A stretch of 64,000 nt of DNA. Origin: a bacterium (GTDB lineage: Bacteria > Cyanobacteriota > Vampirovibrionia > Obscuribacterales > Obscuribacteraceae). A model generated the notes under the pieces. It worked only from the letters and a program-made list of their open reading frames with translations, was not told the origin of the DNA and made no database searches. The stretch lies in assembly GCA_018062085.1 (NCBI GenBank), contig JAGOSY010000007.1, positions 62,001 through 126,000 on the forward strand. Reading direction: 5' to 3'. Each line of letters opens with the position of its first letter. Position 1 is the first letter of the stretch. The translations under genes and the position numbers were made by a program. This document shows, piece by piece, positions 1 through 64,000 of the stretch.

Positions 1-1
1 G

Positions 2-868
2 GAGTTGGTAATTGATGCCGAGGCACCAGGCTTTGACATTATTCCCAAACATAAAGGGGCAAAGTTCACCAAGTCTTCTATGAGTGTGCGTTATCTTGAG
101 GCTAGCAAGCAAGACCGCAGTGGCCAGTATCGTCAGTTTCTTGCTTCATGGGCCTTGCGTATGGCTGCAGATGCTCTCTTGAACGATCGGGCCGGTGCTC
201 TCGATAGTGTAATTTTCAATGCCTTTGCTCAGATTTTAGTTCCTGAGACTGGAAAGGACCAGCGCGGCTGCTTGCTCTCTGTTAGAGTCACTCGCGAAGA
301 TTTGGCTAGGCTTGATATTTCTCGGGTTGATAAGATGGCTTGCTTGCGCAAGCTGGGGGCTCGTTTGGGCACCGACTCAGCTGCTGTTTCTATTTATTCA
401 AGCACTCCAATTAGTGCAATACAGCCTTTGCGCACCACTTCAAGCACCAAATACAATATCAAAGAGAATGTTACTGCGGCAGATAGCTCGCTTGATTTAT
501 TGTCTATTGATCCTGTTGAATTCGAGCATCTCATCGCTAGTCTGCTTGTCCGGATGGGTCTTGAAACTCAGCTGACCAAGGCCTCTCATGATGGCGGCAT
601 TGACATTGTCGCTTTAGATAAGCGACCGATTCTTGGTGGCAAAATTGTCATTCAGGCTAAACGGTATAAGCGAACGGTGCCTGTCTCTTGTGTGCGTGAT
701 CTTTATGGTGCCATGCAGCACGAGGGAGCTAGCAAAGCAATTCTTGTTACAACCAGCAAGCTTGGTGCCGACGCCTGGCAGTTTGCCGATGGTAAGCCTT
801 TGCAATTGATTGAAGGGCAACAGCTCGTTGACCTCCTGCGCTTACAAGGCATTCCCGCCCACCTTTAG
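2..868 (+). CDS. Mrr-like restriction endonuclease family protein, 5' end outside the window
   Basis: The frame is open to the left edge, so the true start probably lies upstream. The last ~115 residues look like the Mrr catalytic domain of the PD-(D/E)xK nucleases: a helix with FEHLIASLLVRMG, then HDGGIDIVALD carrying the metal-binding Asp, then IVIQAKRYK, the Q-x-K signature. The first ~170 residues match no domain I recognise. Mrr-type proteins cleave DNA, often modified DNA, and act in defence or DNA quality control. No methyltransferase or specificity subunit is adjacent, so a modification-dependent or housekeeping role is as likely as classical restriction. It converges on the kinase gene with a gap of about 9 bp. 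Confidence 0.8.
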   Translation, partial: ELVIDAEAPGFDIIPKHKGAKFTKSSMSVRYLEASKQDRSGQYRQFLASWALRMAADALLNDRAGALDSVIFNAFAQILVPETGKDQRGCLLSVRVTREDLARLDISRVDKMACLRKLGARLGTDSAAVSIYSSTPISAIQPLRTTSSTKYNIKENVTAADSSLDLLSIDPVEFEHLIASLLVRMGLETQLTKASHDGGIDIVALDKRPILGGKIVIQAKRYKRTVPVSCVRDLYGAMQHEGASKAILVTTSKLGADAWQFADGKPLQLIEGQQLVDLLRLQGIPAHL

Positions 869-877
869 AGCCTTATT

Positions 878-1819
878 TTAGAATTTGTACAGGTCTTTCA
901 AGGCTTGCCGCAGTTGGCTGACTGAGAGCCACCTAGCTTCTCTTTCTTTTTCAAGGCATTTCATAATGATGTCGTTCAATTCTTGCGAGACCAAGCCATC
1001 ACCTTTGCCGATAGGGAGAGTGACTGGCTTTTCATAGAGGTGCATGGCAAAAGTATGGACAGCGCTTTCACCTTTAAATGGTGGCTCGCCCTTGAGCATT
1101 TCGTAGTACATGCAACCGAGTGAATAGATGTCTGAGCGCTGATCTACTTCTTGGCCTTTGCATTGTTCGGGGCTCATATAAAGCGGGCTGCCAAAGACAA
1201 ACCCGGGCTGGGTTAGCTCAGCTGGTTTCTTGTCGTGACGGGCGCTGCACTTAGCTATGCCAAAATCAAGCAGTTTGACATGCTGCGAATAAGGCCCGGG
1301 ATAAGACTTGTCATCATCGCTTAGCTCGTCAATTACCATGACATTGCTTGGCTTGATATCGCGGTGCACGATGCCCCGTTCGTGGGCAAATTGCAAACCT
1401 TCAATTACTCCAGCGACGAGGCGATAAGCGAGATTTTCTGAAAGCTTATAACGCTGATCGAGAATATCATCGAGACCATAACCGGAGAGGTGTTCGAGCA
1501 CAAGATAGGGCACGGGATCAGCGCCCGGTCGAAACTGCGGGGCGAGACCCTCTGTTTGATTGGAGAGAAGGCCGAACGAATACATATGGACAATATTGGG
1601 ATGATTCAAATGATTGATAATGGCCGCCTCGCGCTTGAAGCGTTCACGGCTCTCGTCGGTGTCTGAATAATCGGAGTGCAGAACTTTGACGGCTACAGGA
1701 AAGCCCGCTGTCTCATGGTGCCCTTTGTAGACTGTGCTAAGTCCGCCCCGTCCAATCACGCTTTCAAGCTTGAAGCGCTTTTCGAGTACAGCGCCCACTA
1801 GCTTGTCGCCGCTTTCCAT
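878..1819 (-). CDS. Soluble Ser/Thr protein kinase (PknB/Hanks type)
   Basis: A complete kinase domain fills the ~313 residues: glycine loop IGRGGLSTVY, VAVKVL with the ATP-binding Lys, catalytic loop HRDIKPSN, metal-binding DFGIAK, and GSPLYMSPEQ in the activation segment. There is no membrane segment or sensor domain, unlike the other three kinases in this window. I start at the ATG at 1819, which has an AAGG site just upstream; a TTG at 1849 would overlap the preceding gene. It is the last gene of a minus-strand run with TadE/TadG-like genes, so it may be co-transcribed with them and act on that surface system, but this is inference. Substrates cannot be read from sequence. Confidence 0.93.
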   Translation of the reverse strand: MESGDKLVGAVLEKRFKLESVIGRGGLSTVYKGHHETAGFPVAVKVLHSDYSDTDESRERFKREAAIINHLNHPNIVHMYSFGLLSNQTEGLAPQFRPGADPVPYLVLEHLSGYGLDDILDQRYKLSENLAYRLVAGVIEGLQFAHERGIVHRDIKPSNVMVIDELSDDDKSYPGPYSQHVKLLDFGIAKCSARHDKKPAELTQPGFVFGSPLYMSPEQCKGQEVDQRSDIYSLGCMYYEMLKGEPPFKGESAVHTFAMHLYEKPVTLPIGKGDGLVSQELNDIIMKCLEKEREARWLSVSQLRQALKDLYKF

Positions 1820-1830
1820 TGTTATAAGCC

Positions 1831-2352
1831 TTATCTGTTCTTGAGCCAAGTAATGTTCACTTTTGTTCCTTTGCTAACAGGATCTAGCATGCAAAAGACC
1901 TTGATTCCTTGCTTCTCTTTCTCGCCATCGAGCATCAAGAATTGACCTTGCTTGCCCAGTTTGGCAATTAACTTTGGCGAGGCAACATTGAGGGTCCAAC
2001 CTGCTCCTCTTAACTTTGTCTGATACCACTGAAATACAGTTTCTAGGGGGTCTTTTGTGGTTATGCCGACTGTTGCCGTGGGGGACCCTTTAGTCGAATT
2101 GATAAAACTGGTGCTAACAACATTACTAGTGTATGGTGGCACGGGGAAGTTAATGGGAATTTGCGAGCTGATATTGACGTGAGCAGCTGCCAAAACAGAG
2201 TCATATTTTTGTTTGGCGATTTTGAGGTTTTGAGCAGCAGTAGCTGGGTCTGACTTCGGTTTGTCCTGGGCTAAGGCTTTAGCTGTTGTTGCTAACTCTA
2301 ATAGCAACAGGCCTGCGGCAGCTATTAAAATTGTGATTGATTTGGGCTTCAA
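1831..2352 (-). CDS. Secreted hypothetical protein in the Tad-like cluster
   Basis: About 173 residues with an N-terminal signal peptide (KPKSITILIAAAGLLLLE, likely cut after an AKALA-type site). The mature part has a QNLKIAKQKYDSVL helix and a compact domain containing TKDPLETVFQWYQTKLRGAGW, a pattern typical of small periplasmic domains that handle a pseudo-substrate difference between two states. I recognise no named family. The start is the TTG at 2352 because an AAGGAAG ribosome site lies just before it and the preceding gene stops at 2367; any longer reading would overlap that gene by over 100 bp. Position between the TadG-like gene and the kinase suggests one operon. Confidence 0.7.
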   Translation of the reverse strand: MKPKSITILIAAAGLLLLELATTAKALAQDKPKSDPATAAQNLKIAKQKYDSVLAAAHVNISSQIPINFPVPPYTSNVVSTSFINSTKGSPTATVGITTKDPLETVFQWYQTKLRGAGWTLNVASPKLIAKLGKQGQFLMLDGEKEKQGIKVFCMLDPVSKGTKVNITWLKNR

Positions 2353-2366
2353 TGTAGTCTTCCTTT

Positions 2367-4067
2367 TTAGAACGGATTGCAGACACCGACCGTGTGAACT
2401 TCGCTCCAGCGCTTCACTCTGATGTCGCCGAGGGAACCATTGAAGCCCGTGCCGGGCTTCCAGTATACGTCTTTGTCCCATAGTACCCAGCTCCAGTTTG
2501 CGCCCGGAGTGGGTGAACAGAAGATTACTGGAGTTGGTACGTGGGGCAGCGGTATGCCCCCTGGCATGAAGGCATCGTCAATAATCTTGGTTTCGTTACC
2601 GTCTGGGGTGTTGTTAATTATGGCTGGCATCCACAATGGTGCCAAAATCTGGGCTAGATTCTTAGGCTGACACTCAAGTGTTTCGCCATCTCTGCTAAAT
2701 AAGTAAAAGTCTTTCTCGCCAGCAATCAGCCAGGCTCTTGTTAATGCAGATCCTAAGACCGAGTGCAGCTTTGCCGGTGTAATTGTGACACCAGGTTTAC
2801 TGAGCATTTCGTTGGCGCGATTGACCATATAGCCTTCAACTTTAGCGGTGTCGCCTGGCGGCGGTCCAAATATAACTTCATCTAATGACCGTCCGACAAT
2901 GTCTAGACCGATCATTTGTGCTGGTGGACTAACCAGGGTGCATAGCACCCCACCCCCTGGCATGGGCGTGCCGGTCATGCTTTTCGGTGAGTCATTAAAG
3001 TCATAGGTTTGAGGGGCGCCAAATTCAACTTTGAATGGCGGCAGTGGATAGAAATACCAGTGACATTTCATTTCATCAACTTTGATGTGCAAAAACGAAT
3101 GTGGTGCCGCTAGTTTGTAGGGGTGTCGGGGGTTGCTCAAGACCCAAGACATTGCTGTCTCGGCTGTAGCACCAGGGTTCTTCGCTTCGGCATCGACTGA
3201 AAAGGCGTTAGGAATTGGCTTTGCCCAAGTAATTGGAATGGCACTCTGTTTAGCGGCATTGAATGTGGTGCCTGATACCAGGTGGGGTTTGTCGTCCCAC
3301 TTGAAGGGCACTTGCCAGAATTTGCGATCGAGCACATCGATTGGCGTGTAACCTTTCAAGAAATAAGTGTTTGCAACGGCGCCTGGTAACGGTGTTCTAG
3401 TGCATTTTGTACTGCTGCCGGCCGGTAGGCTATAACCTGGAGGTAGGTAGAAATTGTCAGAAGGAGAACCTGTCAATTCTATGTTGCTTTCTGCGTCTCT
3501 ATCCATTAATGATGTTTGCCAGCCTGGACCCGGGCGCACCTGTGCACTTGAATTAACGCCAATCATTCTTGTTGAGTTTTTAGTCGAAATATCGGTGAAG
3601 AATCCATGTAGGTTGGTGGCGGTAGTTAGTTTGTCGGCTAGGGCGTCGCTCAAATCTTGAGCTGCGCCGGCAGCACTGCTAGCATTGCCCACACCGTTAC
3701 CAGCATTGCCATCCATACTTGCCGCTCTCGCATTAATCGCCATGAGCATGGCTTTAGACCAAACCCGGTTAATTCTATTGAGATTGACTTTGCCATCACC
3801 AATTATGTTGTTGTTGAATGAGTCATTGGTGCAGTCGAAGAAACATTTCTGGTTGTCTGCTAGAGATAGCGTCACGCTTGGTTCGTGTAGCGCTTCTTTG
3901 CCAACACTTAAGGCACCAGCATCTGTGGCGTTTTTGGTTTCTCTTTGGCCGCCCATGTATAGGCAGATGATGATAAAGCCGATTCCAAGCACCATGAGTG
4001 TTAACGCTAGTACTGCAGCAAAGGCTGTAACTGAGCCTCGTTTGCCTCGTCTCTCCACTGTGCTCAT
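2367..4067 (-). CDS. TadG-like pseudopilin/pilus-assembly membrane protein
   Basis: 566 residues. The N-terminus, RRGKRGSVTAFAAVLALTLMVLG, is a short basic stretch followed by one long hydrophobic segment, the arrangement of the putative Flp pilus-assembly TadE/G-like family. The remaining ~520 residues are predicted to be outside the membrane and are rich in Pro, Gly and Asn. It lies directly downstream of two TadE-like genes in the same orientation. Tad systems build adhesive Flp pili, but no TadA ATPase, prepilin peptidase or secretin is in the window, so only the minor-pilin part of such a system is visible. The start ATG follows an AAGG-type site. Confidence 0.75.
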   Translation of the reverse strand: MSTVERRGKRGSVTAFAAVLALTLMVLGIGFIIICLYMGGQRETKNATDAGALSVGKEALHEPSVTLSLADNQKCFFDCTNDSFNNNIIGDGKVNLNRINRVWSKAMLMAINARAASMDGNAGNGVGNASSAAGAAQDLSDALADKLTTATNLHGFFTDISTKNSTRMIGVNSSAQVRPGPGWQTSLMDRDAESNIELTGSPSDNFYLPPGYSLPAGSSTKCTRTPLPGAVANTYFLKGYTPIDVLDRKFWQVPFKWDDKPHLVSGTTFNAAKQSAIPITWAKPIPNAFSVDAEAKNPGATAETAMSWVLSNPRHPYKLAAPHSFLHIKVDEMKCHWYFYPLPPFKVEFGAPQTYDFNDSPKSMTGTPMPGGGVLCTLVSPPAQMIGLDIVGRSLDEVIFGPPPGDTAKVEGYMVNRANEMLSKPGVTITPAKLHSVLGSALTRAWLIAGEKDFYLFSRDGETLECQPKNLAQILAPLWMPAIINNTPDGNETKIIDDAFMPGGIPLPHVPTPVIFCSPTPGANWSWVLWDKDVYWKPGTGFNGSLGDIRVKRWSEVHTVGVCNPF

Positions 4068-4104
4068 TGGCCTTGATCCTCCAGAAATGCTTCAAATTAA
4101 TATT

Positions 4105-4506
4105 TTACTGTGGTATCTCGGAGCCGACGATTGGCTCTACATCGCCGGCCTTAAATTTGTAGCCGGCGAAGCCTGGAACCGGTACTGGTAATTTAACTTC
4201 CATTATTGTTACTACCGTCACTGAGCCAACACCTTTGGCCGGATAGTCAAATTCACTGATTTCAAGACTTTTTACGATGGCTGATGCCTGAAAGCTTGCC
4301 AATGCTTTCAGTGCCGCGGCGTGGGCGGCAGCGCCAGTAGGTTGGTTGGCTGCCGCTCTGGCTGCGTTTTTTGCAGCAGTATCGTTCATTGAATTGGCGA
4401 TAATCATGACCGTTAAGTCAAGGAGAAAAAGAGCGATAGGAACTAAAATTGTTGCGGCCAGAATGGCTTCTATTAGGCCACTTCCGCGCTTCGCTCTGTT
4501 TCTCAT
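4105..4506 (-). CDS. TadE-like minor pseudopilin
   Basis: About 133 residues. The N-terminus RNRAKRGSGLIEAILAATILVPIALFLLDL has the basic stretch, a Gly before a Glu-containing hydrophobic helix, and the length of TadE-type pseudopilins. The rest is a small extracytoplasmic domain with the segment AAKNAARAAANQPTGAAAHAAA. I chose the ATG at 4506 because it has an AGGAGA site about 8 bp upstream; the upstream ATG at 4551 overlaps the previous gene and has a weak site. It sits between another TadE-like gene and the TadG-like gene. Confidence 0.75.
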   Translation of the reverse strand: MRNRAKRGSGLIEAILAATILVPIALFLLDLTVMIIANSMNDTAAKNAARAAANQPTGAAAHAAALKALASFQASAIVKSLEISEFDYPAKGVGSVTVVTIMEVKLPVPVPGFAGYKFKAGDVEPIVGSEIPQ

Positions 4507-4540
4507 TGCCGGTTTTTTCTCCTGCGTCTCTACTGGCCTT

Positions 4541-5032
4541 TTATGGTGCATAGTCTGGGTTTTCCATTTGGCGCTCTGAGCTAAGTTGGATAGTCATTGG
4601 GCCGTTGAGCCCAGGCACGTTCAAGACAGGCAATGGAATTGTTAGAAAAGGACTACCAACCACAGTGGTTCTTACCATGACAATGCGGTCTGTTACTTTA
4701 TCCGGGCCGGTTTGTCCGTCGCGATAGAAAATCTCAGTCTGGGGATAGCCTTGTACCTTCACTAGGTGTCCCATCCCCGCTAACCATTGGTCGGGAATGC
4801 CTTTGCGTACGACCCCGGCTGGATTTTCAGTGTCAATTTTCTGAAGCAGCGAAGCTTCATGTACTTGGTTGTAGTTGAGAACCATACAAAGGCCGTAGGA
4901 GACAAGCACTGCAAGCATGTCTAAGAGGGGAAAGAAGAAGCAAATTAATAGTATGCTCAGGGCCGGGGCAAATTCAACTATTGAATTGCCGTGCGCCCGG
5001 CGTGTCTGTTTTTTTAGTCTGAGCTTGTTCAT
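4541..5032 (-). CDS. TadE-like minor pseudopilin
   Basis: About 163 residues. A basic N-terminus (NKLRLKKQTRRAHGNS) leads into IVEFAPALSILLICFFFPLLDMLAVLVS, a TadE-like Gly-x-x-x-V-E-F junction with one membrane helix; the C-terminal ~100 residues are extracytoplasmic. It is the first gene of the five-gene minus-strand run and faces away from the KTML-repeat gene, with 150 bp between them that presumably hold both promoters. An upstream GTG at 5050 is possible, but the ATG at 5032 has a purine-rich AGAGAGAGAGA just before it. Confidence 0.72.
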   Translation of the reverse strand: MNKLRLKKQTRRAHGNSIVEFAPALSILLICFFFPLLDMLAVLVSYGLCMVLNYNQVHEASLLQKIDTENPAGVVRKGIPDQWLAGMGHLVKVQGYPQTEIFYRDGQTGPDKVTDRIVMVRTTVVGSPFLTIPLPVLNVPGLNGPMTIQLSSERQMENPDYAP

Positions 5033-5185
5033 TCTCTCTCTCTGCTTCACAGGCCGGGCATCTCTTGATGTGGCGCATACCTAATATACGCAGTGTCTGC
5101 AAATTTTAGAGGGCGGCGAGATTAGAATTTTGGATTACGGTATTATGGTTGTCGGTAGTGCTAGGTTGGGCAAAAGGCTCTAATC

Positions 5186-6529
5186 ATGACTGAAGATTCC
5201 GCAGACGAACCGACTCAAGATTCTGGCTCTAAGCCGCAGCCTGCCACGGGTGAAAAGCCTAGAAGAGTGCCAAAGACCATGCTCTTTGATGTTCCTACGG
5301 CCGAAGCTATTGAGGCCTATGCCGCAGCGGCTGCCTCACAACACCACGACGCACCAGCAAGCACTAGTGAAGACGCAATTAATACTGAGAAAGTTCTTCC
5401 TGTTGATAGTCAACCAGTCAGTGCTGAGGAGCTTGAGAAAAAAAGGCAAGTGGCGCAAAAACAATCGGCCAGACGGGTTGCCAAGACCCTCCTCTTTGGT
5501 GAGATCAATCTTGATGCTGTCAAACAAGCCGCTCAAGCTGCTTCTGTTGAGGCTAATCTAATCTCTGTTGAGGCGCAGCCTGCTGCTCCCGTGAGTGTTC
5601 CTCGTGAGAAAAGAGTGCGGAAAATTGCTAAGACTCTGCAAGAGTCTGCACTTGGGAGCTTTGGCCAAGAACAGTTGCATCCGGCCCCGGCAGAAGTTGA
5701 GTCGACTCATATATCTCGGCCAGAGGCTCTGTCCGAAGCGGTGCCAGAAGCTTTAACGGATGGGAGTGTCAAGCCTAAGCGGCAGCACTTTGTGGCCAAA
5801 ACTATGCTTGACCACAGTATTTTGTGGGATACCGTTTCTAAGTTCGAAGCAAAAATGGAAGAGCGGGTGGCCGAGCAGATGCTCGAACGTGCTAACGAGC
5901 CAATCAAGCCATTTATTCCAATTGTCTGTAAAAAACAGGCTACTCCTTGTGCCTTCACCTGGGACGACCCCGATACCAGAGAACGCTTTCGCTATTGCGA
6001 CCTTTGCAAGACGCCGGTTTATAACTTTACTGGTCTGGAACAGCCAGAGGCAGACGAGTTGATTTTTCAGCGGGAAAATCGCCGCAATGCCACGCTTTAC
6101 AAGCGCGCCGACGGTAAGTATATGACTGTCAATTGCCCTGTGGAAGTGAAGCGTAAGCGAGACATGGTGTTCATGTCTTTGGGCGGTGTTCTCTTATTTG
6201 CCGCTGCTATTGCTTTTATGATTTGGATGCCTCGCCCGCCCAAGCCTGAGCCTAAAGCTGTGGTTGAGGACAGGCCTGCCGCCGTAACTACCGGTTCGAG
6301 CACAAGTACTGGTCCTCGGCAGCCAAGTCCACCGCCGGCCGGTAGTGATGATGGCTCCTTCCGTATGGTCAATGGACAGCGGGTTTATCCTGCTGGGTCT
6401 AGTCCAGGACCTAGTGCTGGAACTGCACCTGTCAATTTTCCACCGCCAGTGCAAGCCCCTGCTGCTACTACCGATGCCGATGAAAGTGGCCAGTTCTGGC
6501 AATACGATAGCCCGCCGGGTCAGCGCTAG
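5186..6529 (+). CDS. Membrane-anchored protein with four repeated K-T-[ML]-L motifs and a Cys-rich region
   Basis: 447 residues, no named family recognised. The N-terminal half is acidic and Ala/Glu-rich and carries four copies of a basic/hydrophobic-x-K-T-[ML]-L motif with Thr at about residues 31, 101, 150 and 206 (RRVPKTMLF, RRVAKTLLF, KIAKTLQE, FVAKTMLD). Then come Cys pairs, including CDLC, suggesting a zinc-binding region at about 248-320, one membrane helix (VFMSLGGVLLFAAAIAFMIWM) and a Pro/Ser/Gly-rich tail. The basic-x-x-x-K-T pattern in otherwise disordered sequence looks like repeated phosphorylation or docking sites. A stand-alone FHA gene, whose product should bind phosphothreonine, converges on it 35 bp away, and a kinase gene lies about 3.4 kb upstream. 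The link is inference. Confidence 0.72.
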   Translation: MTEDSADEPTQDSGSKPQPATGEKPRRVPKTMLFDVPTAEAIEAYAAAAASQHHDAPASTSEDAINTEKVLPVDSQPVSAEELEKKRQVAQKQSARRVAKTLLFGEINLDAVKQAAQAASVEANLISVEAQPAAPVSVPREKRVRKIAKTLQESALGSFGQEQLHPAPAEVESTHISRPEALSEAVPEALTDGSVKPKRQHFVAKTMLDHSILWDTVSKFEAKMEERVAEQMLERANEPIKPFIPIVCKKQATPCAFTWDDPDTRERFRYCDLCKTPVYNFTGLEQPEADELIFQRENRRNATLYKRADGKYMTVNCPVEVKRKRDMVFMSLGGVLLFAAAIAFMIWMPRPPKPEPKAVVEDRPAAVTTGSSTSTGPRQPSPPPAGSDDGSFRMVNGQRVYPAGSSPGPSAGTAPVNFPPPVQAPAATTDADESGQFWQYDSPPGQR

Positions 6530-6564
6530 CTAGCGCTGACCGATCCCTTTTACCAATTGTGACT

Positions 6565-6873
6565 TTATTCGATGCGGAAGGTCGTGCGACCAATCTTGAT
6601 AATGTCATTAGGCGCCAACTGATAGGGAGTTGAAATCAACTTGTCGTTAACGGTTGTGCCATTGCTGCTCATCAAATCTTCTAACCACCAGCGGCCTTGA
6701 TCCCAATAAATCTTGGCATGATCAGCTGAAGCATAACCATCTTCTGGCAAGATTACTTGGTTTTCTGGGGCACGGCCTAAGTTTATGGTCGGTCCTGACA
6801 ATGTATAACTTTCGTTGGTCGTCAAGTTTAAGAGTACCGGGAGGCGGCCTGCTTGAGGAGGATTTGATGACAT
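6565..6873 (-). CDS. Stand-alone FHA domain protein
   Basis: 102 residues, essentially one FHA domain and nothing else. The signature is complete: INLGRAPENQVILP, then SADHAKIYWDQGRWWLEDLMSSNGTTVN, supplying the Gly-Arg, Ser/His and Asn-Gly-Thr positions of the phosphothreonine pocket. FHA domains bind phosphothreonine peptides made by Hanks-type kinases. As a single-domain cytoplasmic protein it would act as an adaptor. It converges with the KTML-repeat gene, and four Ser/Thr kinases are encoded in the window. The start ATG has an AGGA site about 9 bp upstream. Confidence 0.9.
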   Translation of the reverse strand: MSSNPPQAGRLPVLLNLTTNESYTLSGPTINLGRAPENQVILPEDGYASADHAKIYWDQGRWWLEDLMSSNGTTVNDKLISTPYQLAPNDIIKIGRTTFRIE

Positions 6874-6937
6874 TTTCTATCGTTCCTGATGACAACTGCG
6901 AGCATTTGCTTACTCTACTTCTTCTGCCTATTGTAGA

Positions 6938-7492
6938 TCATAGAAAAGTCGAATTTGGCCAGTCATTTTTTAAGGCAGCAAAGATAACATCGTCCACCCA
7001 TGTATCTTTGATCCACAGGCTTTTGACAAAGTGTCCTTCTTGCCTCAGGCCAACTCGTTGCATTAGGGCCATAGAGGCCAGGTTGCGCGGGTCGACCGAG
7101 GCGGTGACGCGATGCTTTCCTAACTTATTTAGAAGTAGGTTAAGTAAGGCTGATAAAGCTTCTTTACCGTAGGCTTTGTTTTGATATTGGGGATGAATGG
7201 TGATACCAATTTCGGCTAGTCTTGAATCAGTGCTATTAATCTGTATTCCGAGATCGCCAATCAGCTTTTGATTTTCTTTGAGGGTGATACCAACTTGATA
7301 CCACTCGCCGGTGGCATTGAAATTTTCTGGTTTTAGGGCTCTAATCAGTTCGTTCACTTGTTCAAGCGACTGGGGATGCCAGCTCTGGAAACGCGCTACT
7401 TCTACTTTTGAGCGATACGCATGCATGGCTGCGGCATCAGCAGTGGTGAGGCTGCGAATAATTAGACGCTCGGTTTTTAGCTCATAAAACAT
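6938..7492 (-). CDS. GNAT-family N-acetyltransferase (RimJ/RimL-like)
   Basis: About 184 residues, full length for the family. The N-terminus LKTERLIIRSLTTADAAAMHAYR is typical of the RimJ/RimL-type branch. EIGITIHPQYQNKAYGKEALSALL holds the acetyl-CoA pyrophosphate-binding Q/R-x-x-G-x-[GA]-like segment (here QNKAYG, a slight departure), and ASVDPRNLASMALMQRVGLRQEGHFV is the usual C-terminal part. It likely moves acetyl from acetyl-CoA to an amine on a protein terminus or small molecule; substrate unknown. The start is the ATG at 7492, one codon inside a TTG. It follows a membrane-protein gene with a gap of a few bases, suggesting one transcript. Confidence 0.88.
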   Translation of the reverse strand: MFYELKTERLIIRSLTTADAAAMHAYRSKVEVARFQSWHPQSLEQVNELIRALKPENFNATGEWYQVGITLKENQKLIGDLGIQINSTDSRLAEIGITIHPQYQNKAYGKEALSALLNLLLNKLGKHRVTASVDPRNLASMALMQRVGLRQEGHFVKSLWIKDTWVDDVIFAALKNDWPNSTFL

Positions 7493-7500
7493 CAATATAG

Positions 7501-8094
7501 TTATAGCAAGCCTTTGATCTGCAATTGAAATTTCTTTTGCTGGCTTGAAGAGAGCGAACGTTTTTGCTTGTGATTAACCGTTGAGTAGCTATTATTAATT
7601 GTATGGTGCGAGGCAATGACAGCTGTTGGGGCGGTCTTAGCCTGGAGTTGCAGGGCTAAGCCTAGCACCAATACTAGAGCAGCCAAGCTGGCACTATAGA
7701 GCCCAGCTAATCTTGCTTGCGGCGGGGACATGATCATAGAGAAACCACGCTCAGCCAAGCGGGCACTAAACAAGAAGACACTCTTTGTAAGAAAAAGGAG
7801 GTTCTCAAGCGATGCCTTGATGCGGTTGCGGCCTTGCATGTGGCGCAGCTTTTTGCCCGGTACATGCACCACTCTTATTGGTGAATTGCCACTGATGAAA
7901 TTTTTCAGTATGTATTGAGGCGACTTGAACTCAAGGGTCTGAATCTTATAGCCCCTTTCTTGTTCTTCCATCTGGTACTGACGCAGCATGCCAGCTTGGG
8001 TTTTAATGTTCATTCTCATAGCAAACCATTTCTGTTCCCTCGGGTCTTGTTCTCGTTGGTGTTGTTCTTTATTCTGATAAGCATAATTTGTCAT
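7501..8094 (-). CDS. Hypothetical single-span membrane protein
   Basis: About 197 residues, no family recognised. The first ~110 residues are polar and rich in Gln, Arg and Lys (NKEQHQREQDPREQKW). One strong hydrophobic helix follows at about residues 130-150 (LAGLYSASLAALVLVLGLALQL), then a Ser/Lys/Gln-rich tail of about 50 residues. The basic cytoplasmic part suggests a partner-binding or nucleic-acid-facing role, but this is speculation. The start ATG at 8094 has a GGAGG site 4-5 bp upstream, much better than the alternative 45 bp further up. It probably shares a transcript with the acetyltransferase gene. Confidence 0.6.
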   Translation of the reverse strand: MTNYAYQNKEQHQREQDPREQKWFAMRMNIKTQAGMLRQYQMEEQERGYKIQTLEFKSPQYILKNFISGNSPIRVVHVPGKKLRHMQGRNRIKASLENLLFLTKSVFLFSARLAERGFSMIMSPPQARLAGLYSASLAALVLVLGLALQLQAKTAPTAVIASHHTINNSYSTVNHKQKRSLSSSQQKKFQLQIKGLL

Positions 8095-8296
8095 TTTGCC
8101 TCCATCAATTCGCCAATGAAGCAGATATCGATGATACATAGAACTTGTGATCCGCTCGTGTGTAATTGATAGGCAAGACCCAAACAGGTATTGCTATGCA
8201 AGGGTTATTTCGAATTCGCTTATCAGTCTGTGATTGTTGTTTTTTTGCTGTCTAACAATACTGCTGGTGGTGTCAGCCTACTTCTCCAGCTGGTGG

Positions 8297-10255
8297 TTAC
8301 TCTTGCATGAGCTTCTCTGTGGCAATGGTGTCGGCTTTGGCAAATATTGCTTTTGATTCTTGTGCCTTGCCTGTCTGCGCCAAGTAGCAGGCATAACTGT
8401 TTAGAGCTTGGTAAAGCAAAGTTTTGTCGTTAGCAAAAGAACCTTCTGCTAAATTCATTGCTTCTTTTAGCTCTTTCTCAGCGTCTTCATATCGATTCTC
8501 GTCGCGATCGAGCTGGCCGAGTTTTATTAGAGCCAAGACTCTTTTTCTGCCATTTTTATTGTTGTTGATGATGTTATTGTTGTTGGCCGCTTTTACGTAG
8601 ATAGACAGTGCCTCTGCCAGTAGTGGCCGCATCATCGGTAGTCTCTGTTGGCGGTTGTAACATTCAGCTAACAGCATGTCGATACCGGCAACTTGCGGGC
8701 TATCATTACCGAGCAAGTTAATGTAAACAGTACGGGCCTTGGTGAGCAGGGTCTCTGTATGCTTATCCATGGCGGCTCCGGCGAGGCCGCGATTGACATG
8801 GTCAATAGTAGTAAAAGTAATCGGGGCAAGAATTCGCTTCATGCCTGTTTGTGATTCGCTACCGGGCTTAGCCAGATCGTCTAACTCTTTGAGAAGAGTG
8901 TCGTAGGCTTCAAGCAAAACCTGACTATTGAGTGTGGCAATCTTTTCATTGACTACCTGCAACTCGTCAAACATTTTTGCTTTAGAAAAAAGAGTGCGCT
9001 CCATACGCAACGCCGTCATCAAGCGGCCGCGATTTGAAAATTTAGTACGGGCCGTATTTTCAGCTGATGTTAAAACCCAGTGTGCTTGGTCGTACAGATG
9101 GAGGTCTGTAAGAGTTTGAGCAATTGTGGTTTGGCTGTTCCAAATTGTCTTTAGGAGCACTGTGCCGTGGTCTGGCTCTGGTCCGTTATCGCAGGACATG
9201 TAAGCAAATACAGCAGCAACAAAGACAAATAGAGTCCAGAAGGCATAACGTAAGTATTTGATTTCTAGGCGCTGCTTGGTTGGATGTTGCACTGCTTTGA
9301 CTTTGACAGAGCCTGATTGAGGTTGAATAGTCGGTAAGTCTTGCAGTACTTCAGTTATAGACTGGTAGCGGTTTTCGGGCAGCTTTTCTAAGCAGCGGAA
9401 GATTAGAGCCTCCATACTTTTATTGATATTTAGTTCTGGCACCACCTCGCTAAACGATCGGGGCGTTTGGCTGACGTGCATGGTCATAGTGTCGTAGGCG
9501 GTATCGCCCCGCAGCGGTGCAACTCCTGCGAGTGACTCATACATTAGACAACCAAGTGAATAAATATCAGAGCGATTGTCTAGGGACTTAGCCTGGCATT
9601 GCTCTGGGCTCATATATAGCGGGCTGCCAAAGATATCCCCGGTTTGGGTTAGTCTGGTTTGTTCTTTGGCGGCGTGAGGGAGCACCTTGGCGATGCCGAA
9701 GTCGACAATTTTGACTAGCTCAGAGCCGTCTTCGCCCTTAATCAAAACCAGATTGCTGGGCTTTAAGTCGCGGTGCAAAATGCCATTTTTATGGGCATGT
9801 TCTAAGCCCATACAAGTTTGGCGAAAGATGTGTACCGCTCTGTCGAGGGCTAGGTGGCCTATCTCATCGAGCACTTCACTGAGGTTCTTGCCATCCAGGC
9901 AGTCCATTACTAGGTACGCTTGGGAGCCGACGATACCAAAGTCGTAAATACTTATGATGTTTTGGTGCTTTAGGGCGCTAGACGCTTTTGCTTCGTGTTT
10001 AAAGCGTTCAATGGCTACTTTGTCTGAGTCGTCGTGCAAAAGTTTAATAGCAACGATGCGATCCATGAGACGATGGCGTGCTTTGTAAACTACGCTCATG
10101 CCCCCAGTTCCGAGCACCGAGATAATTTCATACTGATCGGCAAAGACTTGGCCGATCATAGGATCCGCTTGCTCTAGTTCTAGTTCGTGACCATCGACCG
10201 GGCACTTTGACCAGAGCGTTTCAAAGCGAGCATCGCATTTAGGGCAGAATTTCAA
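8297..10255 (-). CDS. Ser/Thr protein kinase with N-terminal zinc ribbon, membrane helix and TPR-like C-terminus
   Basis: 652 residues. Residues 1-25 form a zinc ribbon (CPKCDARFETLWSKCPVDG). The kinase domain runs from about 35 to 300: LGTGGMSVVYKARH, IVAIKLL, HRDLKPSN, DFGIAKV, GSPLYMSPEQC. A single membrane helix is at about 330-355. The C-terminal ~290 residues are helical with TPR-like repeats (YEDAEKELKEAMNLAEG, TLLYQALNSYACYLAQTGK), probably outside the cytoplasm, where they would sense a peptide or protein. A TTG start at 10255 with AAGGA 6 bp upstream fits. It appears monocistronic. In this family the kinase often sits behind a surface sensor, but the signal is unknown. Confidence 0.92.
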   Translation of the reverse strand: MKFCPKCDARFETLWSKCPVDGHELELEQADPMIGQVFADQYEIISVLGTGGMSVVYKARHRLMDRIVAIKLLHDDSDKVAIERFKHEAKASSALKHQNIISIYDFGIVGSQAYLVMDCLDGKNLSEVLDEIGHLALDRAVHIFRQTCMGLEHAHKNGILHRDLKPSNLVLIKGEDGSELVKIVDFGIAKVLPHAAKEQTRLTQTGDIFGSPLYMSPEQCQAKSLDNRSDIYSLGCLMYESLAGVAPLRGDTAYDTMTMHVSQTPRSFSEVVPELNINKSMEALIFRCLEKLPENRYQSITEVLQDLPTIQPQSGSVKVKAVQHPTKQRLEIKYLRYAFWTLFVFVAAVFAYMSCDNGPEPDHGTVLLKTIWNSQTTIAQTLTDLHLYDQAHWVLTSAENTARTKFSNRGRLMTALRMERTLFSKAKMFDELQVVNEKIATLNSQVLLEAYDTLLKELDDLAKPGSESQTGMKRILAPITFTTIDHVNRGLAGAAMDKHTETLLTKARTVYINLLGNDSPQVAGIDMLLAECYNRQQRLPMMRPLLAEALSIYVKAANNNNIINNNKNGRKRVLALIKLGQLDRDENRYEDAEKELKEAMNLAEGSFANDKTLLYQALNSYACYLAQTGKAQESKAIFAKADTIATEKLMQE

Positions 10256-10455
10256 GCGCTATCCTTAAGTGACAACTAGGTTGTACCAGATTTATGTTCC
10301 CTTTTGTAGGCTAGGCTATAGGGTGTGGTCTCTGGCAAGCGTCGCTAGATCTAAGCGATCGGAAATTAATTTGGCACTCTCTGGCTAATCTTACGTCAAA
10401 GGCCGTATCACCAATAAATCTGTATAGAAGGGTGAGGCATCTATAGGGGTCAATT

Positions 10456-11049
10456 ATGAATTTGTGTCGTATGTCTCGGCTGGCTTTATTGGCCGCTCAA
10501 TTTCTTATGTCTTCAGCCGCTGCTGCTGACCAGATTGCTCCTTCAGTGTCGCCTCAACCAACAGCTAGCCGAATAGCCGATTTTGGCAGACCATTTGTTG
10601 TACAGCTGCCTCCTGGTTGGGAGGTCAGTGAACTGAATGCGCCTAGGCCTAATAGTGGGCGGGAAATGGCTGGCGGGCGGCTCCGCGCTTTGAAGAAAGA
10701 CGGTGAAGGTATGGCTGTAATTGAGCTAACCTATTTAAGTCGCACTGATGCAGGGCAAGCCGATATCGACAGCGAATTTAGTACCTTTATCTCAACTTTG
10801 AAAACAGAGTATGAGAGCAAAGGTCTGAAAACTAGTGCTACAAGCACTAAAAAAGCGACTCTAGGTGCCTTACCCTCGGCCCAAGTCGAAATTACGGTGG
10901 TCGGTCAGAATAAAGAACTTCGTCAATGGTTTGCCATGGCTCTTGGTAAAAAACATGTCTATGCTTTGAGCTACACCGGTGAAAAGCAGTATTACGATAG
11001 ATTCGAGCCAGAGTTTGCTAAGTGTCGCGCTAGCTTAAGTATGGAATAG
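10456..11049 (+). CDS. Secreted small protein, possibly PsbP/Mog1-like fold
   Basis: 197 residues with a signal peptide (RLALLAAQFLMSSAAAADQ). The mature part starts with a Pro-rich linker, then FGRPFVVQLPPGWEVSELN, the opening of many PsbP/Mog1/DUF1795-type domains (hydrophobic strand, Pro-x-Gly-Trp). A strand-rich body follows, with VIELTYLS, SAQVEITVVG and KKHVYALSYTGE near the end, again as in that fold. It would act in the periplasm or be surface exposed. The fold call is from pattern only. It stands alone, divergent from the kinase gene, with 200 bp between them. Confidence 0.6.
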   Translation: MNLCRMSRLALLAAQFLMSSAAAADQIAPSVSPQPTASRIADFGRPFVVQLPPGWEVSELNAPRPNSGREMAGGRLRALKKDGEGMAVIELTYLSRTDAGQADIDSEFSTFISTLKTEYESKGLKTSATSTKKATLGALPSAQVEITVVGQNKELRQWFAMALGKKHVYALSYTGEKQYYDRFEPEFAKCRASLSME

Positions 11050-11097
11050 CGAGCCGATAGAATTAAATTAGAGCAAGTTTGCTATTTGGCTTCTGTC

Positions 11098-11589
11098 TTA
11101 TTTTACTTCTGAATTATTTTGCCATAGACTGCTCTGCTTCAGCTTTTCTACTTGGTCAAAATTTTGGTGCCAGATCTCTTCTAAGACAAATACATTGGCA
11201 TACCCTAGAGCAATCATTTGCGGTAGGCAGACATTATTTAGTGATATGCGCCTTGATGGAAAGAAATTATTGGTGCAGTAGACAATTATTTTGTCCTTTT
11301 TATTAGGTACAAGCTGCTTCAACTTTTCTTCTTTTATGTCTGCTCCCATAAGCAGGGCGCCTTTAATGTGACCGTGCTTGTACTCGGCTTCACTACGCAA
11401 ATCAAGAATAACCACACCAGGCTTTTGGCAATCTTTTTGGAATTGCTCGAAAGTTATTACCCGCTCTTTCCAGTCAATTTTATTAACAGTGCTTTTGTAT
11501 TCGTCGAATGAAACGGGGTCGATGGCTAGCGTCGGAGTAGCCCAGGTAAATGCTGATATTGCAAGCAGGAGGGCAAGGTTTTTACTCAT
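11098..11589 (-). CDS. Exported rhodanese-like domain protein
   Basis: 163 residues with a signal peptide (KNLALLLAISAFTWATPTLA). A single rhodanese domain follows: VVILDLRSEAEYKHGHIKGALLM is the family's D-x-R-x-x-x-E-[YF]-x-x-GHI-x-G motif, and IIVYCTNNFFPSRR supplies the active-site Cys in a six-residue loop closed by Arg. Such proteins move sulfur or act as sulfide or cyanide detoxifiers; exported ones may work in redox or metal homeostasis. The loop CTNNFFPSR is atypical beyond the Cys. It is followed by the convergent end of the upstream plus-strand gene and sits just downstream of the LLM oxidoreductase gene. Confidence 0.85.
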   Translation of the reverse strand: MSKNLALLLAISAFTWATPTLAIDPVSFDEYKSTVNKIDWKERVITFEQFQKDCQKPGVVILDLRSEAEYKHGHIKGALLMGADIKEEKLKQLVPNKKDKIIVYCTNNFFPSRRISLNNVCLPQMIALGYANVFVLEEIWHQNFDQVEKLKQSSLWQNNSEVK

Positions 11590-11606
11590 AATTTTTCCCC
11601 AGCCAC

Positions 11607-12659
11607 TTAGTTGACTAAGAGATTCCCGTTTTGTTCAAGGCCTAAGCATGCAGACTCATCCCTAATTTGCGCCACTATTTCAAAAGAACGCAGCCTATCT
11701 TCCTGCTCGTAAAGATCGCTGACAAACATTAGTTCGTCGGCCTCGGTCACTTCTAGCAGCCGTTCTAGTTTTGTTTTTACGGCCTCAGCACCGCCAATGA
11801 TGGCAATGGCCATACGACTTGACACTGCTTGCTTCTCGTTGGCCGACCAAAGTGTTTCCATCTGTTCAAGAGTTACTGGTGGCTTGAGTTGCATGTTCTC
11901 GCCGCGAATTAGCGACAAGCCCCGTTGCATTGGGGTGGTCGCCAGTTTGTTGGCAAGCTCATCGGTGTCGGCCGCCACCAGTGGCACTCCAATCATGACA
12001 TGAGGCTTTTGTAGTGCTCTCGATGGTTTGAACCTGTTGCGATAAAGCTTGATGGCGACTAGTAGTTCTTCAGGGGCAAAGTGGCTGGCAAAAGCAAAAG
12101 GCAAACCTTCTTCTGCAGCCAGTCGAGCGCTAAAATCGCTCGAGCCAAGCAGCCAGATTGGTACTTCTAACCCGCTGCCAGGATAGGCTTTTACTTTTTG
12201 CTCGGCTGTCTCTGGGCCTAGATAACGTTGCAGCTCCGCTAAAAGCTCCGGGAAGTCATGACCACTAGAATCAAGCCCGCGTCTCAAGGCGTGTGCAGTA
12301 GCACGGTCAGTACCGGGTGCTCGGCCAAGGCCCAAATCGATGCGGCCTGGGTAAAGTGTTTCAAGTGTGCCGAATTGTTCGGCAATTACCAGCGGTGCAT
12401 GGTTTGGCAGCATTATCCCACCAGAGCCGACGCGGATGGTGCTGGTGCCTGCTGCCACATAGCCAATTAAAACCGATGTAGCGGCGCTGGCAATGCCTGG
12501 CATATTGTGATGTTCGGCTAGCCAGAAGCGGTTATAGCCAAGCCTTTCGCCATGTTGAGCGAGGGCCAGACTCTTTTGTAGAGCATCGGCCGGCGTCTTG
12601 TCTGCCCGCACTGGGGCGAGGTCTAGTATTGAAATTGCAGTATTGGTTAGTTTCGACAT
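11607..12659 (-). CDS. LLM-class flavin-dependent oxidoreductase (luciferase-like monooxygenase)
   Basis: 350 residues, full length for the family. The N-terminus [49 protein letters not shown] is characteristic of the MsnO8/YhbW-like LLM group. [28 protein letters not shown] and [17 protein letters not shown] are also conserved family blocks. These enzymes use FMNH2 supplied by a partner reductase to oxidise small organic molecules; no reductase is adjacent. It has a near-consensus promoter at 12727-12755 with an inverted repeat inside, so its expression is probably repressed until a ligand appears. The rhodanese gene may be co-transcribed. Confidence 0.92.
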
Positions 12660-12726
12660 TTTGAAAGGGGTGCTGAGATTGATTGACTGATTTCTGGTCG
12701 ATATAACTTAAGAAGCGAATGATTCC

Positions 12727-12755
12727 ATATTAGACCGGTCGGTCTAGTGTGTCAA
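12727..12755 (-). promoter_or_regulatory. Near-consensus sigma-70 promoter with TetR-like operator in its spacer
   Basis: On the minus strand, TTGACA (12750-12755) and TAATAT (12727-12732) are separated by exactly 17 bp. The spacer and -10 edge carry TAGACCGGTCGGTCTA (12731-12746), which has perfect 6-bp arms TAGACC/GGTCTA. TAGACC-N4-GGTCTA is like operators of the NemR branch of TetR-type repressors. A repressor bound here would block RNA polymerase directly. The start codon of the LLM oxidoreductase lies about 60 bp beyond the expected transcription start. No regulator gene is adjacent, so the repressor would be encoded elsewhere. Confidence 0.75.
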
Positions 12756-12860
12756 ATCATGGAGTGATTTCACCTGCTGGCCAGCCTCTTGCAAGCCACC
12801 TGCTATCATTCGGCAAGGTAATCGCCACAACCTCTTTATTTTAGACAATCTTCGAGCAAA

Positions 12861-13652
12861 ATGTCAGATTCTAATGCAGCATCTTCGGTCCAACTAGACC
12901 CGCTGGCCGTTGCCCGTGAATATCTTACGCCTGCCGGACGACGACGGGTCTTGCGCCAGCCGAGAGTAGCACTACCCAGGACCGACTTAAGCATCCCTCA
13001 CGGCCAAGGTCATCTGGCTGTGCGCTATTGGGGGGATGGCCAACCAATCTTACTCATACACGGTTGGGCTGGTGACCAGTCTGACCTGTTTTCATATGTC
13101 CCAGCCCTTGCTGTGTCTGGTTATCGCGTCATTACAATGGACCTTCCGGCCCACGGTGAATCGAGCGGGGACTGTGCCAGCATCGATCAGCTGGCCGACG
13201 GAATCTTGACTGTGGCTCGTTACTTTGACCCGCTCAAAGCCATAGTTGGCCATTCCGTGGGAAGCGCTGCTGCAACAATTGCCATATCGAAAGGCCTAGT
13301 AGTAGAAAAAGCAGTCTTGTTGGCACCACCAGAGAGCTACGAAAATTTTGCTCGATACTTTGCTGCAATCAAGGGCTTGAGCCCGCAGCAAGTTGACCAG
13401 ATGATTGAGCATTTGCAAGCAATTGGTGTGCGTGTCAACGTTACTACGTCTGACTTGGCATCAGCTTTTGATTTGCCAGGCTTGATTGTTCATTCGATTG
13501 ACGATCCGATTACGGCGGTAGAAAATTCGCTGGTGATCGCGGGCAAGTGGGTCAATTCAAATTTCTTACAGGTCAACGACCTAGGCCATCGGGGCGTCTT
13601 GCGTGATCAAAATGTTATAACTGCCGTGCGTGATTTTATATCCAGAGCATAG
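12861..13652 (+). CDS. Alpha/beta-hydrolase
   Basis: 263 residues with the complete canonical pattern: oxyanion block ILLIHGWAGDQSDLFSYVPALAVSGYRVITMDLPAHGESSG, nucleophile elbow VGHSVGSAAA with Ser, an acid in IVHSIDDPI, and a final His in DLGHRGVLRDQ. The fold and catalytic triad are clear, but the substrate is not; members include esterases, lactonases and dehalogenases. There is no signal peptide, so it is cytoplasmic. It diverges from the LLM oxidoreductase, whose operator lies in the shared 200-bp region, so shared regulation is possible but unproven. Confidence 0.9.
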   Translation: MSDSNAASSVQLDPLAVAREYLTPAGRRRVLRQPRVALPRTDLSIPHGQGHLAVRYWGDGQPILLIHGWAGDQSDLFSYVPALAVSGYRVITMDLPAHGESSGDCASIDQLADGILTVARYFDPLKAIVGHSVGSAAATIAISKGLVVEKAVLLAPPESYENFARYFAAIKGLSPQQVDQMIEHLQAIGVRVNVTTSDLASAFDLPGLIVHSIDDPITAVENSLVIAGKWVNSNFLQVNDLGHRGVLRDQNVITAVRDFISRA

Positions 13653-13787
13653 CCTTGGCGCCCCCTCTCGTATGTCTTACCGCTATCCTTTTTGTTTGCT
13701 GTTGAAGAGCTAGTCTCAAAGCGATAACATTGGCTCACCATATTTATCCTCTTTGCCCTGCTCTCTTTTTTTTGCGAGTGTTGCTAA

Positions 13788-16364
13788 ATGAAAGTCGTTC
13801 TGGCTGAAAAACCTTCTGTCGCCAAAGATATCGCCGCAGTTGTCGGTGCTACAACCAAGCGAGATGGCTATTTCGAAGGCAACGACTATGCTGTCACCTA
13901 TGCTTTCGGCCATTTAGTCACCATGGCTGAGCCAGAAGAGATGAATGAAGCCTGGGGCAAGCCTTGGCGTTTGAAGCAGTTGCCGATGATTCCCATTGAA
14001 TGGAAGTATCGGGTAGTTGAAAAATCGGCGCATCAGTTTAACGTCATCAAAAAACTGTTTTTAGATCCTGCCACGACGTCTATTATTTGCGCCACAGACG
14101 CGGGGCGGGAAGGCGAACATATTTTTCGTTTGATTTATAAATTGGCTGAATGTAAAAAGCCAGTTGAGCGTTTGTGGATAAGCTCACTGACAGCAGAGGC
14201 TATAAAAGACGGTTTGAGCAAACTCAAATCTTCTAGTGCCTTTGATAGCCTGGCCCATGCCGCTGCTGCCCGAGCCCAGGCCGATTGGGTGATTGGACTC
14301 AACTTTACTCGCGCTTATACAACAATCAATAATCAGTTGTGCACCATTGGCCGCGTACAAACACCAACTCTTTCTCTCATTGTTGATCGCCAGACTACAA
14401 TTGATGCATTTACATCTGCCAAGTTCTTTGAAATCATTGCTACTTTTGAGCCGGGTTTTATTGCCCGCTATATAACTCCTGCAACTGCTGAAGCTGAGCC
14501 TCAGACAAGATTACATGATAAAGCTTTGGCTCAGTCTATTGTTAAAGCGGTAGAGCCGAGCGAGCATGGTGTGGTGCAATCTGTAGTTACCACAGAGAAG
14601 CGCACCAACGCACCAGCGCTCTACGACTTACTGACGCTGCAAAAAGATGCTAACAAGCGCTTTGGCTACACTGCTCAAGAAACTCTCAATATTGCCCAGA
14701 GTCTTTATGAAGAGCATAAGCTCTTGTCTTATCCTAGAACTGAGTCTAGGCACCTTTCTACCGATATGGTTGGCGAGTTACCCCGCATTCTCTCCGTGCT
14801 TTTGAAAGGCCCGATTGCCACCACCGAAGTAAAAGACGCCTTCACTAAAGAAGGCATTGTGCCAGGCAATATTACCGCTGCTTTGATTCGACCACGGCTT
14901 ACTAAGAGCTATGTTGACGATGGCAAGCTAACAGATCACCACGCTATTATTCCGACGCACAATGTCCTTCCTGCAAATTTACCTCTGCAGCAGCGCAATG
15001 TCTATCAGCTTGTAGCCACACGCTTTCTCAGCATTTTTCTTCCGCCTGAAGTGCGTGATGAAACCACGGCAATGATTTCTTTGGCCGAGCACACTTTTCG
15101 AGCCAAAGGCTTTGTCATCAAAGAAGTGGGCTGGACCGCGCTTGCCAGTAAGGCCAAAGACGAAGAGAAAGAGGAACCGAAGGCGAAAGGTAAGGGCAAA
15201 GATAAAGACGGCCAAGAAGACGCCCAGCAGCTGCCGCCTTTAGCTCAAGGGCAACAAGTGCCTAAGCGCAAAATTGAATTAAAAGAAGGCAAAACTACGC
15301 CGCCGAAACCTTACGACGATGCCAGTCTTTTGACAGCAATGAAAAATGCTGGCAAAGAACTTGACGATGAAGATTTGGCCTCTTATATGAAGCAAAAAGG
15401 CTTGGGCACCCCAGCTACCAGGGCGGCCATTATTGAAAGACTGCTGCAAACTGGCTATGTTGAGCGCAATAAAAAGGCTCTTTTGCCCACAGAAAAAGGC
15501 AAAGCTTTAATCGCTCAAGTGCACACTGAATTAAAAGACATTGCTTTGACTGCCATTTGGGAGCAGCGTCTTGCCGACATGCAAGACGGTAAATTGCAAC
15601 CAGCATCTTTTGATAGTGATATTTCTGATTTAGTGCGTCGTATCCTGCCTGATGTCACCGCTGGCGGTGCTGCCCTTTCTGGGCCGTCTATTCCACCTAG
15701 TGATGGCAGTAGTTTGGGCACCTGTCCATTGTGCAAAAAAGGCTATGTGCGCCTCACTCCGAAAGGGGCGGGATGTAACCGCTGGAAAGAAGGTTGTACT
15801 TTCTCTATTTGGAAAGAGCAGCGCGGCAAAGAACTGAGTGAGAGCCAGATGAAAGATCTGGTAGAAAAAGGCGAAACCAAAGTAATTAAGGGCTTCAAGA
15901 AAAAAGACGGTAGCGGCAAGTATGACGCCAAGTTGATTCTCAATGAAGAAGGAAAGATTCAATATGACCTGGGCGGTGGAGTAATCGCTGCTAGTGGTAT
16001 CGGTGAGTGCCCCCAGTGTAAGAGTCGGGTCAATTCTGAATCGGCTGCCGCCGAAACCAAAGAAATTGGTTCTGTCAGGCTCACCCCCAAGGGGGCTGGC
16101 TGTAGCCGTTGGCGGGAAGGCTGCAATTTCACGGTATGGCGCACTGTCTTTGGCAAAGAGCTAAGTGATGATGAGCTCAAGAGTCTAGTCGAACATGGGC
16201 GCACTGCTCTGGTTAAGGGCTTCAAGAAAAAGGACGGTAGCGGCACCTATGACGCTCGCCTGGTTGTCGGCAGCGATTTTAAGACTAGGCTTGATTTTGA
16301 TTCTAGGCCCAGCGGGCCAGAGCCTGAACAGCTGGCGACAGCCGCCCCAGCCAAAAGCTCATAA
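13788..16364 (+). CDS. topB: DNA topoisomerase III (type IA)
   Basis: 858 residues. KVVLAEKPSVAKDIA begins the Toprim domain, with ATDAGREGEHIFR as the metal-binding acidic motif. The core follows (IGRVQTPTLSLIVDRQ), and the catalytic tyrosine is in SYPRTESR, Tyr at about residue 315. The C-terminus has two tandem Cys-containing topoisomerase repeats (CPLCKKGYVRLTPKGAG, then CPQCKSRV and VRLTPKGAGCSRW), each followed by a near-identical VKGFKKKDGSG segment. A basic, acidic Lys/Glu-rich insert (KDEEKEEPKAKGKGKDKDG) at about 455-475 is unusual. The enzyme removes negative supercoils and unlinks DNA strands. It is a monocistronic-looking housekeeping gene. Confidence 0.95.
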   Translation: MKVVLAEKPSVAKDIAAVVGATTKRDGYFEGNDYAVTYAFGHLVTMAEPEEMNEAWGKPWRLKQLPMIPIEWKYRVVEKSAHQFNVIKKLFLDPATTSIICATDAGREGEHIFRLIYKLAECKKPVERLWISSLTAEAIKDGLSKLKSSSAFDSLAHAAAARAQADWVIGLNFTRAYTTINNQLCTIGRVQTPTLSLIVDRQTTIDAFTSAKFFEIIATFEPGFIARYITPATAEAEPQTRLHDKALAQSIVKAVEPSEHGVVQSVVTTEKRTNAPALYDLLTLQKDANKRFGYTAQETLNIAQSLYEEHKLLSYPRTESRHLSTDMVGELPRILSVLLKGPIATTEVKDAFTKEGIVPGNITAALIRPRLTKSYVDDGKLTDHHAIIPTHNVLPANLPLQQRNVYQLVATRFLSIFLPPEVRDETTAMISLAEHTFRAKGFVIKEVGWTALASKAKDEEKEEPKAKGKGKDKDGQEDAQQLPPLAQGQQVPKRKIELKEGKTTPPKPYDDASLLTAMKNAGKELDDEDLASYMKQKGLGTPATRAAIIERLLQTGYVERNKKALLPTEKGKALIAQVHTELKDIALTAIWEQRLADMQDGKLQPASFDSDISDLVRRILPDVTAGGAALSGPSIPPSDGSSLGTCPLCKKGYVRLTPKGAGCNRWKEGCTFSIWKEQRGKELSESQMKDLVEKGETKVIKGFKKKDGSGKYDAKLILNEEGKIQYDLGGGVIAASGIGECPQCKSRVNSESAAAETKEIGSVRLTPKGAGCSRWREGCNFTVWRTVFGKELSDDELKSLVEHGRTALVKGFKKKDGSGTYDARLVVGSDFKTRLDFDSRPSGPEPEQLATAAPAKSS

Positions 16365-16419
16365 ACAGCGACCGGCCATAAATTGCCCATAAATTGCCAA
16401 AGGTGCCTAGTAGTGTGTC

Positions 16420-16440
16420 AATAGACCTTTGTCTATTTTT
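16420..16440 (+). terminator. Hairpin with T-run directly ahead of a ribosome-binding site
   Basis: AATAGAC (16420-16426), loop CTTT, GTCTATT (16431-16437), then T's to 16440. The GGAG ribosome site of the next gene begins at 16441, immediately after the last T. It may be the topoisomerase terminator or a 5'-leader hairpin affecting translation of the next gene; the stem is AT-rich and short, so it may also be chance. Confidence 0.4.
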
Positions 16441-16452
16441 GGAGCACTTACT

Positions 16453-17025
16453 ATGGTTGCCAACCGACCTTCTGAATCAGTTGAGTCAAAGTCAGATAGA
16501 CTGGCTGCCATGCTTGATAATGGCCAAGGAAAGCAAGTCGTTAATCAGTTGCGCCACGAATTTGAATCTATGAGCCCGCGTCAATATAGCCGCATGGTGC
16601 GCGAAATCGCGAACAAAGATGATAAATCAGTTGGTGTGAACTTGAAAGTTGTGATGTCTGGAAGGGCTGAGCTGGTATTGGTTGACGACGGTCAAGGTAG
16701 AGCTAATCGTTCTATGGCTGATCGCAGTCTGCCTAATCGCACTGATTCTGCATCCCACCCTAAAGAACTAGTTGTTCCTAAATCTCAGTCTCAGCCTTAT
16801 TCTTTGGCCAATATGCGTCAGCAAGCGATAGATAAAGACCCCTGTGCTCGATATCAGGATCTTCGTTTTGCCCAACTGGCCGATGTTAATCGGCAGTATG
16901 TGGCTAAGGAACAGCTTTCGGCAATGGGCTTTAAGCACTCGCCAGTAGTAATTGACGTTGCCGCCCAGCGGCGTCTGGAAGCAGTCGCCCAAGAGTGCAA
17001 GCTCTCGCACAAAAAGCAACAGTAA
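16453..17025 (+). CDS. Hypothetical protein, paralogue of the next gene
   Basis: About 190 residues, no family recognised. The first ~75 residues (KSDRLAAMLDNGQGKQVVNQLR, MSPRQYSRMVREIANKDD, ELVLVDDG) line up with the N-terminal part of the next gene product (KSSALADILDTGDGNRAANILR, LSANSFNRVVERTSDKEQ), so the two share a helical domain with a conserved LD-x-G-x-G-x-x-x-x-x-LR motif. The rest is polar and has no membrane segment. The start is the ATG at 16453, 8 bp after GGAG. Function unknown. Confidence 0.68.
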   Translation: MVANRPSESVESKSDRLAAMLDNGQGKQVVNQLRHEFESMSPRQYSRMVREIANKDDKSVGVNLKVVMSGRAELVLVDDGQGRANRSMADRSLPNRTDSASHPKELVVPKSQSQPYSLANMRQQAIDKDPCARYQDLRFAQLADVNRQYVAKEQLSAMGFKHSPVVIDVAAQRRLEAVAQECKLSHKKQQ

Positions 17026-17234
17026 GGCGCGTCCCGTTCACCTCTCTCTCTGGCCTTGTTGCCTCACTCAGGGCGTAGGGGCCGGGCCTCCTCTTCTAGA
17101 CCCTTACCAGTGGGGCCTTCTGCGATTTAATGTAGGTAATATTCCAGCACTTGGTAAATGCCAAGAGAATGTCACAAATTGGCTGTAATGTAAGGGCATC
17201 GGTGAACTCACCGCACTTTCTTGGAGGAAATCAC

Positions 17235-17786
17235 ATGGCTGGAAGAGATATTTCAAATGACCTAATCGAACGCAAATCTAGTGCATTGGCTGACATACTT
17301 GATACCGGTGACGGCAACAGAGCGGCCAATATTTTGCGCGATGAAGCTCGAAACCTTTCTGCCAATTCCTTCAACCGTGTTGTCGAGAGAACCTCTGACA
17401 AAGAGCAAAAAGGTACAAGAGGTCAAGGTTTTGACCTAGAGATTGTTAAAGACGGCACCCTCATCATTACTGGTGGCCACAAAGGTGAGACAGTGGCTGG
17501 GCACATGAAGAGGGAGCGCCCCGAGTACCCCAGCGGTGGCAGTGGGCAGGGTGGTGGTGGTAGTAGCCGTGAGCGACAGGTAGTTGTTGAGTGTCCTAAG
17601 AATGACATGCTTGGAGATATTGCCAAGGGTGCCGCTTTGCTCGGTGGTGGTACTGCTCTATTTGGCGGTGACAAGAAAAATATTGTCAGAAATGGGGTAA
17701 TCGGTGCTGTTGGTGGAGCCGTCTACAACCACGAGAAAGATAAAGACTGCGTTATTGTTGATGATGGCCGTGGTCGCCGCCGCTAA
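17235..17786 (+). CDS. Hypothetical protein with shared N-terminal domain, Gly-rich linker and glycine-zipper segment
   Basis: About 183 residues. The first ~85 residues are paralogous to the preceding gene product. A Gly/Ser linker (GGSGQGGGGSS) follows, then GDIAKGAALLGGGTALFGG and RNGVIGAVGGAVYNHEKD, a glycine-zipper hairpin that may insert into or associate with a membrane. It ends in VDDGRGRRR, echoing ELVLVDDGQGR in the paralogue. The start ATG at 17235 follows GGAGG at 6 bp; the longer reading is not needed. A good terminator follows at 17853. Role unknown; related glycine-zipper proteins often sit in the envelope. Confidence 0.7.
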   Translation: MAGRDISNDLIERKSSALADILDTGDGNRAANILRDEARNLSANSFNRVVERTSDKEQKGTRGQGFDLEIVKDGTLIITGGHKGETVAGHMKRERPEYPSGGSGQGGGGSSRERQVVVECPKNDMLGDIAKGAALLGGGTALFGGDKKNIVRNGVIGAVGGAVYNHEKDKDCVIVDDGRGRRR

Positions 17787-17852
17787 GGCTAGATTAAGTG
17801 GCCGCTCTGGCTATTTCTCACATCGAGCTGGCTGTCGTTGAAAGTATGCAAG

Positions 17853-17886
17853 AACCCCAAGTTGTCAGCCATGACTTGGGGTTTTT
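17853..17886 (+). terminator. Rho-independent terminator after the glycine-zipper gene
   Basis: AACCCCAAGT (17853-17862) pairs with ACTTGGGGTT (17874-17883) over an 11-base loop, followed by TTT. The 10-bp stem plus T-run lies 67 bp after the stop codon at 17786. Confidence 0.85.
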
Positions 17887-17919
17887 GCTATGTATCATTA
17901 CCGTTTGGTTCAAGTTAGA

Positions 17920-17950
17920 TTGACTCTCTCTCCAACTTGGATCTTATATA
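17920..17950 (+). promoter_or_regulatory. Possible promoter for osmC
   Basis: TTGACT at 17920-17925 and TATATA at 17945-17950 with a 19-bp spacer, longer than the preferred 17. It would start RNA near 17957, about 60 bp before the osmC ATG. No operator is apparent. Confidence 0.35.
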
Positions 17951-18018
17951 CTTAGACTACCAAAATGACAAATTCAGCTGCCCGCAGAAGTGCTGTGCAG
18001 TTGACATCCGGAGGTTCT

Positions 18019-18450
18019 ATGAAACGTAAAGCATCAGCTCACTGGGCTGGCGGTCTAAAAGATGGCAAGGGAACAGTTTCCACTCAAAGTGGCGTTCTTG
18101 CTAAAACCCAATATTCTTTCGGTACTCGCTTTGAAGAAGGCGCTGGCACCAACCCTGAAGAGCTAATCGCAGCAGCTCACGCTGGTTGTTTCTCTATGGC
18201 TCTTTCAAATATTCTTGGCGAAGCTGGCTTGACAGCTAAGTCAATCGATACTGAAGCCACAGTAACTTTAGAAAAAACCGACGCTGGTTTCACAGTAACT
18301 GAAATCGTTCTCGATCTAGTTGCTGATATTCCTGGTGTTGACCAAGCTAAATTTGAAGAGTGCGCTGAGAAAGCCAAAGCTGGCTGCCCAATCTCACGTC
18401 TATTTAATGCCAAAATCACATTGAATGCGAAACTAGGCGCTGCTGTCTAA
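18019..18450 (+). CDS. osmC: OsmC family peroxiredoxin
   Basis: 143 residues, normal for Osm[28 protein letters not shown] matches the opening of the OsmC subfamily, and the start at 18019 keeps GGAGG 4 bp upstream. The two redox Cys are in [11 protein letters not shown] and KAGCPISRL, the Cys pair that reduces organic hydroperoxides. [15 protein letters not shown] is the conserved block before the first Cys. It acts in the cytoplasm against organic peroxides and osmotic or oxidative stress. A possible promoter precedes it and a strong bidirectional terminator follows. Confidence 0.95.
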
Positions 18451-18478
18451 GACAGTTAGTCATAGAGATTGGTTCAAT

Positions 18479-18508
18479 AAAAAAAGGGACGCAAGGCGTC
18501 CCTTTTTT
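18479..18508. terminator. Bidirectional terminator between osmC and the YtxH-like gene
   Basis: AAAAGGGACGC (18482-18492), loop AAG, GCGTCCCTTTT (18496-18506): an 11-bp stem with T's after it on the plus strand and A's before it (T's on the minus strand). It serves both convergent genes. Confidence 0.9.
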
Positions 18509-18550
18509 GTCACTATATGCGGTGCTATATTTGCTAGCCTAGCGATTGAC

Positions 18551-18793
18551 TTATATTTCGTCTTCGCAGCAGCCTGTGGCTGAGAATTTGTCTTTGACGC
18601 CACCGGCAAATTCGTTAGCCTTTTCTGCTATATCGTCGCGCAATTCTTTGCCCGATTTAGAAGCGAATAAATTGCCTAATGCATAACCGACGCCTAGAGA
18701 TACAACAGAGCCTGCTGCCGCCCCTACTACAGCCCCAGCAATGAAGATTGTCTTCAGTAAAGGCAGGTTTCCTTTGATCAGGGTCTTCAACAT
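18551..18793 (-). CDS. Small membrane protein, YtxH-like
   Basis: 80 residues. An N-terminal hydrophobic helix (IFIAGAVVGAAAGSVVSLGVGYALG, Gly/Ala-rich) is followed by FASKSGKELRDDIAEKANEFAGGVKDKF, the amphipathic part typical of YtxH-type stress proteins, and a Cys-Cys-containing tail (CCEDEI). The ATG has GAGGAG 5-6 bp upstream. YtxH-like proteins are small, stress-linked membrane proteins of unclear mechanism. Confidence 0.8.
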   Translation of the reverse strand: MLKTLIKGNLPLLKTIFIAGAVVGAAAGSVVSLGVGYALGNLFASKSGKELRDDIAEKANEFAGGVKDKFSATGCCEDEI

Positions 18794-18929
18794 GGGCCGC
18801 TCCTCAAATCATTAACTAAATAAATCAATAACTTATCGCATTCTAGCACCTGACTAAAATAAACACTGTTCAGGAGAAATTCGGCTGAGTATCGTACTAT
18901 AGGGCGATGTTTACAGGGAAATTGAGAAT

Positions 18930-21143
18930 ATGACAGGCACTGAAACCATCGAGCCAAGCACAAAGGCAAAAGCGACAGAGAAGACCACAATTAACTACGC
19001 CAAGGCCATTGCCGATGAGCTGAAATTAGGCGTGGCGCAGGTTCAAGCGACGATTAACTTACTGGCTGAAGATTGCACAGTGCCTTTTATTGCCCGTTAT
19101 CGCAAAGAGGCTACAGGTACTCTAGATGAGGTCGCTATTGCTGCCATTCGTGATCTGCAAGAGCGCCTACAGCAGCTCGATAAGCGCCGCGACGCCATGC
19201 TTAAATCTCTGAAAGAACGCGAATTATTAACTGATGAGCTGTTGGCTAAGCTAACCGCTTCCAATTCTATTAATGATCTAGAAGACATTTATCTTCCATT
19301 CAAGCCCAAGCGCAAGACCAAGGCCAGCGTTGCTCGCGAGAAAGGTTTAGAGCCCTTGGCTCAAGAGATTTTTACTTTCAAACTTAAAGATGTGCAGAAA
19401 GCCGCCGAGGCCTATGTCAACAAAGAAAAAGGCGTCGAAACGGTTGAGTTGGCTCTAGCTGGCGCCCGCGACATCATGGCTGAATGGATGAGCGAAAATC
19501 TAGTGGCCCGCAAACAATTGCGAGTCTACTGGACAAAAAATAGTTCTATTTATTCAAAAGTAGCCAAAGGCAAAGAGCAAGAAGGACAGAAATTCAAAGA
19601 CTACTTTGAGTGGAGTGAGAAAGTGACAAACGCTCCCTCGCACCGCATTTTGGCAATGTTTCGTGGTGAAAGCGAAGGCATATTAAAGGTTTCAATCAAG
19701 CCTGATGATGAAGACGCCTTGATCATCATGGACAATAATTTTCTCAAAGGCGACGGTGCCTGCAAAGCCCAAATTGAAATTACAGTAGAAGATGCCTACG
19801 ACCGGCTGCTTGCTCCTTCCATGGAGACTGAGCTTAGAGCAGAACTGAAGCAACGGGCCGATGTTGAAGCTATTCGCGTCTTTACTCGCAATCTGCGTGA
19901 GCTTCTCATGGCACCACCTCTAGGTGAACACGCCATATTGGCTCTAGACCCCGGTTTTAGAACTGGTTGTAAGCTAGTTTGTCTGGGCCGTCAGGGTGAT
20001 CTATTGCATCACGATGTCATTTATCCTCACATGGACGGCTCTGGTGATGGCGCTAAGCAATCGAAGTTAAGTGCAGTGAAGAAAATTGTTGAGCTCGGCA
20101 AAAAGTTTGGCATTGTCGCTGTGGCTATCGGCAACGGCACAGCTGGCCGTGAGACCGAAGAATTTTTGCGCGCTATCGATTGGTCAGCTGCCGGCATGGA
20201 TGAGCCGCAGATCGTCATGGTCAATGAAAGTGGTGCCTCCATTTATTCAGCCTCTGAAGTGGCCAGAGAAGAGTTTGCTGACTACGATCTTACTGTGCGT
20301 GGTGCTGTCTCTATTGGGCGCCGTTTGATGGACCCTCTGGCTGAGCTAGTCAAGCTCGACCCGAAATCAATCGGTGTTGGTCAGTATCAACACGACGTCG
20401 ATCAGCCAGCTTTGCAAAGCAGCCTCGATGATACTGTGGTCAGTTGCGTTAACTCTGTCGGTGTGGAATTAAACACTGCTAGTAAGCAACTTCTATCGTA
20501 TGTGTCTGGCTTGGGCAAACAAATCGCTGCCAATATTGTTGCTCACCGTCAAGAAAATGGCCCGTTTAAATCAAGAGCTGAATTGAAGAAAGTGGCTCGT
20601 TTAGGTCCTAAAGCATTTGAGCAAAGTGCTGGCTTCTTGCGTATTCGCGAAGCTAAGAACCCCCTTGATGCAAGCGCTGTTCACCCTGAAAGCTACAAGG
20701 TGGTCGAGACCATGGCTAAAGATCTAGGCACAGATTTGGCCACCCTCATGTCTGACAGCGATACTCGCAAAAAAATCGATTTGAATAAATATGTCTCAGA
20801 CAAAATTGGTTTGCCGACCTTGCGCGATATTATGCAAGAACTAGAGAAGCCAGGCCGCGACCCTCGCGCCAAGCTTGAGCCCATGAAGTTTGCCGAAGGC
20901 GTGCATTCAATTAATGATTTGTACGAAGGTATGAAGTTGCCAGGTATCGTCACTAATGTCACTGCATTTGGTGCTTTCGTTGATATCGGTGTACACCAGG
21001 ATGGCTTAGTGCACGTTAGTCAATTGACAGACAAATTTGTCAAAGACGCTAGCGAAGTAGTGACAGTGCAGCAGAAAGTGCAAGTTACTGTTTTGTCAGT
21101 CGACAAAGAGCGCAAGCGCATCTCACTGAGCATGAAACGCTGA
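18930..21143 (+). CDS. tex: Tex-family S1 RNA-binding transcription accessory protein
   Basis: 737 residues, full length for Tex. TVPFIARYRKEATGTLDE is the conserved N-terminal Tex block; ILALDPGFRTGCKLVCLG begins the YqgF/RNase-H-like domain; VGVELNTASKQLLSYVSGLGKQIAANIVAHRQENG is the helix-hairpin-helix part; LPGIVTNVTAFGAFVDIGVHQDGLVHVSQL is the C-terminal S1 RNA-binding domain. Tex is a cytoplasmic RNA-binding protein affecting transcription of many genes and stress tolerance. No operon partner; the YtxH-like gene is divergent upstream. Confidence 0.97.
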   Translation: MTGTETIEPSTKAKATEKTTINYAKAIADELKLGVAQVQATINLLAEDCTVPFIARYRKEATGTLDEVAIAAIRDLQERLQQLDKRRDAMLKSLKERELLTDELLAKLTASNSINDLEDIYLPFKPKRKTKASVAREKGLEPLAQEIFTFKLKDVQKAAEAYVNKEKGVETVELALAGARDIMAEWMSENLVARKQLRVYWTKNSSIYSKVAKGKEQEGQKFKDYFEWSEKVTNAPSHRILAMFRGESEGILKVSIKPDDEDALIIMDNNFLKGDGACKAQIEITVEDAYDRLLAPSMETELRAELKQRADVEAIRVFTRNLRELLMAPPLGEHAILALDPGFRTGCKLVCLGRQGDLLHHDVIYPHMDGSGDGAKQSKLSAVKKIVELGKKFGIVAVAIGNGTAGRETEEFLRAIDWSAAGMDEPQIVMVNESGASIYSASEVAREEFADYDLTVRGAVSIGRRLMDPLAELVKLDPKSIGVGQYQHDVDQPALQSSLDDTVVSCVNSVGVELNTASKQLLSYVSGLGKQIAANIVAHRQENGPFKSRAELKKVARLGPKAFEQSAGFLRIREAKNPLDASAVHPESYKVVETMAKDLGTDLATLMSDSDTRKKIDLNKYVSDKIGLPTLRDIMQELEKPGRDPRAKLEPMKFAEGVHSINDLYEGMKLPGIVTNVTAFGAFVDIGVHQDGLVHVSQLTDKFVKDASEVVTVQQKVQVTVLSVDKERKRISLSMKR

Positions 21144-21162
21144 TTTGAAGCTTTAGGGCTGG

Positions 21163-21993
21163 CTATGCATTGGCTAGTGCTAACTCTTCATCGGTTAAAT
21201 GGCCAGCTAGGCCACTTTCAATTAAAGCCTGAATGGCCGCAAGAAATTGAGCCGCTTGTCCCATATCAACCACGAGTGTGTCAGAAGAGAAAACCACCGA
21301 CATCATGCGGCGGGCCTTGATTTCGTTTTCTATTACTTTAACTCTGGGCTCAACTGTGCCCACACCAAAGATGCACGTGCTGATATTTGGAGCCAGAAGG
21401 GTATTGAGGCCGAATTTGCCTAGCGATGTCAGGCCAAAGGTGGCAGGATTGACGATTTGTCGCAAAAATGGAATATGCAGAGCTATGGCAATATAAATGC
21501 GACGCAGTATCCACGGCACATTGCTCAAAATGTGCTCTTTTGCTAGCTGCGGTACGCTCATTATTTCGGCTGTGCCGTAGCGATTGAGTTCTTGGGCTAT
21601 TTGTGCCAGTGGCATCTTATGCACGTCTTTGATTATGCCAAAAAATACAGCAGGTTGCAGACCAATCATGCGCTCTACAGTAAAACCAGCAATTGGTTCT
21701 TTTCGCTGAATGACGGCGCCGAGGGGGAGCCTAAAGGCTCGTGTTTGCGGGTGCGAGAGCTGGGCGATAGCAATGGCCTTTAATATGATGGCTGTTATTG
21801 TCACTTTGCTGTCTTTGGTAGAAAGCTTAGAGCGAAGAACCTCGGCCTCTTCCATATCAAAATCGGTCAGTATATGTGTAGGAATGGTCTTGGTTGAGAT
21901 TAGAGTAATCATGTCCATGACATTCCATCTAGCCCTGTGGAAGCTAGAGGTCGTGTAGGCCGGTTTACTCGCTGTGCTTTCAGTCTCGGTCAT
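21163..21993 (-). CDS. Orphan 2-oxoacid dehydrogenase E2-like acyltransferase domain, probably lacking the catalytic His
   Basis: 276 residues corresponding only to the C-terminal catalytic domain of E2 (dihydrolipoamide acyltransferase/CAT fold): TITAIILKAIAIAQLSHPQTRAFR, TFGLTSLGKFGLNTLLAPNISTCIFGVGT, VVFSSDTLVVDMGQAAQF. No lipoyl or peripheral-subunit-binding domain is present, and no E1 or E3 gene is near. The family motif D-H-R-[VI]-x-D-G appears here as DTLVVDMG, with Thr where the catalytic His should be. It could be an inactive scaffold, or an enzyme with another chemistry. There is no signal peptide. Confidence 0.8.
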   Translation of the reverse strand: MTETESTASKPAYTTSSFHRARWNVMDMITLISTKTIPTHILTDFDMEEAEVLRSKLSTKDSKVTITAIILKAIAIAQLSHPQTRAFRLPLGAVIQRKEPIAGFTVERMIGLQPAVFFGIIKDVHKMPLAQIAQELNRYGTAEIMSVPQLAKEHILSNVPWILRRIYIAIALHIPFLRQIVNPATFGLTSLGKFGLNTLLAPNISTCIFGVGTVEPRVKVIENEIKARRMMSVVFSSDTLVVDMGQAAQFLAAIQALIESGLAGHLTDEELALANA

Positions 21994-22278
21994 TGCTTCA
22001 TTTCGATTTCTGCTTCAAGCCTGCTTCTTCGGGTCTCGGACGTAGACCGGCGGGTGTGATGGTAAGTTCCCAGATACTAGATACTTATTCTCTATTCCCC
22101 GCAGGAGATTTTTGATTCTGCCAAGTTTTACTTACAAGAAGCTAACCTGGCAAATGGAACCGGGGCAGAATAGCCGCGTCAGCGCAAGCAACGAGACAGT
22201 AGCGGTCACTATTCAATTATATGAATACGCCGAGAGGCTAAAAACCATTTGTCCCACAACGTTCTGAGGAGAATACAC

Positions 22279-22716
22279 ATGTTTGCATCAACTAAATCAA
22301 CCACCCTGGCTCTAGGCGTGGCCATGCTCCTGAGTCAATCAGTGGCATTTGCCGACGAAACCAGCTCAACATCAATAAAGACCGAAACACCGTTAGGCTC
22401 AGCTTCGACCAGTGTCAAAGTTAAGTCAAACGCGGCATCAACCACAAAGACTGTAAAAAGGGCTAGTGCCAATGCCGTTGAAGCCAAGCAAAGCACCTAT
22501 CACGCTGAAGTTGGCGCTGGCGGTGCTAAAGTTAGCCATGAGAAAGATGCTGTTCGCGCCAATAGCGATGGTAGCGTTACTTCTGAGCGGAAGAAAGAGT
22601 CACATGTCATAGGCATTGGTGGATCCGCTCACAAAAAGTCTAGAGCTAGCACCACTGTCGGTGCGTATGGTTCTTCTACTTCTGTTAAGGAAGAGCAGGA
22701 ATCAACTACCCCATAG
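22279..22716 (+). CDS. Secreted Ser/Thr/Lys-rich low-complexity protein
   Basis: About 145 residues. A signal peptide (KSTTLALGVAMLLSQSVAFADE) is followed by a mature part dominated by Ser, Thr, Ala and Lys with short motifs such as GSASTSVKVKSNAASTTKTVK and SVTSERKKESHVIGIGG. No fold is evident; it may be disordered or a surface adhesin-like fragment. The ATG at 22279 has GAGGAG 8 bp upstream. The 285-bp stretch before it (21994-22278) holds no gene and no structure I can name. A 13-bp stem at 22762 follows. Confidence 0.68.
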   Translation: MFASTKSTTLALGVAMLLSQSVAFADETSSTSIKTETPLGSASTSVKVKSNAASTTKTVKRASANAVEAKQSTYHAEVGAGGAKVSHEKDAVRANSDGSVTSERKKESHVIGIGGSAHKKSRASTTVGAYGSSTSVKEEQESTTP

Positions 22717-22761
22717 TTGCGCTATAGATCTTAATCCAGCGTTAGGGCGCTAGATAAGTCG

Positions 22762-22794
22762 AAGAGGCACGAACGGCAATGTTCGTGCCTCTTT
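22762..22794 (+). terminator. Hairpin terminator after the secreted protein gene
   Basis: AAGAGGCACGAAC (22762-22774), loop of 6, GTTCGTGCCTCTT (22781-22793), a perfect 13-bp stem. The T-run is short (TTT), so termination may be partial. Confidence 0.6.
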
Positions 22795-22866
22795 GTTGGT
22801 AAATTATATTAAACTAGTTGGCATAAGGTAGAAATATCAAACTTATGTGGAAGCTTAACCAAGGCA

Positions 22867-23802
22867 GTGAAAACAGTGAGTAGAGACTATCCGACAAATT
22901 CTAAGGGGCTAAAATGGCAAATGCCATTAGCTTTGGTTCTGCTTTTGCTCGGTGGTGGTGTTTTTTTCTTTGCCCGTGCTCAGGCCTATCCGGAGCCACC
23001 ATCGACACTGACATTGAAAAGAGATGTTTGTTACTCGACGGTAGACTCGCAGCCTTTGTACATGGATATCGTTACACCCAAGGCTGGTAAAGGCCCTTTT
23101 GCTGCTGTGCTCTGTATTCATGGTGGTGGCTGGAGTGCCGGACACAAGAAAGATATGTTGGGTTGTGCTTATATGCTCAGTCAGTTGGGTTTTGTTACTG
23201 CGTCGATTGACTATCGACTGGCCCCGCAAGCACGTTTCCCGATTCAGGTTGAAGACGCCAAGGCAGCAGTGCGCTATTTGCGTCGCCAGGCCAGCGAACT
23301 CAATATTGACCCTAATCGCATTGGTGCTATTGGTAGCTCTGCTGGTGGGCATTTAGCCCTATTTCTTGGTACCGCTGATAATACTGAACCAGTACAATCT
23401 ACTGATGATGATGAGCCTCAGGTTTCAAGCACTGTAAAGGCTGTAGTTAGTCTGGCCGGGCCAACCAATTTGCTTTTACCGCTACCACCAGAATCAGAGA
23501 AGATTGCCCAGCGCTTCATTGGCAAAAGTCGTAGTGAGAGCCCTGAACTTTTTGAGAAGGCTAGCCCTGCTCATTATTTAACGGCCGATGATGCCCCGAT
23601 ACTAATGATTCATGGCGACAAAGATGAGCTGGTTCCGTATAACCAGGCAACAACAATGCTTGCTGCTTGCAAGGAAGCCGGTGTCAATGCTGAGTTGATA
23701 ACAGTAGCCGGTGGTGGCCACGGTGGTGGCGGCAATAAAGCCGATTGGGATGCCAGTATTTTGAAAATGGCCGATTTCTTGAAGAAGCATTTAAACAAGT
23801 GA
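22867..23802 (+). CDS. Exported esterase/lipase of the HGGG (hormone-sensitive-lipase-like) alpha/beta-hydrolase group
   Basis: 311 residues. An N-terminal hydrophobic helix (MPLALVLLLLGGGVFFFARAQA) anchors or exports it. The HGGGWS oxyanion motif, GSSAGGHLALF nucleophile elbow, MIHGDKDELVPY acid region and final GGGHGGGG with His form a complete catalytic set. Such enzymes cleave acyl esters, including acylated sugars. The C-terminal Gly/His repeat around the catalytic His is unusually Gly-rich. The GTG start at 22867 lacks a strong ribosome site, so the start is uncertain by a few codons. Confidence 0.88.
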   Translation: MKTVSRDYPTNSKGLKWQMPLALVLLLLGGGVFFFARAQAYPEPPSTLTLKRDVCYSTVDSQPLYMDIVTPKAGKGPFAAVLCIHGGGWSAGHKKDMLGCAYMLSQLGFVTASIDYRLAPQARFPIQVEDAKAAVRYLRRQASELNIDPNRIGAIGSSAGGHLALFLGTADNTEPVQSTDDDEPQVSSTVKAVVSLAGPTNLLLPLPPESEKIAQRFIGKSRSESPELFEKASPAHYLTADDAPILMIHGDKDELVPYNQATTMLAACKEAGVNAELITVAGGGHGGGGNKADWDASILKMADFLKKHLNK

Positions 23803-23812
23803 GTGCAGCAGC

Positions 23813-24610
23813 TCATATTGGGTAACGTGCCATTTCTACGCGTAGCTCTCTATAAAGATCACGCAGCCAGACTGGCTGCTTTTTGAAATCAACTGCGGGT
23901 GCTGTATGCACAAGATTGCATGGTGCAAAAATCAAAGAGATGTTTTTAGCACCCACATCCTCAGCTAAAACAAAAATTTCTTCAATTGGTTCATTGCCCA
24001 TGGCTAAACAACCAGTCGACCATTTGCTGCCGTGAATGAGAATGTCGCAACCTAAGTTGCGGCGCTTCTCGGCTTGAGCGTGGGCTTTGTCTGCGGCATT
24101 GGGGTAGCTTACATCCATGCCGATGTGGGCGACTAAGTTGGGGCGAAAGCCTGCGATTTTGTAGAAACCTTCAGGTACTTGCTTATCGCCTTCTTTCAGT
24201 TTTGGACCGGCGACACCAGATGTACCAATGATGGGATAGCTTAAGACTTGTTTGTAAGCACCAGTTTTGTTCTTAGCAAAAAGCATTAATTGCTTTTCTT
24301 CTTTCAGTGCTATCCAGGTCATTGCACGGGGTGGATAGGCGATGTTCTGTGCTGCGAACAGAGCTTTCAGTTTCGCTCTTACCGCCGGTCCATAGTATGC
24401 TAGTACTCTATCTGTGGATTGAAATATTGGTGGCGCTTGTGGTGCTGAAGTTGGTGTTGGCGCCGATGCGGATTTGGCAACTGGCTTTGGGACGTTCTCT
24501 GGTGCAGCCTGAGCCTGGGCAAATGATAGACACAGTATCAGCAGTAGTGCTATGAGGCACGAACTGTAGGAAGCAATTCTATCTATAGTAATTCTGCCTG
24601 AAACAATCAT
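23813..24610 (-). CDS. L,D-transpeptidase (YkuD-type) with signal peptide
   Basis: 265 residues. A signal peptide (SYSSCLIALLLILCLSFAQAQAA) is followed by a Pro/Ala/Ser linker, then a YkuD catalytic domain: MTWIALKEEKQLMLFAK, VPEGFYKIAGF, and the active-site block ILIHGSKWSTGCLAMGNE with catalytic His and Cys (H-x-x-x-x-S-x-G-C). These enzymes make 3-3 cross-links in peptidoglycan or attach proteins, in the periplasm. The long C-terminal tail (VWLRDLYRELRVEMARYPI) is extra. It overlaps the stop of the antiporter gene by 4 bp, so the two are translationally coupled. Confidence 0.9.
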   Translation of the reverse strand: MIVSGRITIDRIASYSSCLIALLLILCLSFAQAQAAPENVPKPVAKSASAPTPTSAPQAPPIFQSTDRVLAYYGPAVRAKLKALFAAQNIAYPPRAMTWIALKEEKQLMLFAKNKTGAYKQVLSYPIIGTSGVAGPKLKEGDKQVPEGFYKIAGFRPNLVAHIGMDVSYPNAADKAHAQAEKRRNLGCDILIHGSKWSTGCLAMGNEPIEEIFVLAEDVGAKNISLIFAPCNLVHTAPAVDFKKQPVWLRDLYRELRVEMARYPI

Positions 24611-26172
24611 GACTGGCTTTCCATTTTTGTTTCTTCTAAATCAAGTTCATTTTGAATTAGTCTGAAAGTATCATCTTGAATTTCATTGCTGTCGCGCAAC
24701 TGCAACAGCAATGCTCTCTGTGCTGTTATTGCTTCAGCTTTAATTCTCTGCCAGCGGTTAATGGCAGGCTGGTTCTGAGATTCTGGGCCGATGTTGGCGA
24801 TAGCACGTTCTAGATATTTATTCAGGTGCTTTTGTAAAACAGGATCTTCTAAATCAATACTTTCAGCGCGTGCTAGTTCATCAATGCGCCTAACTGCTTC
24901 GCGCGATAGTGCCAGTCGGGCCTTGCGTTCAGCTTCTTCTGGGTTGTATGCGTCGGGCTCAAATTCGAACATTTTGACGATAGCCGGCAGAGTGATACCT
25001 TGAATAATTAGTGTGGAGGCAATCACTGCAATGGTAAGGAAAATCAGCAGATCACGATAGGGAAAAGCTTGGCCATTGCTGCATGTAAGTGGCAAAGCCA
25101 GTGCCGCTGCTAGTGATACCACCCCGCGCATGCCAGACCAAGAGAAAACAAACAAGTGTTTCCAACTAGGTTGCTGGTGCTTTCTCAGGTAGTTGTACAG
25201 TGGCCCTACTGTAAATGTCCAGGCAAATCTTATCGCCAGTGGTGCTAGGGCTGCTGTCGCAGTCCAAAGCACGAGTTGTGTTGCCGGATAGGCTTTGACT
25301 GTTTCTAGAATGGGGCGCAGCTGCAGACCCATCAGTAAGAACGAAAAGCCATTGAGAAGATAGGCAATAGTTTCCCAATTGGCGGTAGCATGCAAACGTG
25401 TGGTCGAGCCATGCATTAGTGGTGAGCGCCAACCCAGCATTAGACCAGCTGTGACTACCGAGAGAACACTTGATACATGAAGATGCTCGGCTGTTAAATA
25501 AGCAATGAATGGAGATAGCAATGAAACTATTATTTCAACCGGCTTGTGTTCTAGCCGTGTTCTTAGTCGCACTAAAATGAAGCCTGTAGCCAGACCAACA
25601 ATTATTCCACCAATTGCCACATAGAGAAATCTTGTGCCGGCTTCTTGCAGAGAAAAGGCACCCGTAACCACTGCTGCTACAGCAAACTGATATGCCACCA
25701 GGCCCGTGGCATCATTAGTAAGGCTCTCACCTTTGATAATTTCCATCAATCGTTTCGGTAGTTTTACTTCTTTAGCGATGGCTGAGGCAGCTACCGCGTC
25801 TGTTGGCGAAACGATGGCACCAAATGCTAGAGCCGCTGTCCATGGTATTCCTGGTACAACTGTATGAATCGCTAGCGCCACGGCACCGACTGTCGCTAAG
25901 ACCAAGCCCACGGCTTGAATTGTTACTAATTCACCCACATCTTTTAACTGCCGCCATGAAGTGTTGTAGGCATCAAGATATAGTAGTGGTGGCAGAAAGA
26001 TGAAGAATACGGCGTCTGGCTCTAGGTGCACCGGTGGAATATTGGGAGCCATTGAAATGGCCATGCCGGTAAGAACCAACAAAATCGGCAGAGCGACCCT
26101 CAACTTTTGAGAGATCGCTCCGACTATGGCGATTATTGCTAGCAGCGCAACGACTAGTTCGACTTGCTGCAT
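24607..26172 (-). CDS. Na+/H+ antiporter (CPA1/NhaP-like)
   Basis: 521 residues, with about 12 membrane helices in the first ~400. ILLVLTGMAIS and FFIFLPPLLYLDAYNTSW (helix with FLPPLLY), AALAFGAIVSPTDAVAASAI (the antiporter's SPTDAVA ion-binding motif with Asp), ESLTNDATGLVAY (the second conserved Asp) and MRGVVSLAAALALP are family blocks. A ~110-residue cytoplasmic tail follows. It exchanges Na+ or K+ for H+ for pH and salt balance. It lies 20 bp after the DHH gene and overlaps the L,D-transpeptidase gene. Confidence 0.95.
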   Translation of the reverse strand: MQQVELVVALLAIIAIVGAISQKLRVALPILLVLTGMAISMAPNIPPVHLEPDAVFFIFLPPLLYLDAYNTSWRQLKDVGELVTIQAVGLVLATVGAVALAIHTVVPGIPWTAALAFGAIVSPTDAVAASAIAKEVKLPKRLMEIIKGESLTNDATGLVAYQFAVAAVVTGAFSLQEAGTRFLYVAIGGIIVGLATGFILVRLRTRLEHKPVEIIVSLLSPFIAYLTAEHLHVSSVLSVVTAGLMLGWRSPLMHGSTTRLHATANWETIAYLLNGFSFLLMGLQLRPILETVKAYPATQLVLWTATAALAPLAIRFAWTFTVGPLYNYLRKHQQPSWKHLFVFSWSGMRGVVSLAAALALPLTCSNGQAFPYRDLLIFLTIAVIASTLIIQGITLPAIVKMFEFEPDAYNPEEAERKARLALSREAVRRIDELARAESIDLEDPVLQKHLNKYLERAIANIGPESQNQPAINRWQRIKAEAITAQRALLLQLRDSNEIQDDTFRLIQNELDLEETKMESQS

Positions 26173-26192
26173 TTGAACCTTATGTAGATGAT

Positions 26193-27158
26193 TTAGCCAT
26201 CTTTGTTTATAGCATGAATGAGTTCTTCTAAGACTTTGTCGGCTTTGTCGTTATCTATTTGACAGGTGCCAGCGTTTTCGTGGCCGCCCCCGCCATACTT
26301 GAGACAGAGTTCGCCGATGTTAGTTTTCGAGCCGCGATCAACAATTGACTTACCAATGGCAAACACTGTGTTTTGTTGCTTCAAGCCCCAGAGTCGGTGA
26401 ATTGAAATATTGGTCTCTGGATGCATGGCATAAATCATGAAACGGTTGCCAGCAAAAATTGTTTCTTCTTTTTGCAGGTCGAGCACAATTAGATTTTTGT
26501 GCACTGTTGAACAGCGGTTAACTTGGTCTTTGAACAATTCTGCTTGGGTGTTGTATAGCTCAACTCGCTCCATGACGTCTGGCATTTTCATGATTTCGTC
26601 AATGTCGTGGTCTTTGCAATAATCAATTAAATCCATCATTAAATTGTAGTTTGAAATGCGGAAATCCCGGAATCTGCCCAGACCTGTGCGGGGGTCCATC
26701 AAGTAGTTGAGAAGCACCCAACCAGTTGGGTTCAAGATTTCTTCTTTGCTGAACTGGGCTGCGTCAGCCTTGTCCACCTCGTGCATCATGTCGTTCCAGC
26801 GGGCGGGGAAGGTTTTTGCACCGCCGTAATGGTCATAGACCACGCGAGCCGCCGACATAGCTTTGGGGTCAATAATATGATTGTCGCGGCAGCCCTTGTT
26901 GCGGGTCATTTCGCTTGAGTGGTGGTCGAAGGCGAGGTGCACACCTTCAACATAAGGCAAGTTGGTGGTTATATCGTGGTCGGTAATGGGTACCTTACCG
27001 TCTTGCATGTCTTTGGGGTGCACGAACAAAATATCGTCGAGCATATTAATGTGTTTGAGCAGTACCGCGCAGACCAGGCCGTCGAAGTCGCTGCGGGTCA
27101 CCAGTCTATATTTAGTGGCATTCTCTACAGCGGATGCTGGATTTTGCGAAGTTGTCAT
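26193..27158 (-). CDS. DHH-family phosphoesterase
   Basis: 321 residues. The N-terminal half has the DHH motifs: VTRSDFDGLVCAVLLKH (DFDG), and LAFDHHSSEM (DHH), with a further Asp in HEVDKADAAQF. The C-terminal half ends in LCLKYGGGGHENAGTCQI, the DHHA1-type GGGGH motif. Such proteins hydrolyse phosphodiester or phosphoanhydride bonds in nanoRNA, cyclic dinucleotides or polyphosphate; the sequence does not tell which. It is cytoplasmic, with no CBS or other regulatory domain. It is the first gene of a minus-strand operon with antiporter and L,D-transpeptidase. Confidence 0.9.
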   Translation of the reverse strand: MTTSQNPASAVENATKYRLVTRSDFDGLVCAVLLKHINMLDDILFVHPKDMQDGKVPITDHDITTNLPYVEGVHLAFDHHSSEMTRNKGCRDNHIIDPKAMSAARVVYDHYGGAKTFPARWNDMMHEVDKADAAQFSKEEILNPTGWVLLNYLMDPRTGLGRFRDFRISNYNLMMDLIDYCKDHDIDEIMKMPDVMERVELYNTQAELFKDQVNRCSTVHKNLIVLDLQKEETIFAGNRFMIYAMHPETNISIHRLWGLKQQNTVFAIGKSIVDRGSKTNIGELCLKYGGGGHENAGTCQIDNDKADKVLEELIHAINKDG

Positions 27159-27312
27159 TGCCTTTCTAATCGCCTCTCAAATGCTGGTAAATCAGTGGCT
27201 CGTTATCAGCCCCCTAATAGACTTACCACTCTGGCCTAGAGACCTAAACCCAAAGTTTGCTAAGTGTATAATTGATTAGTACAAATTAGGGACTAGTGCA
27301 GATGGGGGATTA

Positions 27313-28305
27313 ATGCTTAGGCTTTTATCTCGAGTCATAATAGTTGCGGCCCTAGTCGGTACACTGCTTTGGGGATCGGCTCTGGTTCAAGCTTTCGCTA
27401 AGGAACCAGCCACTCCAATTGCTGCTCTTGATGCAAAAAAGTACAGACAAGTGAAATTTCCAATGCATTCGCTTGGTCGTTTGTACGATATTAAACCCGG
27501 TATGGATTGGTTAAAAGTTAAAGCCGTTGATGGCACGTTTCTCGGCACAGCAGCAGGTCTGCAGGTGGTGCCCCGGTCTGCTAGGCTTGGTCTTGAATTG
27601 GATGCCAGTGTCGCTGACGAGCCTAAGTTGCTTGAGGCACTGGCTCCAGATGCTTTATTTGCTCTGCGCTCAAGAAACCTTGAACAGACCGATAGCTTTC
27701 TCTATTCGGTCTATCATCTAACTGGGTTAAGTCGTCTTGATTTGCTTGATTGCAGTTTTACTGATAAGGCCGTTTCGGGGCTAGTACGCTTAAGCCAACT
27801 AGAGAGATTGACCCTAGGCACATGTGGACTGACAGGTAGCTGCTTTCGCGATTTGACGCAATTGAAGAAGCTTAAGTATTTTGGCGCTTCCTGTAATAAA
27901 CTCGATAGGCAATCTATTTCTTATGTTGCCCAGATGCCCGCTTTGATTCATCTTGATTTAGCTAGAACTCAGATCACTGATGCTGAGTTGCTTACTATCG
28001 CTAAACTTTCGAAACTAGAGACTCTCAATATTAACTCTAACCCTGCACTTACAAGTAAAGGTTTTGCTGCTCTCAAGTCGCTGCGCAAGTTACAAAGTTT
28101 GTCAGCTGAATACACAGCTATTAAGCTAGACGATTTATTGGCGCTCAAAGGTTTGCCTTTACGTTCTATGTCTTTGCCACCACTAAAGATTCGCTTTTCT
28201 GAGATGCAAAAATTGCGTAGAATTTTTCCTAATTGCGTTATAGCGCTTCAGTCGCGTGAAAGCAGTGGCGATTTCAATATGATTTTTGCTCCAGTATCGC
28301 GCTAG
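27313..28305 (+). CDS. Exported leucine-rich-repeat protein, resembling the sensor half of the LRR kinases
   Basis: 330 residues. An N-terminal hydrophobic segment (IIVAALVGTLLWGSALVQAFA) is a signal peptide. From about residue 135 onward are at least five LRR units (LSRLDLLDCSFTDKAVSGL, LERLTLGTCGLTG, LIHLDLARTQITDAELLTI, LETLNINSNPALTSKGF). The repeats and the KFPMHSLGRLYDI-like upstream part look like the C-terminal sensor parts of the two LRR kinases at 46-52 kb, here without a kinase. It may be a decoy or partner sensor. The TATAAT at 27267-27272 upstream could be part of its promoter. Confidence 0.85.
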   Translation: MLRLLSRVIIVAALVGTLLWGSALVQAFAKEPATPIAALDAKKYRQVKFPMHSLGRLYDIKPGMDWLKVKAVDGTFLGTAAGLQVVPRSARLGLELDASVADEPKLLEALAPDALFALRSRNLEQTDSFLYSVYHLTGLSRLDLLDCSFTDKAVSGLVRLSQLERLTLGTCGLTGSCFRDLTQLKKLKYFGASCNKLDRQSISYVAQMPALIHLDLARTQITDAELLTIAKLSKLETLNINSNPALTSKGFAALKSLRKLQSLSAEYTAIKLDDLLALKGLPLRSMSLPPLKIRFSEMQKLRRIFPNCVIALQSRESSGDFNMIFAPVSR

Positions 28306-28438
28306 CAATTTGTGGCTCGTGGCTTGTAATTAGAAGCTTTTCAGCACGCCACGGCCTGTAAAGAGGGTACTCTTGTCATGATTTGTTTATATTTGCGCTC
28401 GGCGCTTGGGGTATCACTTGGATAACCACTCTAGATCT

Positions 28439-29902
28439 ATGCGATTGTCCGCATTTGCTGCTCGATCATATATGCGTAAGGCGTTTTCGCTTGTTACTAT
28501 GTTGACTGTGTTACAGGTGCCACTGCTTTTTACAGGCGCAGCTGCTTATGCCGAAAGTGAGGCGTTAGCGCAAGTTGATTCTACCTCTACTGCCTCTTCC
28601 TCGGGCATCGCCTCTGACTCTACTGCCGCTGCCGAGCACCAATATTCGCAGCTGACAAAACAGATTTTGCTGGCTGGAATTGAGCTAGAGCGGTTCAGTT
28701 TGAATTCTAGGCTAAACAGCGCCAAGCAACCGCGTTTTAGAAGATTGCGCTATTTTCTCACCCAAGAAACAGCTGCTGCGACCGGGTTAGCTTTTGAAAT
28801 TGCTTTTATGGAGCAGGCGAAAAAGGGACGGCGTCGACCACTGCAGGTTAGCAAGCCTGTATTACATGGTGCCCTAACTACGGCCATGACTGGGGCGATA
28901 ATTGGTGGTTCTGGTTCTTGTTTAGAGTTGAGTTCGAACATGCTTCAGGCCATCAAGAATAAGCGCAACGGTTTCGACTTTAAAACAGCTAACAAATTTG
29001 TGGTGGCAAAGCTCAAAGAGATAGATCAGCTTTTGGCACAGAGAGACGCTCTGGTTGCGGCTCATCCTGATCACCCAGGTTATGAAGGTGCAGTTCTTGA
29101 AGGCAAGATTTTGCGTGAGCTGCGCAATTGTTTTATTACTGAATACTCTGATTTTAGTGCTGATACCAAAGGCTATATCACCTATCAAAATCTCTTTTAC
29201 TTGCTCAATGCTTCCTACAGCGCCGTCCAGGCTGCTGGAGCCTGGGCTGGTTATCGCGGTGTAACAAAGCCCGCCTATAACGGACCCGCCAATGTTCTCT
29301 TTATTGTCAGTGGTGCCATGGCCATGGTCACTCCGATTATTAGTACTGCGGCTGGTAAGTATGCTCGCAGGCGAACCTATGAGACCCTAGAAAAGCAAAT
29401 AGGCGAAAAGCCAAAGTTTGACGACAAGGCTTTTGCAACACAAGGCAAAGAGCTAAGACAGATTCTCAAGTCAGTCAATGGTACTGTGATTTCTTCGATG
29501 CCCGGAACAGACAGGTTGGCCATGTACACCGATGCTTCAACTCTTTTCAAAAAGCAGTTGGATAGCGAAACGACGATTATGCGTCGCAATGAAAAAGTGG
29601 CTTTGCAAAACAACCTGCTAGCTCCGGTCATTGGAGGCCAATTGATGACTCAAGGAATCTTCGGTTGTATTGGTTCCTATCGTTATAATTTGCAGCCACG
29701 TAAGCAGCTCAGTATGTTCTATCGTGGCGCTATCATCGGTACAGTTGGAACGAGCATGGCTACGGTTGGCAACGCAGTATCGCTGCTGTCTAGTTTGAGC
29801 TATGAACATCGTTTGTCTAAAGAGAAGAAACTGCCAGCGCAATTGATAAAAGCTAGGCTTGAGCACCTAGAAGAAGTAGAGAGAGACGTGCGCAAGATTT
29901 GA
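28439..29902 (+). CDS. Hypothetical exported/membrane protein
   Basis: About 487 residues, no family recognised. A signal-like N-terminus (RKAFSLVTMLTVLQVPLLFTGAAAYAESE) precedes a long helical protein with several Gly/Ala-rich hydrophobic stretches (TTAMTGAIIGGSGSCLELSS, VLFIVSGAMAMVTPIISTAAG, APVIGGQLMTQGIFGCIGSYRY, IIGTVGTSMATVGNAVSLL), so it likely spans or lies on the membrane several times. The ATG at 28439 is my choice; a TTG at 28418 with GGGG 6 bp upstream is also possible. The stop abuts the convergent formylglycine-enzyme gene with no gap. Confidence 0.68.
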   Translation: MRLSAFAARSYMRKAFSLVTMLTVLQVPLLFTGAAAYAESEALAQVDSTSTASSSGIASDSTAAAEHQYSQLTKQILLAGIELERFSLNSRLNSAKQPRFRRLRYFLTQETAAATGLAFEIAFMEQAKKGRRRPLQVSKPVLHGALTTAMTGAIIGGSGSCLELSSNMLQAIKNKRNGFDFKTANKFVVAKLKEIDQLLAQRDALVAAHPDHPGYEGAVLEGKILRELRNCFITEYSDFSADTKGYITYQNLFYLLNASYSAVQAAGAWAGYRGVTKPAYNGPANVLFIVSGAMAMVTPIISTAAGKYARRRTYETLEKQIGEKPKFDDKAFATQGKELRQILKSVNGTVISSMPGTDRLAMYTDASTLFKKQLDSETTIMRRNEKVALQNNLLAPVIGGQLMTQGIFGCIGSYRYNLQPRKQLSMFYRGAIIGTVGTSMATVGNAVSLLSSLSYEHRLSKEKKLPAQLIKARLEHLEEVERDVRKI

Positions 29903-31039
29903 TTATTTCCCGGCTTTGACGCAGCGAAAACCTAGATGGTTGGCTGCTGTATTGACTTCCCCTTTGCCTCTGGTACCAATCATATAGCGTGTGCAATATT
30001 GGTCGCTGCAAAGAAAAGAACCGCCCCTGTGAACACGTTTCTTTTCGCCTGGTTCGACTGGGTCGAAGGGTCTGTCCGGGCCGGTGGGGTTTTTGACAAC
30101 GCCCTTTGATGCTTGTGCTAGTTGGGCGTAATAGTCGGCGCGATACCAATCGCTGCACCACTCCCATACGTTGCCAGCCATGTCGTAGAGGCCATATTTG
30201 TTGGCTGGATATTGTTTCACCGGCGCTATACCAGCAAAACCGTCTAGGCCGGTATCTTTGACTGGAAATTGGCCTTGATAGATATTGGCCATCCACTTGC
30301 CACCGGGTTTGAGTTCATTGCCCCAAGTGTAAGTGTCACCATCTTTGCCACCACGGGCGGCACGCTCCCATTCAGCTTCTGTTGGCAAGCGCTTACCTAC
30401 CCATTTAGCGTAGGCAACAGCATCTGGATAAGCCACTTGTACCACTGGGTAGTTGCCCTTACCTTTGATGCTGCTCTGGGGGCCTTGGGGATGTCTCCAG
30501 TCGGCACCATGTTGGTAGCGCCACCACTGAAACATGTTTTGTAGTGGCACTGCTTTAGCTGTGGGTGTAAATACAGTAGAGCCAGCTACAAGGTTTTCTT
30601 TCGGTGCAGTGGGAAATTCTTCTTGGGTTGGCGCAATTTCTGCGATTGTTTTATAGCCAGTGGCTTTGACAAATTTTTCAAATTGGTCGTTGGTCACTTC
30701 TGTCTTGTCCATCCAGAAGCCATCAACATAAACGCGATGAATAGGGCGAGCGTCACGCATATCGTCTTGGGCTGTGCAGTGGCCATTGAACTGGGACTGG
30801 CAGGCTTTTGATGCCTCATTTTTTGATGCAGATTTAGCGGCTGCGTCGGCTTTGGCACCGGCTATTTCTTTGAGTGGGTTTTCACTACCCATAGAAAATT
30901 CACCAGCCGGTATCCAAACCATATCTTTGTTGTCAGCTTGAGCGACCGAAGTATTGCCTAAGCACGCAAGCAGCAAACCCAGCTGAGCGATAATGATTCG
31001 CTTAGCTGGGTTATGCTGTTTGTGTGGTCGATTGTTCAA
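29903..31039 (-). CDS. Formylglycine-generating enzyme (SUMF1/FGE-like)
   Basis: 378 residues. A signal peptide or lipoprotein-type N-terminus (IIIAQLGLLLACLGNTSVAQA) precedes the FGE-sulfatase domain: MVWIPAGEFSMGSE, FWMDKTEVTNDQFEKFV, YPVVQVAYPDAVAYAKWVGKRLPTEAEWERAARGG, AGNVWEWCSDWY, and HRGGSFLCSDQYCTRY, which keeps both active-site Cys of genuine FGE (FLCxxxYC). It oxidises the sulfatase Cys to formylglycine outside the cytoplasm. The neighbouring upstream gene is a sulfatase with a C-T-A-G-R site, so these are enzyme and substrate. The start is TTG, chosen because the signal peptide begins there. Confidence 0.93.
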   Translation of the reverse strand: MNNRPHKQHNPAKRIIIAQLGLLLACLGNTSVAQADNKDMVWIPAGEFSMGSENPLKEIAGAKADAAAKSASKNEASKACQSQFNGHCTAQDDMRDARPIHRVYVDGFWMDKTEVTNDQFEKFVKATGYKTIAEIAPTQEEFPTAPKENLVAGSTVFTPTAKAVPLQNMFQWWRYQHGADWRHPQGPQSSIKGKGNYPVVQVAYPDAVAYAKWVGKRLPTEAEWERAARGGKDGDTYTWGNELKPGGKWMANIYQGQFPVKDTGLDGFAGIAPVKQYPANKYGLYDMAGNVWEWCSDWYRADYYAQLAQASKGVVKNPTGPDRPFDPVEPGEKKRVHRGGSFLCSDQYCTRYMIGTRGKGEVNTAANHLGFRCVKAGK

Positions 31040-31075
31040 TGATTCAATTCATTTCTTGAGCATAAGAGCCTGTCT

Positions 31076-32683
31076 CTATCTGCTTCTTGCGTTCATTTTG
31101 TCTTGGATTGCTTGTTTTACAGCTTCCATGTTGAAACTGGCACCTTTTTGCATAGGCGGGTATTCAACAAATGTAGCTGCAGTTTTAGCAACTTCCTGCT
31201 GCACAAAAACGAAGCGCCAGAACTCATAAGCAAACCAGTCATAGTAGCCTAGTGAGCCAGTTTTGCCGTTTGAAATGCCAGTTCTTTCTAAGGGGTCTAA
31301 GCGCAGGTTTGTCAGGATTGGCCAATCTACTTTTTCAGTTGCACCAAGCCAGCCATTAGGTTGATCGGTGAAGCGATATTTGTAGTCGTTGATTCTGACA
31401 GCACCTAGAGTGCCTTCGGTGAAGTAATAGATTTCTTTGCGGTTGGATGGGCCTTTACCTGTGAGCACATCTAATTGGTTGTAGCCATCAAGGTGTACTT
31501 TGTAAGTGGTATCACCGACTTTTTTGCCAGTGAGCAATTCTTGTTTGATGTTTGGGTTTCCGGCTGCGGCTACGAAAGTTGGGAACCAGTCTAGGCCTGA
31601 GAAAATGCCGTTTTCCACTTTGCCAGCAGGTACTTTACCAGGCCAACGAACGATAGCTGGAGCGCGGAAGCCGCCTTCTAGAGCAGTGCCTTTGCCACCA
31701 GCAAATGGTGTTTGTCCACCATCGGGCCAAGTGAAGTTTTCAGTACCGTTGTCGGTGCTGAACACAATAATGGTGTTCTCGTCCATGCCATTATCTTTGA
31801 CATATTTGAGCACTGAGCCAACAATGTCATCGAGTTGCGCCATGCCAGCTTCATGAATGCTCCAGCCATTTTCAGAATTACGCATTGATTCGTATTTCTC
31901 TGAAAGGTGGGTAACTACGTGCATGCGTGTGGGGTTGAGCCAGAGGAAGAAGGGCTTGCCGTCTTTCTTGGCTTTATCCATAAATTTGACTGAGTCAGCG
32001 AGAATTTCGTCGTCGACTGTTTCCATGCGCTTGGGATAAAGCTCACCGGCGTCTTCGATTTTTTGTTTGCCAATTTTGCCCCAGCGCGGTTGCACTGTTT
32101 GGTCGTCAGTATCAGTGGCCCAGCTGTGAACCATATTGCGCGGTCCAACAACGGCTTTTAGCGCTTGTGGATAGTTGCGGTGAGCTGGGTCTTCCATGGC
32201 ATCAAGGTGGTATAGGTAGCCAAAGAACTCATCGAAGCCATGCACTGTAGGCAAGAATTGGTTGAGATCGCCTAGGTGGTTTTTGCCGAACTGTCCGGTG
32301 GTGTAGCCTTGGTCTTTTAGAGCTGTGGCTATTGTGATCGCTTGGTCGGGAAGACCGATGGGAGATCCGGCCTGGCCTACGGTGGTCATGCCAGTTCTAA
32401 TTGGTAGCTCACCAGTGATGAAGTTAGCGCGACCGGCTGTACAGCTGGCTTCTGCGTAGTAGTCAGTGAAGCGCATACCTTCTTGAGCCATCTTGTCTAG
32501 ATTTGGTGTGCGTCCGGCCATAATTCCCTGGTTGTAGGCACCGATGTTGAACCAGCCAATATCGTCCCCCATAATGAAGATGATGTTGGGTTTCTTGGCA
32601 TCAGCGCACATACCAGCGCTTGGCGCAAACAGCGCCGTTGCCGCCAGCAGAACGCTGAAAAATTTCTTGGCGTAATGACTCAC
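31076..32683 (-). CDS. Secreted arylsulfatase
   Basis: About 535 residues with a signal peptide (SVLLAATALFAPSAGMCA). The N-terminal region has IIFIMGDDIGWFN (metal-binding Asp pair) and TPNLDKMAQEGMRFTDYYAEASCTAGRANFITG: the sulfatase signature C-x-[PA]-x-R is CTAGR, Cys at about residue 81, to be turned into formylglycine. QFGKNHLG gives the catalytic Lys/His. IIVFSTDNGTE supplies further metal ligands. It hydrolyses sulfate esters outside the cytoplasm. The GTG start at 32683 has AGGAG 7 bp upstream, better than the 33-bp-longer reading. The FGE gene follows 36 bp downstream. Confidence 0.95.
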   Translation of the reverse strand: MSHYAKKFFSVLLAATALFAPSAGMCADAKKPNIIFIMGDDIGWFNIGAYNQGIMAGRTPNLDKMAQEGMRFTDYYAEASCTAGRANFITGELPIRTGMTTVGQAGSPIGLPDQAITIATALKDQGYTTGQFGKNHLGDLNQFLPTVHGFDEFFGYLYHLDAMEDPAHRNYPQALKAVVGPRNMVHSWATDTDDQTVQPRWGKIGKQKIEDAGELYPKRMETVDDEILADSVKFMDKAKKDGKPFFLWLNPTRMHVVTHLSEKYESMRNSENGWSIHEAGMAQLDDIVGSVLKYVKDNGMDENTIIVFSTDNGTENFTWPDGGQTPFAGGKGTALEGGFRAPAIVRWPGKVPAGKVENGIFSGLDWFPTFVAAAGNPNIKQELLTGKKVGDTTYKVHLDGYNQLDVLTGKGPSNRKEIYYFTEGTLGAVRINDYKYRFTDQPNGWLGATEKVDWPILTNLRLDPLERTGISNGKTGSLGYYDWFAYEFWRFVFVQQEVAKTAATFVEYPPMQKGASFNMEAVKQAIQDKMNARSR

Positions 32684-32872
32684 GCTTACTCTCCTAGATA
32701 AGGAATATCTGGCCACGGCTCATGTCAAGTGACTTAGCCTAAAGCAGTCGTTCAGAGTATCAGACCGAAGGTTGTATCTGATCGGCTACTGCTAATTATC
32801 ACTGGCTCTTCAATTTGGTCTTGACTTGGCGATTGCTTACCAGATGGTTTGGATTGCCTTGCTAGCGCCTAG

Positions 32873-33340
32873 TTAGTGTGGGGTCAAGTTGACGATTAGG
32901 TCAATCATCAACAATATGCTAATCACAATTAGACTAACCGCTACTGCCAATGTCGAGGACCAGGCTGCCACCTGCACTTCTTTGTTCAATTTTCTCAGTG
33001 AGAGCCAATGTTCAACGGCGCCGCAAATCAATCCTAAGATTCCCAGAAGCATAAGAGTGATGCCAAGTTGCTCTGGTGATTGGGTCTTAAATTCTGATAG
33101 ATGCTTGTTCTTGATTAGATCATGCACAAAGCGTGCCAGGGTGAAGCCGAAGGCAAACAGAGACAGCGACGTGCGAATCCAGGCTAGCAGCGTTCTGTCC
33201 ATAGCAAGAAGAGTGCGAGTCTGTGCCAGCTCCATTTGCAGTGTTTGTATTTTTGTTGGCTTGAGTTCTGTTGTTTTGAGTTCTGCGGCCTGAACTTCTG
33301 TCTTGTGGTCTGGTTCTGGTTTCTTTTCTGAGTCTTCCAC
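32873..33340 (-). CDS. DUF202 family membrane protein
   Basis: 155 residues. A polar ~40-residue N-terminus precedes the family signature ALDRTLLAWIRTSLSLFAFGFTLARFVHDL (here MDRTLLAWIRTSLS), then two more membrane helices (LGITLMLLGILGLICGAVEHWL and LAVAVSLIVISILLMIDLIV). DUF202 proteins are small three-helix inner-membrane proteins of unknown role. The GTG start at 33340 follows the previous gene closely, suggesting co-transcription. Confidence 0.88.
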   Translation of the reverse strand: MEDSEKKPEPDHKTEVQAAELKTTELKPTKIQTLQMELAQTRTLLAMDRTLLAWIRTSLSLFAFGFTLARFVHDLIKNKHLSEFKTQSPEQLGITLMLLGILGLICGAVEHWLSLRKLNKEVQVAAWSSTLAVAVSLIVISILLMIDLIVNLTPH

Positions 33341-33350
33341 TTAGTACAAC

Positions 33351-33887
33351 CTATTGATAGCGCATGCCGTTGAAATCAATGTAACCACTCTCATGGCGAG
33401 GTTCATCAGACTTGTGCGTCCAATGTAAGACACCGCCGCGTTCGTTCCAAATGTATTCTCCATGAATTCGCACAACGTTTCCAGCTTGCACTGGCGCGTA
33501 AGTACCGTACTGAAGGTCATTGGCTACCAGCACTGTGGTGCCATTTGAAAGTATCAATAGAAAGCGTTGATGGGGCTCGCGGTAATCTTCCTCGCGCAGC
33601 ATTTTTTTTATCGGGGCGGTCACGGTTAGTTCTACTTTGCGCGCTTGTTGACTTTGAGCTTGAATAATTTTGGCGTCGTCTACAGCATAGGGAACATTGG
33701 CCGGTCCAATTACTATGCCACTTCTGGTGCTCTGACTCGAACCTTGATTGAAACCTTGGTTTTGTCCTTGACTTTGAAATTGATTTGCTTCCTGCGCTCC
33801 TACTCTTTGGACGTTAGCAGCGTTGCAACCAAAACAGAGAAAAATTCCGGCCAATAGAACTAACTTGAACTTATTGCAGACTGCCAT
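33351..33887 (-). CDS. Exported hypothetical protein, OB-like tail
   Basis: About 178 residues. A signal or lipoprotein-type N-terminus (FKLVLLAGIFLCFGCNAA; the LCFGC box is imperfect), then a low-complexity Gln/Gly/Ser region (QSQGQNQGFNQGSSQS), then a compact ~110-residue domain (VTAPIKKMLREEDYREPHQRFLLILSNGTTVLVANDLQYGTYAPVQAGNVVRIHGEY). The last part looks like a small beta barrel of the DUF3465 kind (VRIHGEYIWNERGGVLHWTHK), which I recall as its closest resemblance but cannot confirm. The ATG has GGAGG 5 bp upstream and overlaps the end of the fused hydrolase gene by about 17 bp. Confidence 0.68.
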   Translation of the reverse strand: MAVCNKFKLVLLAGIFLCFGCNAANVQRVGAQEANQFQSQGQNQGFNQGSSQSTRSGIVIGPANVPYAVDDAKIIQAQSQQARKVELTVTAPIKKMLREEDYREPHQRFLLILSNGTTVLVANDLQYGTYAPVQAGNVVRIHGEYIWNERGGVLHWTHKSDEPRHESGYIDFNGMRYQ

Positions 33888-35226
33888 AGATGCCTCCGGA
33901 GAAATTGGCAAAGCTGCTATTGCCAATTAAAGTCGAACTCGTTGTGCCGTCAGCTTTTAGAAATACAAATGATGGGATAGCCTGAATAGAATGTTGTTTC
34001 ATTTGAGCGGCGTTGTTTGGATCATCAATGTCGATTTTTTTGCATTGAATTTTGTCACCAAAGATTTTCTGAGCTTGGGCAATCTGTTGATCAACGTCGT
34101 CGCACTGCCCGCACCATGGTGCGGTAAAAATCAAAACACTGGCGGACAAATTAGTTTTGGCTAGATGAGAGGTGGCAGCTCTAGCTTGAGCGGAGGCAGA
34201 GCTGATGCTCAAGCTGGTTGTCTTGTCCTGGTTCCCTGGGGCTGGGGAATTGGATGCCATCCAGGTAGAGATAAATTGGGCCATGTTTGAATCGTATGTG
34301 TTGCTCTTTACGCGTCCATATTCAATCACCAAATGCTCACTCGGTAGTTCAATGAAAGTTTTGTTTTTGGTGTTCAGAGCGTTGAAAATTTCCCAGGTAC
34401 CTTGAGCCTTTACGAGCCTATCGAGAGTGCCTTGCAGCATCAGCACCGGTAGCGTAGTTATTTTCGCGGCAGCATCGTTATTGCCGTCCATAAATGCTTG
34501 GAAGTCAACTAACTGTACTGCCGAAAGATCCATACGATTTAGTGGGTTCGATTCCCAAATTTCTCTCAGGCGATCATTTTTTGTTGCCTGATCAACTATG
34601 CTGGTGCCGACGTCAAACTGCCTACGAGCGCCAGTCAGTAGCTTCACTCCGACCTTTAAATTAGTGCCATCTTTGTAGCGCTGGCCTGACGGAACTGACG
34701 AAATCAATCCATCCATTTGTTCCGGGTACATTGAGCTGGCGCGCAAGACAATAGCACCACCCATAGATTCACCAAGAAGAAAGACTGGCAGGCCAGGGTG
34801 ATTGGCTCTGAGACTAGGTAGCAGAGTTTGTAAGTCATCGAGGCAAGCATCAAATTTCAATGCTTTGCCGTTCTTTAATTTCATCCACGAGCCAAAGCCA
34901 CGCACGTCAATGGCATAGACTGCCACTCCTCTGCGTGACATGCGTGTGCCAAAATCGTTGAAACAGTCAGCATTGAGGCCGAGGCCGTGAATGCAAAGGA
35001 CCACCGCTGTTTGTTTGACATCATTGTCAATCCAGCTGCGGCAGGGTGGTGTGTTTATGTCGTTGGCATCAATTGTGCTGAAATTTGCTGCTGTGCTAGC
35101 TACTGGTGCTGGTGATGAAGTTGGACTATTGCTTGGACTGCCTGCGGCAATGGTACTAGGTGCGCTTAGTAGCAGTAGAGATAGTGCAGTGAATAAATAT
35201 GCCGACGTTCGCATTTGGAGACCCAT
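33871..35226 (-). CDS. Secreted alpha/beta-hydrolase fused to a C-terminal thioredoxin domain
   Basis: About 451 residues. Signal peptide (LFTALSLLLLSAPSTIAA), Ser/Pro linker, then a monoglyceride-lipase-like hydrolase: VVLCIHGLGLNADCF, LLGESMGGAIVLRAS (Ser nucleophile near residue 153), LPVLMLQGTLDRLV (Asp), LPSEHLVIEYG (His). A ~40-residue Ser/Ala/Gln linker then leads into a thioredoxin domain, VLIFTAPWCGQCDDVDQQI, QAIPSFVFLKADG, with the Trp-Cys-x-x-Cys and cis-Pro typical of the fold. A hydrolase and a thioredoxin in one exported chain are unusual. The start among TTG 35238, ATG 35226 and ATG 35214 is not settled. The next gene overlaps the end. Confidence 0.88.
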   Translation of the reverse strand: MGLQMRTSAYLFTALSLLLLSAPSTIAAGSPSNSPTSSPAPVASTAANFSTIDANDINTPPCRSWIDNDVKQTAVVLCIHGLGLNADCFNDFGTRMSRRGVAVYAIDVRGFGSWMKLKNGKALKFDACLDDLQTLLPSLRANHPGLPVFLLGESMGGAIVLRASSMYPEQMDGLISSVPSGQRYKDGTNLKVGVKLLTGARRQFDVGTSIVDQATKNDRLREIWESNPLNRMDLSAVQLVDFQAFMDGNNDAAAKITTLPVLMLQGTLDRLVKAQGTWEIFNALNTKNKTFIELPSEHLVIEYGRVKSNTYDSNMAQFISTWMASNSPAPGNQDKTTSLSISSASAQARAATSHLAKTNLSASVLIFTAPWCGQCDDVDQQIAQAQKIFGDKIQCKKIDIDDPNNAAQMKQHSIQAIPSFVFLKADGTTSSTLIGNSSFANFSGGIYGSLQ

Positions 35227-35427
35227 AAACGGAACCAATATAATAACTGGTTCTTCGGGTTTTAAGATTACCGCGCACTATCTTGGCTTGACAAGCGCTT
35301 GGAGGCCTATGCCCGGTATAATCGTGCAGGTCGCTCGGTGGCTGACGCCCGTAAACTAGAGGCTGTCTAACTAGATTCTGTCTAGGTAGAAGTTGGAGCC
35401 ACTGGCTGAATAACTTTAGGAATCACG

Positions 35428-36630
35428 TTGGCAATCAACAAAAACTCGCTTGCATTTAATTTCTACCTTGGTGGCCTAGGCGCCTTGCCGCCCCTTTCAA
35501 TTGATATGGGTTTGCCGGCACTGACATCGATTGCCTCGTCATTGCATACGACAGATGCTGCTGCTGCACTCACTCTCAGTTTATTCTTGGCTGGTTTTGC
35601 CGTGGCCCCAGTGGCTGGTGGGCCGCTGTCAGACCGTTTTGGTCGGCGGCCAGTATTGCTTGGGGGCTGCCTTATTTTTGCTATTTCTGCTATCGGCTCT
35701 ACTTTTGCTCCGACGATTGAATGGCTTTTATTTTTTCGCTTGCTCCAAGGCGTAGGCGCAGGCGGTGCCGCTGTGCTTTCAATGGCCCTGATTCGTGACC
35801 TTTTTGAAGGAAATGAAGCACGGGCTAAGCTTTCGTATGTCGGTATTTTGCGCAGCTTTGCCCCCATGATTGCTCCAACTCTTGGTGCCTGGATGCTCAT
35901 GTTTGGCAATTGGAGATGGATCTATGGCTTCCTTGCTGTTGGTGGATTGGTGATATTGCTGGTCACTTACTTTGGTTTTGCTGAGTCGGCAAAGCATGAG
36001 CGTGTGCCACTAACATTGAGCGCTTTGCGTCAAAGCTACGCCACTGTAATAAAGCATCGAGTAAGTTTCGGCTATGCCAGCCTCAATGCCTTGATGTTTG
36101 GTGGCATGTTTGCTTACGTATCAAATTCGCCTTTGCTATTGATTGGTGTCTACAAATTATCCAATCAATTATTTGGCTATTTATTTGCTGGCACCGCATT
36201 AGGTATCATGCTTGGCGCTCTAGTTAACGGCAAACTAAGCGATCGCAATATTCCTCACACTGTGCCGCTTACTGCCGGGCTGCTGTTAGCCTCAGCTGCC
36301 AGCTTGGCGAACGTAGCCGTGACCCTATCTGGTCAGGCCTCACCGGCCACCTTGTTGCCCGGTCTGTTTCTCTTTACTTTTAGTGGTGGTTTGATCGCGC
36401 CCAATTCTGCTCACGGTTGCCTTCACCCGATGCCGAAGATCGCCGGTGTGGCATCGGCTGTGCTGACGTTCACTCAAATGATAGTGGGGGCACTATCTAG
36501 CGCCATTGTTGCTTACTTGTATGATGAAAAGTCGGCCATCGCCATGACTGGTGTTATGGCAGCTTTCATTTTGAGCGCGACCTTGGTTTATTTTGTTGTG
36601 GTCAAGCCAGCCGAGAGAAAATCGCTTTGA
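35428..36630 (+). CDS. MFS drug-efflux transporter, Bcr/CflA family
   Basis: 400 residues with 12 predicted membrane helices. LGALPPLSIDMGLPALTSIASSL is the Bcr/CflA opening, with Asp in helix 1. GGPLSDRFGRRPVLLGG is the MFS loop-2/3 signature. LLQGVGAGGAAVLSMALIRDLF and PMIAPTLGAWML are further Bcr/CflA blocks. It would export drugs or metabolites with proton antiport. The start is a TTG at 35428 with AGGA 7 bp upstream. A nucleotidyltransferase-like gene follows 55 bp downstream. Confidence 0.93.
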   Translation: MAINKNSLAFNFYLGGLGALPPLSIDMGLPALTSIASSLHTTDAAAALTLSLFLAGFAVAPVAGGPLSDRFGRRPVLLGGCLIFAISAIGSTFAPTIEWLLFFRLLQGVGAGGAAVLSMALIRDLFEGNEARAKLSYVGILRSFAPMIAPTLGAWMLMFGNWRWIYGFLAVGGLVILLVTYFGFAESAKHERVPLTLSALRQSYATVIKHRVSFGYASLNALMFGGMFAYVSNSPLLLIGVYKLSNQLFGYLFAGTALGIMLGALVNGKLSDRNIPHTVPLTAGLLLASAASLANVAVTLSGQASPATLLPGLFLFTFSGGLIAPNSAHGCLHPMPKIAGVASAVLTFTQMIVGALSSAIVAYLYDEKSAIAMTGVMAAFILSATLVYFVVVKPAERKSL

Positions 36631-36685
36631 GTGTTGTCATGTTAAACTTAAGACACTAAGAGCAAGCTAGGGCTTGTGCTAAACA

Positions 36686-37264
36686 ATGAGAAGACATACT
36701 CAGAAGCGTTTTGCTGAAGAAGCCGCTCGGTTCATGGTCGAGGGCACCGAAAGCGAGTATCTGCACGCTAAAGAGCGGGCCATGATGATGCTTGGTCTAT
36801 CTAGTCAAACCCGTCTACCGTCTAATCGCAAAGTTCGAGAGCTGGTGAGCAAAATCACCAAAGCCGAGCTGGGCGAAGATGAAGTTGCTCGCAGGGTGCG
36901 CCAGATGCGTGAAATTGCCTTAGAGGTAATGGAGATTATTGAGGCCTTTGATCCGTTTCTAATTGGTAGTACCCTTAGCGGCGAGATTCGCGAAACTTCA
37001 GATATTGATTTGCATGCCTATTCAGATGATTTTGAAGAAATCAAGTTTCTCCTCAGCGATTGGGGCTGCAAAGACATTGATGAAGAAATAGTGCAAAACA
37101 TGAAAGGTACTTTCATTCATTTAAAGTGGCTTGAGCGCAGCTACCCAGTAGAAATTACAATTTATTCTTGGGCCATGCGCGATGTTGTGCAGTTCTCTTC
37201 CATTACTGGTAAACCGATGAAGAGAGCTGATATTGTTGGTTTAAGACATTTGTTGCGCAGCTAG
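36686..37264 (+). CDS. Nucleotidyltransferase-fold protein
   Basis: 192 residues. The core is FLIGSTLSGEIRETSDIDLHAYSDDFEEIKFLL, matching h-G-[GS]-x(9-13)-D-h-[DE]-h of the polymerase-beta-type nucleotidyltransferases, with a later acid in PVEITIYSWA. The N-terminal ~90 residues are helical (AARFMVEGTESEYLHAKERAMMML). Members include aminoglycoside- and toxin-type transferases; the target here is unknown. The N-terminal helical segment is not one I recognise. It lies in line with the efflux pump and a TonB-like gene, possibly one operon. Confidence 0.82.
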   Translation: MRRHTQKRFAEEAARFMVEGTESEYLHAKERAMMMLGLSSQTRLPSNRKVRELVSKITKAELGEDEVARRVRQMREIALEVMEIIEAFDPFLIGSTLSGEIRETSDIDLHAYSDDFEEIKFLLSDWGCKDIDEEIVQNMKGTFIHLKWLERSYPVEITIYSWAMRDVVQFSSITGKPMKRADIVGLRHLLRS

Positions 37265-37287
37265 AGATAGATAGGGAGTGTATTGAA

Positions 37288-37785
37288 GTGACTTCGGAAA
37301 AACAAGGCGATCATCGAGTTTTATTCCTTGTGCTTTTTCTGTTGCTCGCTTTTGGGATTGTCACTCTTTTTGTGGCCCGCGAAAATTTGAAGCAGCAGTC
37401 GAACCAGAGAAATTCTAGAGCTACCCAATCACAGCCGGCTGATGCCACTGAGGCTGACGCTGATACTGACACTGACTTTGGCCCTTATATGGCCACCTTG
37501 CAAAGGCGCATTAAGCGCAGTTGGTTTCCTCCTAAGAATACCGAATCTCTTCGAGGAAAAGTTGTTTTTAAGGTGCATAGTGATGGCTCTATGACCAACT
37601 TGCGTATGGTCACAACAACTGATCTGCCTGCAGCAGATCAGGCCATGATGAAGGCTGTGCAAAATGCGGCACCGTTCGCTGCTTTGCCCCCAGGGGCCCC
37701 CGCTGATGTCGATATTGAATTTACTTTTGACTACAATGTTTTTAATAGTGGTAGTGGCAGAAGCACAGCATCACCCGTCGAATAA
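37288..37785 (+). CDS. TonB-C-terminal-domain protein
   Basis: 165 residues. One N-terminal membrane helix (RVLFLVLFLLLAFGIVTLFVA), a polar linker, and a TonB-like C-terminal domain (YMATLQRRIKRSWFPPKNTESLRGKVVFKVHSDGSMTNLRMV, then AAPFAALPPG). The domain pairs an inner-membrane anchor with a periplasmic module that contacts outer-membrane receptors. No ExbB/ExbD is adjacent, and the linker is short and lacks the usual long Pro-rich stretch, so it may be a TonB-like energy or assembly factor rather than classical TonB. The GTG start has GGAG 9 bp upstream. Confidence 0.82.
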   Translation: MTSEKQGDHRVLFLVLFLLLAFGIVTLFVARENLKQQSNQRNSRATQSQPADATEADADTDTDFGPYMATLQRRIKRSWFPPKNTESLRGKVVFKVHSDGSMTNLRMVTTTDLPAADQAMMKAVQNAAPFAALPPGAPADVDIEFTFDYNVFNSGSGRSTASPVE

Positions 37786-37786
37786 C

Positions 37787-38719
37787 TTACTCTGTTATTG
37801 CTGAGAACTGCTCCAAGAAAAGCTTCAGCTGTTTCAGGTAGAGAGCGCGATCTTTCACGTTAACGTACACATGCGGGCTTGTTGGTAGCTCTAAGTATTG
37901 AAATGGTTGAGCCCCTTGATCTGCCAGCTGCCGCGCATGGCTGACCGGTACGTTTTTATCTAGGGCTGTTCCAATCACGAGAACTGGTGGATGCTTGCCT
38001 TTGAGCATTTCTAGATTGCTGAATGTTGGTTCCATGAAGAGAAAATCTGGATATATAGCGGTGACGCTCAGGCGTTGATCTGCCCAGTCTTTGGGTGAAG
38101 TGAAAGGAGATTCAAGAATCATGGCTTTTAGGGGCCGGTGTTTGCTCAGCTCTGAGGTTGTTCCGGCGCCAAAAGATTCACCATAGGCAATCACTGAACC
38201 GTTTGGATATTTCATTTCATTGACTAAAAAGTCATAGGCCATTGTAGTGTCAGGCGCCCATCTGTCTATGTTGCATTGTCCAGAAGATAGGCCGTAACCT
38301 TCTTGGTCGTAGATAAAGACTGAGTATCCCAGTTGCAACAAGGTAGCAATTTGAAAGGGGTCACAAAGAGTGTTTATTGAGCTGCCCACGCCCAGCGAGT
38401 ATAGAATCACCCCGCGTTCTTTGTCTTTGGGCAGCTTGAAGAAAATACTGTCTAGAACTACTTTAGAGCTCGGTTGCTCAAATTTACTCCCCTGTATTCT
38501 GTAATGCTTGCCAGTTATTCCACCGATTTCTATAGGCCGATCTAGCGCTCTATCTGGTGGGTGGAATAATATGCGGTCTGTTATTCCACGATTTAGGCGT
38601 GGTGCCAAGTAAAGATAGATTCCCGCAATAATGACAGCTGCTATTGCCAGAACAATTTTGAGCGCTCGCCAGAGTTTGTGGATGTCGAGTTTTTTCACTG
38701 CGATTGCCTTTCGCGGCAT
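37787..38719 (-). CDS. Membrane-anchored alpha/beta-hydrolase (Bem46-like)
   Basis: 310 residues. One N-terminal membrane helix (IVLAIAAVIIAGIYLYLAPRL), then a hydrolase of the Bem46/ABHD13-like group: ILFHPPDRALD, GVILYSLGVGSSI, YDQEGYGLSSG, VIAYGESFGAGTTSELSK (Ser nucleophile) with MILESPFTSPKDWA, LVIGTALDKNVPV (Asp) and TSPHVYVN (His). Likely an inner-membrane-bound esterase with unknown substrate. It converges tightly on the TonB-like gene and sits 12 bp after a methyltransferase gene in the same direction. Confidence 0.88.
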   Translation of the reverse strand: MPRKAIAVKKLDIHKLWRALKIVLAIAAVIIAGIYLYLAPRLNRGITDRILFHPPDRALDRPIEIGGITGKHYRIQGSKFEQPSSKVVLDSIFFKLPKDKERGVILYSLGVGSSINTLCDPFQIATLLQLGYSVFIYDQEGYGLSSGQCNIDRWAPDTTMAYDFLVNEMKYPNGSVIAYGESFGAGTTSELSKHRPLKAMILESPFTSPKDWADQRLSVTAIYPDFLFMEPTFSNLEMLKGKHPPVLVIGTALDKNVPVSHARQLADQGAQPFQYLELPTSPHVYVNVKDRALYLKQLKLFLEQFSAITE

Positions 38720-38731
38720 ATGGGGCCTAAC

Positions 38732-39382
38732 TTAGCGTCTCTGATACAGCGCTTTCCAGGCTAGATGCTTTATACCGTTGTCTAGAATGAAGTAAGTACG
38801 TTCAAGCTTGATCACGGCAAAATGCGACTCAATTGGAGTAAGAAGCTCAATGGCGCTTAGTTGCGGCGGCCCAACATTGGGATCTTCTCTATACTCGTCT
38901 TTGCAGCCCGAAATGCTCAGCCAGAATGAACCTGGTTTCAGTGCTGCTGCCACTCTCTCAACAAATAAACTGCGCTTAGCTCTTTCAATAACGTGGTAAA
39001 CGCCGCGGTCGAAGGCGAAGTCTTGAGTGCCGTCTTCAACTGGTGTGGTTTCGCAAATATCAATGAGGTGAAAATCTATCTGCTTCTTTGCCTCGGCGGC
39101 CTTCTTCTTTGCCGCTTCCATGGCGGTCGGTGCAATTTCAGTGGTAGTGACAGCACAGCCGTGATTAGCCATCCAGATAGCGTTAGTACCGGTACCACAA
39201 CCAATTTCTAAGACTAATTTGGGATATTTGCCTTCCAGACTGGCGAAATATTCTTCTAGCTCTGGGGCAGGTAACCCGCTATCCCAGGGGGCCGAATTGG
39301 GCTGCGTATAGCGTTCTTCCCAGTTGTATTGCCGCTCTTCGCCGTGACTGTCTGCGTTTTCAATTTCTTGCTGGTTTTTCAC
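38732..39382 (-). CDS. Class I SAM-dependent methyltransferase
   Basis: 216 residues. WEERYTQPNSAPWDSGLPAPEL is the N-terminal part seen in thiopurine-type and related methyltransferases. LVLEIGCGTGTNAIWMANHGCAV is motif I binding S-adenosylmethionine, TTEIAPTAMEAAKKKA motif II and FDRGVYHVIERAKR motif IV. It likely methylates a small molecule, possibly a thiol, oxyanion or selenium compound as in TPMT-like enzymes, but this is not shown. GTG start with an AGG site upstream. Downstream lies the membrane hydrolase gene. Confidence 0.9.
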   Translation of the reverse strand: MKNQQEIENADSHGEERQYNWEERYTQPNSAPWDSGLPAPELEEYFASLEGKYPKLVLEIGCGTGTNAIWMANHGCAVTTTEIAPTAMEAAKKKAAEAKKQIDFHLIDICETTPVEDGTQDFAFDRGVYHVIERAKRSLFVERVAAALKPGSFWLSISGCKDEYREDPNVGPPQLSAIELLTPIESHFAVIKLERTYFILDNGIKHLAWKALYQRR

Positions 39383-39429
39383 TTGTAACCTGGTTGGTGT
39401 ATTGTTTTTATTTGGGATAAGATTTTAAC

Positions 39430-39966
39430 ATGACCGAAGCAAGCCGCAGTTTGAATCAATCTCTCCAGAAGCTAGTTATTGCCCTTGATGGTGTAGGCGG
39501 TACGGGTATTTTGCCGCTCTCTTTGATGGCTGCAGCCAGATTTGGAGGAGCTAACCTTAAGATTCAGCGCTTCTTCTGGAATCACGGTGTATTTATGCCG
39601 TTTCATGACCTACTGGATAAAGAGCACATTGAACGCAAGGGTGCGCAATTGGCTGAGCTAATTGACTCACTCGATAAAGAGCAGACGGTGCAATTGGTGG
39701 CCAAGAGTGGTGGCAGTCTATTTATTCTCGGTTTGGGTACCAGCATCTTTGGCACCTCCGATGGTGTGCGTACAACAAGTGCTGGTTGCGCTGGCTTTGC
39801 TATCTTCCCAGAGAGTTGTCTCTATCCAGAGCAATACTCAAAGTTCGAGCAAGAGCGTTGGCGTCCGGAGATGCTCAAGCAACTACACAATGGCATGCAC
39901 TTTGGCAATAGCGCTACGCCGTGGCTATTGAAAAATGTTGTGCCTCGCTTGATTGACTTTGATTGA
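39430..39966 (+). CDS. Probable alpha/beta-hydrolase-related protein, possibly internally shortened
   Basis: 178 residues. The opening IALDGVGGTGILPLSLMAAARFGG with QRFFWNHGVFMPFHDLLDKEHIERKG, followed by VQLVAKSGGSLFI, resembles a hydrolase strand and nucleophile elbow (S-x-G-G). Straight after it comes LGLGTSIFGTSDGVRTTSAGCAGF, which in related proteins I remember lies some 40-50 residues beyond the elbow, so a middle part seems to be missing. I recognise no acid and the last His (HNGMHFGN) is uncertain. It is translated in one frame with no stop, so it may be functional in some other way. This recollection was not checked by alignment. Confidence 0.5.
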   Translation: MTEASRSLNQSLQKLVIALDGVGGTGILPLSLMAAARFGGANLKIQRFFWNHGVFMPFHDLLDKEHIERKGAQLAELIDSLDKEQTVQLVAKSGGSLFILGLGTSIFGTSDGVRTTSAGCAGFAIFPESCLYPEQYSKFEQERWRPEMLKQLHNGMHFGNSATPWLLKNVVPRLIDFD

Positions 39967-40001
39967 GATCAATTGAGATCGGTTGAAAGTTTGACCGTTA
40001 T

Positions 40002-41015
40002 TCACTTACTTCCAAATGGAAAGATGGTTTTCCAGTCGTTCTTCATATCGACAACAGTCCAGCCAGCTGGTCCAGCGGCGTCCAGTGCTTTGTCTAGGCG
40101 GCCGATTGCTGACTGGCGATCGTAGGCCCATTCACGATCGGCGTCGGTGTGATGCACGATTAGGGCGAAGCTTGGCCCAGATTTGGCCGTTGTCCACAGC
40201 AGCATTTGTAAGTCACCATCTGAGTTGCCGAAGGCTGCTATAGGCCTTCGACCGATATGCTGCTGGATGCCGACTGGTTTGCCAACATTATCATCAACGA
40301 AGTTGATCTCGGGTAGTCGCACCAATGCCGGTGCCCCGTTGCGCAAATCAAATTTGAGCTTGGCGCTGCTGCCAATTACTTGTTCTGGTGGAATGCCATA
40401 GACTCGTTGTGCAAAAGTGCGCATAAAGTCGATGCCACCACCGGAGACGATAAAGGTCTTGAAGCCGTTGGCCCGAAGATAGGTTAGCAGCTCCAGCATT
40501 GGCTGGTAGACCATTTCTGTGTAGAGCCGTTTTGTCACTGGATGCCTAGCGGTTTTAATCCAGTCGCTGGCAATCTTGTCAAATTCTTCAGTGGTGATAC
40601 CGGCATGGGTGGCCAGTACAATTTGGACGATTGCGCTCTCACCTCCAGACAAAGCTGCCTTAATGTCTCCTTTTAGCAGAGAGGCGAAGGGCTCTTGGGT
40701 GGCCCATTCTGGATGCTGCGGGCTAAGCGACTTGACCCGGTCTATGGCAAATTGAAGCTGGAAATATATCGGCTGTTCGGCCCAGAGCGTACCATCGTTG
40801 TCGAATGTTGCAATGCGTTCATCTGACGGTACGAAATCGGTCGAACCATTTTTTGTGACTTTCTCCACGAAGGCGACTATTTTCTGCTTAGCTACAGTGT
40901 CGTTCCAAGAAGAAAGAGAATCTTCACGCTTGGCCATGGCTGGCGGCAAAGATGTTGCTAAGAGCATAAGCGCAGCCGATAGTTTTAACAGTGTGCGTCT
41001 AGATAGAATGGTCAT
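40002..41015 (-). CDS. Tat-exported HAD-superfamily phosphatase
   Basis: 337 residues. The N-terminus ILSRRTLLKLSAALMLLATSLPPAMA carries a twin-arginine motif (SRRTLLK) and signal peptide. The HAD motifs are IATFDNDGTLWAEQP (D-x-D-G-T, the Asp nucleophile), FIVSGGGIDF (motif II) and IAAFGNSDGDLQMLL (motif IV, with Asp). These secreted HAD enzymes are acid phosphatases of broad substrate range. Folding before export via Tat fits a metal-loaded enzyme. It stands alone, facing away from the macro-domain remnant across about 190 bp that hold no recognisable gene. Confidence 0.88.
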   Translation of the reverse strand: MTILSRRTLLKLSAALMLLATSLPPAMAKREDSLSSWNDTVAKQKIVAFVEKVTKNGSTDFVPSDERIATFDNDGTLWAEQPIYFQLQFAIDRVKSLSPQHPEWATQEPFASLLKGDIKAALSGGESAIVQIVLATHAGITTEEFDKIASDWIKTARHPVTKRLYTEMVYQPMLELLTYLRANGFKTFIVSGGGIDFMRTFAQRVYGIPPEQVIGSSAKLKFDLRNGAPALVRLPEINFVDDNVGKPVGIQQHIGRRPIAAFGNSDGDLQMLLWTTAKSGPSFALIVHHTDADREWAYDRQSAIGRLDKALDAAGPAGWTVVDMKNDWKTIFPFGSK

Positions 41016-41204
41016 AGCTGCTCCTTTGTTGATTTCAGAAAATTCAGTTAGGGCTTTAACTGGAGTGGGGAGTTCTTTGAATCCATGCTAGTCAATCTAC
41101 CGGTTTATAGTTGAAACGACTAAGCTTAGCAGGTTAGCGTTCGGCATAGCTCCATGCCGTTGTTTTGATAGAATGACTAGTTGTTGAATTCGGATTGGTG
41201 TTTT

Positions 41205-41517
41205 GTGCTCAAATATGTTTCCGGCGATCTCCTAAAGGCCACGCAGAGCTATATTGCTCAGGGGGTGGCAGAAGGCAATCAGGAAGGTTTGGGAACTGGT
41301 TTGGCTTTCCAGATCTCTCAGCGCTGGCCTGATGTGCAGTTTGACCGCTTGGGCGGCGACTAACGATATAGATTCTGTTGCTATGCCGAAAATTGGAGCT
41401 GGCTTAGGAAAACTCGATTGGGTGTCTGACGTGAAGCCGATGTATGAAGAGTATTTGGCTTCAAGTAAGTGTTTATTTGTTGTGTACGAAGACTATGTGG
41501 TGCAGAGAGATGCCTAA
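41205..41517 (+). pseudogene. Remnant of a macro-domain (ADP-ribose-binding) gene
   Basis: In one frame, LKYVSGDLLKATQSYIAQGVAEGNQEGLGTGLAFQIS matches the macro-domain start (strand, V-x-G-D-[LI], then the A-H-G-V-N-like loop and the M-G-A-G-I-A-like loop, here changed to LGTGLA). The frame stops at 41363. In another frame from about 41350 come NDIDSVAMPKIGAGLGKLDW and YEEYLASSKCLFVVYEDY, the macro-domain end (family motif A-M-P-x-I-G-x-G-L-x-G-x-x-W). About 60-70 residues of the middle are missing and the frame is changed, so the gene is dead. Its tail overlaps the next start by about 8 bp. Confidence 0.72.
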
Positions 41518-42553
41518 ATTGAGCCCTAGTTGTTTGAGCTTGGTCTTGTTGCTAGCCAATATGAGCAGTGCAAATGCCTCTGATGGTGGCCCTATTCAAC
41601 AAATTTCTCCACCAGATATGGGTTTCTACACAAAGTCACTTGATTATCGGGGCATACCGATCAAGGCACCACCAGTAGTTGCTGACGCGGCTTTGATTGA
41701 GGCCTATCGCCGGCTCAATTTACTCCTACAAAACACTCCTTCTGCTCTGTCGAACCTCTGCCGCAATGGCGCAGAGCTTCACATCATTGGAAGAGATCAA
41801 CAAACTTCAGACCTGCCAGAATATCGTAGCGCCAGAGGCAAGCCCTTTGATGGTGATTTGACAATTGATCAGCGTACTCGCGGTGTTGGCGGAATTTACG
41901 CCTCTTGCGGTGAAGAGAATTTGCTTCGATTAGCTAGTGACCGATATGTTGGTCGCGACATCTGTGTCCATGAGTTTTCTCATACGTTTATGGAGTTTGG
42001 TCTAGACCGTGAAATCCAAGCTGCTATTGCTAGGCAGTATCGTGCTTCTGTAGCAAAGGGCCTTTGGCCAAAGGCCTATGCGGCATCTAACGAGAAGGAG
42101 TTCTTTGCCGAGCTAACCATGTGGTATTTTGGCACCTGTGGTGACTACGGCAAGATTGCTCCTGAACCAAAGCCTGGTAAAGATTGGCTTAGGGCTTACG
42201 ACCCGGATGCTTATCGATTGCTGGATGATATTTATAGTGGCAGAATTCGCTCTAAGGAAATTAGCGTAGTCCAACTAGTAGCACAGTCTCCTTCACAGGA
42301 AGGCTCGCTGCGCTCACTCAACAGTGATACAGCAACGACCTTGCAATTTGTCAACAAGACTGCCGAACCAATTAAGGTCTATTGGCTAGATTTTGAAGGA
42401 AACCGCAAGCCGTACGGAGAGATTCCAGCCTTTGGCCGACAGAGTCAAAATACCTATGTTGGTCATCCATTTGTTTTAACCGATCGCTCAGAGCGTGGCT
42501 TAGCAATCTTTATACCTGTTTCTGAGCCTGGTATTGCAACCTTGCAAAGATAG
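41510..42553 (+). CDS. Exported zinc metallopeptidase with a C-terminal VHL-beta-like domain
   Basis: About 347 residues. A signal peptide (SPSCLSLVLLLANMSSANA) comes first. The catalytic part has ICVHEFSHTFMEFG (H-E-x-x-H, His about residue 154) and downstream NEKEFFAELTMWYFG with the likely third ligand Glu, a gluzincin arrangement. The C-terminal ~70 residues, LQFVNKTAEPIKVYWLDFEG, then YGEIPAFGRQSQNTYVGHPFV, follow the pattern of the von Hippel-Lindau beta domain (N-x-[ST]-x-x-x-V-x-[LV]-x-W-x-[DN]-F-x-G, then P-x-G and T-[YF]-x-G-H-[PL]-[FW]). The start at 41510 overlaps the macro remnant. Substrate unknown. Confidence 0.82.
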   Translation: MPKLSPSCLSLVLLLANMSSANASDGGPIQQISPPDMGFYTKSLDYRGIPIKAPPVVADAALIEAYRRLNLLLQNTPSALSNLCRNGAELHIIGRDQQTSDLPEYRSARGKPFDGDLTIDQRTRGVGGIYASCGEENLLRLASDRYVGRDICVHEFSHTFMEFGLDREIQAAIARQYRASVAKGLWPKAYAASNEKEFFAELTMWYFGTCGDYGKIAPEPKPGKDWLRAYDPDAYRLLDDIYSGRIRSKEISVVQLVAQSPSQEGSLRSLNSDTATTLQFVNKTAEPIKVYWLDFEGNRKPYGEIPAFGRQSQNTYVGHPFVLTDRSERGLAIFIPVSEPGIATLQR

Positions 42554-42622
42554 TTGTTTTGACTGGAACCTTATAGCCTGCTCTACGTCGGCGCGTTAGC
42601 AAAAGACGTTTAGGTGGTAACC

Positions 42623-42940
42623 ATGAAGAGCGAAGAAGGGAAGGCCAAAGCGAACGGTATCAGTGGTATCCCAATGCCCGGTACGATTACGCAGGTTCAG
42701 GGAAAAGCGGTTGAGCCTAACCGTAATGAGCCGGAGCATCCCTTTGAGACTGACGGCACTGGTGAAATTTATGCCCGTGATTATTTTGACGATGAGTCTG
42801 AACGACTAGTCAATCTAGAAGGTGGTTACATTGCTGAAAAAGGAGACAAGAACTTGTCCATAGGCCTTCACGACGAGGAGAATACTGATCCTAGTGTCGC
42901 AGGTAGTGACGGCAACGAGGCCTTTCTGCCAGAAACCTAG
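42623..42940 (+). CDS. Small acidic hypothetical protein
   Basis: About 105 residues, rich in Glu, Asp, Gly and Asn, with no hydrophobic segment and no recognised motif; DGTGEIYARDYFDDESERLVNLEG is the most structured part. The ATG at 42623 has AGGTGG 5 bp upstream. It sits between the metallopeptidase and metallothionein genes on the same strand, so it may be co-transcribed with them. Likely cytoplasmic and disordered. Confidence 0.55.
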   Translation: MKSEEGKAKANGISGIPMPGTITQVQGKAVEPNRNEPEHPFETDGTGEIYARDYFDDESERLVNLEGGYIAEKGDKNLSIGLHDEENTDPSVAGSDGNEAFLPET

Positions 42941-43052
42941 CCACTTCCGTTAGGTTCTGACACCAGATTCGGTGCCGATGAAGACGACGGGCTAACTGCG
43001 CGACCAGTTGATTTCGACAGTAACTTAGTTTAAAGCAATAGAGGTGTTTCTT

Positions 43053-43262
43053 ATGGTAACTGAAACAGAGAAGGTTTCGGAAGTGCATTCTTGTATGCAT
43101 ACGGCCTGCAAATGCAAAGTTAGAGACGGCGAGTGTTGTGGAGATTTCTGCGGCAATGTCGACTCCACTGGCGAAGACCCACATTGTGGCTGTGGCCACA
43201 CTGATTGTGATATGACCGCTGAAATGGGCAACGAAGGTACTTTCGCTTCGACTGGTTCGTAG
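43053..43262 (+). CDS. Bacterial metallothionein-like protein
   Basis: 69 residues with 9 Cys and several His clustered at residues 14-53: HSCMHTACKCKVRDGECCGD, FCGNVDSTGEDPHCGCGHTDC. The C-x-C, CC and C-G-C-G-H-x-x-C spacing follows the prokaryotic metallothionein (SmtA/BmtA) pattern, with a C-x-C-x-V opening and a CGCGH end. Such proteins bind Zn(II), Cd(II) or Cu(I) in the cytoplasm. The ATG at 43053 has GAGGTG 6 bp upstream. No SmtB-like repressor is adjacent. Confidence 0.85.
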   Translation: MVTETEKVSEVHSCMHTACKCKVRDGECCGDFCGNVDSTGEDPHCGCGHTDCDMTAEMGNEGTFASTGS

Positions 43263-43362
43263 TTAAATCTCTACGGCGCTGGCTAGAAACGTGCAGATTG
43301 TTGATATGATAGGGCTTGGCTGGCTTTATTGCCATTGCCTGGAATCCAATTGAGTATTTCTC

Positions 43363-43918
43363 TTGCTACCTCGTCCTTTGCTCATTCTTGATATTGATGA
43401 AACTCTCATTCACGGGCGAGAAGAGCCGCTTGACCGGCCCTGTGAATTCCTCGCGGGGCAGTACCGCATTTATGAACGTCCACACCTCAATCAGTTTCTG
43501 CAATCCGTTAGTGAGCTATATGATTTAGCTTGCTGGTCATCGGCAACTCACGACTATTTGGAAATTGTCGTGAACACCATCACTAAAGATCTTTCTTCGC
43601 CGCTTTTGTTTGTTTGTTTGGGATAGAAGTCGTTGCACTCGCAGGACTGATTTCACCCTACAAGAAGAGTACTATCTTAAAGACTTACAGAAGGTCAAGA
43701 AAAAGGGCTATGACTTAGCGCGTGTACTAATTCTAGAAGACGAGCCGCGCAAGGTTAATCGCCATTTCGGTAATGCCATTTTTGTCAAACCATATGTTGG
43801 CGCTCTTGATGATGATGAACTGCCGAAATTGGCTAGTTACTTGCAGTCTGTTGCTGACGTTTCGAACTATAGAGTTTTGGAAAAGCGTAACTGGCGTTCG
43901 CGCACGGCAACGCCCTAA
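43363..43918 (+). pseudogene. FCP1/CTD-phosphatase-like HAD gene, frame broken at a (TTTG)4 tract
   Basis: The first frame reads LLILDIDETLIHGREEPLDR (D-x-D-x-T, the FCP1/SCP Asp nucleophile pair), YERPHLNQFLQSVSELYDLACWSSATHDYLE, then ends at TAG in ...LLFVCLG. The second frame resumes ...FVWDRSRCTRRTDFTLQEEYYLKDLQKVKKKGYDLARVLILEDEPRKV (second acidic motif). The break is in four tandem TTTG units (43605-43620); removing one unit restores one continuous frame of ~185 residues. Either a phase-variable gene in the off state or a recent frameshift. The start is a TTG just after an in-frame stop. The stop abuts the convergent TPR gene. Confidence 0.82.
43605..43620 (+). repeat. (TTTG)4 tetranucleotide tract inside a coding region
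   Basis: Four tandem TTTG units, preceded by one T and followed by GG. The unit length is not a multiple of three, so gain or loss of one unit changes the reading frame of the surrounding phosphatase gene. Confidence 0.9.
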
Positions 43919-45235
43919 TTATTTCCCATCTTTACGCTTGGCCCGGCGTTCTTCAATTTCTTTGGCCTTAGCTCTCAATACTTCGGCTTGGCTTTCTCTG
44001 TGTGTTGTCTCTAGATACTTTGCATACTCTTTGTAGGTGTATGCCAATTTGGGGTTGTTCAAGCCTAGCAGTCTTTCACCAAAGTCTACGGCTTTGCCAA
44101 AGTGAGAATCAGCAGTGGTCTTCTCTCCTAGAGCTGCATACAGGCGAGCTAAATCAAGATTTAGCTGGGCCCATTCAGGATCTTTCGCTGCCATGAACTT
44201 GCCTTTACTGGCAGCACCTTTAACTAGATTGGCTTTTGCCTCTTCTAGTTTGCCCAGGCCTAAGTATGCGTGCCCCAGATTCTGCAAAGTTGTTGCTCTG
44301 ATAATGCTGTCACCAAAACCCTGCGTGTCGAGAATTTCTAGAGCAGCTTTAGCTGCAACAAGTGCATCGTCGTAGCGCTCTAAAAAGAGCAAGTGATCGG
44401 CGATATTTACGTGAGCTATGGCCACCGAAAGATTGGGCTTGTTGGCACTGGCTGCTAGTTTAAGCTTTAGTGAACGTCTTGAACAATCTAGTGCTTCTCT
44501 GTATTCGCCAGCCTCACAGTGTGCCAAAGAAAGATTATTGTAAGCAATGGCTTGCAATTGATCGAGAGCACTATCTGTCATGTCGAAACATTCTACCGCT
44601 CTTCGGCCTATGCTAATCGCTTCTTCGATTAGACCTTGCTTCATATAAGTGGCGCAAAGATCAGTCAGCATGGCACCTTCACTGCTTTTATCTGGTGCGG
44701 TCTTTTTGAGGGTTTCTAGCGATTGTTCAGCAAATGATCTCGCTTCTTTGTAGTTACCTTCTCCGTGAGCCAATTCTGAAAGAAGCATAAGGCAGTTAGA
44801 TAAATCTTTCAGCGCTGATGGGTCTTTATCGGCTTTTAGGGCTTTGGCCAGAGTGGCAAAGTACTTTTTAGCTTTGGCCTTTTGTTCGAGAACACTATAA
44901 AAACTGCCGACCAGAACTTTTCGACTGTTAGCGTGGTAGGCAAAGGCATTGCCTGGAATGATTAAATTGATTTGGTCGATTAGTACAGCTATTTTGCTGA
45001 TTGTTAGTCCAGTGGCATAGCATAGTTTTTGTGTTGCAGCTGGTGCACCGAGTCCAACAAAGAGCAGTAGCTCACTGAAAAGGCCTAAAATTGTTGGGGC
45101 TGAACACCAAACGATGATTGTATCAAAGGCAAGGCAGGCCGGGGCTGAGAGTTGGTACACCGTTGGCCTGAGTACGAGCCAGATGCCTAGGGTAATGAAG
45201 CCTATTAAGCTACTAGCCAATGCTGAGTCTTTCAT
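43919..45235 (-). CDS. Membrane-anchored TPR protein
   Basis: 438 residues. Two membrane segments near the N-terminus (SSLIGFITLGIWLVLRPTVY and SAPTILGLFSELLLFVGLG), then a ~330-residue array of TPR units (AIAYNNLSLAHCEAGEYREALDCSRRSLKL, ATTLQNLGHAYLGLGKLEEAKANL, LNLDLARLYAALGEKTTADSHFGKAVDFGERLLG). The array would be a protein-binding scaffold. The C-terminus is basic (LRAKAKEIEERRAKRKDGK). It converges on the broken phosphatase gene. Confidence 0.87.
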   Translation of the reverse strand: MKDSALASSLIGFITLGIWLVLRPTVYQLSAPACLAFDTIIVWCSAPTILGLFSELLLFVGLGAPAATQKLCYATGLTISKIAVLIDQINLIIPGNAFAYHANSRKVLVGSFYSVLEQKAKAKKYFATLAKALKADKDPSALKDLSNCLMLLSELAHGEGNYKEARSFAEQSLETLKKTAPDKSSEGAMLTDLCATYMKQGLIEEAISIGRRAVECFDMTDSALDQLQAIAYNNLSLAHCEAGEYREALDCSRRSLKLKLAASANKPNLSVAIAHVNIADHLLFLERYDDALVAAKAALEILDTQGFGDSIIRATTLQNLGHAYLGLGKLEEAKANLVKGAASKGKFMAAKDPEWAQLNLDLARLYAALGEKTTADSHFGKAVDFGERLLGLNNPKLAYTYKEYAKYLETTHRESQAEVLRAKAKEIEERRAKRKDGK

Positions 45236-45420
45236 CCCTCTACCCTCTTCTAGCGTCAGATAGGAACGCCATTATCTTCGTATACCCAGTTACAGCTTCT
45301 AATATTAGAGGCTGGATTAAGACACCATTAAGATTAGGGTGATGATAAAAGCGTAGTCAACTTTTGCTAATCGTTATTTAGCTTCCGAAGGGTAAAATGT
45401 GCAGAGCAATTGAGGTGCTT

Positions 45421-45966
45421 ATGGCCAAGAGATTTTTTTTGAGAGCGATTTTGTCAGCTTTTGTCAGCCTGCTGTTCAACCTGTCTCCAGTTGCTGTGCA
45501 GGCTGAGGATGTCCCTCTAGCCAATGGCCTTTATCTCGTTCTGCGCGAGGCTGAAAACTCTAAGTCGCTTGAACCTGTTTGGGCGAGTGAGCGTATCTTG
45601 ATTGACGATGGGCGTCTGCTTGAGCCAACCCAGCCTAACCTACCAGATAAACCGCGCTTTGTTGTTCTAAGCACTGACCAGTTTATTCCAATAAATCTCG
45701 CTCATAAGCCGACTAAGAAAGTTGATGTGCAAGGCAAGAAGCAATTGCTGTTAGAGCTGGCTAAACAGCAAGTTGTTCCCCTTGAAACTTTCACCCGTGA
45801 AAATTGCGGCCGATCAGTGGCGATTGTGATTGGTAATCAGGTTGTGACAGTTCACAAAGTCAGAGAGCCAATCAAGGGTGGGAAAATGCAAATTACCCGC
45901 TGCACAGATAATGGTTGCGATGTTCTTTATACTGAGCTACAAAATTCGGAGGCAGTTCCACAGTAA
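45421..45966 (+). CDS. Exported protein with SecD-P1-like segment
   Basis: About 181 residues. A signal peptide (RFFLRAILSAFVSLLFNLSPVAVQAED), then a beta-rich mature part. Its second half, LLLELAKQQVVPLETFTRENCGRSVAIVIGNQVVTVHKVREPIKGGKMQITRC, follows the pattern of the SecD/SecDF first periplasmic domain head (a T-x-x-N-x-G-[KR]-x-[LV]-A-I-V block, then I-x-G-x-x-x-I-[ST]). Weak resemblance only. The ATG at 45421 has GAGGTG 4 bp upstream. The 185 bp before it hold no gene; convergent with a receptor kinase. Confidence 0.55.
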   Translation: MAKRFFLRAILSAFVSLLFNLSPVAVQAEDVPLANGLYLVLREAENSKSLEPVWASERILIDDGRLLEPTQPNLPDKPRFVVLSTDQFIPINLAHKPTKKVDVQGKKQLLLELAKQQVVPLETFTRENCGRSVAIVIGNQVVTVHKVREPIKGGKMQITRCTDNGCDVLYTELQNSEAVPQ

Positions 45967-48336
45967 TTACAAGCCAGTTTCGGGGTCGCCCTTTAACCCG
46001 CCTTTAGATTTGAGCAGTTGTGTTTCTGTGCTGATCACTTCTATTTTTCTTCCACCATATGACTTTTTAAACTTTTCTATTGCAGCATTACTGATTGTAC
46101 ACTCGTTAATATTCAATGTCGTAAGTCGCGGCATTCCGTAGAGAAGTTCCAGTGACTTGTCGTTAATTCCGCTGTTTTGCATACTGAGAAAACTCAGATT
46201 TTTCAATCTGGCAAGTCGTTGCAGATCTTCTGCTTCGATTGGCTTGTCCGGTGAGTCGATTGATAGCTCGTCTAGGTTTTCTGAGCCTGCGAGTGCCGCT
46301 ACGAGTTCGTGAATTCCATTGTTATAGTTGAAAGACAGCTTGTGTAGATTTTTGAGGTGTTGAAAGTTGCTTAGCCCGTTTCCTGTGATTTCAGTCAAGC
46401 TAAGGCTGAGCGAGTTGAGTCTCGTAAACTTGTTGAGATGGGTGACATCGCTGTCGTCAAGGTTCGAGAGCTGTAGGTCTAGTCTTGTTATTCCGGTCAA
46501 CTTGCATATGTGCGGCATGGCAGGTTTTACTTTTATGATTTCCTCGCCTCCAGAAGGGGCTGACAGGCATGCTATTTCATTGGGTCTGAATCCTTCAAAT
46601 AGGCTTGGGTGCTCAAGTAAATAGTTGTTGGCCTGAAGCTTAAGGCCGTCCTTGAGAGAGAGATGAACGAGTGATTTTGCTTCAAACATTGTGTTATTGG
46701 CCGCGTCGCAACCAATCTGGCCGAGGGATTGATTAGACGGAAATTTGAAGGTTGCGCTCATACCGTCTTTAGAGACCACGGCAAAATATACAGGTTTTGC
46801 TGTTGTTAGATCAGTGAATTCTGACTCTGGTAGAACATGGTCACCGTCGAAATTAGCATTGACAGGCGCTTTAGCCTGTGATTTTGAAATGCGTTTTTGT
46901 TGATTTGCCCAGAAGTAAAATAGAGAGCATGAAACAATGAGAGTTGCTACGGCTAATCCGCTGAGAACAATCGTCGAGGTTGAATTTTCCTGCGCCGCAT
47001 CTTCTTTATCTGCAATAATAGCGCCACGCTGGGCAAAACCTTTTGCATAAGCATGAACTGCTTTTCCCTCTTTGATTCGCACTAAATCTAGGGCAAGTTC
47101 TTTGGCTGATTGGTAACGAGCATCTGGCGATTTGGCTAGGCATTTGGCTAAGACAAGATCAACTGATGGTGAAAATTCAATGTCGCTAACTTCGGCCAAG
47201 AGTGGTATGTCGGCCTCTTGATGCATCAGCATAATTTCAATTGATGATTTGTGTTCGTACGGAACAAAGCCAGTTAGCATTTCGAACAAGGTGCAACCAA
47301 TTGAATAGATGTCTGCGCGGGGGTCTACACCTTCTCCTCGGCTTTGCTCTGGGCTCATATAGAAGGGGCTGCCAAAGACATCACCGGCTACTGTCATAGC
47401 TTGGGCTGTGCCGCGATGGTCCATGAGTTTTGAAATGCCAAAGTCTAAGACTTTAACAGCTTTGGCACCGTCGATAGTGCAGTACATAATATTGCCGGGC
47501 TTTAGGTCTCGATGAACTATGCCGTTGCGATGGGCGTAGGCTAAACCATCGAGTACTTCGAGCATGATATCGATGGTGGTTTCCAGGTCTATTGGGCCAT
47601 CGTCTGCTAGTATCTCTTCAATACTGCGGCCGTTGAGGTAGTCCATAGAGTAAAATGGAATTGCTTGAGCGTGAATGCCAAGATCGTAGACTTTGACTAG
47701 AGTTGGATGGCTGAGTGCACCTAATATTTTTGCTTCAGCTTTAAAGCGTTGCCAGCTTTGTTCGTTGACCAATTCTGCAGTCAAAATTTTAAGCGCTAGT
47801 CGCCGACGCAGAGACATGTGTTCTACCAAGTAGACTGCTCCCATACCGCCGATACCGATTAGCGAAATAATTTTAAATCCACCAATGATCGAATCTTCAG
47901 GCAAAATTGCTTGCCCTACTGTTTGTTGTGCAGTCGCTCCTTTGTCTCGGATGCTTTGGGTAAATTGTCTGCGTTGAGCTGTTCGCACAGCTGTTGTGGT
48001 TCGCCCTCTGTGATTTTCAGACCCAGCGCTTCTGACTGAACTTCCACTGGAAGGGCCTGCACAAGTGCATCTAAGCTCTTTGAAAAGATACGATGTAAAA
48101 GAGCCAGCTCGTTTTGCTGTCGGTCTTGACTTGCCGCAGCTCTGGCAAATTTGATTGTCAGAGGTTGCGCTTTGCTTTGTAGTTTTAGACTGCTTCGTTC
48201 CACTTAGTTTGGAACTGCTGCTATTTCTCTGGCTGTGACATTGGCAGTAATTGTGCTGAAAGAAGAATGAGGTAACTGAGCCTGCTCGCTCAGCTAGGAA
48301 TGGTTTGCCGCAGTCTTTACAAGCATTCTCTGGCAT
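45967..48336 (-). CDS. Receptor-type Ser/Thr kinase: two zinc ribbons, kinase, membrane helix, LRR sensor
   Basis: About 789 residues. Residues ~1-90 hold two Cys4 ribbons of one type (CKDCGKPFLAERAGSVTSFF and CQSCGKSRPTAKRAGSFTSY, each ending in CxC). The kinase at about 150-420 has IGIGGMGAVY, LALKIL, HRDLKPGN, DFGISKL and GSPFYMSPEQS. A membrane helix at about 455-480 (IVLSGLAVATLIVSCSLFYFWA) is followed by an external domain with at least five LRRs (ITRLDLQLSNLDD, LNSLSLSLTEITG, LSFLSMQNSGIND, LTTLNINECTIS). The ATG at 48336 has GAGG upstream. It is paralogous to the next kinase, separated by DUF1460 and ArsC-like genes. Confidence 0.93.
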   Translation of the reverse strand: MPENACKDCGKPFLAERAGSVTSFFFQHNYCQCHSQRNSSSSKLSGTKQSKTTKQSATSDNQICQSCGKSRPTAKRAGSFTSYLFKELRCTCAGPSSGSSVRSAGSENHRGRTTTAVRTAQRRQFTQSIRDKGATAQQTVGQAILPEDSIIGGFKIISLIGIGGMGAVYLVEHMSLRRRLALKILTAELVNEQSWQRFKAEAKILGALSHPTLVKVYDLGIHAQAIPFYSMDYLNGRSIEEILADDGPIDLETTIDIMLEVLDGLAYAHRNGIVHRDLKPGNIMYCTIDGAKAVKVLDFGISKLMDHRGTAQAMTVAGDVFGSPFYMSPEQSRGEGVDPRADIYSIGCTLFEMLTGFVPYEHKSSIEIMLMHQEADIPLLAEVSDIEFSPSVDLVLAKCLAKSPDARYQSAKELALDLVRIKEGKAVHAYAKGFAQRGAIIADKEDAAQENSTSTIVLSGLAVATLIVSCSLFYFWANQQKRISKSQAKAPVNANFDGDHVLPESEFTDLTTAKPVYFAVVSKDGMSATFKFPSNQSLGQIGCDAANNTMFEAKSLVHLSLKDGLKLQANNYLLEHPSLFEGFRPNEIACLSAPSGGEEIIKVKPAMPHICKLTGITRLDLQLSNLDDSDVTHLNKFTRLNSLSLSLTEITGNGLSNFQHLKNLHKLSFNYNNGIHELVAALAGSENLDELSIDSPDKPIEAEDLQRLARLKNLSFLSMQNSGINDKSLELLYGMPRLTTLNINECTISNAAIEKFKKSYGGRKIEVISTETQLLKSKGGLKGDPETGL

Positions 48337-48355
48337 CGGCGACCTCACGGCTATT

Positions 48356-49318
48356 CTAGCAGGAAGTTTCTCTTGGGCGAGCAAGCATTACTCCTGTCAG
48401 ATTTTTAGACCAGTGTAAGGAGTTGCTAATTGGTCCTTGCTCTAGGGTGACTTTCATTTTACTTTTCGCAGACGAAGCGTCAATAAAGTGAGCTACGCCA
48501 TCAGATGTACGATAGACAAAACCCGTATGAACAACATCTAGACCGGATTGACTGGTGCAAACTGCGACAATGTCTCCGGTTGTGAGGAGGGGCTCAATAG
48601 CTGCAATCTTTTTCATTGGCACATACCTGAGCTGGCGGCTATTGATAGCAGCTTCGCACTTTTTGATTTTCGCTACTTGATCAGGTTGGTTGATTAGCCG
48701 AAGATAGCTGGCTGGGTGAGTCGACATGATGCCAACTTTTTGAGTGAACGGGATAGCTCCAGGTAGATGATCTAGTATTTGGATAACATGCTTATTTGAG
48801 TTGTCAGTCAACCAATCACTCATATAGTGCAAGCGAGTACTGTAATCACCTGTGGTGCCTGCCCGATAGCGAATCGAGGCCACTTCAGCGCGCAGGTCTG
48901 CGGGTTTGCGACCGCCTTTCTTTAGCATACGAGCATACGCTAAAGTGGTTTCGATAAAGGTGACACAGTCAAGGCCACTCAAGTTGACAGAGCATACTTC
49001 GCGATCGGGATAAATTTCTAGAGTTGAAGCAACGTATGGTGTGCCTTCAAGCTCGCGGGCTATTTTACCGACTAGTTCGCCAATGGGTAAGGCCTGCCAG
49101 TTCTTAGTGGTAGCTTTTTTCAGGAGACTGTAGAAAACCTTTTTACCCTTAAATTCAAGACTGTCTGCTAAATCTTCAGAGGGTTCGTTGGCCGGTTCTG
49201 AGGCTAATTTTGATTGCGGTTGCCGTGCTATAACTCTTAAGTCGCAAGCGGCAATGGCAGCAATTGCTGTGATGAATTTGCTAAGGAAGTGGCGCCGTGA
49301 CTTTTGCTTGCTTGCCAT
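48356..49318 (-). CDS. DUF1460 (NlpC/P60-like) amidase with Tat/lipoprotein signal
   Basis: 320 residues. MASKQKSRRHFLSKFITAIAAIAAC carries a twin-arginine motif (SRRHFL) and an IAAC lipobox, so it may be a Tat-exported lipoprotein. VNLSGLDCVTFIETTLAYARML provides the catalytic Cys of the DUF1460 family, related to NlpC/P60 peptidoglycan amidases; GIMSTHPASYLRL and DVVHTGFVYRTSDGVAHFIDAS add the His and downstream acid or Ala of that fold. It likely cuts peptidoglycan or acts on another amide outside the cytoplasm. It is 20 bp upstream of the receptor kinase gene, so one transcript is likely, perhaps linking cell-wall status to the kinase. Confidence 0.87.
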   Translation of the reverse strand: MASKQKSRRHFLSKFITAIAAIAACDLRVIARQPQSKLASEPANEPSEDLADSLEFKGKKVFYSLLKKATTKNWQALPIGELVGKIARELEGTPYVASTLEIYPDREVCSVNLSGLDCVTFIETTLAYARMLKKGGRKPADLRAEVASIRYRAGTTGDYSTRLHYMSDWLTDNSNKHVIQILDHLPGAIPFTQKVGIMSTHPASYLRLINQPDQVAKIKKCEAAINSRQLRYVPMKKIAAIEPLLTTGDIVAVCTSQSGLDVVHTGFVYRTSDGVAHFIDASSAKSKMKVTLEQGPISNSLHWSKNLTGVMLARPRETSC

Positions 49319-49389
49319 TGGTTCTGACTTATCGTGTTAAATTTGCTTCAAATCGTTTTATTTCAGTAGCATCTTATTTCAATAGCGTC

Positions 49390-49746
49390 TTATTTGAAAA
49401 GAGCGTGCACATTTTCAGTGGGGCGGCCCAGCACAGCTTTGTCTCCGCGAACGACAATGGGCCGCTGCATTAAGTCAGGGTGTTTGGCCATGAGTGCTAT
49501 CAATTCTTTGTCAGAGAGGTCGGCCTTGGCTAAGCCTAGTTCTTTGTATATTGCTTCGCTTGTGCGCAGTAGTGATCGGGCCGGCATGTCCATTTTCTTT
49601 AATAGCTCAGCAATTTTTGTTTGGCTCAGGGGCTCGATATAATAGTTTATTTTCTCAAAGTCTACACCTGCTTCTTTTAACAGCTTTGCCATCTCGCGAC
49701 ACTTTGAGCAGGTTGGTCTTTCGTAAACAGTGATTTTATCTTTCAT
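49390..49746 (-). CDS. ArsC/Spx-family protein (arsenate-reductase-like)
   Basis: 118 residues, full length. KITVYERPTCSKCREMAKLLKEAGVDFEKINYYIEPLS has the thioredoxin-fold start with a C-x-x-C pair where ArsC has one Cys, then KKMDMPARSLLRTSEAIYKELGL, ALMAKHPDLMQRPIVVRGDKAVLGRP, which is the ArsC/YffB-type C-terminal block (R-P-I-V-V-x-x-x-x-A-x-x-G-R-P). It may reduce arsenate with glutaredoxin, or act as a redox regulator. No arsenic transporter or ArsR is adjacent, so arsenic resistance is not shown. Confidence 0.88.
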   Translation of the reverse strand: MKDKITVYERPTCSKCREMAKLLKEAGVDFEKINYYIEPLSQTKIAELLKKMDMPARSLLRTSEAIYKELGLAKADLSDKELIALMAKHPDLMQRPIVVRGDKAVLGRPTENVHALFK

Positions 49747-49789
49747 GATTTTTCCTTTTATTCCGCTTTCGTTTTATTTTGTTTTCGTC

Positions 49790-52171
49790 TTACTTTGCTT
49801 CGTAGAAGTCTGGCATATCTTCAGTTGTGCCCCTCTTAATTGACTTGGTCAGTTCTGCTGGATCAATTGCCACGGTAATGCGATTACCATATTTTGCTTC
49901 TGTTTTTTCTACCGCTTGGCGGCTAACTTTGCAACCCCGCGCATTGATATATTTCAAATGAGGAAGGGTTGCTAGCTGAATCAGCATTTCATCTGTGGTG
50001 CCGGTATTTTCGAGATTTAGTGTGACTAGATTCTTCAACGTTAGTATTTGCTTTATGTCGCTCTCCGCAATTGGCTTGTCTGGGGTGGATAGATAGAGGG
50101 TTTCTAGTTGAGTGTTGCCAGCAATTGTTTCTAACAGTTCTGGAACGTATTTATTTAGGTCGAAATAGACGTGGGTTAGACGCTTTAATAAATGAAAGTT
50201 TTTAAGCCCGACTGGTGTGAGGTTTGTATTTCTTAGATCGATGCAGCCTAGGTGACTTAGAGCATTGACGTCGTCTACTTCACTGTCGCCAAATTCACAT
50301 TCTACTAGTTCCAGTCGTTTGAGACCAGTGAGCTGTTTGAGGTTGATTAGGGTGTCTTTCAGCTGCTCCTTATTTTCGAATTTATAGCGTGGGATGTAGC
50401 TGTAGAGGTCGTCCGGGCGAAACGACTTAATAATTTCTGGATGCATGGCGCTATATGCGTTGGTAAAAAAGAAAAGGCGCTTGTCTGCCGGAAATGACAG
50501 TTTGCCTTGGGCTGGCAAAGCGCCAATCATTTTGCGGCTGGTGTTGATTTCGCCAATTTGGTATTCAGGAAATTCAAATTCAATTGTGCTGCCATCTTCT
50601 GAAAGTCTTGAATAAAACTTAGGTGCAGACTCGACTTTGGTTGCTTCTCTTTTGCTAACAGGCATACTACTTGTTAGTACTTGCGAATAGGTAACTATAG
50701 TTACTGCAATGGTTACTGTGGCCAAGACTAGCAGGCCAGCTAATACTAAAATTGCTTTTTTCGAATTGGACGGACTAACTTCTTTGTAGTCGATTTCATT
50801 GCGGCGCTGCGGTATTGATTTCAATGGCTTTTTGTCGTCAAAGAAGCTACGAGCATATTTGTTTTCTTTGATACGTTTTAGATCAATTGAGAGCTCTTTT
50901 GCCGATTGATATCGATCGGCTGGGTGCTTTTCTAGGCACTTCGCTACTACATACTCGATTGAATCAGGAAACTTGGTTTCTGGATCAACTTCTGCCAAGA
51001 GTGGCGGCCGATCTTGTTCATGCATCATGATAATTTCCATCTGCGATTCGCCATCAAATGGAACATAGGCTGTTAGTGCTTCGAACAGTGAGCAGCCGAT
51101 TGAGTAAATGTCTGAGCGAGCATCAACGTCGCCTCCGATACTTTGCTCAGGACTCATATAAAATGGGCTACCAAAAGTTTCTCCGACCATGGTTAGACTT
51201 TGATTATGCCGACCAAGTTGAAGAAACTTTGATATGCCGAAATCAAGAATTTTCACCACTGTTTCACCATTAACTGTGCAAATCATGATGTTGCCCGGCT
51301 TGAGATCTCGGTGAATGATGTCGTTTCGGTGGGCGTAGACAAGGCCGTCTAAGACTTGGAGAAAAATTTCTATGGCCTCGTCTAGATAGACAGGGCCGTC
51401 GTCAATGAGAATTTGTTCTAGCGTGCGGCCCTCTAGGAGATCCATCGAATAGTAAGGTAGCGAGTGATCGTGAATGCCAAGATCGTAGACCTTAACTAAG
51501 GTGTTGTGATGCAATGCCCCTAAGGTTTTTGCTTCTGCCTGAAAGCGTTTCCATGTCTGTTCGTTGATCAGTTCTGGCGATAAGATCTTTAAGGCAAATG
51601 CTCGTCGCAGGCCGGTGTGCTCGGCTGCATAAACGACACCCATGCCACCCCTGCCGATGATTGATTGAATCTTGAATGTGCCACCAATGAGAGTGCCTAA
51701 TTTTAATGTTGTATTGCCGCTAGAATTTGAACTGAGCCTAGTACTAGGACGCTCGCTGCTACTATTATTACTTCTATCTAAATTTGGTCCGTCGTTTGCA
51801 GTTGGCTTGGCTGAACCCTGAAAGGTCGATTTGTGAGTTGAGCGAAACGATGTATTTGTGCGTCTTTTCTCTGTTGCTTTTGTAGTTAATGGTCTAGCCA
51901 TTATCGGATCTTTGCATTGGCAGCGCAGATCTTTGAAGAGAAACGATGTGAACGAGCCAGACCGCTCTTTGGCTGCTATGGCCTTACCACAACGACCGCA
52001 AACGTTTAAATTTTCAGATTGACCTAGTGCCGGATGCTCTAATTTAGATGATGAGCCCGTCGCTTGGTTTGTTTGGCACTGGCAGTAGTTATGCACGAAT
52101 AAGTAAGACGTGAAAGAGCCGGCCTTTTCAGCCAGTGGTGGTTTGCCGCAATTTTTGCAAAGGTCAGGCAT
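49790..52171 (-). CDS. Receptor-type Ser/Thr kinase: two zinc ribbons, kinase, membrane helix, LRR sensor (paralogue)
   Basis: 793 residues with the same architecture as the kinase at 45967: ribbons CKNCGKPPLAEKAGSFTSYL and CGRCGKAIAAKERSGSFTSF, kinase (IGRGGMGVVYAAEH, FALKIL, HRDLKPGN, DFGISKF, GSPFYMSPEQS), membrane helix (AILVLAGLLVLATVTIAVTIV), and C-terminal LRRs (LKRLELVECEFGD, LGCIDLRNTNLTP, LETLYLSTPDKP, LVTLNLENTGTTD). SPDKPI/STPDKPI-type segments and IEEILADDGPI/LEQILIDDGPV are shared between the two, so they arose by duplication. It is 43 bp upstream of the ArsC-like gene. Confidence 0.93.
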   Translation of the reverse strand: MPDLCKNCGKPPLAEKAGSFTSYLFVHNYCQCQTNQATGSSSKLEHPALGQSENLNVCGRCGKAIAAKERSGSFTSFLFKDLRCQCKDPIMARPLTTKATEKRRTNTSFRSTHKSTFQGSAKPTANDGPNLDRSNNSSSERPSTRLSSNSSGNTTLKLGTLIGGTFKIQSIIGRGGMGVVYAAEHTGLRRAFALKILSPELINEQTWKRFQAEAKTLGALHHNTLVKVYDLGIHDHSLPYYSMDLLEGRTLEQILIDDGPVYLDEAIEIFLQVLDGLVYAHRNDIIHRDLKPGNIMICTVNGETVVKILDFGISKFLQLGRHNQSLTMVGETFGSPFYMSPEQSIGGDVDARSDIYSIGCSLFEALTAYVPFDGESQMEIIMMHEQDRPPLLAEVDPETKFPDSIEYVVAKCLEKHPADRYQSAKELSIDLKRIKENKYARSFFDDKKPLKSIPQRRNEIDYKEVSPSNSKKAILVLAGLLVLATVTIAVTIVTYSQVLTSSMPVSKREATKVESAPKFYSRLSEDGSTIEFEFPEYQIGEINTSRKMIGALPAQGKLSFPADKRLFFFTNAYSAMHPEIIKSFRPDDLYSYIPRYKFENKEQLKDTLINLKQLTGLKRLELVECEFGDSEVDDVNALSHLGCIDLRNTNLTPVGLKNFHLLKRLTHVYFDLNKYVPELLETIAGNTQLETLYLSTPDKPIAESDIKQILTLKNLVTLNLENTGTTDEMLIQLATLPHLKYINARGCKVSRQAVEKTEAKYGNRITVAIDPAELTKSIKRGTTEDMPDFYEAK

Positions 52172-52219
52172 GGTTTAGCTTTGCACTACAAACTCAATTT
52201 CAGTTGAACTATAGACGGG

Positions 52220-52438
52220 CTACCGCCAGATTTCTGGATCGTCGCGTAAAAGATATGCCTCTACGCCGAAGAAGACACATACGCTGCCTGTGACGAACAT
52301 GAATATGGCAGGAACTGTGTCGCATATCAAGTTGGCGTCAGGTTTGCAGAACATGTAAAGGGATAGGGCTAACCAGCTTAGGCCCATTAAGGTTTGCCAT
52401 ATGTACTGCGCTTCTTTGAGAGCGTGAAGGAAGTTCAT
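52220..52438 (-). CDS. Small two-helix membrane protein
   Basis: 72 residues, with two predicted membrane helices (TLMGLSWLALSLYMFC and TVPAIFMFVTGSVCVFFGVEAYLL) and a short polar C-terminus (LRDDPEIWR). No family recognised. It lies 48 bp upstream of a receptor kinase gene on the same strand, so it may be an accessory of that kinase. The ATG start is clear but has no strong ribosome site. Confidence 0.6.
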   Translation of the reverse strand: MNFLHALKEAQYIWQTLMGLSWLALSLYMFCKPDANLICDTVPAIFMFVTGSVCVFFGVEAYLLRDDPEIWR

Positions 52439-52525
52439 TTTTAATTAGCGACTCTTGACAGTTAACAAATATATCACAGAGCTGCCGCCGCTTGGCAATG
52501 AGCTAGGCTATGAGCTCGGCAAGAG

Positions 52526-54127
52526 CTAGTGGTGCTCGTGACCACAGTCGTCGCAATCGTGGTCTGTCGCCGCCAGTGCCTCTAGGTAGGTAGGGTCGAT
52601 GGCGTTAATGCGCTCCAGCATGGCTTCTGCCTCTCTCTCTTGTCCTAGGCCAGTGAGACAGCGGTAAGCTGGCTCTAACATCTCTAGGAGTTCGACATGG
52701 TTGGCACAGAGATATTGTTCGAGAACATCGACATTTCTCAGATAGAGCGGCAGAGCTTCGTCAAAACGTTCCATAGCCAAAAGTGTGCCAGCTAGTTCGT
52801 TGCGCACATCAACATCATCTACAAGCGTGATGTTAGGTTCGTTTTGAGCTACTTGGTTAGTGACTAATTCTGTGGCTTTCTGATGCAGAGCTAGAGAGGC
52901 TTCGTAGTCTTGGAGGAAATCGAACAGCGTGCCGCAGGCTTGTAGCTGCATGGCGTTCAGGGGGCCGCCTAGGGTTGAGTCTGCTTCAAAGCGTTGGGCC
53001 CGAGTTTTGACTTGTGACTGCAAGTCGGCTAATGCCTTCTTCTCGCCACCTGAAAATTCCATCAAAATTGAAACTGTTTCAAAGAATGGGAAGTATGAGT
53101 AATCTATGCGGTCGGCTTCACGCAACGCCGCTTTTAGAGAGTTCTTAGCTTCTTTCTCGTTGTTCTTTTCATTGAAGTGTTGGGCGCTTTCAAGAGCGTC
53201 TTCCCAGCGTTTCCAGCGCTGCAAGTCACCTTCCGACTTAGCGATCTCTTCAAGCTTTCTGTTGTGGCGAGCCAGTGGTTGCTCTAAGAAAGCATTTAGC
53301 CATTCAACAGCGCCTTTGACTGAATGCCAGGCTGGAGCGGTATCTTCAATGTGTCTATCGAGACCGAAAGCGGCAATTGTGTCGTGCAAGTTTTCGTCGT
53401 CTTTAGTGAGGCCACCGGCAATCAGTGTGCCTTTCATGAGAGCCCGCGACAAGGCACTGCGTGATATTAGGGTATCGCCAGTTAGAGCAAAATGAATCAA
53501 AGCATTGAGATAGTGCCACTGCTCATCGTTTTCGGTTTCGTCTTGCAGCATGGCTTGAGCAGCCTTGTATTCGCCCATTTGCAACAAGAAGCTTATGGCT
53601 AGTTCGCGGGGAATAGCTTTGAATTCGACAGGCAATTCTTCTTTGTATTCATGCAAGAAAGAGGTGACTATTTCTACAGCTTCGGTCTTCTTGCCACAAT
53701 TCCAGTTCAGCTGTGCCAGGTCTGCAACTGCTTGGGTGTAGGCTTCAGCGTCAACTTGGTATAGTTCAAAATCTTCGTCGCTGCATTCAGCTTTAAGCTG
53801 ATCAACTGCTTTTTGGGCATACTCTAAGGCTTCTGCCGGGCTGGCAGAGCCTTCGCGAGCAAGAATCAAGTTCGCTACACCGCAAGTGCCATTTGCTTCT
53901 TTGAGAGCCTTGTGAGCTGCTTTGACACGCTCAGCAACTGATTCGCCAAGAATGGCCACGGCGACGTAGGCATCAAGTGATTCTTCGATATCACTTGATT
54001 GATCGGCTTCGTCACTGTCTGGAGCTTCGTAGTGGGCGTCGACACAGCTCTCAACAAGGTCGTCATGAGGTCCAATTCTCAGGTGGGTAGATGTAGCTTC
54101 AGCCACGTTGGTATCGTTGGGCTTCAT
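52526..54127 (-). CDS. TPR-rich cytoplasmic protein with a His/Cys tail
   Basis: 533 residues, no signal peptide. TPR-like helical repeats run through most of it (GVANLILAREGSASPAEALEYAQKAV, TEAVEIVTSFLHEY, YLNALIHFALTGDTLISRSALSRAL, FDEALPLYLRNVDVLEQYL). It is clearly paralogous to the gene at 56110 (shared SFD/GPHDDL...C, AN-GTCG/SN-GACG, LILAREG...SPAEALEY). The C-terminus DHDCDDCGHEHH is His/Cys-rich and may bind a metal; the paralogue lacks it. Function unknown; a protein-binding scaffold is likely. Confidence 0.82.
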   Translation of the reverse strand: MKPNDTNVAEATSTHLRIGPHDDLVESCVDAHYEAPDSDEADQSSDIEESLDAYVAVAILGESVAERVKAAHKALKEANGTCGVANLILAREGSASPAEALEYAQKAVDQLKAECSDEDFELYQVDAEAYTQAVADLAQLNWNCGKKTEAVEIVTSFLHEYKEELPVEFKAIPRELAISFLLQMGEYKAAQAMLQDETENDEQWHYLNALIHFALTGDTLISRSALSRALMKGTLIAGGLTKDDENLHDTIAAFGLDRHIEDTAPAWHSVKGAVEWLNAFLEQPLARHNRKLEEIAKSEGDLQRWKRWEDALESAQHFNEKNNEKEAKNSLKAALREADRIDYSYFPFFETVSILMEFSGGEKKALADLQSQVKTRAQRFEADSTLGGPLNAMQLQACGTLFDFLQDYEASLALHQKATELVTNQVAQNEPNITLVDDVDVRNELAGTLLAMERFDEALPLYLRNVDVLEQYLCANHVELLEMLEPAYRCLTGLGQEREAEAMLERINAIDPTYLEALAATDHDCDDCGHEHH

Positions 54128-54242
54128 GAGAACCTCGAAGAAAGAAGTATATATATAGTTGGCTGATTATACAGGTGAACTGGGCAGGAGTGCTGCTCAG
54201 AGTGTTTTTGTCTTCGCAAAGCAAGATATTTGAGACTTGGCG

Positions 54243-54791
54243 CTAAATGAAGCCAATCTCTAAGAAGAATTCGCCGAGGGCAGTTTCTACGGTCGAGGCT
54301 TGAACTACCCCCTCAAACGTGATTTTTGACCCCAAGCTTAAGGAGGCCATGTTCTTCTTGTAAACGGGCCATTTCACTTTGAGTTTGGCGATGGCTTCTG
54401 TTGTAGTTTTTGGGCGACTTTTTGCGCAGCCTGGTAGGTGTCGAAGTAGAAATGCTTCATGGCATGGTTCTTGCCAGATTAATCGAAGACCTATTTCGGC
54501 CGCAAGCTCAATTGATTGCTGGGAACTCTTGGGGTTGCCAGTCTGCAAGTCGGAATCCAGAAGAAGTGCTCGAAAGTCAAATGGCTCCTTTGTTCTTTCG
54601 ATCTTCTCTATGGCTCGTTTTGCTCGATTTACTAGAGTCAGAGGGTCACCCCCAGACAATACAGTCGTGGCGAAGTAGAGATCCTTTCTCCGACCATCGT
54701 TAAACTTTTGGAGGAGCGCTGCATAAGCCTGTTCGCTCTGGCCTTCACAGCCGAAGAATATTCGCTGCCTTTGTAGTTTGTATTTTCGCAT
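54243..54791 (-). CDS. RloB-like protein, partner of the AAA ATPase
   Basis: 182 residues. RQRIFFGCEGQSEQAYAALL is the RloB-type opening (strand, then C-E-G-x-[ST]-E-x-x-Y), with RALLLDSDLQTGNP as the acidic block, IWQEPCHEAFLLRHLPGC and KSRPKTTTEAIAKLKVKWPVYKK later. RloB family proteins were named from ORFs linked to type I restriction genes and are predicted nucleases or Toprim-like effectors. The gene lies 6 bp after the ATPase gene in the same direction, the usual layout of such a pair. No restriction genes are adjacent here. Confidence 0.82.
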   Translation of the reverse strand: MRKYKLQRQRIFFGCEGQSEQAYAALLQKFNDGRRKDLYFATTVLSGGDPLTLVNRAKRAIEKIERTKEPFDFRALLLDSDLQTGNPKSSQQSIELAAEIGLRLIWQEPCHEAFLLRHLPGCAKSRPKTTTEAIAKLKVKWPVYKKNMASLSLGSKITFEGVVQASTVETALGEFFLEIGFI

Positions 54792-54797
54792 TTCATA

Positions 54798-56057
54798 CTA
54801 TCCGAAGGTCGGCACGGCGCCATAGACACCGCCTAGATATTTGCGATAGAAATTGTCATCGCGCCTTACCGATTGAATGTCTTTTAAGCCGTATATTTCG
54901 GTACATCCTGAGCTGTCTTTTTGGCAGAAATATACTTCTTCTTTAATTAGCTCTTCCAGTATCGATGGATTTTGGGCTGTCATCCACAGCTGTGCATTGT
55001 GTGGATTTCTCTTCGGGTCTGAAAACCAGCTCAAAATATGCGGCAAAATATGAGGATGTATGGAAATATCCAATTCATCAATAATTGCCAGACCACCGCT
55101 GGCAAGGGCATGAAAAAGCAATGGGAAAAACTTTATAAACTGCCTGGTTCCGTGGCTCTCGAGGGCGAATGCTATTGGAGATGTAAGACCATTGTGGTGC
55201 ACCCAGGTTGTGAGCCCGGTGTCGCTAGCTTTAATTTGTACTGCTGAAATACCAAAGTCGATTCGTTCTATCTCGCTATTCAATGCCGATAGTAAAGTCG
55301 GGTCTTGCTCGTAGAGCTGCGCGATGGCATTTTCATCTAAATCGTTCTGTTGCGTGAAGTGTAGGTTGCTCGCCACATTGGTCGCGGAGCAACATAGTTC
55401 GCTAGCAATTGGATGTCTCAGTTGAGCAAGTGTGGAAATAACACTTACGTTGTCTCTCAGTACTTTCTCAAGAGCAGTCTTGTAGCCGGTCAAGCCGAAG
55501 GCCTTGTGGGCTTTAACCAGACCGTTTGCGTCGCGTTTGAAAAGGTTGATTGGTCGATGAGTTTCTAGAGGCCAGTATTTGAGAGATTCGGCAATGACCT
55601 TTTGTGGTGAGCCACTGGCACCACCAAGAATGACTTTATATTCGTAGGTGCACGATTTGTGATCCTTTTTTCCGATTCTGGTTGGATCGCTTGGACCGTT
55701 TAGACGAATAGCCAGTCTAGTTGGTGCAGCTAAGCTTTCTTTGTCAGCGAATCTGTTTAGCGGAAGAGCCTTCTCTATACCGTGGTTGAAGCTATCGCGC
55801 ATAAACCAGCTAAGAAAGAATAGAGCTCTTAATGCGGTTGATTTTCCCGAAGCATTTGGACCAAATAGTGCTATGATCAGCGGGGCAAATTCGTTTGCTC
55901 CCGGGCCGATTGGAACTAGTCTACCGCTTTCCGCCGTTGCAGATTTCGCCGCTATCAGATCAATAACCTGCTGATCGCGAATAGAGTAGAAGTTTTCAAT
56001 TTCTAAGCGGTGAATCACAAATTGAGCTTCCTTTTGCCACTCTTTAATTGTACACAT
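54798..56057 (-). CDS. AAA-family ATPase (RloA-like, AAA_15/AAA_21-type)
   Basis: 419 residues. FVIHRLEIENFYSIRDQQVIDL is the SMC-like N-terminal strand pair common to defence ATPases, then IIALFGPNASGKSTALRALFFL (Walker A). A long middle insert (about 80-270) follows, then TSPIAFALESHGTRQFIKFFPLLFHAL (signature-like helix), SGGLAIIDELDISIHPHIL (Walker B with D-E-L-D and a D-loop-like segment) and WMTAQNPSILEEL (switch-like). Together with the RloB-like gene it forms an ATPase/effector pair. It and RloB sit between two paralogous TPR genes, as if inserted there. Confidence 0.9.
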   Translation of the reverse strand: MCTIKEWQKEAQFVIHRLEIENFYSIRDQQVIDLIAAKSATAESGRLVPIGPGANEFAPLIIALFGPNASGKSTALRALFFLSWFMRDSFNHGIEKALPLNRFADKESLAAPTRLAIRLNGPSDPTRIGKKDHKSCTYEYKVILGGASGSPQKVIAESLKYWPLETHRPINLFKRDANGLVKAHKAFGLTGYKTALEKVLRDNVSVISTLAQLRHPIASELCCSATNVASNLHFTQQNDLDENAIAQLYEQDPTLLSALNSEIERIDFGISAVQIKASDTGLTTWVHHNGLTSPIAFALESHGTRQFIKFFPLLFHALASGGLAIIDELDISIHPHILPHILSWFSDPKRNPHNAQLWMTAQNPSILEELIKEEVYFCQKDSSGCTEIYGLKDIQSVRRDDNFYRKYLGGVYGAVPTFG

Positions 56058-56109
56058 TTTGAACCTACTTTTGACGAAAAACGGTAGACTTTCCGGCGAA
56101 ACTGTAGCT

Positions 56110-57705
56110 TTAACCTAGAGCAAACGGGTCAATTGCTTTCATTTTGCCGGCTAAAGCCTCTGCGCCAGCTTGGTCACCGAGCTGCTGGCAGCAGTCATGG
56201 GCTAACTCAAGGGTAGCTAACTCATCAAAGTGAGTAGCTCCTAAGTATTGTTCTTGCATACCCAGAACCTGTCTGCAGTGCATCAGGGCCTCTGGGTAGC
56301 GACTTTGTTCATACAAAAGCTCAGCTAGGGTTTGTTTGATTTCTACTATATCGGCAAGACTTAAGGCTGTTGCTGTACTTGTATTTGAATTTGAATTTTG
56401 CACCATTTGTATGGCTTTAGCTAGGTTCGTGGTCGCCGCTTCGAGGTCGCCTAGTTCTCTATAGATTGTGGCGAATGAGTGAAAATGCAAGGGCAAAAGG
56501 GCATCTTTGTGGCAATCAATTTTGAATGTTTCAGGGTTAAATCTCTCCACACGCGCATCTATCTTCTTTCGCAATTCTTCTTTTGTCAGGGCGGCGAGCG
56601 GCAAAAATTCTACTTCTTCATGGAGGGCAAGCAGGCCGGTGATTGTATTGAGAAAAGGGAAGTATGAGTAGTCAATGCGTTCTGCTTCCCTTAAGGCCGC
56701 TTTGAATTCTTTTGCTGCCTCTTTGTAGCTTTCTTGGTCCATAAAATATGCAGCACTGGTTTCTCGACTGTCCCAAAGTTGCCAGCGTTTTTTGTCTTTA
56801 TTCTGAATGGCAATAGCAACTGATTCGCGCGAAACAACTGAGTTTGGCTCTTGAAAAACATTCTTTAGCCAGTCTCTGGCGGCTTCGTTGCTGAGCCAAG
56901 CAGCTGCTGCCTTTTCGATGCAGATGGCTTGATCAAACTGGTCGCTATTGTGCTCAAATATTGAGTAGCTTCCGAGCAACTTCTGCGCAGTAACAGTTCC
57001 AGCTTTGAAGGCACAGGCCAGAGCACTTCTGGCTGTTAGACAATCGCCGCTAATGACATAGTGAGCCAGGGCGTTGAGGTAATGCCACGCTTCGATATTA
57101 TCTGGATGAGAGTATAAGAAGGTCTGTGCTTCTTTGGCCTCGCCCATTTGAATGAGTAAACTGGCAAGCTGATCGCGCAGTATAATTTGGCAATCGCTCC
57201 AAAGATCATCTTCTACATCTGCGTCTAATTGCTGCCTGAGCATCTCGGTGGCGTCGCGCTTGCGGCCGGCATTGAAAGCCATTTCTGCTGCGTCTGCTAG
57301 GGCGATTGTGTAGGTACTGTTGTAGAGGCAATATTCGCCAAAATTGCTGTCGTGCAATTCTTGCTTAATTCGGTCAATTGCTCGTTGCGAATAGATCATT
57401 GCCGACTCTGGGCTATTCACCCCTTCTCGCGCTAGAACCAGCCATGCTAGCCCGCATGCGCCATTCGATTTTTCAATGGTTTGTCTTGCTGCAGCCACTC
57501 GTTCTTGGACATCTTTTGCTGAAAGGGCTTTGTGCAAAAGTCTACCCACCGACTTGTTGATTAGATCATTATCGTCTTGATTTTGAACGCTATCGCTAAA
57601 GTCGCAGGTCGTCAGTAAATCTTGGTGAGGGCCTGATTTTAATTTCAGTGGCCATGGTGACGATGGTGCTTGGCTAGCCAATAGACAGGTATCGGAAGTA
57701 TTCAT
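56110..57705 (-). CDS. TPR-rich cytoplasmic protein (paralogue)
   Basis: 531 residues with TPR-like repeats (LAWLVLAREGVNSPESAMIYSQRAI, YLNALAHYVISGDCLTARSALACAF, LPLHFHSFATIYRELGDLEAATTNLAKAIQM, YPEALMHCRQVLGMQEQYLGATH). The same order of repeats and motifs (GPHQDLLTTCDF, SNGACGLA, REAERIDYSYFPFLNT) as the gene at 52526 shows duplication. It lacks the His/Cys tail of that one. No signal peptide. It begins the long minus-strand run that contains the AAA/RloB pair. Confidence 0.82.
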   Translation of the reverse strand: MNTSDTCLLASQAPSSPWPLKLKSGPHQDLLTTCDFSDSVQNQDDNDLINKSVGRLLHKALSAKDVQERVAAARQTIEKSNGACGLAWLVLAREGVNSPESAMIYSQRAIDRIKQELHDSNFGEYCLYNSTYTIALADAAEMAFNAGRKRDATEMLRQQLDADVEDDLWSDCQIILRDQLASLLIQMGEAKEAQTFLYSHPDNIEAWHYLNALAHYVISGDCLTARSALACAFKAGTVTAQKLLGSYSIFEHNSDQFDQAICIEKAAAAWLSNEAARDWLKNVFQEPNSVVSRESVAIAIQNKDKKRWQLWDSRETSAAYFMDQESYKEAAKEFKAALREAERIDYSYFPFLNTITGLLALHEEVEFLPLAALTKEELRKKIDARVERFNPETFKIDCHKDALLPLHFHSFATIYRELGDLEAATTNLAKAIQMVQNSNSNTSTATALSLADIVEIKQTLAELLYEQSRYPEALMHCRQVLGMQEQYLGATHFDELATLELAHDCCQQLGDQAGAEALAGKMKAIDPFALG

Positions 57706-57777
57706 GAGTACCTCACAGTTTGCTTCAAGGGTTACTCATACAGATACGCTCAAACTGCGAAAATAGTTCAATGCAAA

Positions 57778-57845
57778 TTTTAAGGGCACGGGAGGCTACT
57801 GGAAACTCCTAGAAGCTACTAGAAATGGCAAGAAGCTACTCGACA
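57778..57845 (+). repeat. Three imperfect short repeats upstream of the caspase-like gene
   Basis: GAGGCTACTGGAAACTCCTA, GAAGCTACTAGAAATGGCAA and GAAGCTACTCGACAAC stand head to tail (G-A-[AG]-G-C-T-A-C-T-x-G-A at about 20-bp spacing). They lie in the 240 bp between the divergent TPR and caspase genes, which otherwise hold nothing I recognise. They may be a binding array for a regulator or a chance repeat. Confidence 0.45.
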
Positions 57846-57945
57846 ACTTAAGGCTTAAGCCTGATGGAGGATGTTAAATCTATTGAAATGGGCCATTATC
57901 TATTTGGCTGTTCAAATATATGTGGTCAAGCACGTAGAGGGTTTT

Positions 57946-59736
57946 ATGTCTCTTCTTGTTCGGTTGGCGTCAGCTCTCCCGTCTCTTCTTGTGATTTCGG
58001 CTGCCTTTAACCTTTTGCCTTTTGCACAATCTAATTCATTTCAAGCGGTCTATGCCGCACAGCCCGTAGCTCAGGCTAGCTCTTCAAAGCCTGCCACTAA
58101 TCGACCGATTAAAGACAAGTGGGCTTTAGTGATTGGTATTAGCAAATTTGCTGATGGCAAAATCGATTTGCGCTATCCTGCCAAAGATGCCACTGATTTC
58201 TACAATTTTCTAACTACAGCTGGGGGCTTTAAAAAAGACCACACTAGACTTCTAGTTAATGAGAAAGCCACCCGCGCCAATATTCTTGCCACCATTGGTG
58301 ACCGCTGGTTGCCGCGTCTAGCTCACCCCGATGACCTTGTTGTTGTCTATATAAGTAGTCACGGCAGCCCGGCCGATATGGATGTCGGTGGAGTCAACTA
58401 TATTGTTGCCTACGATACTGATACTGAGTCGCTTTACGCTACTGGCATTCCATTGCAAGACTTAATGCGCATTATTAAAGCGCGGGTGCACTGTGATCGC
58501 GTTGTAATTATTTTAGATGCTTGCCATAGTGGTGCCGCTTCGGCTGAGGCTAAGGGGCTTGCCCGCTCGGCCAACGTGGATGCCAGCGCTGTGGTGGCAG
58601 GTACTGGTCAGTTGGTGATAGCGTCTAGTCAACCAAGTCAAGTTTCTTGGGAAAGTAAGAAGTATCAAAATAGTGTTTTCACAAGTTGCTTGATTGAAGC
58701 ATTGAAACAGAATAGTGGGCGCACCACCCTCGGTGCCGCTTTCCAAAATATGAAAGACAGAGTAGAAGATGAGGTATTGAGAGATCGCGGGCAATTGCAG
58801 ACACCGGAGATGAAGAGCCACTGGGATGGTTCGGCACTGTGCCTCTCCACTCCACCTACGGCCCCTCGTGAAGGTTTAGGCGAAGAGAGCGTTTTCGATT
58901 TGCAAGAGAAGCCCACGGTTGTTCAAAGCGAAGCCAAGCCGGTGGTGAAAGTTAGTCCGCCCAAAACAATTTTGAATAATGGCAATATTTATCGCGTTTT
59001 CAATAAGCCTCAGCAGCCGACAACGTTTGATTTAGATGTAGCTTCTTCGGTTGTCTATCTCATGACCTATCACTGGAATGATGGCAAAGGCAGTGTTCCA
59101 GGTACTCTGGCTCTGAGGCATGCGGACGGCACTACTTACGGCCCGTGGGCGGTGCGGGGACAACCTGGTCAGGGTGGAGTGCCCAATGCCTATTGGGAAT
59201 GCGAGCCGAGAGTGACACTCACGCCTGGTCATTACACTGTAATTGATAGCGACCCTGCTACTTGGTCACAGAATGATTTATCTGGCAAGTGTGGCATTGC
59301 TAAGGTCAAGATTGTTCCTGATACAAAAACGGGAACGGTTAGTCAGAAGGCTTATAGACGTGAGCCGGTTGTTAGTATATTTAAGAACGGCAATATTTCG
59401 GCAGTATTCAATTTGCCGACTCGGCCTACTTGGTTTACCCTCAAGGCACCAGTATTAGTATCAAGACTGATGAACTACCATTGGAACGATGGCCGCGGAC
59501 AAGACCCGGGTGAGATTGGTTTGGTGCATCAAGATGGCACTGTCTATGGCCCTTGGTCTACTCATACAGCTCCTGGGCAAGGGGGCGTGCCTAATGCTTA
59601 CTGGATTTGTGAGCCCGATACAGTACTGAAGCCCGGCATTTATATAATTACTGATAGCGATAGCAAAACTTGGTCGCAGAACCCTGAGACAAGGGGTTCT
59701 GGCATTAGTGAAGTTAACGGTGTGGTACAAGATTAG
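57946..59736 (+). CDS. Secreted caspase-like protease (peptidase C14) with duplicated C-terminal domain
   Basis: About 596 residues. A signal peptide (LLVRLASALPSLLVISAAFNLLPFAQS) precedes the p20-like domain: KWALVIGISKFADGKIDLRYPAKDATDFYNFLT, VVVYISSHGSP (catalytic His, about residue 139) and VVIILDACHSGAA (catalytic Cys, about 193). From about residue 341 two ~110-residue repeats follow, each with YHWNDG-[KR]-G, YGPW, PGQGGVPNAYW, and a D-S-D-x-x-[TK]-x-W-S-Q-N end, at ~137-residue spacing. The start is uncertain: an ATG at 57871 sits directly on GGAGG, while ATG 57946 has GAGGG 4 bp upstream and starts the signal peptide. Confidence 0.88.
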   Translation: MSLLVRLASALPSLLVISAAFNLLPFAQSNSFQAVYAAQPVAQASSSKPATNRPIKDKWALVIGISKFADGKIDLRYPAKDATDFYNFLTTAGGFKKDHTRLLVNEKATRANILATIGDRWLPRLAHPDDLVVVYISSHGSPADMDVGGVNYIVAYDTDTESLYATGIPLQDLMRIIKARVHCDRVVIILDACHSGAASAEAKGLARSANVDASAVVAGTGQLVIASSQPSQVSWESKKYQNSVFTSCLIEALKQNSGRTTLGAAFQNMKDRVEDEVLRDRGQLQTPEMKSHWDGSALCLSTPPTAPREGLGEESVFDLQEKPTVVQSEAKPVVKVSPPKTILNNGNIYRVFNKPQQPTTFDLDVASSVVYLMTYHWNDGKGSVPGTLALRHADGTTYGPWAVRGQPGQGGVPNAYWECEPRVTLTPGHYTVIDSDPATWSQNDLSGKCGIAKVKIVPDTKTGTVSQKAYRREPVVSIFKNGNISAVFNLPTRPTWFTLKAPVLVSRLMNYHWNDGRGQDPGEIGLVHQDGTVYGPWSTHTAPGQGGVPNAYWICEPDTVLKPGIYIITDSDSKTWSQNPETRGSGISEVNGVVQD

Positions 59737-59811
59737 AGCGAGATACAAGATTAGTGACTCTAGTACTATTGCAACTAAGCAGAATACAAGCTTGATTTGG
59801 TTTTAGTTAGA

Positions 59812-60141
59812 ATGAATATAGCCCAAAGAAAACTCTTATCAGTAGCAGGATTTGCCTTAGCTATCCTCATTGGTCTAGCACTTTATTCCTTAGTAGAGGG
59901 GCAAATAGCAATGAAATATTGGACAGTGATGGCCTTCAGCTTTAACTTATCTGAGTCCAATCTTATGCGGTATAAAGAGCTAGTAGAAACAGGAGGGCGA
60001 CTAGAAGCTGCAAGAATTTTCCTTTCTAGATTCTCGTCTGTGACATTCATAGCGACAACAGTTTTATTGGCTGCTTTAATTCTGAGTGCTAGAAATTTGA
60101 CGTTGCGGAAGTTGGCTCCAAGCCTGAAGAAACCCTCGTAG
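59812..60141 (+). CDS. Small membrane protein, unknown
   Basis: About 109 residues with two hydrophobic helices (VAGFALAILIGLALYSLVEG and FIATTVLLAALILSARNL) separated by a polar loop of about 40 residues. No family recognised. It follows the caspase-like gene by about 75 bp on the same strand. The start has only a weak ribosome site, so it may not be translated. Confidence 0.45.
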   Translation: MNIAQRKLLSVAGFALAILIGLALYSLVEGQIAMKYWTVMAFSFNLSESNLMRYKELVETGGRLEAARIFLSRFSSVTFIATTVLLAALILSARNLTLRKLAPSLKKPS

Positions 60142-60264
60142 CCAACAGTTTATTAAAGGAGCAAACTCATTTTGCCCTCATAGCAGCGATAAGTTAATTG
60201 AGTTTTGGGGAAGAATCCTTAGGGCTACTGAAGAAACCCACGATAGGCTAGTTGCTTGGCTCCT

Positions 60265-61089
60265 ATGAAGTCATCGTTGGCACCATTAAAATTTGAAAGA
60301 TTTGGTCTGGACATTGCCCGACCCTTGATGCAAAAAGACTCTATGAATAGCGCTGAAGAGACAATTCAAGAAATTTTCAATGTCTATGGCGTTCGCATCG
60401 TCACTGAACTTGAGCGCACCGGCTTGGGCATCGCCTGTCTGCCAGCCGATGAAAGAGTTTGCCAGCAGTACCTACAGAACATACTCGTTAAAGAGCTTTC
60501 TATTTATCCGCCGAGTGTGATCAAAAAGAGCAAGCTCAATGAAATTATTCTCTGTCGCGATTTGGTGTCCGATGGAGAAAGGGAGGGCGGTCTGACCTGT
60601 GCTGCCTGGCTTGGCAGTCTGGGTCTTGCTTTTGCTCGAAACAAGATCTATTTGAATATAGGGCTTGCTGGCAACAAACTCTATAAGCAGGGTGTGGTGC
60701 ATCATGAACTCTTCCATATGATTGACTATTTCGATGACTTCAACGGCCTCTTCGACAATCAATGGAAGTCATTGAATCGACCTGGATTTGTTTACCACAA
60801 GGACCGCATCAATACAGCCAAAGCTACTCCGCAGAGTGGTTTCATCTCTGATTACGCCATGGATGCCGCTTGGGAGGATAAAGCCGAGGTTTTCACCCAT
60901 TTGATTGTTGATTACAAAGGTACAGAAAGGCTAGCCCTCACCGACAGAATTCTCAGAGCTAAAGTGCTGCGCATGAAAGAACTTTTGCGCTCCTTTTCCT
61001 GCGAATTTAATGATGACTTCTGGCGTAACCGAGCCTCGGACTCTCGGAAATTTGCCCGTAAGATAGGCAGGTCACGCCGTCGCCGATAG
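60265..61089 (+). CDS. Putative zinc metallopeptidase with HELFH motif
   Basis: About 274 residues. The catalytic segment is QGVVHHELFHMIDYFDD (H-E-x-x-H, followed by Asp) with WEDKAEVFTHLIVDYKG carrying a likely third-ligand Glu further on (gluzincin style). The N-terminal ~130 residues (IVTELERTGLGIACLPADERVC) do not match a family I can name. No signal peptide is evident, so it is probably cytoplasmic or exported by another route. The basic C-terminus (KIGRSRRRR) is odd. The start (ATG 60265 or TTG 60256) is not settled. Confidence 0.72.
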   Translation: MKSSLAPLKFERFGLDIARPLMQKDSMNSAEETIQEIFNVYGVRIVTELERTGLGIACLPADERVCQQYLQNILVKELSIYPPSVIKKSKLNEIILCRDLVSDGEREGGLTCAAWLGSLGLAFARNKIYLNIGLAGNKLYKQGVVHHELFHMIDYFDDFNGLFDNQWKSLNRPGFVYHKDRINTAKATPQSGFISDYAMDAAWEDKAEVFTHLIVDYKGTERLALTDRILRAKVLRMKELLRSFSCEFNDDFWRNRASDSRKFARKIGRSRRRR

Positions 61090-61231
61090 GAGTTGAGGGG
61101 GGAACTAAGAGAATCGCCCATCAGTGACACATGTCCGCCACAGATTGCTTGTATCTTGTCATCTATGGAGAGCTTTGCCCTCGCTCGGCTCAGCACTGCT
61201 AGGTTATTCCCGCCATCAGAGGCTTGCGACA

Positions 61232-62038
61232 ATGCAGCATCAACAAACCTCAACTAGTCTGTTCATCCCTCCATTGAGTGGCTCGATTGCCTCTTCTCCC
61301 CTGGTTATTCCGGCTTACGCTTCTTTTAGCGCACTGGGCTCTTTGCACCTTCATATTGATGGCGGCAAGCAAGCTCGTCTGGCCAAGAGCGTTGTTGCCC
61401 AGTTGGCTAAAGAAGGTGAGGCGACTAAAGTGCAAGCCGTGCTCGGAGCTGTGGGCGGCCCTCAGCGGGAGCAACTAGTTGAAACCTACTCTACTCGCGC
61501 AGCTGGACGAGTTGCTGAAGAGACATTTGAGTCTTTCTCTAGTGTTTCTCTGCGCAGTCGCGACCATGCAATCGAAACAGTAAAACGGATCTTGCCAAAT
61601 GTGAAAAATGACATTGGCATTGTGCTTGATGTAGAGCGTGTTGTTGCTACTGTTGATGCAAAACAGGGCTGGAAGCAAATCGAATTTTATGAACTTGATG
61701 GATTTAGGGGCAACGAAATTGACTTTACCTGTTCGTATACTCAACCGTTTGAGATTCATCATTTGATCGATATTTACGATACTGGGGAAAACCCCCTAGA
61801 TTTAGAGACTTTGATGAGAGACTCTATTTCAATGGGAATAAACCTCGGTGGTTGGTTCCAGTTTAGCAAACTAGGCAGAGCTGCTTACCGCTCAAATGCT
61901 TTCTCTCAGGCCTATCAACTGAAGTCGAAAGTAATGATGCAACATGAGCTTCTAAGCGTATACCTCGAGAACAGTGGGTTGAACTATCGCCTGCGCACTG
62001 TTATAGAGAGAGTTCTGGCGGTATGTCGAATTAGTTAG
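61232..62038 (+). CDS. Hypothetical protein
   Basis: About 268 residues, no family recognised. It begins with a Ser-rich region and then has a helical/strand mix (LHLHIDGGKQARLAKSVVAQLAKEGEATKVQAVLGAVGG, DIGIVLDVERVVATVDAKQGWKQIEFYELDGFRG). No membrane segment or signal peptide. The ATG at 61232 has AGAGG about 9 bp upstream, and the upstream GTG at 61124 has no such site. It lies between a metalloprotease gene and a two-gene membrane pair on the same strand. Confidence 0.6.
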   Translation: MQHQQTSTSLFIPPLSGSIASSPLVIPAYASFSALGSLHLHIDGGKQARLAKSVVAQLAKEGEATKVQAVLGAVGGPQREQLVETYSTRAAGRVAEETFESFSSVSLRSRDHAIETVKRILPNVKNDIGIVLDVERVVATVDAKQGWKQIEFYELDGFRGNEIDFTCSYTQPFEIHHLIDIYDTGENPLDLETLMRDSISMGINLGGWFQFSKLGRAAYRSNAFSQAYQLKSKVMMQHELLSVYLENSGLNYRLRTVIERVLAVCRIS

Positions 62039-62079
62039 CGGCTATAGAAGAGCCAAATATGCGCGCCGGAGGATAAAGT

Positions 62080-62739
62080 ATGTCACTTATTCGGTTTAAG
62101 TTTCCTCCGTTCAAGGCTCCGCTTTTCAAGGCACGGTTTTTAGAGTTTGCTCTTTCAAAGGTTCCTCGGCAGTGGAAGTTGTTTATAGGTTTGGCATTGC
62201 TTCTGCTACCTTGTGCAGCCATTGCCTATGAGTCGAGTGCCCGTGATTCCGATAGTTCGGGAATTTCAGCCGTTTCAGCCGCTTTTTCAGCTTTTGATTT
62301 ACTAGAAATTCTGGCACCAGTATCTGACAGTCTAGATAGATTAGTCAGTATTTTAGATATCGGGTTTTCAAAAATATCGATGTTGCATATGCTCAGTGAA
62401 TTTCTTCTTCTGCTGGCTTGTATTGCCTTTCTCAAGGCCGCTACTTTTGCTAGGGTTGGGTCTGCTCAGCGCTTATCGAATCTGCGTCTTGGACTCTTTC
62501 AGATTGGCTTGGCTATCTCTGTTGCAGTTTTGGCCACAGTTGCTATTCGTGAACAGCAGGAGGAAGCATTGTTTGGAGCCGGGGCAGTGGCTGGAACCCT
62601 GGTTTTTCCTGCGGGCTCATCTTGTGGAACTATATCTCCTCAACGCGACGAGAGCACAATTATTCTTTCAGGCAAATCTTCCGCAATTAATTCTAAAACT
62701 AAACTTCTTCAGCAGGCCACCTGGTCTGAGGTGCACTGA
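62080..62739 (+). CDS. Hypothetical multi-span membrane protein
   Basis: 219 residues. Several hydrophobic stretches: WKLFIGLALLLLPCAAIAYES near the N-terminus, EFLLLLACIAFLKAATFA, and FQIGLAISVAVLATVAIRE. A Ser/Asp-rich loop lies between. No family recognised. The ATG has GGAGG 6-7 bp upstream. Its TGA overlaps the next ATG, so the two are translationally coupled and likely work together. Confidence 0.65.
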   Translation: MSLIRFKFPPFKAPLFKARFLEFALSKVPRQWKLFIGLALLLLPCAAIAYESSARDSDSSGISAVSAAFSAFDLLEILAPVSDSLDRLVSILDIGFSKISMLHMLSEFLLLLACIAFLKAATFARVGSAQRLSNLRLGLFQIGLAISVAVLATVAIREQQEEALFGAGAVAGTLVFPAGSSCGTISPQRDESTIILSGKSSAINSKTKLLQQATWSEVH

Positions 62740-63803
62740 TGACTGCATCTATGTTTGTCTCGTCAGCTGACGAGGACCTTCAGTCTCTGCCTCTAAATTC
62801 TTGTCCACGCAAGCAGTATATTGTCGGCCCCATTTTTGATTTGTTATTTGTCTGTGGTGGCTTTACTGTTCTGCTGTCACTGCTATATTTCTGGCCGCCG
62901 TTGCGTAGTATGTTGGGGCCTTCTGCCGATGAATTTTCAGCATCGCTGCTGTTTGCTGGCACTTACCTGTTGTCTCAACCGCATCTTGGTGCTTCGCTGC
63001 GGCGGCTCTATGGTGAACCGGAGAATATCGCTAAGCATCGCCATGTTGCTTTCGCTTTGCCTGTTGCAATGCTTGTTTCTTTGCTCGTTGCTTGTAGAGT
63101 GCTTGGGCCTACAGCTACCATGGACTGGTTGACTAGTGTTTATTTGATTTTGATTGTGCACCATGTGTTAGCCCAGAGCTATGGTATCGCATTGATGTAT
63201 TGCGGGCGCTCCACTTTTGTCATGCGGGCTGACGAGAAGCAGCTCTTCAAAGATATTTTGTACTTGGCCGTTGCTGTGGCTGTTGTTGCTGGATTTCATC
63301 TGCCATTTGTCTTTCTGCGGATTGCCATCGCTGCCCTGTTGGTTCTCGTGCTTTGTTTCTTTAACGCTCAGCTGCGAAGAGCTGCCCTTGGCGAGGCAAC
63401 GATGCCATTGCCAGCGGTGGCGGTCATGCTTGTCAGTTTAGTGGCGGTGGTTCTCAGTCAGGCTGTCGATAATATTTTCTGGATCTTCATTCCAGCCTTT
63501 TTTCACGCCAGTCAATATTTAGCTGTGGTGGTCGCTTATAAATGGAAAGACTATAAGCTCAGCCAGGCAACATCTGAGAATAAGTTGAGGCCAATTCTTG
63601 CCTTTATCGGCGCTGAACTACATAGCTATTTCCTTGTTGGGCTAACGCTTTCAGTCGCTATTCCTTGCGCCTTGTTTTTTATCGGGATGCGCGATATTGA
63701 TCCATTCAAATTGATGTTTCTTTTAGTCAGCCTGCATCATTTTGCTACCGATGCTTGCTTGTGGAAGCTTCGTCAACCCCGGGTTCAGGAGCGTTTAGTA
63801 TAG
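62739..63803 (+). CDS. Polytopic membrane protein with conserved His motifs
   Basis: 354 residues and about 8-9 membrane helices. Each conserved His cluster sits at a helix edge: SQPHLGASLRRLYG, IVHHVLAQSYGIALMYC, FHASQYLAVVVAYKWKDY and VSLHHFATDACLWKLRQP. Paired His of this kind suggest a membrane metal centre (as in di-iron desaturase-like proteins), but spacing does not match a family I can confirm. I recall similar HH-F-x-x-D-[GA]-x-[LI]-W-[KR]-L-R ends in planctomycete proteins of unknown function. It overlaps the previous gene by ATGA. Confidence 0.72.
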   Translation: MTASMFVSSADEDLQSLPLNSCPRKQYIVGPIFDLLFVCGGFTVLLSLLYFWPPLRSMLGPSADEFSASLLFAGTYLLSQPHLGASLRRLYGEPENIAKHRHVAFALPVAMLVSLLVACRVLGPTATMDWLTSVYLILIVHHVLAQSYGIALMYCGRSTFVMRADEKQLFKDILYLAVAVAVVAGFHLPFVFLRIAIAALLVLVLCFFNAQLRRAALGEATMPLPAVAVMLVSLVAVVLSQAVDNIFWIFIPAFFHASQYLAVVVAYKWKDYKLSQATSENKLRPILAFIGAELHSYFLVGLTLSVAIPCALFFIGMRDIDPFKLMFLLVSLHHFATDACLWKLRQPRVQERLV

Positions 63804-64000
63804 GCTTGGTCCGTTAGTTGGTCAGTTAGTTCTACTTCCATCGGCGCCATCAATGTGGCATAGCCGCCCGCGGCCGCCTGGAAGCCAGCGAAGCGATAGC
63901 ATAGTTCGCCCTGCTCAGTCACATCAACCTGACATACTCCCAAGGCCGAAAGCCTTTCAAATGCCCGCTTAGCATCGAGAATACTTAGGCGCGACTCGAG
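63785..64000 (-). CDS. C-terminal part of a hypothetical protein, cut by the window edge
   Basis: On the minus strand a frame is open from the right edge to a TGA at 63785-63787, giving about 71 residues: SRLSILDAKRAFERLSALGVCQVDVTEQGELCYRF, then AAAGGYATLMAPMEVELTDQ. The first part looks like the end of a winged-helix or similar regulatory domain. It overlaps the convergent polytopic membrane gene by 19 bp at the tails. The identity cannot be told from this fragment. Confidence 0.55.
   Translation of the reverse strand, partial: LESRLSILDAKRAFERLSALGVCQVDVTEQGELCYRFAGFQAAAGGYATLMAPMEVELTDQLTDQAYTKRS

Follow-up and report, generated by a model that had tools for sequence, protein, structure and literature searches.

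The window, which is the whole 64-kb stretch of DNA that was analysed, lies on contig 56 of a 5.83-Mb genome (G000) and encodes a membrane protein of 447 amino acids (5186..6529, forward strand), recognised from its open reading frame, its homologues and an AlphaFold2 model. From the N- to the C-terminus, the protein consists of a tail with threonine motifs (the motif tail), a cysteine-containing domain (the Cys domain), a KRKR stretch, one membrane helix and a proline-rich tail. It matched no family in Pfam, and a Foldseek comparison of the AlphaFold2 model with the PDB gave no meaningful match. The pLDDT was below 50 across much of residues 1–204, and the motif tail is predicted to be disordered. 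The Cys domain and the membrane helix were modelled with a pLDDT of about 80–97. The helix is predicted from the sequence at about residues 325–347 (6158..6226, forward strand) and falls within residues 318–347 in the model. Since the KRKR stretch precedes this helix, the positive-inside rule would place the motif tail in the cytoplasm, with the protein crossing the membrane once.

The Cys domain (about residues 250–320; 5933..6145, forward strand) was evident from both the homologues and the model. Four of its cysteines (C255, C271, C274 and C317) were invariant among the homologues, and the domain possibly binds a metal. It had no match in Pfam or the PDB. Its pattern, C..C...VYN...NCP, was common to at least seven other proteins of the same genome (L002–L008). 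These paralogues did not carry the threonine motif and were set aside.

The motif tail contained four copies of a repeated [VI][AP]KT[ML]L-type motif, all of them recognisable in the sequence and the four nearest homologues. Motif 1 (VPKTMLF; 5267..5287) is centred on Thr31, motif 2 (VAKTLLF; 5477..5497) on Thr101, motif 3 (IAKTLQE; 5624..5644) on Thr150 and the terminal motif 4 (VAKTMLD; 5792..5812) on Thr206, all on the forward strand. The original prediction had placed Thr residues at about 31, 101, 150 and 206, which proved exact. It had also described four K-T-[ML]-L motifs; this holds for three copies, whereas the third reads K-T-L-Q, with IAKTLME as its counterpart in two near homologues. 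In the terminal motif, T206, D209 and H210 were invariant in 19 homologues. Synonymous sites differed among the DNA of the four copies, which excludes a recent DNA duplication; therefore, selection acts on the protein. A search of the genome with a degenerate DNA pattern found no other array proteins: outside the membrane-protein gene there were just single matches, in unrelated open reading frames or with no matching frame.

Across the homologues, the full consensus was R-[KR]-[VI]-A-K-T-[ML]-L-[DEF], with R at −5, K or R at −4, V or I at −3, A at −2, K at −1, M or L at +1, L at +2 and, at +3, D or E and more rarely F. A pattern drawn from the same protein family matched in full 137 times in a non-redundant set of 67 homologues and paralogues, whereas shuffled sequences gave 0.2 matches on average. 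The Thr column of these matches contained 137 T, 0 S and 0 D, although the tails were richer in Ser (9.0%) than in Thr (5.9%); part of this Thr-only column reflects shared ancestry. With the looser pattern [KR]x[ML][LMI][DEF], one Ser was found among 136, and the bare four-residue pattern [VI][APS][KR]x gave 148 Thr and 15 Ser. When the four nearest homologues were aligned, the invariant columns made up 25 of 28 in the motifs but only 35 of 182 in the linkers. This alignment agrees with the earlier expectation that the Thr and its flanking residues would be conserved and the linkers variable. A terminal T-x-[LIM]-D site was retained even in most of the diverged paralogues. This near-invariant terminal T-x-L-D site, the Cys domain and the TadE/TadG-like neighbours described below had no part in the original prediction.

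Facing the membrane-protein gene was a gene for an FHA-only protein of 102 amino acids (6565..6873, reverse strand), the proposed phosphothreonine (pThr) reader. Its PF00498 match of 64.6 bits was well above the cut-off of 20.7. As had been noted from the sequence, the gene ends 35 bp from the membrane-protein gene, the two stops being convergent. The first set of loci included 15 with an FHA gene, which was convergent and 5–117 bp downstream in every case; the arrangement was repeated in the named loci of the second set. The residues of the pThr pocket (G33, R34, S49, H52 and N71) were invariant in 15 FHA orthologues. FHA domains select pThr over pSer via a pocket for the methyl group of Thr (PMC3146460), a selectivity that would fit the near absence of Ser at the motif. 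The FHA protein carries no other domain and may act as an adaptor or cap.

On the other side of the membrane-protein gene, a run of genes on the reverse strand was conserved in position. The divergent neighbour (4541..5050) encodes a small membrane protein that is conserved in position and sequence, is called TadE-like by resemblance and did not reach the Pfam threshold for TadE. It was followed by a second TadE-like small membrane protein (4105..4551; PF07811, 17.8 bits, below the cut-off of 22.9), a TadG-like protein (2367..4067; PF13400, 15.2 bits, below the cut-off of 22.3) and a protein at the end of the run, p1831 (1831..2481, start uncertain), which matched no family in Pfam. The order p1831, TadG-like, TadE-like and divergent TadE-like gene, then membrane-protein gene and convergent FHA gene, recurred widely. 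The neighbours fell below the cut-offs for PF07811 and PF13400, and their homologues were weaker or unmatched; we use "TadE/TadG-like" as a description based on matches below the threshold and on how the N-terminal segments look, not as a statement of membership. Elsewhere in the genome, two loci (on contigs 68 and 70) had a T2SSE-type ATPase near a sub-threshold Flp-type match, so Tad-type machinery may be present there.

The distribution of the two genes was assessed in 60 relatives, in 292 genomes drawn from the phylum and by a single peptide pattern run against the collection of named genomes. When FHA orthologues were required to reach E < 1e-40 (the next best match was at about 7e-27) and membrane proteins E < 1e-30, 17 of the 60 genomes had both genes, 42 had neither, none had the FHA gene only and one (G028) had the membrane protein only. 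The membrane protein of G028 (L025), without an FHA gene, kept one motif. A related genome, G025, had an FHA orthologue on a contig with no membrane-protein match. The search of the 292 phylum genomes gave no match outside the genome of the window itself. Among the named records, nearly all homologues were from Candidatus Obscuribacterales/Melainabacteria or were labelled Cyanobacteria, with the exception of a few records of "uncultured bacterium" and one labelled "Proteobacteria".

Array size differed with the presence of the FHA gene. Proteins with an FHA gene within 8 kb had 2–6 motifs (mean 4.5, n = 26), whereas those without one had 0–3 (mean 0.6, n = 21), most of them 0 or 1 (Mann-Whitney p = 3e-9, uncorrected for kinship, which inflates the significance). 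One protein with three motifs and no near FHA gene (L019) shares its genome with an FHA-linked copy (L036), which lies some 5 kb away, outside the short stretch covered for L019. In a tree built from the Cys-domain region, presence or absence of the FHA gene could be explained with 5 changes, against 14.8 when the labels were shuffled. Four phylogenetically independent pairs were available, of which three went in the predicted direction, none against it and one was neutral, an underpowered comparison (sign test, p = 0.25). Three loci that adjoin TadE/TadG-like genes and have no FHA gene (L060, L071 and L075) had 1–2 motifs; thus, the FHA gene, and not the pilin-like genes, predicts array size. 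The idea was to be refuted, as stated at the outset, by homologues that had lost the Thr but still carried the FHA gene; these were looked for and no such case was found. Because the linkers have drifted around a conserved Thr and conserved flanking residues, and because the FHA gene and the array co-occur and shrink together, the substrate-reader half of the proposed circuit is strongly supported at the level of sequence.

The four Ser/Thr kinases said to be encoded in the window were confirmed as four Pkinase matches. Two of them, both on the reverse strand, are Hanks-type kinases and candidate writers: one at 878..1849 (PF00069, 172.3 bits) and one with a TPR region at 8297..10255 (PF00069, 181.2 bits). 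Their proximity was rejected as evidence for linkage, since with 104 Pkinase matches in the genome (about 1.1 expected per 64 kb) it is expected by chance. The 104 Hanks-type kinase matches in 5.83 Mb stood beside just five FHA matches. In the expanded relative G025, at least 10 of 20 paralogues of the membrane protein had a Ser/Thr kinase gene no more than 1.5 kb away, compared with 0.9 expected (p = 5e-9). These kinase-linked paralogues mostly had the terminal site alone and no FHA neighbour. In expanded relatives of this type, most of the paralogue-adjacent kinases examined were fusions of a receiver domain and a kinase; four fusions near paralogues were confirmed with Pfam, and a pattern scan flagged six in the locus set. 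Receiver-domain/Ser-Thr kinase fusions were seen at L081, L084, L085, L087, L090, L091 and L092, several of them directly beside membrane-protein paralogues. The kinase (writer) half of the putative circuit is supported only indirectly, with a statistically clear association seen just among the expanded paralogues of G025. Of the circuit as first proposed, in which a kinase writes on the motifs and the FHA protein reads them, the motif-FHA half stood on conservation and co-occurrence, while the link to the kinases at 878 and 8297 was weak, their position being conserved in the three nearest relatives only.

We consider it likely that the locus encodes a multi-site phosphothreonine docking switch, in which Hanks-type kinases would write on a membrane-anchored tail and the FHA protein would read it. 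The membrane protein would anchor a disordered cytoplasmic tail with several copies of the consensus, and one or more Hanks kinases would phosphorylate the motif Thr. The small, convergently encoded FHA protein would then bind the phosphorylated sites, and the count of marked sites would set the amount of FHA protein held at the membrane. Phosphorylation, binding, topology, the identity of the writer kinase and the output are the parts of this model that we infer.

The alternative that survives best, which we regard as unlikely, is that the Thr sites are kinase substrates whose phosphorylation acts on the tail itself, while the FHA protein reads something else, such as an autophosphorylated kinase; the Thr-only column would then stem from Thr-selective kinases. 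Read from their sequences, both kinases near the locus carry Ile at DFG+1, a residue typical of Thr-selective kinases (PMC3898841). This residue suits the docking switch as well, but as it favours a Thr acceptor, the absence of Ser need not imply a reader. In addition, the terminal Thr is still kept in paralogues without an FHA neighbour. However, in the activation loop of several paralogue-adjacent kinases, DFG+1 is Leu (likewise read from the sequences), the residue expected of Ser-selective or non-selective kinases, and Thr is nonetheless kept there. The dependence of array size on the FHA gene rather than on the pilin genes, and the almost perfect co-occurrence of the two genes, also speak against this alternative.

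It is improbable that the motif works independently of phosphorylation, as a helix N-cap or as a docking peptide for another partner, with the FHA gene a mere conserved neighbour. A T-x-x-D/E sequence resembles a capping box, and in the AlphaFold2 model a predicted helix starts near residue 210, directly after the last motif. Capping boxes, however, accept Ser and Asp, neither of which occurs among the 137 Thr of the motif column, and the Phe found at +3 in 17 motif copies does not suit a capping box. A plain neighbour relation also fails to explain why array size follows FHA presence. Chance is a very remote explanation: with 104 kinase matches and five FHA genes in the genome, four similar motifs could have ended up beside an FHA gene unrelated to them, but the conserved adjacency, the co-occurrence and a motif conservation far above that of shuffled sequence contradict this.

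For the docking switch, the residue at +3, a mixture of D, E and F, does not settle how the FHA domain would read the motif. In our alignment, the FHA protein of the window presumably has Tyr at the position equivalent to Arg83 of Rad53, and Rad53-like reading of Asp at +3 was not supported. In published work on other FHA domains (PMC4037201), the preference of Rad53 FHA1 for Asp at +3 depends on Arg83, and RNF8 accepts Tyr or Phe.

Several known systems resemble parts of the proposed switch. In mycobacteria, PknB phosphorylates MviN, and the FHA domain of FhaA (Rv0020c/TB39.8) reads pThr on the cytoplasmic part of this membrane protein. The likeness lies in the reading of pThr on a membrane protein by an FHA domain, and the FHA of TB39.8 was among the nearest solved sequences to that of the window; FhaA, however, carries an additional domain at its N-terminus and targets one site only, beside a pseudokinase domain, whereas the window locus shows no pseudokinase domain. 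In eukaryotes, several Thr sites in a disordered tail are read by FHA domains in Rad9/Rad53 and MDC1, but with a different motif and without homology between the scaffolds. The closest working analogy is the type VI secretion system (T6SS) pathway of Agrobacterium tumefaciens (PpkA, TssL pThr14 and Fha), in which an inner-membrane protein is phosphorylated on a Thr by a Hanks kinase, the FHA protein binds this pThr and an envelope machine assembles (PMC3953482). This is a likeness and not pathway membership: the T6SS pathway has one Thr site instead of an array, and the locus differs from it in its stand-alone FHA domain and in a membrane protein without a Pfam family. No T6SS genes were recognised among the annotated neighbours of the locus. 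The best solved-sequence match to the FHA family of the window was ArnA of Sulfolobus (5a8i, E = 4.1e-14), with similarity in the FHA domain only. ArnA and ArnB regulate the archaellum, a surface appendage described as under the control of a kinase and an FHA protein (PMC12852372).

Our best guess for the output of the switch, a tentative one, is control of a surface appendage through the assembly or secretion of the TadE/TadG-like proteins. A broader and rather doubtful proposal is a lineage-specific phospho-code. Here, the surface system with the TadE/TadG-like proteins would be controlled by a dedicated multi-pThr membrane scaffold and a stand-alone FHA reader. The scaffold would have expanded in some lineages to about 20 paralogues, half of them beside Ser/Thr kinases, including receiver-domain Hanks kinases that would turn two-component signals into pThr marks belonging to this one motif family.

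Other FHA genes were also observed. In G025, FHA matches lay in open frames of 17,447 aa (contig C138:42474-55610) and 3,950 aa (contig C126:6433-9261), corresponding to giant proteins with several FHA domains. At L040, genes for a PP2C-like phosphatase, a zinc-ribbon-FHA protein and a Ser/Thr kinase were arranged head to tail (phosphatase and zinc ribbon assigned by eye), and L042:1408-2388 combined an FHA domain with an apparent nucleotide cyclase domain (by eye) in one open reading frame.

To our knowledge, evolved multi-site pThr arrays with a dedicated FHA reader are scarce in bacteria. Within the collection of papers searched, none mentioned both "Obscuribacter" and "FHA". The sequence data point to a previously undescribed multi-site phosphorylation switch in an uncultured, non-photosynthetic relative of the cyanobacteria. 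The case offers a sharp consensus peptide, a reader of 102 amino acids and natural variation between 1 and 6 sites, which makes the proposed mark and its reader accessible to work with peptides only. The host organisms have about 100 Hanks kinases and few known substrates, and the receiver-kinase fusions give a handle on how two-component and Ser/Thr signalling might join.
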